A stretch of 36,524 bases of DNA from an uncultured Erysipelotrichaceae bacterium (GTDB lineage: Bacteria; Bacillota_I; Bacilli_A; RF39; UBA660). The stretch covers positions 1 through 36,524 of the forward strand of contig CADBCT010000004.1 of NCBI GenBank assembly GCA_902793315.1, read 5' to 3'. Positions 1-36,524 of the stretch are shown here, piece after piece; the first letter of the stretch is position 1; every line of letters starts with the position of its first letter. The position numbers were made by a program, and so were the translations under genes. Under the pieces are notes generated by a model that saw only the letters and a program-made list of their open reading frames with translations, made no database searches and had not been told where the DNA came from.

Positions 1-222
1 GAAGGAACTGCTCGAAATGCCTTGGCAGTTGCAAGGCATTCTGCTTCTGTAGCAAAAGTTGATTTTGGTGGTACTTATGCTGATGTGGTAGAAAATAATA
101 ATGTTGTAGCCGTTGGAGTAAAAACTGCTATGGGAGATGTTAAGTCTCAAATAACAGAGGCGGAAACTGATATGAAGCAAATCATGAGAAGACAAAATGA
201 TAGGCAAACAGGAAATAAATAA
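1..222 (+). CDS. C-terminal end of a VirB6/TrbL-like secretion-channel protein (5' truncated)
   Basis: The reading frame is open from the first base of the window, so the gene starts outside it and only about 73 C-terminal residues are seen. They are Ala/Val-rich at first, then become hydrophilic and charged (a probable cytoplasmic tail, ending near RRQNDRQTGNK). No catalytic motif is visible. The call rests on position: in Gram-positive conjugation systems such as prgH-prgI-prgJ, a polytopic VirB6-like protein is encoded immediately before the PrgI protein and the VirB4 ATPase, which is the order here. The next gene begins 18 bases downstream behind an AAAAGGAGTG ribosome site, so they are surely co-transcribed. 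The identity is an inference from context. Confidence 0.45.
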   Translation, partial: EGTARNALAVARHSASVAKVDFGGTYADVVENNNVVAVGVKTAMGDVKSQITEAETDMKQIMRRQNDRQTGNK

Positions 223-240
223 AAAGGAGTGTGATAATAG

Positions 241-561
241 ATGTATGATCAATATTTAATACCAGCTAATACTAAAAGAGGACAATTGATATTAGGATGG
301 TTTAGAAAGTTTGATTTAATATTATTTAGTTCAGGAATACTAGTTTCACTTGTATTACTCGCATTCCTTCAATTTGATGATATTATATCTGTTATTATTG
401 GTTTGGCACCTGCGCTTATTACTGGTTTTTTAGTAATGCCGGTTCCAAACTATCATAATATGTTAAATGTAATAGTGGAAGCTTATGAATTTTTGACTAA
501 TCGTCAAAAGTATAGATGGAAAGGTTGGTGTTATAAAAGTGGCGACAAAAAAAGGAAGTAG
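241..561 (+). CDS. PrgI family membrane protein (VirB3-like T4SS component)
   Basis: 106 residues with two hydrophobic segments, about residues 27-47 and 50-68, then a conserved-looking tail with P-x-Y-H-N and ending in YRWKGWCY. That pattern (two helices, a Pro-Asn-His turn, then the aromatic/basic R-Y-x-W-x-G-W motif) is typical of the PrgI family found beside VirB4 in Gram-positive conjugation systems, where it is thought to fill the VirB3 role in the membrane channel. A good AAAAGGAGTG site lies before the ATG. The end of the gene overlaps the start of the next one by 23 bases, which points to coupled translation. Family call is fairly firm; the detailed role is inferred. Confidence 0.75.
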   Translation: MYDQYLIPANTKRGQLILGWFRKFDLILFSSGILVSLVLLAFLQFDDIISVIIGLAPALITGFLVMPVPNYHNMLNVIVEAYEFLTNRQKYRWKGWCYKSGDKKRK

Positions 562-1096
562 TGGTAGTGGCTTTACAGAAGATTGGTTACCTGTAAGAGC
601 CATTCAAAATAATATGATTATCACTAAAGATAATTATAAAGTTAGCGGTGTAAAAATTGCTCCTAGAAATATCTTTATTTTGGACCCTGATACTCAAAAT
701 AATATTTTGATAGGACTTAGAAATTTTTACAATACAATTGATTATGAATTCTGGTTAGTTGTTGCAGATAGACCAGTTGATATTTCTGTTTATATGTCAC
801 AAATGCAATTATTGCTTAATGAAACTAATTCACCAGCTATTCGTAAATTAATTATGCAAGATATTGATAAGGGTGAAACATTTATTAGTAATAATATTGT
901 TGATACTGAATATTACTTTATGTTTAGAAGTAAAAATGCTGATGAAGTTCAAAAGAGAGTTCGTCAAATGATTAATGGACTTGCTACTTGTGGACTTAAT
1001 GCAGCACAAATTAGTAATTCTGATTTAAGATTAATTCTAGAGAATTTCTTAAATGGTGGTAATACTACTGAGTTTGGAACGGTGATGCCTGTATGA
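539..1096 (+). CDS. TraC-like N-terminal part of a split VirB4
   Basis: 185 residues, starting at a GTG inside the end of the PrgI gene. The segment around residues 16-50 (DWLPVRAI, ITKDNYKV, APRNIFIL) resembles the N-terminal accessory region of Gram-positive VirB4/TraE ATPases; there is no P-loop here. The gene ends in TGA within an ATGA overlap with the next gene, which carries the ATPase domain. Together the two products are about 784 residues, near a full VirB4, so this looks like a VirB4 carried on two coupled genes. Small stand-alone TraC-like proteins between PrgI and VirB4 are also known, so a natural split is more likely than a sequencing frameshift. This is the only TGA stop in the window. 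Confidence 0.6.
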   Translation: MATKKGSSGSGFTEDWLPVRAIQNNMIITKDNYKVSGVKIAPRNIFILDPDTQNNILIGLRNFYNTIDYEFWLVVADRPVDISVYMSQMQLLLNETNSPAIRKLIMQDIDKGETFISNNIVDTEYYFMFRSKNADEVQKRVRQMINGLATCGLNAAQISNSDLRLILENFLNGGNTTEFGTVMPV

Positions 1097-2892
1097 GTAC
1101 AAGTTTAAGAGGACAATTGGCACCTAAAGGATTACATTTCAATCATAGTGATTTTGTTATTAGTGATAAATATGCAACTATTTTAACAGTTGTTTCTTAT
1201 CCTAAATACATCATGCCAGGATATTTATCAACACTTACTAATATGTCTGGAATTAAAGTTGTTGTTAAGCATATTCCGGTACCATGGGCCGATATGGCAA
1301 AGATGTTAAATAAACAAGTTGCTGAATTAAAAGAAAGATATCAGAATGAAAGAGATCAAACTCTTCGTGAAAGAATTAGACAAGATGCTGAAAGTTTGGA
1401 ATATTTTACTTCTATGTTAGCAGGATCTCAAGCAAGAATCTTTGATTTTCAAATGCATATTATGATTACTGCTAATACTAAAGAAGAATTAGAATTAAAG
1501 AAATTAAACGTTAAAAACTATCTTGATTCAATGGAATTACGTGCTATTTCTTTAAGATTTGAACAAGAAAAAGTTTTAAAATCAATTATTCCAATTTTCT
1601 CAGAAAAAGATACTCAAGAATTAGAATCAAGAATTGGTACTCCAATTCCTTCAGTTACTATTTCAGCTATGTATCCATTTATCTTTGATAGTATTAAGGA
1701 TCCAGGATTATCTACATTACTTGGAGTTGATTTTTCTGGAGGAGTAATTTTATTCAATCAATTTTTATATAAAATACGTAAAGAAACTAATAGAAATAAT
1801 GCTAATATGATTATTCTAGGTACATCTGGTTCAGGTAAATCTACTGCAGCTAAATTATTACTTAGAACTCATATACGTAATGGATGTCAAATAGTTATAA
1901 TCGATCCTGAAGATGAGTTTAGAGATTTAACTCGTGCTTATGGTGGAGATACTGTTGATATTGGAAAAGGTGGAGAATTTGGACTTATTAATCCCCTTGA
2001 AATAGTTATTGATGCTGATGAAGAAGAAATAAAACAAGGTTTAGGTTATACAGTTTTAACTAGAACTTTACAATTCTTAAAAGCATTTATGAAATACTAT
2101 GATCCTTCAATAGAAGAAGCTGTTTTAACAATGTTTTCAGAAATAGTTCAAGATACATATAGACGTTTTGGAATAGATTTTACTTCTGATTTTTCAAGAT
2201 ATACTTCAGAAGATTATCCAACATTTAGTGATGTATATGCAACTATTAAAGGAAGACTTATGTCTATGACTGAGCAAACTCAAGAAAGAGAAATAATGGA
2301 AAAACTTGAATTAAAAGTTAGACCAATTGTTAATGAATTAAAATTTTATTTTGATGGACATACTACTATCACTAAAGGTAGTGACTTCATGGTATTTAAT
2401 ATTAAAGAATTAATGAATAGTGATTCAACTATTAAAAATGCTTTATTCTTTAGTGTATTAAAGTATGCTTGGGGTCTATGTTTAGACTTCAATGTTGATA
2501 CAGTTTTAATGGTTGACGAAGCACATGTTTTATTAGGAGATAATAATGCTTTAGGAGCTGATTTCTTGGCTCAAGTTCAAAGACGTGCTCGTAAGTATAA
2601 TACTGGTACAGTAATTATTACTCAACAACCAAGTGATTTCTCAGATCCAGCTGTTATTACACAAGGTAAGGCTATTTTTGATAACTCTTCTTATTACCTT
2701 GTAATGGGTCTTAAGAAACAAGCTGTTGAGGATTTATCATTATTAATTGATTTAAATGAAAGTGAAAAAGAAAGTATTAAACATTATTCTCAAGGAGAAG
2801 CTTTGTTTGTTTGTGGACATAGAAGAATGAGAATAAATGTTGCAGTTACACAAGAAGAACTAGATTCCTTCGGTAGTGGAGGAGGATTCTAG
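1093..2892 (+). CDS. VirB4-family T4SS ATPase
   Basis: 599 residues. Residues 1-230 are the VirB4 N-terminal region, with a charged helical stretch at about 75-115. The C-terminal ATPase domain has Walker A GTSGSGKS at 243-250, an IIDPEDEF strand shortly after, Walker B VLMVDEAH with D475/E476, and an ITQQPSDF motif typical of VirB4/TraC-type motors. It would sit at the cytoplasmic face of the channel and power assembly or substrate movement. The start ATG overlaps the preceding stop as ATGA, so translation is coupled. The protein ends in a Gly-rich tail. The family is certain from the motifs; whether the system moves DNA or protein cannot be told from this gene. Confidence 0.9.
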   Translation: MSTSLRGQLAPKGLHFNHSDFVISDKYATILTVVSYPKYIMPGYLSTLTNMSGIKVVVKHIPVPWADMAKMLNKQVAELKERYQNERDQTLRERIRQDAESLEYFTSMLAGSQARIFDFQMHIMITANTKEELELKKLNVKNYLDSMELRAISLRFEQEKVLKSIIPIFSEKDTQELESRIGTPIPSVTISAMYPFIFDSIKDPGLSTLLGVDFSGGVILFNQFLYKIRKETNRNNANMIILGTSGSGKSTAAKLLLRTHIRNGCQIVIIDPEDEFRDLTRAYGGDTVDIGKGGEFGLINPLEIVIDADEEEIKQGLGYTVLTRTLQFLKAFMKYYDPSIEEAVLTMFSEIVQDTYRRFGIDFTSDFSRYTSEDYPTFSDVYATIKGRLMSMTEQTQEREIMEKLELKVRPIVNELKFYFDGHTTITKGSDFMVFNIKELMNSDSTIKNALFFSVLKYAWGLCLDFNVDTVLMVDEAHVLLGDNNALGADFLAQVQRRARKYNTGTVIITQQPSDFSDPAVITQGKAIFDNSSYYLVMGLKKQAVEDLSLLIDLNESEKESIKHYSQGEALFVCGHRRMRINVAVTQEELDSFGSGGGF

Positions 2893-2900
2893 AATAGAAG

Positions 2901-2928
2901 TTAGGTGGTGATGGTTAGGTGGTGATGT
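2901..2928 (+). repeat. Tandem 14-bp duplication of a ribosome binding site
   Basis: TTAGGTGGTGATGG (2901-2914) is followed directly by TTAGGTGGTGATGT (2915-2928), 13 of 14 identical. Each copy carries an AGGTGG ribosome site. The second copy is 7 bases from the GTG start at 2930. The first copy could initiate at ATG 2911 and would make only a four-codon peptide ending at the TGA 2923-2925. It may be a slippage duplication or a small translational control element. Confidence 0.7.
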
Positions 2929-2929
2929 T

Positions 2930-5239
2930 GTGGCATATCAAGCTAATAGAAGAAATGGTAGAAATGATTCTGATAGAGCTGCTAAAGATCAAAGAAATAC
3001 TGAAATGGTACAAAATGCAGCCGATGTTGCACAACATTCAGCCAATCCTTATGCAAAAGCAGCAGGAACAGCAATTAAACTTGGAGATAAAGTAACTGGA
3101 GGAAAAGTTAGTAAAAAGTTAGGTAATGCTTTGAGAAATTCGCCTGCTGAAAAAGTAATGGGATTAGCAGATCGAAGAAATAATAATTCTAGAATTAAGG
3201 ATATAGTACAGAAAAATTTTCTTCGAAGAAATGCTGAAAATCAAAATCAAAATTCAAATGAAAAAGAATCGGGAGGAGAACAGAAAGGTTCTTCTTCTTC
3301 TGATTCTAAACAAGATGAAAAATCAAAAACTGAAAATGGTGAAAATAAAGAAAATAGTGAGAATAAAGAAAGCGGTTCAACAAAACCAAGTGATTTATTA
3401 CCTAAAGTAGGAAATAATAAAAAAGATGGACCCTTGGAAAAAGTTCAAGCAGAAATAAAAAGAATTAAAATGATAATTATTGCTGCTGGAGTAATTTTAG
3501 GCGCCTTGCTTATTGTGATTGTTATAATTGCTGTTATTTCATCAGTGTTAGGTATTCTTGATGATAACAATGATCAACTTGGTTTTAGCAGTAGTACAGG
3601 AAGAAGTACAGGTAATATTACTTATACTGCTACGAGTAAAGAACAGCGAGAATTTTATGAAAGAATAAATGATGTTGAATTAGACTTTTTAGCTAAAGGG
3701 CAACAGATAGATGCCTTAAAAATAGTGGCTGTTTATCAAGTTTTAAAGACAAATGGTGCTAAGATAGACTATGATTCTATGTCTGAAAGTGATATTAGAG
3801 ATATAGCTAATGCTATGTTAAATGGTGGTATTTATGACGAAGAAACATTTAAGAACAATTTAAAAAATAATATCTTTCCTAAATATTTACCATCTTCATC
3901 ACAAAAGAGTCGTGAAGTAATGGCTGATAGTGTTATAAAAAAAGATAGTGATTATTATGCTTTTATAGGTGAAGAACCAGTAAATATTTATGCTGGATGT
4001 GCTGGACCAAGTACTTGTTCTTACGATATTAAGGGATATTATATTAAAAGTAAAGGTAATGTAACTGAAAATATTCAAGTATCAAATTTATATGTTAGAT
4101 TAATGCAGTGTGGTACTGCTAATGGTCATAATTATGGTGGTACTTTTGGAAAACCTCTAGAAGGAGAATCATTGATTCCTTTTGAAACTTATATTTTAGG
4201 TGTAGCTTATCAAGAAATAGGACCTGATTCTCCACCAGAAGCTATCAAAGCACAAATGGTCGCAGCTAGAAGTTATATTTTAGCTAGACATGCTGATATG
4301 GGTGGTTGGAGAACGCTAAAACAAGAATCTAATCAGTGGGTTTTACAAGCTGCTGCTTGTACCCAGGATCAAGTTTTCTGTAATCCTGATAAAGGTTGCT
4401 CTGGAACTAATGGACAATGGGGACAAATTTATAGTGGAACTAGTCATAACAAAGGTTTTTCAAGACAACCATTATCACAGACTTCGCCACTTCGTACTTA
4501 TCTAAACCAAACTAGTGGAGAAGTACTTACTAATGATAAAGGTTATATAATTTACAGTGGTTATACTCAAACAGAACAAAATAAAATGATATCATTAGCT
4601 AAACAAGGTTTAACTTATAAGCAAATACTTTTGCAAGTATATAATCAAGGAAATAGAAATTATGGAGCAACTGATGTTAAAAAAGCATCTTGTACTGCAG
4701 GAGCTATGACTAATTGCGGATCAGCTTCCTTTGGAGCTTTTGCCAATTGGAAACAAGCTGGTCAACCTTGGTCTAATGTTAAAATGGGTAATAGTGGCAG
4801 AACCATTGGACAAATAGGTTGCTTAGTTACTTCTGTTGCAATGTTAATTGCTAAGAGTGGAGTACAAACAAGTGTACCTAACTTTAATCCTGGTACTTTT
4901 GTCCAATTTTTAAATAATAATGGTGGATTTGATGGTGATGGAAACTTATCATATGCACCAATCAGTAAAGCAGCACCATCATTTAGATGGGTTAATCAAA
5001 TAGACTTACGAGGAATGAGTCGAGAACAAAAACTTAATACAATTAGAAATTATCAAAGTCAAGGATATTTTATGGCTGCTGAAGTATCAACTAGTGGTCA
5101 ACACTGGGTTGCTATTGATACTGTAAATGGCAATTCCATTAAAGTAATGGATCCAGCTACTAATATTACTGACTTATGGGGTAGTGGTAAATATACTCCT
5201 CAAAGTACAAAAACATTGAATTTATTTAAGGTTGGTTAG
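2930..5239 (+). CDS. Membrane-anchored cell-wall protein with SpoIID-like and C39-like peptidase domains
   Basis: 769 residues, GTG start chosen because AGGTGG lies 7 bases before it. Residues 1-175 are hydrophilic, with an Asn/Ser/Lys/Glu-rich disordered stretch at about 100-155. One membrane helix lies at about 180-207. Outside the membrane, residues about 390-540 form a SpoIID/LytB-like domain: PFETYILGV at 417, E429 in the place of the SpoIID catalytic Glu, then AIKAQMVAARSYILA. The C-terminal domain (about 600-769) resembles the papain-like C39_2 family, with C631 (IGCLVTSVAML), H725 (GQHWVAID) and D741. SpoIID proteins cleave glycan strands and C39-type domains cut peptides, so this looks like the wall-opening enzyme of the T4SS (VirB1/PrgK/CwlT role), with an unusual domain pair. 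Domains are well supported; the role is inferred from context. Confidence 0.8.
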   Translation: MAYQANRRNGRNDSDRAAKDQRNTEMVQNAADVAQHSANPYAKAAGTAIKLGDKVTGGKVSKKLGNALRNSPAEKVMGLADRRNNNSRIKDIVQKNFLRRNAENQNQNSNEKESGGEQKGSSSSDSKQDEKSKTENGENKENSENKESGSTKPSDLLPKVGNNKKDGPLEKVQAEIKRIKMIIIAAGVILGALLIVIVIIAVISSVLGILDDNNDQLGFSSSTGRSTGNITYTATSKEQREFYERINDVELDFLAKGQQIDALKIVAVYQVLKTNGAKIDYDSMSESDIRDIANAMLNGGIYDEETFKNNLKNNIFPKYLPSSSQKSREVMADSVIKKDSDYYAFIGEEPVNIYAGCAGPSTCSYDIKGYYIKSKGNVTENIQVSNLYVRLMQCGTANGHNYGGTFGKPLEGESLIPFETYILGVAYQEIGPDSPPEAIKAQMVAARSYILARHADMGGWRTLKQESNQWVLQAAACTQDQVFCNPDKGCSGTNGQWGQIYSGTSHNKGFSRQPLSQTSPLRTYLNQTSGEVLTNDKGYIIYSGYTQTEQNKMISLAKQGLTYKQILLQVYNQGNRNYGATDVKKASCTAGAMTNCGSASFGAFANWKQAGQPWSNVKMGNSGRTIGQIGCLVTSVAMLIAKSGVQTSVPNFNPGTFVQFLNNNGGFDGDGNLSYAPISKAAPSFRWVNQIDLRGMSREQKLNTIRNYQSQGYFMAAEVSTSGQHWVAIDTVNGNSIKVMDPATNITDLWGSGKYTPQSTKTLNLFKVG

Positions 5240-5247
5240 GTGAAATT

Positions 5248-6021
5248 ATGAAAAAAATATATGTATTTTTAATAGTTTTAGTATTAGGATTTGGTATTGT
5301 AATGTTTCTCTTATATGGGGTAGATTCTATAAAGAGAGAAAAATATGAAACAGCTCTAGTTGTTGGTGATAATACCACTTGGATTTATCAAAAAAACAAA
5401 TGGATGCGTGTTGAGGATAATGAAAAATATGCTGAATTGAATTGGCAAAAATACCATGTTTTTGAAGGCAATAAAAATATAGGTTCTTATAATTTATGGC
5501 ACGATGATATTTGGTATATTTTTGATGATGATAAAAATGCTATTATGACTAATGATGTTTGGTATGCTTATAAGTCGAATTATGATATAGAAGTAACAGA
5601 TTTTATTAAAGAAGATTTAACTAATGATGAATATGTTAATGCAGTTTTATCTGAAAAAGGGTTACCTTTAGAAAATGATTATACGACAGCTTATAAAACT
5701 AGTGTTGATATAGATAGAGATGGAATGGAAGAAAATTTCTATGTTATCAGTAATGTTTTTAGTATGGGTAAGCATCCCAATAGAATATTTTCATTTGTGT
5801 TTATGGTAAAGAATGAACAAATATATTATTTATATGATGATGTTAGGGATTACAAGGCTTATGCTGGTTGTGTACCTAATATAATAACTTTTATAGATGC
5901 TGATGATGATAAAGTCGATGAATTAATAGTTAGTTGTGATCAATATAGTAATTTAGGTAGAATTGATATGCTATATAATTTTGATGGAGAGGAATTTAAA
6001 ATATTAATTTCTAATCAATAA
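5248..6021 (+). CDS. Membrane-anchored extracytoplasmic protein of unknown function
   Basis: 257 residues. An N-terminal hydrophobic helix (about residues 4-24) follows MKK and has no clear lipobox, so it is a signal anchor or signal peptide. The rest is hydrophilic and Asp/Tyr-rich. Two Asp-rich loops, DIDRDGMEEN (about 153-162) and DADDDKVDEL (about 218-227), look like the calcium-binding loops of FG-GAP/VCBS or EF-hand-like repeats. It begins 8 bases after the SpoIID/C39 gene with AGGTGA in front, so it is in the same operon. There is no recognisable enzyme motif. It could be an accessory or surface factor of the secretion apparatus, but that is only context. Confidence 0.65.
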   Translation: MKKIYVFLIVLVLGFGIVMFLLYGVDSIKREKYETALVVGDNTTWIYQKNKWMRVEDNEKYAELNWQKYHVFEGNKNIGSYNLWHDDIWYIFDDDKNAIMTNDVWYAYKSNYDIEVTDFIKEDLTNDEYVNAVLSEKGLPLENDYTTAYKTSVDIDRDGMEENFYVISNVFSMGKHPNRIFSFVFMVKNEQIYYLYDDVRDYKAYAGCVPNIITFIDADDDKVDELIVSCDQYSNLGRIDMLYNFDGEEFKILISNQ

Positions 6022-6024
6022 ATA

Positions 6025-6053
6025 ATGACAGTTTTCAAAAGTTAAGTTATAAT
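6025..6053 (+). promoter_or_regulatory. Sigma-A promoter for the VirD4 gene
   Basis: ATGACA (6025-6030), a 17-base spacer and a perfect TATAAT (6048-6053), placed 25 bases before the ATG of the coupling-protein gene. It implies that virD4 and the next gene can be transcribed apart from the upstream channel genes. Confidence 0.75.
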
Positions 6054-6077
6054 ATATGAGAGAAAGAAGGGAATAGT

Positions 6078-8381
6078 ATGAAGTTTAGATTTAGAGCAGA
6101 TCCTGAAGATTTAACTATTTTTGGTGTTTTTGCTGGATTTTTGTTTTTTATAGTTGCTTTAATAGTGTCTAATTTACATGTAATGTCTTCAGAAGGACAT
6201 TTAGCTGGAATAAATCCTTTTCCTGCTCTTGCTCCAGATATGATTTTATCAACAATTGCTTTATATTTATTAGTATTATTAGGATTGTTTGCTAGTGTTA
6301 GCTCAATGTTCTTTGAAAGAGAAGAAGGTATTGGAATTAGAGCAGCTAGAAAAGATAAAGGATATTCTAGATGGGCAAAAGCCAAAGAAATACAGGAAGA
6401 ATTAGAACGTGTTGAAATTAATATGAAAAGTTCTAAAGCAGCTGGAGTTCCATTGATGATTAATGAACAAGAGATGTGGGTTGATAATGGTGAATATCAT
6501 TCATTAGTAATTGGTGCTACTGGTTCAGGTAAAACTCAAACAGTCGTATTACCAATGGTTCATAGTTTAGCTAAAGCTAAAGAATCAATGATTATTACGG
6601 ACCCTAAAGGTGAAATTTATGAAAAGACTTCTAATATGCTTAGAGCTCGTGGATATCAAATCTTATTATTAAATTTCCGTGATCCACAAAATGGTAATGC
6701 TTGGAATCCAATGTCTTTACCATATCAAATGTATAAATCTGGTAATCAAGATAAAGCTATTGAGTTGTTGGATGACTTAGCTTTAAATATCTTATATGAT
6801 GATTCTAATAAGAATGCTGATCCATTCTGGGAAAAGACTTCAGCAGATTATTTTTCTGGAGTGGCACTTGGTTTATTTGAAGACGCTAAGGAAGAAGAAA
6901 TAAATATTAATAGTATTTCTCTTGCTACTACTGTTGGTGAAGAGAAATTTGGTGGATCTACATATATAAAAGAGTATTTTGCTGGAAAAGATCCTAATAG
7001 TGCTGCAGCTATAAATGCTTCAAGTACTATTATGGCTCCTAGTGAAACTAAAGGTAGTATCTTATCAGTATTTAAGCAAAAAGTTAAATTATTTGCTTCT
7101 CGTGAAAATTTATCTGAAATGTTAAGTCATAGTGATATTGATTTAGAGAGTATTGGAGAAAAGCCAACTGCTGTCTTTATCGTTATTCAAGATGAAAAGA
7201 AAACATATCACTCATTAGTAACAATTTTATTAAAACAAATTTATGAAACATTAATTAGAGTAGCTCAAAGACATGGTGGAAAATTACCAGTTAGAACTAA
7301 TTTCTTACTTGATGAGTTTGCTAATATGCCGCCATTAAAAGATGTTACAACAATGATTACTGCTGCTCGTTCAAGAGCAATTAGATTTACAATGATTATT
7401 CAGAACTTTGCTCAATTAGATGATGTATATGGTAAAGAAGAAGCTGAAACAATCAGAGGTAACTGTGGTAATATTATTTATTTGATTACGACAGAATTAA
7501 AAGCCTTAGAAGAAATATCTAAGATGTGTGGTGAAGAAAAGTCTAAGAAAGATGATAAGACAGCTTCAACACCATTAGTTACAGTTTCTGATTTACAAAG
7601 AATGAAACAATTTGAAGTAATTATCCTACGTATGAGAAAACAACCATTTAAAACAAAGTTTACTCCGTATTTTAAACTTAACTGGGGAGCTAAATATCCA
7701 CCAGCTAAGTATCCTAGTCGTAAAAAAGAAATAGTTCATACTTTTGATATAAAAGAATATGTAAAAAATCAAAAGAAGAAGAAATTATTGGAAATGATGA
7801 ATGCAGCTGATGAACATGATAATGAAACTGCGGGTGGAGGAATGCTTGGTAATCCTTTTGCTGAAAAGTTGCCACCAGAATTACGTGCAATTAGGGAGCA
7901 AAATCGTGAACGTGAAGTACCTCCTGAAATTCCAACTTTCTTACGCAGACAACCTGTAGTTGAGGAAGAAGATGTAAAGGTACCTTCTAAAGCATCTAGA
8001 ATACCTGATTTTGAAACTTTTAAGAGAGAAATGGAATCTACTGATATTGGATTTAATCCATTTAAAACAGCAGAACCTAGTGTAGAAAAAGTAGAAGAAG
8101 ATAATTCAGATGATTTAGGTTTTGATGTTGATGAATTGGTTAAAAAGATTGATGCTAAAATTGCTGAACTTGAAGCTGAAGAAAAAAGAGCTAAAGAAGA
8201 GGAAAAGAAAGAAGAGAATAGCAATATTGAAAAGCTTGATACCAATATTGAATTACCTAAAGAAGAAAAAAATAGTATTGAAGAGATTACTGAACAAAAG
8301 GAACCTAAGCCTTCAGCTAATTTGAGCTTAGATGATGAAACTGAAGAAGATGATTTCTTTGATGATTTCTTTGATAACTAG
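6078..8381 (+). CDS. VirD4/TraG-type coupling ATPase
   Basis: 767 residues. Two N-terminal membrane helices (about 12-34 and 54-78) precede the ATPase domain. Walker A GATGSGKT is at 146-153, followed by MIITDPKGEIYEK, which is typical of TraG/VirD4. Walker B is FLLDEF with D412/E413, followed by ANMPPL. IRGNCGNIIYL further on is also characteristic. The protein would recruit substrates to the type IV channel. After about residue 560 there is a long, very acidic and Lys/Glu-rich tail with coiled-coil character, ending in EEDDFFDDFFDN. Family VirD4 proteins often carry variable C-terminal extensions that bind substrates. It has its own promoter and an AGAAGGG ribosome site. Family call is firm. 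Confidence 0.92.
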   Translation: MKFRFRADPEDLTIFGVFAGFLFFIVALIVSNLHVMSSEGHLAGINPFPALAPDMILSTIALYLLVLLGLFASVSSMFFEREEGIGIRAARKDKGYSRWAKAKEIQEELERVEINMKSSKAAGVPLMINEQEMWVDNGEYHSLVIGATGSGKTQTVVLPMVHSLAKAKESMIITDPKGEIYEKTSNMLRARGYQILLLNFRDPQNGNAWNPMSLPYQMYKSGNQDKAIELLDDLALNILYDDSNKNADPFWEKTSADYFSGVALGLFEDAKEEEININSISLATTVGEEKFGGSTYIKEYFAGKDPNSAAAINASSTIMAPSETKGSILSVFKQKVKLFASRENLSEMLSHSDIDLESIGEKPTAVFIVIQDEKKTYHSLVTILLKQIYETLIRVAQRHGGKLPVRTNFLLDEFANMPPLKDVTTMITAARSRAIRFTMIIQNFAQLDDVYGKEEAETIRGNCGNIIYLITTELKALEEISKMCGEEKSKKDDKTASTPLVTVSDLQRMKQFEVIILRMRKQPFKTKFTPYFKLNWGAKYPPAKYPSRKKEIVHTFDIKEYVKNQKKKKLLEMMNAADEHDNETAGGGMLGNPFAEKLPPELRAIREQNREREVPPEIPTFLRRQPVVEEEDVKVPSKASRIPDFETFKREMESTDIGFNPFKTAEPSVEKVEEDNSDDLGFDVDELVKKIDAKIAELEAEEKRAKEEEKKEENSNIEKLDTNIELPKEEKNSIEEITEQKEPKPSANLSLDDETEEDDFFDDFFDN

Positions 8382-8395
8382 AAAGGAGATAAATC

Positions 8396-9631
8396 ATGAG
8401 TTTGAAAGATAAGTTAGATAATGATACTAAAGATGAAACAGAAGAAGTTGTAGAAGATGATGATTTACAATTAAGTGAAGATGATCTTATAGATGATAAA
8501 AACTATTCTAGTGCTACTGCTGCTAGAAGTAAAATGTTTAGATTTGTAGGAATAATTTTATTAATTACTATCTTATTATTAGTTATTTTATTTGTTATTT
8601 CTAATATGTCACCTAAGGTATATAAGTATTCTGATATAGAAACAATTTTAAAGAATGCTGCTAAAGGTTATTTTAAAGATCATCCTGAAAGTTTACCTCA
8701 AAATGAAGGAAGTATTATTGAAATAGATTCAAGTAACTTGGTTGCTGAAGGTAGAATGAAAGAATTGTCTGAATATACTGAAGAAGGAGTTACTTGTTCT
8801 GGTACTGTTCAAGTTGAACTAGCTGGTGGTGAATATTTATATACTCCATATTTAAATTGTGGAGATAATTATGCTACTGTAGAGTTTTATAAAAAGCTAA
8901 TTGATGGTGAAAATATAGTAACTGCTGGTTATGGTTTATATGCAAGTAATGGTAGTTATGTATATCGAGGAGAAGATGTTAATAATTATGTTCAATTAGA
9001 TAATAATTTATGGAGAATTGTTAAAATAACTTCTACTAATAACATCGTTTTAATATCTAATGATCGAATTGGATATGGTAATGAATGGGATAACCGTTAT
9101 AATGAGAAAAAGGGTTATGAAGCAGGTATTAATCAATATAGTGTTAGTCGTATACATGATTATTTAAATACTATTTATGATAAACCTAATACTGAAGAAG
9201 CTGATGATGAAAATCCTCTTTCAAAAAAAGATAAGACAAGAATGGTAGCTTTTGATTTATGTGTAGGTAAACGTAGTCAAAAGAGTGAAGGAAAAGATAA
9301 TTCAATTGAATGTGCTCAAAAAGTACCAAATCAAAAATTAGGATTACTAACAGTAGCTGAATATATGAATGCTAGTTTAGATCCAAATTGTAAAATGACT
9401 ATTTCTAAAACTTGTAAGAATTATAATTATTTATCAAAAGTTACAGGTTGGTGGTTAGCTACTGCTGATAAAGATGATAGTTCACAAGTATATCAAATTA
9501 ATCAAAGTGGAAAAATAGTAAGTGCTGTTGCTTCAAATTATATTGGAGTAAGACCAGTTATCTACTTAAATAGTAAAGTTTTATATAAAAGTGGAAAAGG
9601 TACTTTAGAAAAGCCATATAAAATAAGATAG
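8396..9631 (+). CDS. Anchored surface protein with a DUF6273-like domain, T4SS-linked
   Basis: 411 residues. An acidic cytoplasmic segment (1-45) is followed by one membrane helix (about 47-69). Residues 75-165 look like a pilin-type neck: a SDIETILKNAAKGYF helix followed by a small domain with Cys in GVTCSGTV and NCGDNYAT. The C-terminal half has the pattern LWRIVKI, VLISNDRIGYG, WWLATADKDD, then GVRPVIYLNS, which matches my recollection of DUF6273-type domains of Firmicutes surface proteins. It starts 14 bases after virD4 behind AAAGGAGAT and is followed by a terminator, so it closes the secretion operon. A structural surface subunit or substrate is possible. The function is unknown. Confidence 0.65.
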   Translation: MSLKDKLDNDTKDETEEVVEDDDLQLSEDDLIDDKNYSSATAARSKMFRFVGIILLITILLLVILFVISNMSPKVYKYSDIETILKNAAKGYFKDHPESLPQNEGSIIEIDSSNLVAEGRMKELSEYTEEGVTCSGTVQVELAGGEYLYTPYLNCGDNYATVEFYKKLIDGENIVTAGYGLYASNGSYVYRGEDVNNYVQLDNNLWRIVKITSTNNIVLISNDRIGYGNEWDNRYNEKKGYEAGINQYSVSRIHDYLNTIYDKPNTEEADDENPLSKKDKTRMVAFDLCVGKRSQKSEGKDNSIECAQKVPNQKLGLLTVAEYMNASLDPNCKMTISKTCKNYNYLSKVTGWWLATADKDDSSQVYQINQSGKIVSAVASNYIGVRPVIYLNSKVLYKSGKGTLEKPYKIR

Positions 9632-9661
9632 GAATCTATTATGAAATAGATTCTTTTTTTT
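9632..9661 (+). terminator. Intrinsic terminator of the T4SS cluster
   Basis: 9-bp perfect stem GAATCTATT / AATAGATTC with loop ATGA, followed by eight T residues. It directly follows the stop codon at 9629-9631. Confidence 0.88.
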
Positions 9662-9687
9662 ACATCTTATATTATAGGAGGTGGATT

Positions 9688-9951
9688 ATGTTATTAAATG
9701 GAAATTTACATAATATAATTGATATTAGAAGTAAGAATAGTTATCTAAAAGGACATATTCCAAATGCTATAAATATTAATTATTATGAGTTGTTAATTAA
9801 TTATCATAAATATTTAAAGAAAGATGAAAAATATTATATTTATTGCGATTATGGTAAGAGAAGTTTTATATTAGTAAATAAATTAAAAAGCTTAGGTTAT
9901 GATGTTATTAATCTAGATGGTGGTTATAATAATTACTTGAGAAGATTATAG
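9688..9951 (+). CDS. Small single-domain rhodanese-like protein
   Basis: 87 residues, all one rhodanese domain. It shows DIRSKNSYLKGHIPNAINI at the N-terminus, the active-site loop YIYCDYGKRS with C53 as the catalytic cysteine, and GYDVINLDGGY near the end. It is shorter than a typical single-domain rhodanese (about 100-110 residues) but has all core motifs. Such proteins accept and pass on sulfane sulfur in the cytoplasm. A strong AGGAGGTGG site precedes the ATG. It is isolated between the secretion operon terminator and a promoter lying inside its own 3' end, so the sulfur partner cannot be guessed from neighbours. Confidence 0.88.
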   Translation: MLLNGNLHNIIDIRSKNSYLKGHIPNAININYYELLINYHKYLKKDEKYYIYCDYGKRSFILVNKLKSLGYDVINLDGGYNNYLRRL

Positions 9952-9965
9952 AATTATACTATAAT
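9937..9965 (+). promoter_or_regulatory. Sigma-A promoter inside the end of the rhodanese gene
   Basis: TTGAGA (9937-9942), a 17-base spacer, TATAAT (9960-9965). Transcription would begin near 9972, leaving a very short leader before the ribosome site and TTG start at 9985. Confidence 0.6.
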
Positions 9966-9984
9966 AAAACAAGAAGGTGGTTAT

Positions 9985-10563
9985 TTGGATATTATAAATA
10001 CTATTATTGAATATAGTACTAGTTTTATATCCACAGGAGGAATCCTTTTTGGTTTCTTCATTGTTTTTATTGAATGTTTTATTCCAATACTACCTTTAAG
10101 TGTTTTTGTAGCTTTAAATGTAAATGCTTTTGGATTCTTTATTGGAATATTAATATCTTGGTTAGCTACTTCATTAGGAAGCTTTTTATGTTATTTACTA
10201 TTTACTTTTATTGAAGAAAAAGTAACAGAAAAACTTCTTAATAAGAAGACAATAAATAAAATTCAAAAGGGTTTTGATAAATTTAATAAAATTACTTTTT
10301 CAGGTTTAGTATTAATAATTACTTTACCGTTTACACCATCTTGTTTGGTTAATATTTTATGTGGCTTAACAAGAATGAAAAAAGAAAAATTTATCGCAGC
10401 TATTTTAATAGGAAAAATGTTTACTATAATATTTTGGGGATATATTGGTAAAAGTATAATAGAAAGTATTACTGATTTAAAATCAATTATCTTTATTGTA
10501 ATGGCTTTAATAGTTGCTTATATTATATCTAAGATAATAAATAAAAAATTTGAAATAGAGTAG
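9985..10563 (+). CDS. DedA/TVP38-type (VTT domain) membrane protein
   Basis: 192 residues with four to five hydrophobic segments. The motifs FIECFIPILPLSVFVALN followed by a Gly-rich hydrophobic helix with a trailing aromatic (ISWLATSLGSFLCYLLF), and LPFTPSCLVNILCGLTRM later, are the two halves of the VTT/SNARE-associated domain shared by DedA and TVP38/TMEM64 proteins. Members are linked to lipid scrambling or undecaprenyl-phosphate recycling. The start is TTG 9985, with AAGAAGGTGG just upstream and no ATG in frame nearby. It runs into the rmuC-like gene 10 bases later, so the two form one unit. Family is confident, substrate unknown. Confidence 0.8.
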   Translation: MDIINTIIEYSTSFISTGGILFGFFIVFIECFIPILPLSVFVALNVNAFGFFIGILISWLATSLGSFLCYLLFTFIEEKVTEKLLNKKTINKIQKGFDKFNKITFSGLVLIITLPFTPSCLVNILCGLTRMKKEKFIAAILIGKMFTIIFWGYIGKSIIESITDLKSIIFIVMALIVAYIISKIINKKFEIE

Positions 10564-10573
10564 AGGTGTTGAA

Positions 10574-11656
10574 ATGATTGATTTAATTATTATAATTTTA
10601 TTAGTAATTTTAATTATAATTGGAGTAATATCATTATTTAAAAATATTAATGAGGCTCATATTACTGAAAGATTAGGTAAATTAGAGCTTAATATGATGA
10701 AAGAAATGGGAGACTTTAAAACTGATATTAGTCGTAACTTTAGTGATGATTTTAATAAGTTGAATGCTCAAATGGAAAAGAGATTAATGATGATTAATGA
10801 TAAAGTAAATGAAAGACTTGATCAAAATTTTGAGAAGACTAATAAGACTTTTATGAATGTTATTGAAAGATTATCTAAGATTGATGAAGCTCAAAAGAAG
10901 ATAGATAGTTTATCTACTGATATTGTAAGTTTACAAAGTATTTTAACTGATAAGAAGACTAGAGGTATCTTTGGAGAAGTTAATTTAAAGCATATTCTAG
11001 TAAATGTCTTTGGAGAAAAGAATGATGATATTTATCAGTTACAATATACATTAAGTACTGGAGTAATTGCTGACTCAGTATTATTTGCACCTGAACCATT
11101 AGGTACTATTTGTATTGATTCTAAATTTCCTTTAGAAAATTATCAAATGATGGTTGATAAAAAATTAGCTAGTGATGTAAGAGATGCATATGAAAAGAAG
11201 TTTAAGCAGGATATGAAAAAGCATATTGATGCAATTAGTGAAAAATATATTATTCCTGGAGAAACTACAGATCAAGCGATTCTCTTCTTACCAGCAGAAG
11301 CAATCTTTGCTGAAATAAATGCTTATCATCCTGAAATAATTAACTATGCCTATAAGAAAAAAGTTTGGATTACTAGTCCAACTACTTTGATATCAACTTT
11401 AACAGTAATCGAAATGATTATTAAAAACATTGAAAGAGATAAATATACATCAATTATTCATGAAGAATTAAATAAATTAGGTATTGAATTTTCTCGTTAT
11501 AAAGAAAGATGGGATAAGTTAGCTCATAGCATTCAAACAGTTAATAAAGATGTAGAAAATGTTTATATTACTACTGAGAAGATATCTAAAAAGTTTGATA
11601 GTATTAATAAAGTTGATGTTAATAAATTAACTGATAAGAAAAAAGAACTTGAATAA
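10574..11656 (+). CDS. rmuC: RmuC-family protein
   Basis: 360 residues. One N-terminal membrane helix (about 3-22) is followed by a long coiled coil (about 25-115) and then the RmuC nuclease-like domain (about 120-320). Marker motifs are TRGIFGEVNL, ADSVLFAPEP, CIDSKFPLENY, FLPAEAIFAEI and VWITSPTTL. RmuC was described as limiting recombination at inverted repeats and belongs to the PD-(D/E)XK-like nuclease group; the membrane anchor plus coiled coil is usual for the family. It shares a transcript with the VTT protein gene. The terminator hairpin overlaps its last codons. Confidence 0.92.
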   Translation: MIDLIIIILLVILIIIGVISLFKNINEAHITERLGKLELNMMKEMGDFKTDISRNFSDDFNKLNAQMEKRLMMINDKVNERLDQNFEKTNKTFMNVIERLSKIDEAQKKIDSLSTDIVSLQSILTDKKTRGIFGEVNLKHILVNVFGEKNDDIYQLQYTLSTGVIADSVLFAPEPLGTICIDSKFPLENYQMMVDKKLASDVRDAYEKKFKQDMKKHIDAISEKYIIPGETTDQAILFLPAEAIFAEINAYHPEIINYAYKKKVWITSPTTLISTLTVIEMIIKNIERDKYTSIIHEELNKLGIEFSRYKERWDKLAHSIQTVNKDVENVYITTEKISKKFDSINKVDVNKLTDKKKELE

Positions 11657-11670
11657 AGTTCTTTTTCTTT
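11641..11670 (+). terminator. Intrinsic terminator of rmuC
   Basis: Stem AAAAGAACTT / AAGTTCTTTT with loop GAATA, then a T-rich tail. The hairpin includes the rmuC stop codon. Confidence 0.75.
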
Positions 11671-11684
11671 GAATATTAATTACT

Positions 11685-11876
11685 ATGATAAGAATAATTA
11701 CCTTTATAATTAGTTTTTTATTAATGGTAGTTGGTTTAACATTTATAATTCTTTATTTAAATTTATTTTCTTTTGGTTATACTTTTTTAGAATACTTAGA
11801 ATTTATTTTTACTAATTATATCTGTTTATGTTTTTTTATTGGCTTAATAATTAATTGTTTTACAATAAAAAAATAG
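11685..11876 (+). CDS. Small two-helix membrane protein (uncertain gene)
   Basis: 63 residues, nearly all hydrophobic, with two likely membrane helices (about 4-27 and 38-58) and a Lys-Lys end. No family is recognised. There is no clear ribosome binding site before the ATG and no promoter was identified. AT-rich DNA readily gives hydrophobic open frames by chance, so this is doubtful. In favour: it fills the space exactly between two terminators and ends within the shared terminator with trpS. Confidence 0.35.
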   Translation: MIRIITFIISFLLMVVGLTFIILYLNLFSFGYTFLEYLEFIFTNYICLCFFIGLIINCFTIKK

Positions 11877-11898
11877 ACTAATCATAATAGTCTATTTT
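11870..11898. terminator. Bidirectional terminator between the small membrane gene and trpS
   Basis: 11-bp perfect inverted repeat AAAATAGACTA / TAGTCTATTTT with a 7-base loop. It overlaps the stop codons of both converging genes and gives a U-rich tail on either strand. Confidence 0.8.
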
Positions 11899-12888
11899 CA
11901 TTGCTTTACGTACTTTTTTCATCGTTTCTTCAGCTTTTTTCTTTGCTGCATCAGTACCTTCTTTTAGAATTCTATCTACTTCTTCAGGATTATCATCATA
12001 ATATTTTCTGCGTTCTTTGATTGGTTGCAAGAATTCTTTCATAGCTTCAATAAGCTCTTTCTTACAAGCTACGCAACCACGTTCACCTTTTTTACATTCA
12101 CTACATATCTTCTTAGTATTTTCTTCGTTATTTACTAATTTATGATAGTAATAAACCATACATACATCTGGATTAGCTGGATCATCTTTTTTAATTTTAT
12201 TAGTATCAGTTAAAGCTCCCATTACTTTTTTCTTTATAGTTTCATCATCATCTACTAAGAAAATAGCATTTCCTAAACTTTTACCCATCTTTTCATTTCC
12301 ATCTAGCCCTTTAACTCTAGTAGTTTCACTTAGTACTGCTTCTGGTTCTACTAAAGTATCTCCATAAATAGAATTAAACTTTCTAACTATTTCACGACAT
12401 TGTTCGATTAGTGGAACTTGATCATCTCCAACCGGAACCAATTCACCTTCAAATGCGGTAATATCAGCTGCTTGTGACACTGGATATCCTAAGAAACCAT
12501 AAGTAATACTTTCTCCTTCATTACCAAATAATTCTTTCTTTTGAGCTATTTCAGTTTTAATCGTTGGATTTCTTTGTAATCTAGATACAGTTACTAAGTT
12601 ACTATAGAAAACTGTTAATTCAGCTATTTCTGGTATTTGTGATTGAATAAATAGATGTACATTTTCTGGTTCTATTCCAATTGCTAATAAATCTTTAGCT
12701 ATTTCATATGTATTAGTTCTTACTTTGTCAGGATTATCAAAATTATCAGTTAATGCTTGAACATCAGCTATCTCTAAAAAGAAGTCATAATCATATTGCA
12801 TTTTTACATAGTTCTGTCCAGCACCAAATAAATGTCCTAAATGTAAATTACCAGTAGGTCTTAAACCGGTAAGAATTGTTTTTTTCAT
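11878..12888 (-). CDS. trpS: Tryptophanyl-tRNA synthetase
   Basis: 336 residues from ATG 12888, which is preceded by GGAGTGA at the right distance; a longer in-frame start near 12984 would lie inside the rhomboid gene and has no ribosome site. MKKTILTGLRPTGNLHLGHL carries the class I HIGH-type motif (HLGH). The KMSKS-type motif is EKMGKSLGN. YPVSQAADI and PVGDDQVPLIE are typical TrpRS substrate-pocket segments. It charges tRNA-Trp in the cytoplasm. A Cys-rich segment (CSECKKGERGCVACKK) near the C-terminus may bind metal. No T-box precedes it; it is transcribed behind the rhomboid gene, 17 bases apart. Confidence 0.95.
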   Translation of the reverse strand: MKKTILTGLRPTGNLHLGHLFGAGQNYVKMQYDYDFFLEIADVQALTDNFDNPDKVRTNTYEIAKDLLAIGIEPENVHLFIQSQIPEIAELTVFYSNLVTVSRLQRNPTIKTEIAQKKELFGNEGESITYGFLGYPVSQAADITAFEGELVPVGDDQVPLIEQCREIVRKFNSIYGDTLVEPEAVLSETTRVKGLDGNEKMGKSLGNAIFLVDDDETIKKKVMGALTDTNKIKKDDPANPDVCMVYYYHKLVNNEENTKKICSECKKGERGCVACKKELIEAMKEFLQPIKERRKYYDDNPEEVDRILKEGTDAAKKKAEETMKKVRKAMKIDYYD

Positions 12889-12905
12889 AAAAATCACTCC
12901 TTCGC

Positions 12906-13505
12906 TTATTTTATCACATAATTTAATAAATTTGTAAAAATATTTGGATAATATAACAATAAGAATCCAAATCCTATCCCACATAAAGCTCCCAGTAAAT
13001 GTCCATCATGATAGACTTTTTTATTACCATGAATTAATCCATCTTTTAATTCAGTAGTTACATAGAATAAAAATATTAATACTAAAGTAAGTGGTACTTT
13101 ACCTTCAGCAATATTAGAAAAGGAACTAAGTATTATTAACATATAAACATTACCACTAGCTCCTAGAATAGTATAATTACTAAATATAGTATTATATAAA
13201 CCAATTACTAATGAAGTAATTAGTAACATAGCAAGTAAATTAATACTACCATATTTTTCTTCTATCATTGGACCTATTAAAAGTATATATAAGAAATTAC
13301 TAACTAGATGATTCCAATCTTTGTGTCCAATACTATGAGTAAATAATCTTACATAAGTAAGAGGATTTATGGGGGAACTTCGATAGCTACTAAAAAGTAG
13401 TTTATTAGTTTTACCCCTTGTAATTGTATTAAGAAGCCAGGCACATAATGATACTAATAGATAAGTTATAATAACCTGTGAATTGTAATCAAATTTAATG
13501 TTCAT
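12906..13505 (-). CDS. Rhomboid-family intramembrane serine protease
   Basis: 199 residues with about six membrane helices. The family motifs are all present: HKDWNHLVSN in the loop after the first helix, GASG with the catalytic serine (S117) and HDGHLLGA with the catalytic histidine (H169). The start at 13505 is preferred to the one at 13511 because AAGAAGG lies 7 bases before it but touches the other. The protein would cut membrane proteins within the bilayer. It sits directly upstream of trpS on the same strand, so the synthetase likely depends on its promoter. Confidence 0.88.
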   Translation of the reverse strand: MNIKFDYNSQVIITYLLVSLCAWLLNTITRGKTNKLLFSSYRSSPINPLTYVRLFTHSIGHKDWNHLVSNFLYILLIGPMIEEKYGSINLLAMLLITSLVIGLYNTIFSNYTILGASGNVYMLIILSSFSNIAEGKVPLTLVLIFLFYVTTELKDGLIHGNKKVYHDGHLLGALCGIGFGFLLLYYPNIFTNLLNYVIK

Positions 13506-13536
13506 ATTCATACCTTCTTTTAATCATTATAAAAAT

Positions 13537-13565
13537 ATTATACAAGATAAATTGTATTTTTTGAA
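13537..13565 (-). promoter_or_regulatory. Sigma-A promoter for rhomboid-trpS
   Basis: On the minus strand, TTCAAA (13565-13560), a 17-base spacer and TATAAT (13542-13537). It overlaps face to face with the plus-strand promoter at 13552-13580, so the two directions may compete. Confidence 0.5.
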
Positions 13566-13580
13566 GAAGTATGTTATAAT
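13552..13580 (+). promoter_or_regulatory. Sigma-A promoter for the 13606 gene
   Basis: TTGTAT (13552-13557), a 17-base spacer, TATAAT (13575-13580). Its position excludes the upstream in-frame ATG at 13498 and supports the GTG start at 13606. Confidence 0.65.
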
Positions 13581-13605
13581 AACCAATACTTTTAGAGGTG
13601 ATATT

Positions 13606-14004
13606 GTGGAAAAGAAACATATTAGTGATTTTTCAATGAAAGAATTAGAAATAATTAATAATTTTGTTGATCAATTTAACACAGTAGGAGGAATTAAATA
13701 TAACTTAACTGTCTTAATGCTAGATAAAATGTATAGAGAAACACAACAAAATGGAGATTTAGGTTTATTGGATGATATGTATTATACTGATAAGTTTTAT
13801 CCATTTAGTTTGTCTTCATATGAAAAGACAGTATTAAGAAATAATAATATTAAGAGCTTAGATGAATTGGCAGAATTTAATTTAGATGAAATTACATTAC
13901 TTCCAGGAATAAAAGAACGTTTAAAGGCAATTATAAGAATATATAAAATGGAAAAAAATGATATAGAAAATAGAAAGAATGATACAAATGGAAAAGCAAA
14001 ATAA
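13606..14004 (+). CDS. Unknown protein with an alpha-CTD/helix-hairpin-helix-like C-terminus
   Basis: 132 residues from GTG 13606, behind AGAGGTGAT and a well-placed promoter; an earlier ATG at 13498 lies upstream of that promoter. The N-terminal part is helical with no known motif. Residues about 80-118 (NNNIKSLDELAEFNLDEITLLPGIKERLKAI) resemble the helix-hairpin-helix of the RNA polymerase alpha C-terminal domain, where a similar IxxxxELxxFxxxDLxxLxGxG pattern is seen, so nucleic acid or protein binding is possible. The 3' end overlaps the next gene by 26 bases, so the pair is likely made together. Function unknown. Confidence 0.65.
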   Translation: MEKKHISDFSMKELEIINNFVDQFNTVGGIKYNLTVLMLDKMYRETQQNGDLGLLDDMYYTDKFYPFSLSSYEKTVLRNNNIKSLDELAEFNLDEITLLPGIKERLKAIIRIYKMEKNDIENRKNDTNGKAK

Positions 14005-15220
14005 ATACTTAGAATTAAAAAACAAGCTTAAAGATATTTATAAATCTAATAATGTAAAAGATGAAACTAGTAGAGCTTTAGTTGATCAAACTTTAACTTT
14101 ATTAGAGATAGATAAGTTAAATAAACTTGCTAAACATATTGTTAGTAGTAGTGATACTGCTAAAATATTGGATGTAGTTAATCAGTCTATTGCTGGATAT
14201 AGAATTTATCTTGATAATTTAATTGATGGTGATCATAAAGTTATTTATATAAATGAATATCGTGAAATAAAAGAAAAGTTAGAAAAACTAACTGAACTTA
14301 GAAATGAAATAGAAGATCATTGTAATAGACAAATAGACCCATTTGATGATAAATATGAAGAACTATTAAATGATTTTAAAGAATCTTTAATTGGTAATTC
14401 AGCATCATTATTATTTGAACGTTTAATGGCAATTCAAGATGAAACTAGTAATGAATCTATCTATAAAGCTTTAGAAAGTGAAAAAGTATATATTGATTTA
14501 AAAAGATGTATTAATTTTGCTAGAGAAAAGAAAAAGAATATAAAAACAATTGAATTATGTGATGATATTTTATCTTATCGACATGTATTAAGAGAAAATA
14601 TTGATATGCTTGTTGAATATAATAATTTAAGTTCAGAAATAATGAGTTCAATTGGTAATGAATCAATTGAAGAGTTAAAGAAAAAGAAAGAAAAACTAAC
14701 TGAATGTAATAAACGTTTATTATCATCAGGATTAAGTAATTTATTACTAGGTTTAAATACTAATTTAAAATTAACTTTGAAAAGAAGTAATACACCTTTA
14801 GATAAATATCTTCAAGATGTAAGAGACTTGAATGATTTAATTAATTATTTCACTGATGTAAAAGAATTACGTGATAGAGTAGATCAATATATAAATAGAA
14901 GCTTTATTTTTGAAGAAAAATACTTAATGAATACAGCTGATCCTATTGCTTTAACAATAGCTAATACTGATTTAGAAACAGCTAGAACGCTAGTATCTAT
15001 GGCTGAAGAAGATGGAAATCCATCATTAAGAACATTACTTGTAGAAATGATTTTAGTTATGATGAGGACTCCAATAAATGATATGAATGTTAACGAAAAA
15101 GAATTTGTTGGAATGAAAAAGCATATGTCTAAGAAGAGTAGTGACAAGGATGAAGAATTCTTTAATGCATATGATAGTATTATGAATAGTAATGAAATAA
15201 ATAGAGTAAATACTAAATAG
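13979..15220 (+). CDS. Long helical (coiled-coil) protein of unknown function
   Basis: 413 residues, almost entirely charged amphipathic helix with no membrane segment or enzyme motif. Leu/Lys/Glu-rich heptad-like stretches run through most of it, for example around residues 85-120 and 215-245. The C-terminus is Lys/Asp-rich and ends in a Ser/Asn-rich tail. The start is uncertain: ATG 13979 has only AGAAAG before it, and ATG 13988 is the alternative. The overlap with the upstream gene suggests translational coupling. It could be a cytoplasmic scaffold, but nothing proves this. Confidence 0.6.
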   Translation: MIQMEKQNKYLELKNKLKDIYKSNNVKDETSRALVDQTLTLLEIDKLNKLAKHIVSSSDTAKILDVVNQSIAGYRIYLDNLIDGDHKVIYINEYREIKEKLEKLTELRNEIEDHCNRQIDPFDDKYEELLNDFKESLIGNSASLLFERLMAIQDETSNESIYKALESEKVYIDLKRCINFAREKKKNIKTIELCDDILSYRHVLRENIDMLVEYNNLSSEIMSSIGNESIEELKKKKEKLTECNKRLLSSGLSNLLLGLNTNLKLTLKRSNTPLDKYLQDVRDLNDLINYFTDVKELRDRVDQYINRSFIFEEKYLMNTADPIALTIANTDLETARTLVSMAEEDGNPSLRTLLVEMILVMMRTPINDMNVNEKEFVGMKKHMSKKSSDKDEEFFNAYDSIMNSNEINRVNTK

Positions 15221-15235
15221 TATTTACTTTTTTTG
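15204..15235 (+). terminator. Intrinsic terminator
   Basis: Inverted repeat AGTAAATACTA / TAGTATTTACT followed by seven T residues. It overlaps the stop codon of the coiled-coil gene. Confidence 0.85.
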
Positions 15236-15327
15236 TCAACAAAGTGTAAAGTTAGTAAAAAAAGTACTTTTAGGTGTTTATAAATAATATAAAAGTGTTA
15301 AAATACTGGTTTATTGGGGTGATAAAA

Positions 15328-16203
15328 ATGGAAATATTTGATAATTTTTGTAAACACTTAAGTAAGGTAACAACTATTAATTATAATATTATTTCGGTTG
15401 TTTTATTAACTATTATTACTTTAATATTCTTCACAATAGTTAAAATGATTATTACTTGGTGCATAAAAAGAAAAATGACAGGTAGAGGAGAATATGTAGT
15501 TAATCAATCATTAATGGTAATTACTAATATTATTGAAGTTTTTTGTTTATTATTAATCTTTGGTGAATATATCAAAAATATGATGACATTAATTTCAGTA
15601 GTATCTGCAGCTATGACAATTGCTTTAAGAGAAGTCATTGTAAATTTCTTTTGTGGTATCTACATCAAAACAAAAAAGCCATTTAAAGTAGAAGATAGAA
15701 TTCAAGTAAATGATATAAAAGGTGATGTTATGAATACATCAATACTATCGTTTGAAATATTAGAAGTATCTACTAAAGAAGAAAATGGACAATCTACTGG
15801 TGTAGTAGTAACTTTTCCTAATTCAATTATTTTTACAACTCCTGTTAAAAATATTAATAAGGGATTTAAGTATATTTGGGATGAATTAGTTGTTAAAATA
15901 AAACTTGATAGTGATTTAGCAAAAAACAAGCAAGAAATATATAGAATAGTAAATAATTTGGATGATATTAAAAGTATTCCACGTAAGATGAAGAATCAAA
16001 TAAATGAAGTTAATACTACTAATAGAGTGTATTTCAATAAGTTTGATCCTATGATATATACTAGAATAGTTGATAATCATATTGAATTAACAGTTAGGTA
16101 TTTAATTCATCCAAAGAAAGCTAGATTTGTAGAAAGTGTTATTTGGAATAAAATATACTTAGCTTATAAAGATGAAAAGATTGATCTATATACTGGAGTA
16201 TAA
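15328..16203 (+). CDS. MscS-family mechanosensitive channel
   Basis: 291 residues from ATG 15328, chosen because GGGGTGAT lies 4 bases upstream; the earlier in-frame ATG at 15274 has no ribosome site. Three membrane helices (about 18-42, 58-78, 83-112) lead into the MscS core: REVIVNFFCGIYIKTKKPFKVEDRIQV, then a beta domain with VVVTFPNSIIFTTPVKN, which is the family's conserved sheet segment. The third helix carries the Ala-rich pore-lining pattern SAAMTIALREV. Such channels open under membrane tension and release solutes on osmotic downshock. It is a short MscS variant. It is flanked by terminators, so transcribed alone. Confidence 0.88.
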   Translation: MEIFDNFCKHLSKVTTINYNIISVVLLTIITLIFFTIVKMIITWCIKRKMTGRGEYVVNQSLMVITNIIEVFCLLLIFGEYIKNMMTLISVVSAAMTIALREVIVNFFCGIYIKTKKPFKVEDRIQVNDIKGDVMNTSILSFEILEVSTKEENGQSTGVVVTFPNSIIFTTPVKNINKGFKYIWDELVVKIKLDSDLAKNKQEIYRIVNNLDDIKSIPRKMKNQINEVNTTNRVYFNKFDPMIYTRIVDNHIELTVRYLIHPKKARFVESVIWNKIYLAYKDEKIDLYTGV

Positions 16204-16217
16204 CTCCAGTTTTTTTT
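16192..16217 (+). terminator. Intrinsic terminator of the MscS gene
   Basis: 8-bp perfect stem ACTGGAGT / ACTCCAGT with loop ATA, then a run of T. It covers the stop codon, and its T-run merges into the -35 box of the next promoter. Confidence 0.88.
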
Positions 16218-16244
16218 GACTGTTTATAACAAATATGATATAAT
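16216..16244 (+). promoter_or_regulatory. Strong extended -10 sigma-A promoter
   Basis: TTGACT (16216-16221), a 17-base spacer and TATAAT (16239-16244) preceded by TGA, an extended -10. The in-frame ATG at 16245 would fall before the transcription start, so the gene must begin at ATG 16269. Confidence 0.82.
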
Positions 16245-16268
16245 ATGTCGTCAATTAGGGATGATAAT

Positions 16269-17075
16269 ATGAAAAGTATTTTTAATGAAAAACGTTATCT
16301 AAACGGAGACAGTGAAGCTCTAGAAGAATTTAGATTATTACGAGAAGAACACTTAGAAGACCAAGCTGAAGATTTTGAAAAACATCATAAGATAATTGCT
16401 ATGTATGATTCATTTTTAGATGAATTAGCTAGTGAACTTGAAAAGTATAATTTAACTAATCCATTAGAGTATTCAATATTTTTAAATTATATTTTAGATA
16501 GTGGGTACTTATCAAATGACTGTACTTTTAGGCATAAAGAGAGTAATAAAGAAATTACTGGTAAATTGGGAATAAATGTTGTTTTAGGAGAAGGTTGTTG
16601 TCGTAATATTAGTGATTTCCATAGAGATATCTTTAATAAATTTGAGCTAACAAGTATACCTTTTTACTGTTATCAAGGAATGGGTAGAGGTATTAATAAA
16701 TGTGCTAATCATGTTATTAACTTAATTGAATATAGAGATAATATCTATGGTATAGATTTACATAATCATGGTTTTTTATATCGTTTTAAAAAACCATTAG
16801 TAATGGATTCAATTTCCATGTTTGATAAAGGTAAACTAGACTATAAACCATATTATGGATTAATAGTAGATGGAGATAGTTTAGAAAATATTAAAAAGAA
16901 TCTTAAGACATTTGAGGAATGTTCTAAAAAGAAAACTATTAGTGCTATAGAATATGATTGTAATATTAGATATTTTGCTAAAGAATTGGTAAGAAGAAAA
17001 AGAAATGAATTAATTAAATTTGATCAAAAAACAAAGCAATTAAAAAAGACAATTGCTTCTGGTTTAAATAAATAG
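16269..17075 (+). CDS. Transglutaminase-like cysteine-protease-fold protein (putative)
   Basis: 268 residues, starting at ATG 16269 with AGGGATGAT in front. No signal or membrane segment is seen. A possible Cys-His-Asp triad is spread as in transglutaminase-like domains: C110/C111 in GEGCCRNISDFHRDIF, H148 in CANHVINLIEY and D163 in IYGIDLHN. The helix after the Cys and the strand carrying His fit that fold. The N-terminal third and the Lys-rich C-terminal helix (about 225-268) are extra. It would be a cytoplasmic peptidase or acyltransferase-like enzyme. The fold call is by motif spacing only; the substrate is unknown. The gene stands alone between a promoter and a terminator. Confidence 0.5.
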   Translation: MKSIFNEKRYLNGDSEALEEFRLLREEHLEDQAEDFEKHHKIIAMYDSFLDELASELEKYNLTNPLEYSIFLNYILDSGYLSNDCTFRHKESNKEITGKLGINVVLGEGCCRNISDFHRDIFNKFELTSIPFYCYQGMGRGINKCANHVINLIEYRDNIYGIDLHNHGFLYRFKKPLVMDSISMFDKGKLDYKPYYGLIVDGDSLENIKKNLKTFEECSKKKTISAIEYDCNIRYFAKELVRRKRNELIKFDQKTKQLKKTIASGLNK

Positions 17076-17079
17076 CTAT

Positions 17080-17109
17080 GATAGAGAGTTTTTCTCTATC
17101 TTTTTTTTT
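17080..17109 (+). terminator. Intrinsic terminator
   Basis: 8-bp perfect stem GATAGAGA / TCTCTATC with loop GTTTT, followed by nine T residues. Confidence 0.9.
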
Positions 17110-17116
17110 AACATTT

Positions 17117-17158
17117 TTAGCACTCACAATTGACAACTGCTAAAAAGAGTGCTATAAC
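17117..17158 (+). promoter_or_regulatory. CIRCE-like HrcA operator with extra half-site, overlapping the htpG promoter
   Basis: TTAGCACTC (17117-17125) is a perfect CIRCE left half. At the canonical 9-base distance stands AACTGCTAA (17135-17143), 7 of 9 bases of the right half GAGTGCTAA. Three bases further is GAGTGCTAT (17147-17155), 8 of 9. The promoter lies within it: TTGACA (17130-17135), 17 bases, TATAAC (17153-17158), so the second right half covers the -10 box. HrcA binding here would block transcription of htpG and be relieved by heat shock. Confidence 0.7.
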
Positions 17159-17179
17159 TAAATCTAGGAGATGATTTGA

Positions 17180-19060
17180 ATGGCAAAACAAGAATTTAAA
17201 TCTGAATCAAAGAGATTATTAGATTTAATGATTAATAGTATTTATACAAATAAAGATATATTTTTAAGGGAGTTAATTAGTAATGCTAGTGATGCATTGG
17301 ATAAGTTATATTATCGTAGCTTAACTGATAAAAAAATTAAGGTTAAGAGAGATAAATTAGCTATTGAAATAGACTTTAATAAAAATAAGCGTACACTTAC
17401 TGTTAGAGATAACGGCTGTGGTATGACTAAAGAAGAGTTAGAAACTAACCTTGGTACTATTGCAAAAAGTGGGACATTGGCTTTTAAAGAAGAAATGTCT
17501 AAAGAAGATAAGGCTAATATTATTGGACAGTTTGGTGTAGGATTTTATTCATCATTTATGGTTAGTGATAAGATAGTAGTTAAATCACATAGTATTGATA
17601 GTGAAGAAGCATATTCTTGGGAAAGTGAAGGTGTAGATGGCTATTCTATTAAGAAGTGTAAGAAAGAAGATATTGGTACTGAAATTATCTTAACTATTAA
17701 AGAAGATACTGATGAATTTGAGTATTCTAAGTATTTGGATGAATATGAATTAAAAAGTTTAATTAAGAAATATTCTGATTATATTAGTTTTCCAATTAAA
17801 ATGGAAATTACTCATCATGAATTAGTAGATGAAGAAAAGAAAAAGTATAAAGATACTAAAGAAATAGAAACAATTAATAGTATGATTCCACTATGGAAAA
17901 AGAATAAGAGCGAAGTAACTGATGAAGATTATGATAACTTCTATATGGATAAATTTAATGATTATGATAAGCCATTAAAAGTAATTGCTTCTTCAGTAGA
18001 AGGTATGACATCATATAAAGCGTTATTATTTATTCCTAGTCATGCACCATATGATTATTATACTCAGGAATATGAAAAAGGATTAGCGCTATATTCTAAT
18101 GGCGTAATGATTATGGAAAAATGTGCTGATTTACTACCTGATTATTTCAGTTTTGTAAAAGGTGTAGTAGACAGTGAAGATTTAAGCTTAAATATTTCTC
18201 GTGAGTTATTACAAGAGTCAAATAGTTTGAAATTAATTGCCAAGAATATTGAAAATAAAATTCGTAAAGAATTAGAAACAATGTTAAGAGATGATAGAGA
18301 AAGTTATAATTCATTCTTTAATACTTTTGGTGTTCAATTAAAATATGGTGTTTATAATAACTTTGCTCAAGACAAAGACAAGCTTAAAGATTTATTAATG
18401 TTTTATTCTGCTAAAGAAGAAAAATTAGTTACTTTGGCTGAATATGTATCTAAGATGCCTGAAGATCAAGCAAATATTTATTATGCTTCTGGATCTTCAA
18501 TTGAAAAGATTAAGTCTTTACCTCAAGTAGAACAAGTCTTAGATAAAGATTATGATATTTTATACTTAACTGAATATGTAGATGAATTCTGTATTACTGC
18601 TTTACAAGATTATGAAGAAAAGACTTTTATTAATGTAAGTAATAATGATTTAGATTTAGAGTCTGATGAAGAAAAAGAGGTTACTAAAAAGAATAATGAA
18701 GAGAATGCAGATTTATTGAAAGCTATGAAAGAAGAATTAGTGGAAGTAGGAGAAGTTCGCTTCAGTAATAAATTAAAAACTCATCCAGTTTGTTTAACTA
18801 CTAAAGGTGATGTTTCTATTGAAATGCAAAAAGTCTTTGATGCAATGCCTAATGATTTAGGGATAAAAGCAAATGTTGTCTTAGAAATAAATGAAAAACA
18901 TCCAATTAGTGATAAATTAAAAGAATTATATAAAAAAGATAAAGAAGAGTTTTTAAAGTATACTAAGATATTATATAGTGAGGCTAGAATTATTGCTGGA
19001 CTTCCAATTGATAATCCTACTGAGATTAGTAAAATGATTTGTGATTGTTTATCAAAATAA
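17180..19060 (+). CDS. htpG: Molecular chaperone HtpG (Hsp90)
   Basis: 626 residues, the usual bacterial Hsp90 length. The N-terminal ATPase has the GHKL signatures: IFLRELISNASDALDKL, DNGCGMT, IAKSGT and IGQFGVGFYSSFMV. The middle domain includes YSNGVMIMEKCADLLPDYFSF and SLNISRELLQES, both conserved, and the C-terminal part is the dimerisation region. It is an ATP-driven cytoplasmic chaperone for late folding steps. AGGAGATGAT precedes the ATG. The upstream CIRCE-like element suggests control by HrcA; in Bacillus subtilis htpG is not an HrcA target, so this wiring differs. Confidence 0.97.
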   Translation: MAKQEFKSESKRLLDLMINSIYTNKDIFLRELISNASDALDKLYYRSLTDKKIKVKRDKLAIEIDFNKNKRTLTVRDNGCGMTKEELETNLGTIAKSGTLAFKEEMSKEDKANIIGQFGVGFYSSFMVSDKIVVKSHSIDSEEAYSWESEGVDGYSIKKCKKEDIGTEIILTIKEDTDEFEYSKYLDEYELKSLIKKYSDYISFPIKMEITHHELVDEEKKKYKDTKEIETINSMIPLWKKNKSEVTDEDYDNFYMDKFNDYDKPLKVIASSVEGMTSYKALLFIPSHAPYDYYTQEYEKGLALYSNGVMIMEKCADLLPDYFSFVKGVVDSEDLSLNISRELLQESNSLKLIAKNIENKIRKELETMLRDDRESYNSFFNTFGVQLKYGVYNNFAQDKDKLKDLLMFYSAKEEKLVTLAEYVSKMPEDQANIYYASGSSIEKIKSLPQVEQVLDKDYDILYLTEYVDEFCITALQDYEEKTFINVSNNDLDLESDEEKEVTKKNNEENADLLKAMKEELVEVGEVRFSNKLKTHPVCLTTKGDVSIEMQKVFDAMPNDLGIKANVVLEINEKHPISDKLKELYKKDKEEFLKYTKILYSEARIIAGLPIDNPTEISKMICDCLSK

Positions 19061-19085
19061 GATTTTAATGATCTTATTTTTTTTA
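19054..19085 (+). terminator. Intrinsic terminator of htpG
   Basis: Stem AAAATAAGAT / ATCTTATTTT with a 7-base loop and a T-rich tail; it overlaps the htpG stop codon. Confidence 0.82.
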
Positions 19086-19117
19086 TTATAATTATGCTTT
19101 TATTTTTGCTATTTATT

Positions 19118-19126
19118 TGATATACT
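19118..19126 (+). promoter_or_regulatory. Possible extended -10 promoter for the HerA-like gene
   Basis: TGATATACT forms an extended -10 (TGn plus TATACT). No good -35 is seen. It lies about 30 bases before the ATG at 19155. Confidence 0.4.
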
Positions 19127-19154
19127 ATACTATAGATAATAGAGGGTGAAAAGG

Positions 19155-21134
19155 ATGCTAGGAAAAATCGAAGAAATTGTTGATAATGGTGTAATAATAA
19201 AACTAGATATTGATGTTACCAAGCAACCAAATTTAGTTAATTTACATGTTATATTTGAAGATGGCAGTAATAGAAAAGTCGTAGGAGAAATAGCTAGTGT
19301 AAGTAAAACTCATATGAAGACTAATATAGTAGGAGAAATAAATGATAATAATTTTACTCCTGGTTCTACGGGTAAGCCTAAATTTGATTCAAGTGTTCGT
19401 TTAATCAAACTAGAAGAGCTAGAACTAATATTTGGAAAACAAGAATTAGATTTTGGTTATACAAATTTTGGTACTAGTAATATTTACAAGGGTTATAAGA
19501 TAAATGTTTCTATGAATGATTTTTTCAATAAACATTTTTCAATTATGGGTGTTTCTGGATCAGGTAAGAGTTCTACTGTTTCTTCAATTATTCAGAAATT
19601 ATATACTAATACAGTTAAACCTCCAATTAATTCATCACTCTTTTTCTTTGATGCTTATGGAGAATATACAAATGCTTTTTCTGGTATTCATTTAAAAAAT
19701 CCAAATGTAATATATAAATCTTATACAACTAATGTTAATGATACTACTAATGAATTATTAAGAATACCACCTTGGTTATTGGATGTTGATGATTTAGCTT
19801 TATTATTGGATGTTAATACTCCATCACAATTACCAATTATTGAGAAAGCTTTAAACTTAGTTTCTATTTTAACCGGTAACAGTGAAAATGTTATTAAAAG
19901 AAAAAATGATATTATCGCTAGAGCAATTCAAGATATATTATTAAGTGGAAAAGATTCAACTAAAATTAGAGACCAAGTTATTGGAATTTTAACAAAATTT
20001 AATACAGCTACTTTAAATTTGAATAGTAAAATTGCTCAACCAGGTTATATTAGAACTCTTAAACAATGCTTATTTATTGATAAAACTGGAAAAATGCAAG
20101 AAATGGAACTAGTTGTAGAGTTTGTTAATGGTTATATTTTAGATCAACAGGTTGAAATACCAGAATCTGAACTAAACAGATACTATAGTTTAAGCGATTT
20201 AGAATTAGCTATGGAATTTTCATTAATAAATGAGGGAGTTCTAAAGAGTGATAGAGTTTTTGATTCAGTTAACGTATTAAGTGTTCGTTTACACTCACTT
20301 GTTACTGGCGATAATAAAGACTTCTTTACATATCCTGATTTTATTACTAAGGAGCAATATATTGAAACTTTGTTATTCGATAAACAAAGCCATAGAAGAG
20401 CTCAAATAGTTAATTTTAATATTAACTATGTTGATGATAGAATTGCCAAGGCAATTACTAAAATATTATCAAGAATGTTATTCATGAAAGTTGCCAACTT
20501 AAAACCAAGAGGTAGTAGAGCTTTCCATATTATTATTGAAGAAGCTCATCGTTATGTTCAAAATGACTCTGATGTAGAGGTTTTGGGATACAATATTTTT
20601 GAAAGAATTTCTAAAGAAGGACGTAAATATGGAATCTTTTTAGGATTAATTACTCAGCGTCCAGAAGAATTATCAAGTACTTGTATATCACAGTGTGCTA
20701 ACTTTATTATTTTAAGAACTATTCACCCTGCAGATTTACAATATGTAAAAGATATGGTACCTAGTATTACTCAAGAGATAGTATTACAACTTAAGAATTT
20801 AAGGCCTGGAAATGGAATAGCTTTTGGATCAGCTTTTAAAGTTCCAACATCATTGTATATTGATAAACCTAATCCTGAGCCTTTATCTAGTGATATTAAT
20901 CTGGAAAATGTTTGGTTTCAAGAACAACCACTTAGTATGGAAGAAGCTGCAGTGACAAGATCCATTAATTCAAACGATGTTCAAGATCTTATGAATCAGC
21001 AAATGAGTGCTACTTCAGAACAACCAGTACTTGCTGAATATGCTGAAGGGAATAGATTTATTCCAACATTTTCAACTAGTAATAATCAAACAGTAAATCA
21101 AGATAATGTACCAGTATTGGAAAATAACAATTAA
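19155..21134 (+). CDS. HerA-like (DUF87) hexameric ATPase/translocase
   Basis: 659 residues from ATG 19155, which has AGGGTGA before it; a GTG at 19146 is possible but overlaps that site. The N-terminal about 90 residues form a small beta domain like the HAS barrel of HerA. Walker A GVSGSGKS is at 132-139; the Walker B acidic pair E462/E463 lies in FHIIIEEAHRYV; then come ISKEGRKYGIFLGLITQRP and QCANFIILRT, typical of HerA/FtsK-like motors. HerA proteins move DNA and often pair with NurA nuclease or with defence effectors, but no nuclease is adjacent. The last 80 residues are Asn/Gln/Ser-rich and probably disordered. Family is firm, role unclear. Confidence 0.85.
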   Translation: MLGKIEEIVDNGVIIKLDIDVTKQPNLVNLHVIFEDGSNRKVVGEIASVSKTHMKTNIVGEINDNNFTPGSTGKPKFDSSVRLIKLEELELIFGKQELDFGYTNFGTSNIYKGYKINVSMNDFFNKHFSIMGVSGSGKSSTVSSIIQKLYTNTVKPPINSSLFFFDAYGEYTNAFSGIHLKNPNVIYKSYTTNVNDTTNELLRIPPWLLDVDDLALLLDVNTPSQLPIIEKALNLVSILTGNSENVIKRKNDIIARAIQDILLSGKDSTKIRDQVIGILTKFNTATLNLNSKIAQPGYIRTLKQCLFIDKTGKMQEMELVVEFVNGYILDQQVEIPESELNRYYSLSDLELAMEFSLINEGVLKSDRVFDSVNVLSVRLHSLVTGDNKDFFTYPDFITKEQYIETLLFDKQSHRRAQIVNFNINYVDDRIAKAITKILSRMLFMKVANLKPRGSRAFHIIIEEAHRYVQNDSDVEVLGYNIFERISKEGRKYGIFLGLITQRPEELSSTCISQCANFIILRTIHPADLQYVKDMVPSITQEIVLQLKNLRPGNGIAFGSAFKVPTSLYIDKPNPEPLSSDINLENVWFQEQPLSMEEAAVTRSINSNDVQDLMNQQMSATSEQPVLAEYAEGNRFIPTFSTSNNQTVNQDNVPVLENNN

Positions 21135-21163
21135 ACTGATGTAAACTATGTAAATTAATACTT

Positions 21164-21190
21164 TTGATTTTTAAAGTTATGTGGTAAAAT
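21164..21190 (+). promoter_or_regulatory. Extended -10 promoter for sepF-divIVA
   Basis: TTGATT (21164-21169), a 15-base spacer, and TAAAAT (21185-21190) preceded by TGG, an extended -10. The spacing is short, but the TGn motif compensates. Confidence 0.5.
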
Positions 21191-21227
21191 GAAATAGAAT
21201 TATGTTATTAAATTATGGAGGATAAAT

Positions 21228-21656
21228 ATGAAAGATAAATTAAAAGGTTTATTTGGTGGAGAAGAAACACCAGATGTTGGTGGGGAAGAAAGTTATTACA
21301 CAACTAGTCGTGAAGAATTCCATGAACAAAATGGTATAGCTGGTTCTAAAATGATGTTATTAGAACCACGTGCTTATTCTGAAAGCCAACAAATCGCAGA
21401 TTATTTAAAGAATAGAAGTGCTGTAGTTGTAAATTTAAAAAGAGTAACTCCAGATCAAGCTAAAAGAATTGTAGATTTCTTATATGGTACAATTTATGCC
21501 ATTGGAGGAGATATTCAAAAATTAGGTGGAGGAATATTTTTATGCACACCTAATAATGTAAATGTAGAAGGTAAGATTAGTGATGAAAATGCTTCAGCTA
21601 AATCTTCAAGAGGAAAGAAAGAAAACAGTAAAGAAGAAGATGAAGATTTCTTTTAA
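21228..21656 (+). CDS. sepF: Cell division protein SepF
   Basis: 142 residues. It has the SepF layout: a short amphipathic N-terminal helix ([10 protein letters not shown]) that binds membrane, an acidic linker, then the conserved domain with [40 protein letters not shown], and [22 protein letters not shown]. SepF polymers tether FtsZ to the membrane at the division site. The C-terminus is Lys/Glu-rich. GGAGG precedes the ATG. divIVA follows 30 bases later, but ylmG and ylmH, usually between sepF and divIVA in Firmicutes, are absent. Confidence 0.95.
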
Positions 21657-21686
21657 AAACTAACATATTCATTCTGAGGTGATTAT

Positions 21687-22121
21687 ATGGAAAAATTTAG
21701 TTATGAAACTAATGGATATAATCGTAATGAAGTAAATCAGTTTATTAGTGATGTAATTAGAGAGACAGAAGGAATTATTTCTAAAGTAAGAGCTCAGAGT
21801 TCTGAAATAGAAGAATTAAAGAAAGAATTAGAACACTATAAAAATATAGAAAATGCTTTAAATAATGCGGTTATGAAAGCAGATGAAGCTAAAGCTGATA
21901 TTACTAGATTAGCTCAGGAAGAATCTGATTTAATTGTTAGGGAAGCAAAAATAAATGCTTCAAGAATTGTTAATGATGCTTTATTGAAAGCTGAAAAGAT
22001 TGAAAATGAAAGAGAAACCTTAGAAAGAAATATTAAAATATTTAAAAAGAAATTAAAATTAATTATAGAACAGCAATTAGCTATAGTAGATGAAATAGAA
22101 GTATTAGAAATAGAGGATTAG
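21687..22121 (+). CDS. divIVA: DivIVA-family cell division/polarity protein
   Basis: 144 residues. The N-terminal segment MEKFSYETNGYNRNEVNQFISDV matches the DivIVA/GpsB lipid-binding domain (F-x-x-x-x-x-G-Y-x-x-x-x-V-x-x-F), followed by a coiled coil from about residue 30 to 135. DivIVA recognises negative membrane curvature at the septum and poles. It follows sepF behind GAGGTGAT and ends in a terminator that includes its stop codon. The protein is a little shorter than Bacillus subtilis DivIVA (164). Confidence 0.9.
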   Translation: MEKFSYETNGYNRNEVNQFISDVIRETEGIISKVRAQSSEIEELKKELEHYKNIENALNNAVMKADEAKADITRLAQEESDLIVREAKINASRIVNDALLKAEKIENERETLERNIKIFKKKLKLIIEQQLAIVDEIEVLEIED

Positions 22122-22133
22122 TCCTCTTTTTTT
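22113..22133 (+). terminator. Intrinsic terminator of divIVA
   Basis: GAGGA / TCCTC stem with loop TTAG and seven T residues, overlapping the divIVA stop codon. Confidence 0.78.
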
Positions 22134-22146
22134 GTAAAAAATAAGG

Positions 22147-22175
22147 TTGAAACAAAATTAAAAATATGATATATT
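22147..22175 (+). promoter_or_regulatory. Sigma-A promoter of the Ile T-box transcript
   Basis: TTGAAA (22147-22152), a 17-base spacer, TATATT (22170-22175) preceded by TGA. The transcript would begin near 22182. Confidence 0.75.
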
Positions 22176-22181
22176 AATGCA

Positions 22182-22380
22182 GAAAGCAAATGCGAAAGAC
22201 GGAAATATTTGAAAGTTTATAGAGAGTTCTCATTAGGTGGAAGAGAATAATAAGTATAGTATTTCGGATCACTTTCAAGTGCGATTTATGGATAAGATAA
22301 ATACGGTAACGCGTTATAGTTTTTGAGTATAAATAAAGGTGGTACCACGAGAATTTCGTCCTTTGGATGGAGTTCTTTTT
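22182..22380 (+). ncRNA. T-box riboswitch, isoleucine-specific
   Basis: The T-box core AAAGGTGGTACCACGAG lies at 22336-22352. Upstream is AGAGAG (22221-22226) and a distal-loop GGTGGAA between TTCTC and GAGAA arms, as in Stem I. Helices GAAATA/TATTTC and GAAAG/CTTTC frame a specifier loop in which ATC (22268-22270) is followed by A; ATC codes for Ile, agreeing with ileS downstream. The terminator is an 11-bp stem GAATTTCGTCC / GGATGGAGTTC (22351-22375) followed by T residues. Uncharged tRNA-Ile should favour the antiterminator and allow readthrough into the antiporter gene and ileS. Confidence 0.9.
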
Positions 22381-22415
22381 ATTTTTATTATTCATAGGAT
22401 TAAAAAGGAGGATAT

Positions 22416-23366
22416 ATGGTAGTATTAAATATTTTTTTATTAATAGTTGGCTTTGTTATGTTAATTAAAGGAGCTGATTTCTTTGTAGATGGTGCTAGTG
22501 CAATAGCAGCTAATTTGAAAATATCAAAGATGTTAATTGCTTTAACAATAGTATCTTTTGGTACTAGTGCTCCTGAGTTAGCTGTAGCAGTTAAGGCAAT
22601 AGCTTCGGGTAGTGGAGATATTGTATTAGGAAACGTTATTGGTAGTAATACTTTAAATATATTATTGATAGTTGGAGTTAGTGCAGTAGTTCATTCACTT
22701 GGAGTTAAAAATAATACTGTAAAAAAAGAATTACCAATTACAATGTTAATTACAACTTTATTTGGAGTATTGTTGTTAGATAATATTTTTGATAAAGGTA
22801 TGGCTAATAATTTTTCTAGATCAGATGGAATAGTACTTTTATTATTCTTTAGTGTATTTATGTATTATTTAATATCGATGTCTAGAAATAAAATAGATGA
22901 AGATGAAGTTTCTCCAATGCCAATTTTAAAAGCAATAGGCTTTACCATTTTGGGATTGGCTGGAATAGTCTTAGGTAGTAATTTTGTCGTAGATTCTGCA
23001 AGTTATCTTGCTAAAGCTATTGGTATAAGTGAAAGAATAATTGCCTTAACAGTTATTGCTTTTGGTACTAGTTTACCAGAATTAGTTACTAGTGTATCAG
23101 CTACAAGAAAAGGTGAATATGATATTGCAATTGGTAATGTTGTAGGAAGTAATATTTTTAATATTGGTATTGTTTTAGGAATACCTGTTGCTATCTTTGG
23201 AGGAGTAGGAAGAATAAGTTTTAGTATTATTGATATATTAGTAATGGTTGTAACAGCAATTTTATTATTTGTATTTTCACTTAATGATAGAAAAATATCT
23301 AAAGGTGAAGGAATAATATTTTTAATAATATTTGTAGTTTACTATGGTTATATTTTGATAGGTTAG
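22416..23366 (+). CDS. Ca2+/cation antiporter (CaCA family, YrbG-like)
   Basis: 316 residues with about ten membrane helices. Two inverted alpha repeats are clear: TIVSFGTSAPELAVAV with GNVIGSNTLNILL in the first half, and TVIAFGTSLPELVTSV with GNVVGSNIFNIGIVLG in the second. The acidic residues of the GTSxPEL motifs bind the cation. The family exchanges Ca2+ for Na+ or H+. AAAGGAGG lies before the ATG. It is the first gene after the Ile T-box and ends 10 bases before ileS, so its expression should rise when isoleucyl-tRNA falls, an unusual arrangement for a cation exchanger. Confidence 0.9.
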   Translation: MVVLNIFLLIVGFVMLIKGADFFVDGASAIAANLKISKMLIALTIVSFGTSAPELAVAVKAIASGSGDIVLGNVIGSNTLNILLIVGVSAVVHSLGVKNNTVKKELPITMLITTLFGVLLLDNIFDKGMANNFSRSDGIVLLLFFSVFMYYLISMSRNKIDEDEVSPMPILKAIGFTILGLAGIVLGSNFVVDSASYLAKAIGISERIIALTVIAFGTSLPELVTSVSATRKGEYDIAIGNVVGSNIFNIGIVLGIPVAIFGGVGRISFSIIDILVMVVTAILLFVFSLNDRKISKGEGIIFLIIFVVYYGYILIG

Positions 23367-23376
23367 GAGTGTTAGG

Positions 23377-26300
23377 ATGAAGTTTAAAAAATTAGATCAA
23401 GATAAAATAAATGATGTAGAAAAAAAATATAGTGAATATTGGGAAAAGAATAAAGTATTCGAAAAGAGTATTAAGAATCGTAAAGATAGTGAAAACTTTG
23501 TTTTCTATGATGGACCAGCTACAGCTAATGGAATGCCTGGTATTCATCATATGATGGCTAAGTTATTAAAAGATACTGTTTGTAAATATAAGACTATGCA
23601 AGGATATCGTGTAGTTAGAAAAGTAGGATGGGATACTCATGGATTACCAGTAGAGGTTCAAGTTGAAAAAGAACTAGGATTTAATGGTAAAGATGATATT
23701 GAAAAATATGGAATCAAAGAATTTAACCAAAAGTGTCGTGAAAGTGTTTGGAAAAATGAAGAATACTTTACTAGATTTACTAGAGAGATGGGACAATTCA
23801 TTGATTTAGAAAATCCATATGTTACTTATGATAATAACTATATTGAGACTGAATGGCATATCTTAAAGAAAATCTTTGATGATGGATATATTTATGAAGG
23901 ATTAAAGATAGTTCCTTGGTGCCCACGTTGTGGTACAGGACTTGCTTCTCATGAAGTTGCTCAAGGATATAAAGAAATATCTGTTAATACTGTATATGTA
24001 CCATTTAAGGCAAAGGATGAGGAAAACACTTATTATCTTGCTTGGACAACTACTCCTTGGACATTACTATCTAATGTTGCTTTAGTAGTTAATCCTAATG
24101 AAACTTATGTAAAATGTTTATCTAAAGGATATAATTTTATCCTAGCTAAAGCTTTAGCAGATAAAGTATTAGGAGAAGACTATGAAGTAGTTAAAGAGTT
24201 CAAGGGTAAAGAATTAGAATATCGTGAATATGAACAATTAATTCCAGAATTAAAGACTCCAAAAGATAAAAAAGCATTTATTGTTGGATGTGGGGACTAT
24301 GTTACTATGGAAGATGGTACTGGAGTAGTTCATACAGCTCCTGCTTTTGGACAAGATGACTATGAAGTTGGTTTAAAATATGACTTAGCTATGTTAAATC
24401 CTGTAGGAGAAGATGGATGCTTTACTGAAGGTCCTTGGAAAGGAAGACTTGTAGTAGATCCTGCACTAGAATTAGATATCATTAAGTATTTAGCAGAGAA
24501 TGATAAATTATTTAAGAAACAAAAGATGAACCATGATTATCCACATTGTTGGAGATGTAAAACACCACTTGTTTATTATTCAAAACCATCTTTATATATT
24601 AAGACAACTGCTAAGAAAGATGAAATTATTAAAGAGAACAATAAAGTTAATTGGTTCCCAGATTATGTTGGAGAAAAAAGATTTGGTAACTGGTTAGAAA
24701 ATATGAATGATTGGGCTATTTCAAGAAATAGATATTGGGGTACACCAATCCCACTATGGAAATGTGAATGTGGTCACCAAGAAATGATTGGTTCACGTAA
24801 AGAATTAGTTAAAAAGGCAATTGAAGATATAGATGAAACTATCGAATTACATAGACCATATGTTGATGATGTTCATATTAAATGTCCAGATTGTGGAAAA
24901 GAAATGACTAGAATTCCTGATGTAATTGACTGTTGGTTTGATAGTGGAGCTATGCCTTTTGCTCAATATCATTATCCATTTGAAAATAAAAAATTATTTG
25001 AAGAACAATATCCGGCAGACTTTATCTGTGAAGGAATTGATCAAACTCGTGGATGGTTCTATTCATTAATAGTTATCTCAGTATTTATGACAGGAAAGGC
25101 TCCATATAAGAATGTTTTAGTAAATGATTTACTATTAGATAAATATGGACAAAAGATGCATAAATCTCGTGGAAATGCTATTTCTCCATTTGAAATAATG
25201 AAAGAATATGGAGCTGATACAGTAAGATTTTATATGTTACATGCATCTCCAGTATGGACTCCATTAAAATTTGATGTAGATGGATTAAAAGAAGTATATT
25301 CAAAATATATTTCTACATTTAAGAATGCATATTCATTCTTTGAAATGTATGCGAATGCTGATCATATAGATCCAAGAGAATATGATATTCCTGTAAAGGA
25401 TAGAGAGCTTATTGATAGATGGCTAATATATAAATTAAATAAATTAATTAAGAATGTAAATGAAGCTTATGCTGAATATGATTTAAATAAAGCAGCAAAG
25501 TTAATAGTACCTTTCTTAAATGATGATTTATCTAATTGGTATATTAGAAGTAATAGAAGAAGATTCTGGGATTCAGAACTTACTGAAAGTAAGAAAGCAG
25601 TATACTTAACAATGTATGAAGCATTAGTTGCTTTATGTAAAATATGTGCTCCTATGACACCATTCTTAACAGAAGAAATTTATGAAAAATTAACTGGAGA
25701 AAAATCAGTTCATTTAGCTGACTTCCCAGTAGAAAACACTGATTTAATAGATGAAGCAGTAGAAGAGAGAATGGACTTAGTAAGAGATGTATGTTCATTA
25801 GGTAGATTTGCAAGAGAAGAAGTAAATATCAAAGTACGTCAACCTATTAGTAGTTTAATTTTACCTAAATCAGACGAAATGATTATTGGTGACTTATTAC
25901 CAGTAATAGAGGAAGAATTAAATGTTAAAGAAGTAGTATTTAAACCTGATATGACAGAATATTTAGAGTATATTGTAAAACCTAATTTCAAAGTACTAGG
26001 TAAAGAATTAGGACCTAAGATTAAAGAATTACAAGAGACATTAAATAAACTAAGTTCTAGTGAAATAGCTAAGATAGCTGAAGAAGGTTTAACTATTAAA
26101 CTAGCTGGAGAAGACTTTGAACTTAACGAAGAAAATACACTAATTTCTATTAAACAAAAAGAAGGTTATGCTTCTACTTCTAATAATAGAACAATAGTAG
26201 TACTTGATACTGAACTAACTGAAGAATTAATCTTAGAAGGACTTGCTCGTGAATTTGTACGTAAAGTACAATCTCTACGTAAAGAAGCAGATTTTGTAAT

Positions 26301-26484
26301 TACTGATCATATTAAAGTTTACTATAATGGTACTCTTCAAATAGATAAGATGTTTGAACTTTATAAGGATTATGTAATGGGAGAAGTTCTAGGCGATGAG
26401 CTAATTAAAGATATTAGTTTAAAAGATAAGTATAAATGTGATTTAAATGATGAAGAAGCATATATAAAAGTAGAAAGAGTATAA
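23377..26484 (+). CDS. ileS: Isoleucyl-tRNA synthetase, type 2 (eukaryote-like), with altered HIGH motif
   Basis: 1035 residues, longer than the classical bacterial enzyme (about 920) and typical of IleRS2. Segments such as [50 protein letters not shown] and [16 protein letters not shown] are class Ia IleRS. The HIGH position reads GIHH (55-58, in MPGIHHMMA), so the first and third residues are swapped. The KMSKS position is KMHKS (593-597). It charges tRNA-Ile in the cytoplasm. IleRS2 enzymes are known for low mupirocin sensitivity, and GxHH forms have been reported as extremely resistant. It is controlled by the T-box upstream through the antiporter gene. Confidence 0.95.
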   Translation: [1035 protein letters not shown]

Positions 26485-26498
26485 CTCTTTCTTTTTTT
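26472..26498 (+). terminator. Intrinsic terminator of ileS
   Basis: 9-bp perfect stem AGAAAGAGT / ACTCTTTCT with loop ATA, then a T-run; it contains the ileS stop codon. Confidence 0.88.
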
Positions 26499-26540
26499 AG
26501 TAAGTTATTGTAAAATATTAATGTATTATAGGAGGTATTT

Positions 26541-27284
26541 ATGAAGGATGTAGTTGCCTTAGTAACGGGTAGTAATCGTGGAATTGGTAAAGCCTGTGTA
26601 GAAGAATTTGCTAAAGCAGGAGTAAATGTAGTAATAAATTATTGTCATCATGAAAAAGAAGCAAAAGAATTAGAAAAGCATATTAAAGAAACATATAAAG
26701 TAAAAGTATTAACAATTAAATGCGATGTTTCTAATGAAGAAGAAGTAGAACAAATGACTAATACTATTATTGATACTTTTGGTGGAATAGATATTTTAGT
26801 TAATAATGCTGGAGTATGTAGAGATAGTTTATTACTTGATAAAAATATTAAAGAGTTTAAAAGAATATTAGATGTTAATATAATTGGTACTTATCTATGT
26901 AGTAAATATATAGGTAAAGCTATGTTACATGCTAAGAAAGGTAAGATTATTAATATTAGTAGTACTAATGCTCTTGATACTTTTTATCCAGAAAGTTGTG
27001 ATTATGATGCTTCTAAAGCAGGTGTTATTTCATTAACTCATAATTTAGCTCGTGAATTTGCTCCATTTATAAATGTTAATTGTGTTTGTCCAGGATGGGT
27101 AAATACTTCTATGAATAAAGATTTAAGTTTAGAACAAATTAATAAAGAAAAGAAAAAAATATTATTAGGTAGAATGGCTGAAGCAGATGAAATTGCTAAA
27201 GTAGTTGTCTTCTTAGCTAGTTCTAAAGCAAATTATATAAATGATTCTATAATTCGTGTTGATGGTGGAAAATTTAACGGATAA
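26541..27284 (+). CDS. Short-chain dehydrogenase/reductase (FabG-like)
   Basis: 247 residues, a classical SDR. The NAD(P) motif is TGSNRGIGKA (about 9-18), NNAG follows in the middle, the catalytic serine region is NISST (S141), and the catalytic pair is Y155 and K159 in YDASK. CPGWVNTSM and the C-terminal DGGKFNG are also family-like. The closest general match is 3-oxoacyl-ACP reductase, but no other fatty acid genes are nearby, so the substrate is open. Ribosome site AGGAGG before the ATG. It is followed by a promoter-like TATAAT and the PLP enzyme gene, so it may be its own unit. Confidence 0.85.
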   Translation: MKDVVALVTGSNRGIGKACVEEFAKAGVNVVINYCHHEKEAKELEKHIKETYKVKVLTIKCDVSNEEEVEQMTNTIIDTFGGIDILVNNAGVCRDSLLLDKNIKEFKRILDVNIIGTYLCSKYIGKAMLHAKKGKIINISSTNALDTFYPESCDYDASKAGVISLTHNLAREFAPFINVNCVCPGWVNTSMNKDLSLEQINKEKKKILLGRMAEADEIAKVVVFLASSKANYINDSIIRVDGGKFNG

Positions 27285-27294
27285 ATAGTATAAT
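27266..27294 (+). promoter_or_regulatory. Possible sigma-A promoter for the PLP lyase gene
   Basis: TGGAAA (27266-27271), 17 bases, TATAAT (27289-27294). The -35 lies inside the end of the SDR gene. AGGAAGGGA lies between this and the ATG at 27316. Confidence 0.45.
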
Positions 27295-27315
27295 ATGCAG
27301 GAAGGGAAAGATTAG

Positions 27316-28563
27316 ATGAATATAGATAATAAGGTTATAGAATTAGTCAATTCTTGTGAAGAAAAGTGTTTAGAAGAGTTTAAAAAAATTGATGAGTTAT
27401 GTGATTATAATAGTTTAAAAGTATTAACTGCTTTTCATAATAATGAAGTAACTGAATCTGCTTTTAATTCAACTACTGGTTACGGATATAATGATTTAGG
27501 AAGAGAAAAAATTGAATGTATCTTTAGAGATGTTTTAGGAGCAGAAGATGCCCTTGTTAGAAGTCAATTTATTTCTGGATCTCATGCTTTAAATGTTTGT
27601 TTCTTTGGACTCCTTCGTCCAGAAGATATTTTACTTAGTATTAGTGGTAAACCATATGATACTTTAGATCAAGTAATTGGTATTAAAGATAATCCTAGTT
27701 CATTAAAAAGTTTTGGAATTAAATATCATCAAATAGAATTAATTGATAATGATTTTGACTATGATAGAATAAAAGAATTTATTAGTAATAATAAAGTTAA
27801 AGTAATAGAAATTCAAAGAAGTAAGGGATATTCTACTAGAAAAAGTCTTAGTTTAGAAAAACTAGAAAAAGTAATTAAGATGATTAAAGAGATAGATAGT
27901 AATATTATCGTTATGGTAGATAACTGCTACTGTGAATTTGTAAGTAAAGAAGAACCAACTTCAGTAGGAGCTGATATTATAGTTGGGTCTTTAATTAAAA
28001 ACTTAGGTGGTGGTATTGCTCCTAATGGTGCTTATATTGCTGGTAGGCATGATTTGATTGAACTATGTGCTGAAAGATTAACTTTACCTGGAGAAGGTAG
28101 AGAAGTAGGACCAACTCTTGGTATTAATAAGAGTTTATTACAAGGAATTTATTTAGCTCCTAGTGTAGTTGCTGCATCACTTAAAACAGCTGTATTAACG
28201 AGTAAGGTAATGAGTGATTTAGGTTATGAAGTTGATCCTAAATATGATGAAGAAAGAGTAGATATTGTTCAAAATATTGTTTTTAAAAATCCTAAGAAAT
28301 TAATCGAATTTACTAGAGGTATTCAACAAGGATCAGCAATTGATTCTAATGCTTTAGTAGAACCTGGAGATATGCCAGGATATGAAGATAAAATAATTAT
28401 GGCTAGTGGATCTTTTACTCAAGGATCTTCAATAGAATTATCTTGTGACGGACCTTTAAGAGAACCATATGTCGCTTATATGCAAGGATCATTAACTTAT
28501 AATTATGGAAAGATAGGTTTAATGAAAGCAGTTGATAGACTACTTAAAGAAGTACTTGATTAA
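27316..28563 (+). CDS. Methionine gamma-lyase/aluminium-resistance family PLP enzyme (YnbB-like)
   Basis: 415 residues. The layout matches the Met_gamma_lyase (YnbB, 'aluminium resistance') family: an N-terminal TGYGYNDLGREKIE segment, RSQFISGSHAL, the SGKPYDTLDQVIG stretch, and the PLP-lysine region GSLIKNLGGGIAPNGAYIAG with K228. The C-terminal half has SCDGPLREPYVAYMQGSLTY. These fold-type I enzymes are thought to act on sulfur amino acids in the cytoplasm; the exact reaction is not settled. It ends in a strong terminator. The usual neighbours of ynbB (hflX, glnR) are not here. Confidence 0.9.
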   Translation: MNIDNKVIELVNSCEEKCLEEFKKIDELCDYNSLKVLTAFHNNEVTESAFNSTTGYGYNDLGREKIECIFRDVLGAEDALVRSQFISGSHALNVCFFGLLRPEDILLSISGKPYDTLDQVIGIKDNPSSLKSFGIKYHQIELIDNDFDYDRIKEFISNNKVKVIEIQRSKGYSTRKSLSLEKLEKVIKMIKEIDSNIIVMVDNCYCEFVSKEEPTSVGADIIVGSLIKNLGGGIAPNGAYIAGRHDLIELCAERLTLPGEGREVGPTLGINKSLLQGIYLAPSVVAASLKTAVLTSKVMSDLGYEVDPKYDEERVDIVQNIVFKNPKKLIEFTRGIQQGSAIDSNALVEPGDMPGYEDKIIMASGSFTQGSSIELSCDGPLREPYVAYMQGSLTYNYGKIGLMKAVDRLLKEVLD

Positions 28564-28564
28564 G

Positions 28565-28596
28565 AAGAATATTTAAATGAATATTCTTTTTTTTTA
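28565..28596 (+). terminator. Intrinsic terminator of the PLP lyase gene
   Basis: 9-bp perfect stem AAGAATATT / AATATTCTT with a 6-base loop, then ten T residues. Confidence 0.88.
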
Positions 28597-28606
28597 AGCA
28601 TATATT
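28579..28606 (+). promoter_or_regulatory. Possible sigma-E-type sporulation promoter for the spoIIIAH-like gene
   Basis: GAATATT (28579-28585) matches the sigma-E -35 pattern KMATATT. After 13 bases follows CATATATT (28599-28606), close to the -10 CATAcanT. The spacing is one base short and the -35 lies in the preceding terminator arm. Bacillus subtilis spoIIIAH is sigma-E controlled. Confidence 0.35.
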
Positions 28607-28625
28607 GTATAGAACGGAGGATCAT

Positions 28626-29123
28626 ATGATAAAAAAACAAAATTTATGGTTTCTAACACTATTTAGTTTAATTCTAGTACTTGGAGTTTATTATGTGACA
28701 TTACCACAAGATTTACTTGATAGAGTAAATAATGTGGTTGATAAAACAACATCTAAAGTAACTGCAGTAACAGAAGAAAATGCTTTAGTCGCAATGCGAG
28801 TTAGTAAAGAAGAAGAAAGACAAGAGGCTATGACAATTTTAAATGAACAATTGACAAATGAACAAGCAACTACAGAAGAAAAAAATAATGCTTATGAGCA
28901 ATTAAAATATTTAAATGAAGTTCAGGGAAAAGAAGAATCCTTAGAGAAAAAAATAAAGAAAGAGTATGACCTAGATTGTTTTATTAAAATAGATAATATA
29001 GATGTATCAACTATTTGTATTGCTAAAAAACATGATGTGAAATTAGCTAATAAAATTATGCGTTTAATTCAAAAAGAATATAAAGAGAGAAAGAAAATAA
29101 CTGTTAAATTCCAAAAGAAATAG
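28626..29123 (+). CDS. SpoIIIAH-like protein
   Basis: 165 residues from ATG 28626, chosen for the CGGAGG site 5 bases upstream; an in-frame start at 28605 lies before it. IKKQNLWFLTLFSLILVLGVYYVTLP is a single N-terminal membrane helix in the SpoIIIAH style. Residues 60-115 are a charged helical linker (RVSKEEERQEAM onward) and the C-terminus is a small alpha/beta domain like the YscJ/FliF ring-building motif. In Bacillus, SpoIIIAH in the mother-cell membrane joins SpoIIQ in the forespore to form a transenvelope channel. Here it stands alone, not in a spoIIIA operon, but directly before gerE- and gerM-like genes. Good family match, function inferred. Confidence 0.78.
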   Translation: MIKKQNLWFLTLFSLILVLGVYYVTLPQDLLDRVNNVVDKTTSKVTAVTEENALVAMRVSKEEERQEAMTILNEQLTNEQATTEEKNNAYEQLKYLNEVQGKEESLEKKIKKEYDLDCFIKIDNIDVSTICIAKKHDVKLANKIMRLIQKEYKERKKITVKFQKK

Positions 29124-29140
29124 TAGGTATATTACATACA

Positions 29141-29166
29141 ACAAAGTAAAAGTTATTCATAAAATA
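29141..29166 (+). promoter_or_regulatory. Possible sigma-K/E-type promoter for the gerE-like gene
   Basis: AC (29141-29142), 15 bases, then CATAAAATA (29158-29166), which fits CATAnnnTA. The longer word ATTCATAAAATA is shared with the site before the 33478 gene. No sigma-A promoter was found in this gap. Confidence 0.38.
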
Positions 29167-29182
29167 ATTTAGGTGATAATTA

Positions 29183-29386
29183 ATGAATAATATACTTACT
29201 CCAAGAGAAAAAGAAATATTTACTTTATTAATAGATAATTACAATACAAAAGATATTTCAAAGAAACTAAATATAAGTGAAAAAACTGTTAGAAATCATA
29301 TTTCAAATGTTATGCAAAAACTAGGTGTAAATGGAAGAGCAAGTGCTGTAGTAGAATTATTAAAGTTAAATGAATTATCTATTTAA
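29183..29386 (+). CDS. GerE-like LuxR-type DNA-binding regulator
   Basis: 67 residues, only a LuxR/GerE helix-turn-helix: LTPREKEIFTLLIDNYNTKDI, then the recognition segment SEKTVRNHISNVMQKLGV and GRASAVVELLKLN. Bacillus GerE (74 residues) is likewise a bare HTH; it tunes late sigma-K genes for the spore coat. The neighbours (spoIIIAH-like upstream, gerM-like downstream) and the gerE-gerM proximity known in Bacillus support a GerE role rather than a generic LuxR domain. AGGTGAT precedes the ATG. Confidence 0.75.
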   Translation: MNNILTPREKEIFTLLIDNYNTKDISKKLNISEKTVRNHISNVMQKLGVNGRASAVVELLKLNELSI

Positions 29387-29410
29387 ACGTACTAAATTAG
29401 TGCGTTTTTT
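29385..29410 (+). terminator. Intrinsic terminator after the gerE-like gene
   Basis: Stem AAACGTACT / AGTGCGTTT (one G-U pair) with loop AAATT and a T-run; it touches the stop codon. Confidence 0.8.
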
Positions 29411-29433
29411 AATATATTTAAATAGGTGATATA

Positions 29434-30297
29434 ATGCAATTATTATTAAAAAAACTATTTGTAATTACTCTAACTATGTTGGTGGTTTTAACTATTTGTA
29501 CTATTCCAACTATTAATAATCCTAATGTTCTAAGAACTAGTTTTGAGCTTGAAGACATTACTTCTTTTAAAACAAACAGTATTTATTTGTTGAATGAAAA
29601 TAATTTGTTAGTAAAAGTAGATATTGTTAATGAAAATAATAATTTATCTGAACAAGTAAAAAGTATTATTAATAATTTAATTATTAATAATCAAGACATA
29701 CCTAAAGGATTAAAAGGTTATTTAGAACAGAATACTAAAGTTTTAAATATAAATATTAATAATGGTTTATTAACACTAGAATTAAATAAATTTAATGAGA
29801 ATAATATATCAGTAACAGGATTAAGTTATTCGTTATTAGAATTGAAGGGGATAAATAAGTTAAAAATAATGGTCAATGGTAAAAATTTAAGAAATTATAA
29901 TATTATTGATAAAAGTATTGGTATTAACAATGAATACTTATTTCATGATAGAAATGGTATTAATAAAGTTGTAGTTTATTATTTAGATAATATTTATGAT
30001 ACTTACTATTTTGTTCCTGTTACTAAGTATTTAAATGATAAAAGAGAAAAGATAGAAATAATTGTTGATGAATTAAAAAACAATCAAGAATTGATTAGTA
30101 TGGTAGATAGTAATTTAAAATTATTAAATTATCAAGAAGAAGGGAATGTTTTGTTTTTAAATTTTAATAATGAGTTAGTTAATTCAAATGAAACAGTTAT
30201 AAATGCAATTGCTTATTCTAGTTTTGCTAATTATGATGTTAATATGGTTATGTTTGAAGTAAATAATAAAAAGTTTGATTATCGTAAAAGAGATTAA
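29434..30297 (+). CDS. GerM-like (GerMN domain) sporulation protein
   Basis: 287 residues. An N-terminal hydrophobic helix (about 7-27) is a signal sequence; a Cys lies within it (TICTIP) but the lipobox is not canonical. Two repeats of a similar alpha/beta unit follow: VKIDIVNENNNLSEQVKSIINNL with LEQNTKVLNININNGLLTLELN, and VVVYYLDNIYDTYYFVPVTKYL with EEGNVLFLNFNNELV. Paired GerMN domains are the GerM architecture. In Bacillus GerM helps build the SpoIIIA-SpoIIQ complex, which suits a gene near spoIIIAH. Asn-rich composition is unusually strong. AGGTGAT precedes the ATG. Confidence 0.72.
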   Translation: MQLLLKKLFVITLTMLVVLTICTIPTINNPNVLRTSFELEDITSFKTNSIYLLNENNLLVKVDIVNENNNLSEQVKSIINNLIINNQDIPKGLKGYLEQNTKVLNININNGLLTLELNKFNENNISVTGLSYSLLELKGINKLKIMVNGKNLRNYNIIDKSIGINNEYLFHDRNGINKVVVYYLDNIYDTYYFVPVTKYLNDKREKIEIIVDELKNNQELISMVDSNLKLLNYQEEGNVLFLNFNNELVNSNETVINAIAYSSFANYDVNMVMFEVNNKKFDYRKRD

Positions 30298-30322
30298 AAG
30301 TACTTGAAAAATAAGTACTTTT
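30296..30322 (+). terminator. Terminator of the gerM-like gene, overlapping a promoter
   Basis: 10-bp perfect stem AAAAGTACTT / AAGTACTTTT with a 7-base loop; the T tail is short. The -35 box of the tRNA promoter lies in its stem-loop. Confidence 0.65.
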
Positions 30323-30332
30323 ATTGTATAAT
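30304..30332 (+). promoter_or_regulatory. Sigma-A promoter of tRNA-Arg
   Basis: TTGAAA (30304-30309), 17 bases, TATAAT (30327-30332), 20 bases before the tRNA. Confidence 0.78.
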
Positions 30333-30351
30333 TATATCTGTCAGTTGAACT

Positions 30352-30428
30352 GTCTGCGTAGCTCAGCTGGATAGAGCAATCGCCTTCTAAGCGATCGGTC
30401 AGGCGTTCGAGTCGCCTCGCGGACACCA
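30352..30428 (+). tRNA. tRNA-Arg (anticodon TCT)
   Basis: 77 nt with CCA encoded. The acceptor stem GTCTGCG pairs with CGCGGAC (one G-U). The D arm is GCTC / GAGC. The anticodon stem ATCGC / GCGAT encloses loop CTTCTAA, giving anticodon TCT for AGA, the main Arg codon in this AT-rich DNA. The T arm is AGGCG TTCGAGT CGCCT. It is transcribed alone. Confidence 0.97.
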
Positions 30429-30439
30429 TTATGTATTAG

Positions 30440-30466
30440 AAATGACTTATTATAAGTCATTTTTAT
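30440..30466 (+). terminator. Terminator of tRNA-Arg
   Basis: 10-bp perfect stem AAATGACTTA / TAAGTCATTT with loop TTA and a T-rich tail. Confidence 0.82.
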
Positions 30467-30484
30467 TTTGTATAAGTAATCAAC

Positions 30485-30513
30485 TTGTCTTTTTATAGAC
30501 TAAAAGATATAAT
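30485..30513 (+). promoter_or_regulatory. Sigma-A promoter of the glycosyltransferase gene
   Basis: TTGTCT (30485-30490), 17 bases, TATAAT (30508-30513). It rules out the in-frame ATG at 30485. Confidence 0.78.
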
Positions 30514-30532
30514 AAGCATAGGTGATATATTT

Positions 30533-31543
30533 ATGAAAGTTCTTTTATATACTGAAGGAGAAAAAACTTTTTCTAAAAGTGGTCTTGGTAAGGCTATTAA
30601 GCATCAAATGCGAGCACTTGATAGTCAAGGTATTGAATATACAACTGATATAAAATGTAAGGATTATGATATTATCCATATAAATTTTTATGGTCCTAAA
30701 TCTGTTCGTATGGCTAAGAAAGCTCATAAAGAGGGGAAAAAAGTAGTTTATCATGCTCATAGTACAGAAGAAGATTTTAAAAACGGATTTATTTTTTCTA
30801 AGCAGATAGCCCCATTATTTAAAAAATGGTTAATAAAGTGTTATAGTTTAGGAGATGTAATTGTAACTCCAACTCCCTATTCTAAAAGATTATTAGAAGG
30901 TTATGGTATAAAGAAAAAGATTTATGCTATTTCAAATGGTATTGATCTTGATTTATTTAAACCTAATAAAGAATTAGGAAAATATTTTAGAGAGAAGTAT
31001 GGTGTTAAAGATGATGAAAAAGTAATTATTGGCGTAGGTTTATATATTCGTAGAAAAGGTATTGTTGATTTTGTAGAATTAGCTAAAAGAATGCCAGAGT
31101 ATAAATTTATTTGGTTTGGCTATAGCCCATTAAGTGCTGCTACTAAGGATGTTAGAAAAGCAGTTAATACAAAGCTTCCTAATTTACAATTTCCTGGATA
31201 TGTAGAACAAAAAGATATTATTGGTGGAATGAATGGTTGTGATGTTTATGTATTCCCAACTCTTGAAGAAACTGAAGGTATTCCAATAATCGAAGCTTGT
31301 GCTTGTAAAGCTAATGCAATTGTTAGAGATATACCTATATTTGAAGAATGGTTAGAAGAAGGAAAAACAGTTTATAAAGCCAAAGATGTAGATGAATTTG
31401 AAGAAAAAATTAAAAAGATAATTAATAAAGAATTACCTGCACTAGGTGATAAAGCATATCAAGTTGCTGAAGAAAGAGACATTAAGAAAGTTGGAGAACA
31501 ATTAAGAACTGTCTATGAAGAAGTGTTAAGTAATAGTAAATAG
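30533..31543 (+). CDS. GT4-family glycosyltransferase
   Basis: 336 residues from ATG 30533 behind AGGTGATA. The N-terminal Rossmann half begins MKVLLYTEGEKTFSKSGLGKAI with the acceptor-loop glycines; SNGIDLDLFKP marks the hinge, and the donor-binding half has VGLYIRRKG and the EX7E-type motif ETEGIPIIE. There is no membrane helix, so it would act at the inner membrane face. Similar GT4 enzymes of low-GC Gram-positives make glucosyl-diacylglycerol anchors, and that is the leading guess, but cell-wall or exopolysaccharide roles cannot be excluded. It stands alone between a tRNA and a large noncoding stretch. Confidence 0.85.
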   Translation: MKVLLYTEGEKTFSKSGLGKAIKHQMRALDSQGIEYTTDIKCKDYDIIHINFYGPKSVRMAKKAHKEGKKVVYHAHSTEEDFKNGFIFSKQIAPLFKKWLIKCYSLGDVIVTPTPYSKRLLEGYGIKKKIYAISNGIDLDLFKPNKELGKYFREKYGVKDDEKVIIGVGLYIRRKGIVDFVELAKRMPEYKFIWFGYSPLSAATKDVRKAVNTKLPNLQFPGYVEQKDIIGGMNGCDVYVFPTLEETEGIPIIEACACKANAIVRDIPIFEEWLEEGKTVYKAKDVDEFEEKIKKIINKELPALGDKAYQVAEERDIKKVGEQLRTVYEEVLSNSK

Positions 31544-31554
31544 AATGATTGTTA

Positions 31555-31582
31555 TTGACAATTAGCCAAAATAGTATATAAT
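31555..31582 (+). promoter_or_regulatory. Consensus sigma-A promoter of the long noncoding RNA
   Basis: Perfect TTGACA (31555-31560), 16 bases, perfect TATAAT (31577-31582). It is the best promoter in the window and precedes a 650-base stretch with no gene. Confidence 0.85.
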
Positions 31583-31588
31583 TATTGT

Positions 31589-32240
31589 ATAAACTAGTAT
31601 TGTGTAGGATTCTAAAATAATAAACGGAAAGTTCTTTATGTAATTAGAATTACTATTATTAAAGTTCAATTGTTAGTTTAGATTATGTGACATTTCATAA
31701 TCATTAATTGTAATTATTTATTTAATTAGGATTCTTGATTATTGATGATAATGTAATTTATATTACTATTGGCATATTTTAATAAAGATAATTATAATTT
31801 TTAATTTACTTTCTAATAAAATTATTTGTTTCTATACATTCTACAGATTATAAAAAATTATCAAGACTAGTTTTTTGTAATTTCTTTGGAGAAAGAAAAC
31901 TTCAGAATAAGTTATATATAATTACTGATAATAATTATATATATATAAAACTCGGATTTAATGTCTTATGTAATATTCTAATAGACTTTTGCTATGATTA
32001 ATCGGAGAAATTGAGGTTAATGATTTAGGCAAAAAAAGCTTATTCACTATTAGAGAAAGAAATTATATTGGGAAAGGAAAATCCCAACAATGATAATGGA
32101 TAAAATAAGCAACGATTTATTGGACTCTATCTGAACAAACCAATAATATTAGTTTTTATCAGAAATTAGTATTATCTACAAAATATATTAGTCATATATT
32201 TTTGAAAATATGAAAGCATCGTTGATTTCATATTTTTTTT
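31589..32240 (+). ncRNA. Large structured noncoding RNA (about 650 nt, unassigned)
   Basis: No coding frame spans this region; stops are dense in all six frames. It starts behind a consensus promoter and ends in a terminator (AATATGAAA / TTTCATATT, 32207-32234, then T residues). Hairpins seen by eye: 31640-31653, 31681-31702, 31753-31766, 31881-31898 (TTTCTTT/AAAGAAA), 31913-31943 (12-bp stem, loop CTGATAA), 31997-32021, 32068-32087 (TTGGGA/TCCCAA) and 32117-32146 (TTATTGG/CCAATAA). Longer pairings: AAACTAG (31591) with CTAGTTT (31867), and GCTTATT (32038) with AATAAGC (32104). The word TAGGATTCT occurs twice (31605, 31727). RNase P and tmRNA signatures were not found. ROOL, GOLLD and OLE are families of similar size that should be compared. 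Confidence 0.7.
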
Positions 32241-32242
32241 GT

Positions 32243-32272
32243 AAAAAAACACACTTTATAGTGTGTTTTTAT
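32243..32272. terminator. Bidirectional terminator between the ncRNA and the FtsW/RodA gene
   Basis: 11-bp perfect stem AAAAACACACT / AGTGTGTTTTT with loop TTAT. It serves the minus-strand gene and backs up the ncRNA terminator. It overlaps the stop codon of the former. Confidence 0.85.
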
Positions 32273-33396
32273 TTATACTTATATTTTCTGTTTTTCTTAA
32301 TCGAAATATTAAGTAGTATTCCAACTAATAACATGTATGAAAGCAGACTGCTTCCTCCATAAGATATAAAAGGAAGCGTAATTCCCATAATTGGTAATAA
32401 TCCTACAGTCATACCAATATTTTGTATTTGTTGAAAAATTAACATTCCAAGTATACCAGAAATAATATATTTATCAGTATCTTCAATTTTTTTTCTAGTT
32501 AATAGAATTATATTAACATCTAAATAAATAATTATTCCAATTAGAATGATTACTCCAATTAAGCCAAAGTTAGAGGCATAAACGGCAAAAATAAAGTCAG
32601 TTGATGATTCTGGAAAATAAATTGGAGTTTTGTTAAAACCATGTCCAAAGAATCCAGCAGATCCAATCGCAGCTAAAGCATTTTCAAGCTGTAACCCTGA
32701 ACCATTTTGCCAATTAAAAATTCTATCTAAACGATAATAAATGGATGTTCCAAATAATTTAATAAAAATAGTTTCTTTGAAGAAGTATAATCCTAAAATA
32801 CCACTAATCATTAGTACTATTAAAGTTCCTGCTCCAATAAACCATCTAATTCTAATACCACTAGTAAACATCATAGAAAAATAAATAATTAAATAGATTA
32901 AAACTGCCCCAGTATCAGGTTGTAAAAAAGTTAGAATAGAAGGTATTAAAACAATACCTAAAGTTTTTAAGATAAATATAAACTCTTCTTTTACACTTGG
33001 ATTAGTATAATCACTTCTAAAGTTATGTATCATAGTAGCTAATACTAACATAATAAATATCTTCATAAATTCACTAGGTTGAAAACTTCCAATGCCAGGT
33101 ATTGTAAACCAACATCTACTGTTATTAATAGGAGTACCAAAGAATAATAATAGTATTAATAAAATGTTTCCTATTATATATAAAGGCCAAGATAAATTAT
33201 AAAGATATTCATTTTTATATTTACTTAAGATTATTACTAGTATCCAACCAATTAAATACCAGATAGCTTGTTTTACAGCTAAATTACCTAAAGTAGGAGA
33301 GGTATAAGTTAAAGCACTATAAATAGTAATAATACTTATGACTGATAAAAGTATAATTGGAATTAATATTTTATAATTAATTTTATAGTTTTTCAC
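32269..33396 (-). CDS. FtsW/RodA/SpoVE-family peptidoglycan polymerase
   Basis: 375 residues, about ten membrane helices. GTG start with AAGGAGGTAG 5 bases ahead. SEDS motifs: FQPSEFMKIF, FLQPDTGAVLI, GSGLQLENALAAIGSAGFFGHG, STDFIF with D267 at the essential-Asp position, and TLPFISYGGSSLLSYM. The protein joins lipid II into glycan strands with a partner class B PBP. RodA seems a slightly better fit than FtsW, but SpoVE cannot be excluded given the spore genes around. After TDFIF the usual acidic pair (EE) is replaced by SN in AVYASNFG. No PBP gene is adjacent. Confidence 0.88.
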   Translation of the reverse strand: MKNYKINYKILIPIILLSVISIITIYSALTYTSPTLGNLAVKQAIWYLIGWILVIILSKYKNEYLYNLSWPLYIIGNILLILLLFFGTPINNSRCWFTIPGIGSFQPSEFMKIFIMLVLATMIHNFRSDYTNPSVKEEFIFILKTLGIVLIPSILTFLQPDTGAVLIYLIIYFSMMFTSGIRIRWFIGAGTLIVLMISGILGLYFFKETIFIKLFGTSIYYRLDRIFNWQNGSGLQLENALAAIGSAGFFGHGFNKTPIYFPESSTDFIFAVYASNFGLIGVIILIGIIIYLDVNIILLTRKKIEDTDKYIISGILGMLIFQQIQNIGMTVGLLPIMGITLPFISYGGSSLLSYMLLVGILLNISIKKNRKYKYK

Positions 33397-33413
33397 AATC
33401 TACCTCCTTCGTT

Positions 33414-33422
33414 AATATTATA
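33414..33422 (-). promoter_or_regulatory. Extended -10 promoter of the FtsW/RodA gene
   Basis: On the minus strand TGGTATAAT, an extended -10 (TATAAT at 33422-33417). The -35 is poor. Confidence 0.5.
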
Positions 33423-33453
33423 CCAAAAAGATAGTCTTTTTATGAACTAAATT

Positions 33454-33462
33454 CATAAAATA
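33454..33462 (+). promoter_or_regulatory. CATAnnnTA motif before the 33478 gene (sporulation-type -10)
   Basis: CATAAAATA fits CATAnnnTA of sigma-E/K promoters; the extended word ATTCATAAAATA also occurs before the gerE-like gene. No clear -35 was found. Confidence 0.35.
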
Positions 33463-33477
33463 TATAAAGGAGAGTTT

Positions 33478-33756
33478 ATGAATAAACCTGAATTGTTTAA
33501 AAATGAAAATGTCAAAGTAAATAATAATAGAGAAGCTTGTTTATTGAAAAATATCAATAATAATGACCAAGCCTTTGAAAAGGTTTTAGATAGTATATTT
33601 AATAGTTTTAGTAGTATGTATAATACTGAAGTTATAATTGAAACAAAAGATAAAACATATAAAACTTATTTAGTATCTAGAACTAACAATAATATTATGA
33701 CTATTAATAGAGAGATAATTCCTATTAAAGAAATAATTAATATAAAAATAAAATAA
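33478..33756 (+). CDS. Small hypothetical protein, possibly spore-related
   Basis: 92 residues, Asn/Lys-rich, no membrane segment. The second half (EVIIETKDKTYKTYLVSR followed by NNNIMTINREIIPIKEIINIKI) alternates charged and hydrophobic residues like a small Sm/KOW-like beta barrel. No family was recognised. AAAGGAG is well placed before the ATG, and the gene converges on the cotY/Z-like gene with a shared terminator. The CATAnnnTA word upstream hints at mother-cell expression. Function unknown. Confidence 0.6.
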   Translation: MNKPELFKNENVKVNNNREACLLKNINNNDQAFEKVLDSIFNSFSSMYNTEVIIETKDKTYKTYLVSRTNNNIMTINREIIPIKEIINIKIK

Positions 33757-33780
33757 AAGAATATCATTTGATATTCTTTT
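33755..33780. terminator. Bidirectional terminator
   Basis: 12-bp perfect inverted repeat AAAAGAATATCA / TGATATTCTTTT, T-rich in both directions, between the 33478 gene and the cotY/Z-like gene. Confidence 0.82.
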
Positions 33781-33782
33781 AC

Positions 33783-34187
33783 TTAACATAAATCTATAAA
33801 TGTATCAGTTAAACACCTAATTGCCCCACAACAACTTAAATCAATAGTTACAAATTGATTAGTATTAGTATAAGTATTAGTAGTTGTATCTAATGCTAGT
33901 AGTCTACAAGTACAACAGCAATTATCTAAAGATTCTGCCCTTAAAACACTACTGGTAGCTTCTGTTCCTTCAGAATTTGTATAATTAAATGACCAAGCAG
34001 TACCAGTAGAACAATTATATAATTCTACAGGTCTAGTATTATAACATGTAGATTGAGTAATAGGTCCTAAAAATGGTTTATCACAGCCAACAAAAGTACA
34101 AGTATCATAATCTTGTTTTTGAAGTACTAATATTTTTTCTATAATATCAGAAATACATGAAGAACAATTATTTTCAGAACAATTCAT
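33783..34187 (-). CDS. CotY/CotZ/ExsY-family spore coat protein
   Basis: 134 residues from ATG 34187 with AGGGAGGGA in front; a TTG further upstream (34205) is less likely. The protein is Cys-rich (about 17). The match to CotY/CotZ/ExsY runs the whole length: an N-terminal Cys cluster and CISDIIEKILVLQ helix, GCDKPFLGP, NTRPVELY, SSVLRAESLDNCCCTCRLLAL, and FVTIDLSCCGAIRCLTD. These proteins self-assemble by disulphides into the outer crust or exosporium of the spore. Its presence is the clearest evidence in the window that the organism makes spores or recently did. Confidence 0.85.
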   Translation of the reverse strand: MNCSENNCSSCISDIIEKILVLQKQDYDTCTFVGCDKPFLGPITQSTCYNTRPVELYNCSTGTAWSFNYTNSEGTEATSSVLRAESLDNCCCTCRLLALDTTTNTYTNTNQFVTIDLSCCGAIRCLTDTFIDLC

Positions 34188-34225
34188 ATTATCCCTCCCT
34201 TCCAATATTTGTATAATCCCTAATA

Positions 34226-34253
34226 TAGAATATGAATAATTGACAAAAATGTG
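34226..34253 (-). promoter_or_regulatory. Possible sigma-K-type promoter of the cotY/Z-like gene
   Basis: On the minus strand CACA (34253-34250) and, counted from its AC, 16 bases to CATATTCTA (34234-34226), fitting mACm and CATAnnnTA. Just downstream TATTAGGGATT matches the GerE pattern RWWTRGGNNYY in 10 of 11 positions. No sigma-A promoter was found. Confidence 0.45.
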
Positions 34254-34264
34254 TTTATGAACAC
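34251..34264. repeat. 14-bp palindrome (possible operator)
   Basis: GTGTT-TATG-AACAC is a perfect inverted repeat in the intergenic space between cotY/Z and the 34351 gene. It overlaps the -35 end of the putative cotY/Z promoter, so it could be a regulator site. Confidence 0.35.
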
Positions 34265-34295
34265 CTATTAAAATATATGTAAAGAGATTTAATTA

Positions 34296-34325
34296 ATGAC
34301 ATTTAACCTAATTGTTTGGTATAAT
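34296..34325 (+). promoter_or_regulatory. Extended -10 sigma-A promoter for the 34351-34864 operon
   Basis: ATGACA (34296-34301), 18 bases, TATAAT (34320-34325) preceded by TGG. Confidence 0.72.
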
Positions 34326-34350
34326 AATATAAGAATAGTAGGTGGTTATA

Positions 34351-34854
34351 ATGGCAGAAGTAGATTGGATTACTTGGAAAACAGATCCTAAGGAATTAAT
34401 AGATAAAGAAAAAATAGAATCAAATTTAAATAATAAAACTACTGAAATTAATAGTATTATGGATAATCTTTCAAATAGTTTAAAATTAGAAGTAGAAAAA
34501 GGTGGATTAAATAAGGAGTCATTACATATTAATGGAGAAACTCCAGGTAATGAAGTAGCTAATAAAATTTTAAATAAGATTGAAGTAATTAAAAATATAA
34601 ATACTAAACTAAATAATAAGATTATGGATCAAGCTAATAAACAAAAACAAGTTGAAAAAGAACAATTAATCACGGCTATTGAAGAAAAGGTAATTGAACA
34701 AGAAAAGATATTAGAAAATACTAAGGCATTAAGAGACAGATTAACTGCTAACAATGGTTTAATTAGTAGTAATGAAGTAGAAAGCATTATACATACTACA
34801 GAAGAAAAAATTACTATGTTGAAAGAGCGCTTAGAAAGAGCTAAAGCAATTTAG
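34351..34854 (+). CDS. Helical protein of unknown function, first of a pair
   Basis: 167 residues from ATG 34351 with AGGTGG ahead; an in-frame GTG at 34342 is inside that site. The N-terminus (VDWITWKTDPKELIDKEKIES) has two Trp close together, and the rest is charged amphipathic helix with coiled-coil potential (about 85-165). There is no signal or membrane segment. It begins 9 bases before the next, also helical, gene; the two are clearly one operon. Small helical partner proteins with such traits are seen beside LXG/WXG100 secretion substrates, but the resemblance is only general. Confidence 0.6.
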   Translation: MAEVDWITWKTDPKELIDKEKIESNLNNKTTEINSIMDNLSNSLKLEVEKGGLNKESLHINGETPGNEVANKILNKIEVIKNINTKLNNKIMDQANKQKQVEKEQLITAIEEKVIEQEKILENTKALRDRLTANNGLISSNEVESIIHTTEEKITMLKERLERAKAI

Positions 34855-34863
34855 GAGGGCTAT

Positions 34864-35538
34864 ATGAATAATCAAAACTCTGTAGACTTAGAAAAATTAA
34901 CGAATAGTTTAAAAGTAGTAGAGGTAGCTAACGATAATTTAAATAATATGAGTCTTTCTAATATTATTATGGATATTGATAGTGACTTAACTAAGTGGAA
35001 TTTTGAACATGGTAATTGTTTCAAAGATTATAAGGAAGTACTTGATTCTTTAATAAAAGAACTAGATAATCTAAAAGTAGAAACAAGTGAATTAGCAAAG
35101 TCTTTAGGAAAGACTATTAGTAATTTTTCTAATATTGAAAAAAATATAAGTTTTAGAAAAACAGATTTATTAAATAATTTAAGTAGTGCTGTTGAAAATA
35201 GTAATGTTAATAAAATACCAGAACCAGTAACTGAAACAGATTCGGGTATCCAGGAACAAGATCCAATTAATACAGTTCCAGTTGGATTAGGAATAGCTGC
35301 TAGTGGAATAGCTGGCTCAGTAGGAGCAGTTATAGTTGATTCAATGATGCCTAGTGAACAGAAAGATGTTATTCCTGACTATGAGGAGCCAACAGAGATA
35401 GTTGAAAAAGTAGAAAAATCAGAAGAATTTGATGAGTCTATTGCTCGAGAAGAAAAATTTGATGATGTTTCACCATATCATGCTGAAAGAAACAAAGAAG
35501 TAATAGATAAATTTTATGATAAAGAAGATAATAATTAA
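34864..35538 (+). CDS. Helical protein with a Gly/Ala-rich hydrophobic segment, second of a pair
   Basis: 224 residues with AGGAGGG before the ATG. Residues 1-120 are helical, with a W-x-x-E-H-G-x-C segment (TKWNFEHGNCF, about 43-53), reminiscent of the helix turn in WXG100/LXG proteins. After an acidic/Pro linker comes a hydrophobic, Gly-rich stretch (VPVGLGIAASGIAGSVGAVIVDSMMP, about 137-162), a possible membrane-inserting glycine zipper. The C-terminal 60 residues are acidic. It may be a surface or secreted protein. No export system of the ESX/T7 type is visible here, and no family is recognised. Confidence 0.6.
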   Translation: MNNQNSVDLEKLTNSLKVVEVANDNLNNMSLSNIIMDIDSDLTKWNFEHGNCFKDYKEVLDSLIKELDNLKVETSELAKSLGKTISNFSNIEKNISFRKTDLLNNLSSAVENSNVNKIPEPVTETDSGIQEQDPINTVPVGLGIAASGIAGSVGAVIVDSMMPSEQKDVIPDYEEPTEIVEKVEKSEEFDESIAREEKFDDVSPYHAERNKEVIDKFYDKEDNN

Positions 35539-35541
35539 TTG

Positions 35542-35570
35542 TTGCGAAAATATTAAAAATGGTTTATAAT
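35542..35570 (+). promoter_or_regulatory. Sigma-A promoter of the second T-box transcript
   Basis: TTGCGA (35542-35547), 17 bases, TATAAT (35565-35570). Confidence 0.72.
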
Positions 35571-35576
35571 TACAGA

Positions 35577-35798
35577 CAGATGCAGAGAATCTGAGGAGTA
35601 AGTATTTACTTAATTATAGAGAGTTTCTGGTAGGTGTAAAGAAATATTAAGGAATACCCAAGGTAGCAGAGGAGCATAATTATTGAAATAGTAGTAAATA
35701 ATTCCGGATAATTCCGTTAAAGATATCAAGATTACGTAAGTAATAAATTAAGGTGGTACCACGAGAAATTCGTCCTTTTGATGAGTTTCTCTTTTTTT
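35577..35798 (+). ncRNA. T-box riboswitch (specifier uncertain)
   Basis: The core AAGGTGGTACCACG is at 35750-35763. Stem I features are AGAGAG (35618-35623) and a TTTCT/AGAAA arm with GGTAGGTGTAA loop. Helices GTATT/AATAC and TCTG/CAGA would leave GTA (35663-35665, Val) before a G as the specifier, but AAG or AGC can be argued. The terminator is a 12-bp stem GAGAAATTCGTC / GATGAGTTTCTC (35763-35791) and seven T residues. It controls the HD-domain gene and whatever follows it. Confidence 0.85.
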
Positions 35799-35817
35799 AT
35801 TAGAAAGGGGAACAACT

Positions 35818-36524
35818 ATGAATAAAGCAATTTTAGAATTTATTAATTATACAAATGGATATATAAAGTATGAAGGAAGAATAGAATTGAAAATAAAACA
35901 TACTTTTCGAGTCATGCGATTATGTGAAATGATTGCGACTAATCTTAATTTGTCTAAAGAAGAAATAGAGATTGCTAAAATAATTGGTTTACTACATGAT
36001 ATAGGTAGATTTGAACAATGGAAAGATTATGAAACATATGAAGACAGTATTAGTTTAGATCATGCTAATTTAGGAGTTAAGATTTTAAAAAAAGATAATT
36101 ACATTAGAAAGTATATTGAAAATGATAAATATGAAGATATTATTTTAAAGAGCGTTAAATATCATAATAAGTATCTTTTACCAAAAAATATGAATAATAA
36201 AGAAAAAATGTTTACTAATATAATTAGAGATGCTGATAAGATTGATATATTATATTTGTATACTCTTGGAGATATTAATTTAGAAATAGATAATGAATTT
36301 AGTAAAGAAGTATATGAATCATTATTAAACAAAAAAGCTATTGATAGAAAAGAACTAAAGAATTTAACTGATAGATTATCTATTACTTTAGGATTTATCT
36401 TTGATACCAATTATAAAGAAAGTATTGAGTATTTAAAAAATAAAAAGTATTTCGATACTATTATTGATATTTATAAAAGTAAAACTAATAATAAAAAATT
36501 AAAAGAACAACTAGAAGAAATAAG
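35818..36524 (+). CDS. HD-domain metal-dependent phosphohydrolase (3' truncated)
   Basis: 235 codons are visible and the frame runs off the right edge without a stop. The ATG follows AAAGGGGAAC. The HD signature is complete: H28, H60-D61 in LLHDIGRFEQW, D81-H82 in LDHANLG, H116 in VKYHN and D140 in RDADKID. That arrangement is like other soluble HD hydrolases acting on nucleotides or phosphate esters. It lies directly behind a T-box, so it is made when some tRNA is uncharged. By analogy with the first T-box, where a non-synthetase gene precedes ileS, a tRNA synthetase gene may follow. Substrate unknown. Confidence 0.82.
   Translation, partial: MNKAILEFINYTNGYIKYEGRIELKIKHTFRVMRLCEMIATNLNLSKEEIEIAKIIGLLHDIGRFEQWKDYETYEDSISLDHANLGVKILKKDNYIRKYIENDKYEDIILKSVKYHNKYLLPKNMNNKEKMFTNIIRDADKIDILYLYTLGDINLEIDNEFSKEVYESLLNKKAIDRKELKNLTDRLSITLGFIFDTNYKESIEYLKNKKYFDTIIDIYKSKTNNKKLKEQLEEI

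Follow-up and report, generated by a model that had tools for sequence, protein, structure and literature searches.

A predicted free-standing structured RNA composed of two related modules in a family of uncultured gut Bacilli

The PGK family of Rfam (RF03040), whose name implies a position upstream of the phosphoglycerate kinase gene, is the described RNA that most resembles the locus analyzed here, and we found no account of it in the open-access collection that we searched. Other relevant systems are the large bacterial RNAs OLE, ROOL, and GOLLD, which form homo-oligomers via kissing loops and intermolecular pairs that show covariation (PMC12286853). OLE pairs one long RNA with itself in an RNA-only homodimer, while ROOL and GOLLD are carried by phages or prophages, often near tRNA islands, and assemble into multimeric cages (PMC12286853). 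Below, we compare these systems with an RNA of approximately 650 nt predicted in the window, by which we mean the whole stretch of 36,524 nucleotides under study. We consider it very probable that this free-standing structured RNA is the single-chain, fused version of a pair of RNAs, RNA1 and RNA2.

A noncoding interval with its own promoter and terminator

The RNA is predicted in a gap of 725 bases (31544-32268) between a glycosyltransferase gene on the plus strand and an FtsW/RodA gene on the minus strand. The preliminary description had found no coding frame across this gap, and indeed the longest ORF within 31589-32240 is 29 amino acids long, compared with a mean of 38 in shuffled versions of the same sequence. 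Its perfect sigma-70-type promoter is likewise confirmed, as TTGACA (31555-31560) and TATAAT (31577-31582), separated by 16 nt, match the consensus at 12 of 12 positions (31555-31582; plus strand, as are all features of the RNA given below). A near-consensus promoter (at least 9 of 12) is present at the equivalent site in 52 of 54 homologues versus 13% at random positions, and in most homologues it ends 3 to 10 nt 5' of the first paired strand of the RNA, the 5' strand of helix P1. The strong terminator claimed for the other end corresponds to a hairpin and U-run at 32207-32240, in which a stem (32207-32215/32227-32235) closes a loop of 11 nt and the U-run extends until about 32240. This loop exceeds the range of the terminator scanner, whose only report here is a second terminator-like hairpin that lies between the convergent genes (32245-32270). 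Promoter, terminator, lack of an ORF, and a minimum free energy of -133.9 kcal/mol (z -7.0; 0 of 20 shuffles equally low) all point to transcription of an RNA of about 650 nt, with predicted ends at 31589 and 32240, that carries RNA1 and RNA2 on one chain.

A decayed gene or a chance structure in AT-rich DNA might come to mind, since the cores have a GC content of only about 19 to 26% and the 5' insert is of low complexity. We regard this as extremely improbable in view of the folding energy and of covariation far above the controls (see below), and a coding or decayed gene was rejected because no ORF trace exists in 31589-32240.

The locus had also been placed in a chromosomal setting next to spore genes rather than in an obvious prophage. 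Its neighbors are chromosomal, and the phage, plasmid, and viral collections that we searched contained no matches to the RNA. SpoIIIAH, Germane, and CotZ do lie near the window's copy, but they are not constant neighbors at other loci. Elsewhere in the window, a T-box leader (35576-35780; 128 bits) scores above Rfam gathering, two ORFs without a Pfam match (34342-35538) lie beside the CotZ-like gene, and genes at 241-9631 (VirB4-like, VirD4-like, and SpoIID/NlpC-like) resemble, as judged by eye, a module for conjugation or type IV secretion.

Two modules and the pairing between them

In many relatives, the PGK model produces paired matches about 180 to 540 nt apart, which reveals two related modules in the RNA. 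For the window, an Rfam search at gathering and permissive thresholds returned sub-threshold PGK matches at two places, RNA1 (40.2 bits) and RNA2 (25.1 bits), both below the gathering score of 50.8, plus weak matches to small-RNA families around terminators.

The RNA1 module (31589-31956), whose core (31850-31956) matches our model R1 and, below threshold, RF03040, consists of P1 with an insert, a helix site, P3, P4, and a conserved AAACUCG (31948-31954; alignment A1). The 5' strand of P1 (AAACUAGU, 31591-31598) forms the 5' end of the RNA, a few nucleotides 3' of the -10 box, and pairs with ACUAGUUU (31866-31873), thereby enclosing the insert, which is variable. Next come the helix site (UGUAAUUUCUUU, 31876-31887), the P3 hairpin (GGAGAAAGAAAACUUC, 31888-31903), with an invariant AGAAAG..AACU core in alignment A1 and with its pairs included in the pair counts, and the 8-bp P4 hairpin (31916-31940), the loop of which (ACUGAUAAU) contains CUGAUAA (31925-31931). 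Compensatory changes, for which the preliminary description had suggested looking among homologues, were found both in an alignment-wide covariation scan and in swap tests, the latter being used for P1 and the inter-module helix because the alignment is too gapped there for the scan, which recovered P4 and its RNA2 counterpart P4', as well as P3'. All 8 pairs of P4 show two-sided changes and the unbiased scan also retrieved it, P3 and P4 together reach a covariation score of 0.747 (0.256 shuffled; at most 0.163 when slid), and P1 scored 7.68 versus 5.61 (sd 0.16) in a swap test of 59 loci. Comparison of homologous sequences thus establishes P1, P3, and P4.

RNA2 (31977-32240; core 32006-32177 matching model R2) is not described in Rfam. 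Its order is P1', helix site, P3', a CAAYGA segment, AAACC, P4' (loop UUUAUCAG), and the terminator, and its core fold is related to that of RNA1 in that both have a closing helix, a purine-rich P3 hairpin, and a large hairpin. P1' joins UCUAAUAG (31977-31984) to CUAUUAGA (32047-32054), with 6.79 versus 5.64 (sd 0.15) in the swap test, above all 3,000 swaps by run length. The helix site (AAAGAAAUUAUA, 32056-32067) is followed by the P3' hairpin UUGGG..CCCAA (32068-32087; loop AAAGGAAAAU), which resembles P3 and shows two-sided changes in 3 of 3 counted pairs. The 12-bp P4' hairpin (32144-32174), with such changes in 12 of 12 pairs, exposes in its loop a complement of the P4 loop, UUAUCAG (32156-32162); P3' and P4' together score 0.841 (0.270 when shuffled, no more than 0.273 when slid). 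Finally, CAACGAU (32110-32116) pairs with AUCGUUG (32218-32224) in the terminator loop, a pseudoknot that gave 6.95 versus 5.99 (sd 0.16; 0 of 3,000 by run length) upon swapping. By the same comparative approach, P1', P3', P4', and this pseudoknot are likewise established.

The helix sites of the two modules form 12 bp in the window, one of them G-U, and are complementary in all 42 loci examined that have both modules. In these loci, the longest Watson-Crick run averages 9.07, versus 6.03 (sd 0.24) with partners swapped between loci, and the helix energy is -9.47 versus -5.51 kcal/mol (sd 0.35; 0 of 5,000), bearing in mind that swap tests reduce the effects of relatedness and do not fully remove them. 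Restricted to the ten fused loci that share the window's type, the test gives -9.17 versus -4.95 kcal/mol (sd 0.74; 0 of 20,000), and restricted to the same-strand split loci -9.21 versus -6.75 (sd 0.34); it was not significant for the seven convergent loci, which are mutually too similar for power. Closely related fused loci contain the compensated pairs UACAAUUUUU/AAGAAUUGUA, CAAACUAUUUUU/AAAAAUAGUUG, and UAUAAUCUUUU/AAAAGAUUAUA. Comparative evidence establishes this helix too. The CUGAUAA/UUAUCAG loop-loop pair is conserved and nearly invariant, so that compensation is visible in one genus only, where the pair covaries.

Could the two modules be independent neighboring RNAs whose complementarity stems from shared ancestry or low complexity? 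RNA1 and RNA2 do resemble each other and the helix segments are AT-rich, but the segments are complementary rather than identical, and compensation is seen even among fused loci that are closely related, making this very unlikely. Under the paired architecture that we prefer, RNA1 and RNA2 would be held together by the helix of about 12 bp between corresponding sites, the CUGAUAA:UUAUCAG loops would provide a second contact, and the terminator loop of RNA2 would dock at a site within RNA2 itself. Equivalent contacts in other lineages might link two RNAs that are transcribed separately, or a short palindromic RNA and a second copy of it.

Split, fused, and short forms across one family

About 70 homologous loci were considered in all: some 62 distinct loci were compared, and seven from other genera of the family were added later. 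The genomes involved are metagenome assemblies. A DNA search of the genomes of 59 relatives found homologues in about ten genomes of the same genus, spanning a large part of the RNA. Searching 84,980 species genomes for a sequence pattern yielded 58 stretches in uncultured assemblies with labels mostly of gut Bacilli; no viral contig contained one. When 296 genomes were sampled across the class, matches were confined to five genera of the window's family. As far as sequence matches indicate, the range is one family of uncultured gut Bacilli, in which the RNA is chromosomal.

RNA1 and RNA2, which are fused in the window, are encoded in most relatives by separate genes, each with its own promoter. 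The initial view of one new RNA of about 650 nt therefore needs amendment: the class is new, but the RNA is made of two related fused halves that are mostly encoded apart. RNA2 can be located downstream of RNA1, upstream of it, or convergent with it, and it mostly has its own promoter in split loci (9 to 12 of 12) but not in fused loci (6 to 9 of 12). Models R1 and R2 both match in 28 of 36 same-genus genomes, with one alone in 2 and neither in 6, figures to be read with the proviso that the modules are mostly adjacent and that incomplete assemblies affect both alike. Some loci from incomplete genomes have no visible partner module. Loci of the RNA occur, among other places, within the rplL-rsmC-rpoB interval, between glycosyltransferase and FtsW genes as in the window, in type VII secretion clusters, and near a small Cys/Gly-rich ORF. 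On the rplL side, for example at L066 and L081, the RNA is adjoined by a pair of small ORFs, of which one reads MGKYNLG... and the other has a YWNG-like motif; neither has a convincing Pfam match.

At several loci, a single short RNA matches R1 and R2 at one and the same place. Its helix site is a palindrome that differs by lineage (TTACAATTGTAA, AACAATTGTT, TTTGCGCAAA, ATAACTAGTTAT, TAATCGATTA), with a mean length of 10.6 nt versus 5.1 nt in shuffled sequence (3.7 nt in split RNA1), and UUAUCAG is found in the RNA's own terminator loop. At L166, both loop partners are altered together, to CUGACA(A)/(U)UGUCAG; here (L166:1200-2100), the short RNA occurs in two tandem copies with differing palindromes and the compensated loop pair. 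Judged from these sequences, short forms can probably homodimerize via the palindrome, although each palindrome may alternatively form a small local hairpin. At L101, L111, L115, L123, L128, L133, and L153, a small Cys/Gly-rich ORF (MFLNRNCGCGCGRQ...) starts about 180 nt past the short-form P3 motif.

The pairing in split and short forms would presumably be intermolecular, and the forms are suggestive of an order from homodimer via heterodimer to fusion. On balance, we lean toward a natural RNA complex that takes three forms across one family (homodimer, heterodimer of related, separately encoded RNAs, and fused chain), having followed a path of duplication, divergence, and fusion as in proteins. 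Should the pairing take place in cells, these bacteria would possess a natural RNA heterodimer with homodimeric and fused forms in relatives, and hence a test case for the evolution of RNA quaternary structure. Conveniently, the split forms make the intermolecular contacts accessible by mixing two short transcripts.

Possible roles and relation to described RNAs

The 92 positions of RF03040 correspond to the P1 3' strand, helix site, P3, and P4 of RNA1, and the P3 and P4 hairpins carry AGAAAGAAAACU and the loop ACUGAUAAU as in that family (alignment A1, pair counts). Eight short-form loci even exceed its gathering score, with 61 to 65 bits. The Rfam model differs in lacking the P1 5' strand, the insert, the 3' UUAUCAG hairpin, and all of RNA2. 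Its P2 helix (CUUAUC/GAUAAG), which has two non-standard pairs in the window, was unsupported in a swap test of 63 loci (p 0.24 by run length, 0.02 by energy), and a regular-expression scan detected a pgk-type motif near only 1 of about 70 loci, at a distance of 4.5 kb.

Rfam types this family Cis-reg, and a leader acting as a sensor that controls a downstream gene would fit the short forms that, in several genomes, precede one small Cys/Gly-rich ORF by about 180 nt. We nevertheless consider such a role improbable, because the loci have their own promoter and terminator, the gene downstream of the window's copy is on the opposite strand, many unrelated genes follow the RNA at other loci, RNA2 can be convergent or upstream, and a pgk gene is so rarely near. 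What had been proposed as a new RNA class does hold insofar as comparative evidence supports a large, structured, free-standing RNA, but about 90 nt of its first half are a diverged PGK copy. On sequence grounds, the window RNA is best filed as a new class that overlaps the fragmentary PGK family. A poorly described 92-nt motif filed as cis-regulatory would thus become part of a larger free-standing RNA system with a partner that Rfam omits.

As to function, strong predicted promoters, structure, and retention across the family argue for a cellular role, and absence from some genomes of the same genus argues against strict essentiality. That the RNA partners EssC secretion clusters, by co-inheritance or as a regulator, is conceivable, if rather doubtful. 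Nearly all genomes of the genus have EssC, and at 5 of 35 same-genus loci, as well as at several loci in other genomes, it is no more than about 5 kb from the RNA. However, most RNA loci are not beside EssC, G003 and G008 have EssC without an RNA match and G021 the RNA without a full EssC, the rplL-rpoB interval may be a mere insertion hot spot, and the small neighboring ORFs lack a convincing WXG100 match. Same-genus genomes usually have one to three EssC-type type VII secretion ATPases, and in the other sampled genera the cut-off was passed in one genome only. Our best guess, a tentative one by analogy, is that the RNA may serve as an OLE-like scaffold for proteins, perhaps linked to the envelope or to type VII secretion.

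A diverged ROOL, GOLLD, or OLE, the preliminary description's other proposal, was not borne out. Given the similar size and the structure, a diverged form of these RNAs or of RNase P, tmRNA, or 6S RNA could be imagined, but it is most unlikely: ROOL, GOLLD, and OLE gave no match up to E=10 with permissive filters and no phage or viral match was found, RNase P, tmRNA, and 6S covariance models likewise had no match at the locus up to E=10, and in nine genomes the housekeeping RNAs are encoded elsewhere (RNase P in 9 of 9, tmRNA with full score in 8 of 9, and 6S candidates in 8 of 9). All six candidates were rejected on these grounds.

The likeness to the described oligomeric RNAs is therefore not one of sequence. 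With ROOL and GOLLD, the RNAs described here share the character of large ornate RNAs with covarying kissing loops, their own oligomeric state being predicted from sequence, whereas they are absent from the phage and viral collections searched. With OLE, they share a similar size and, to judge from complementarity and covariation, a probable resemblance in dimer formation. In contrast to the single homodimeric arrangement of OLE, lineages here would vary between a putative homodimer, a heterodimer, and a fused chain.
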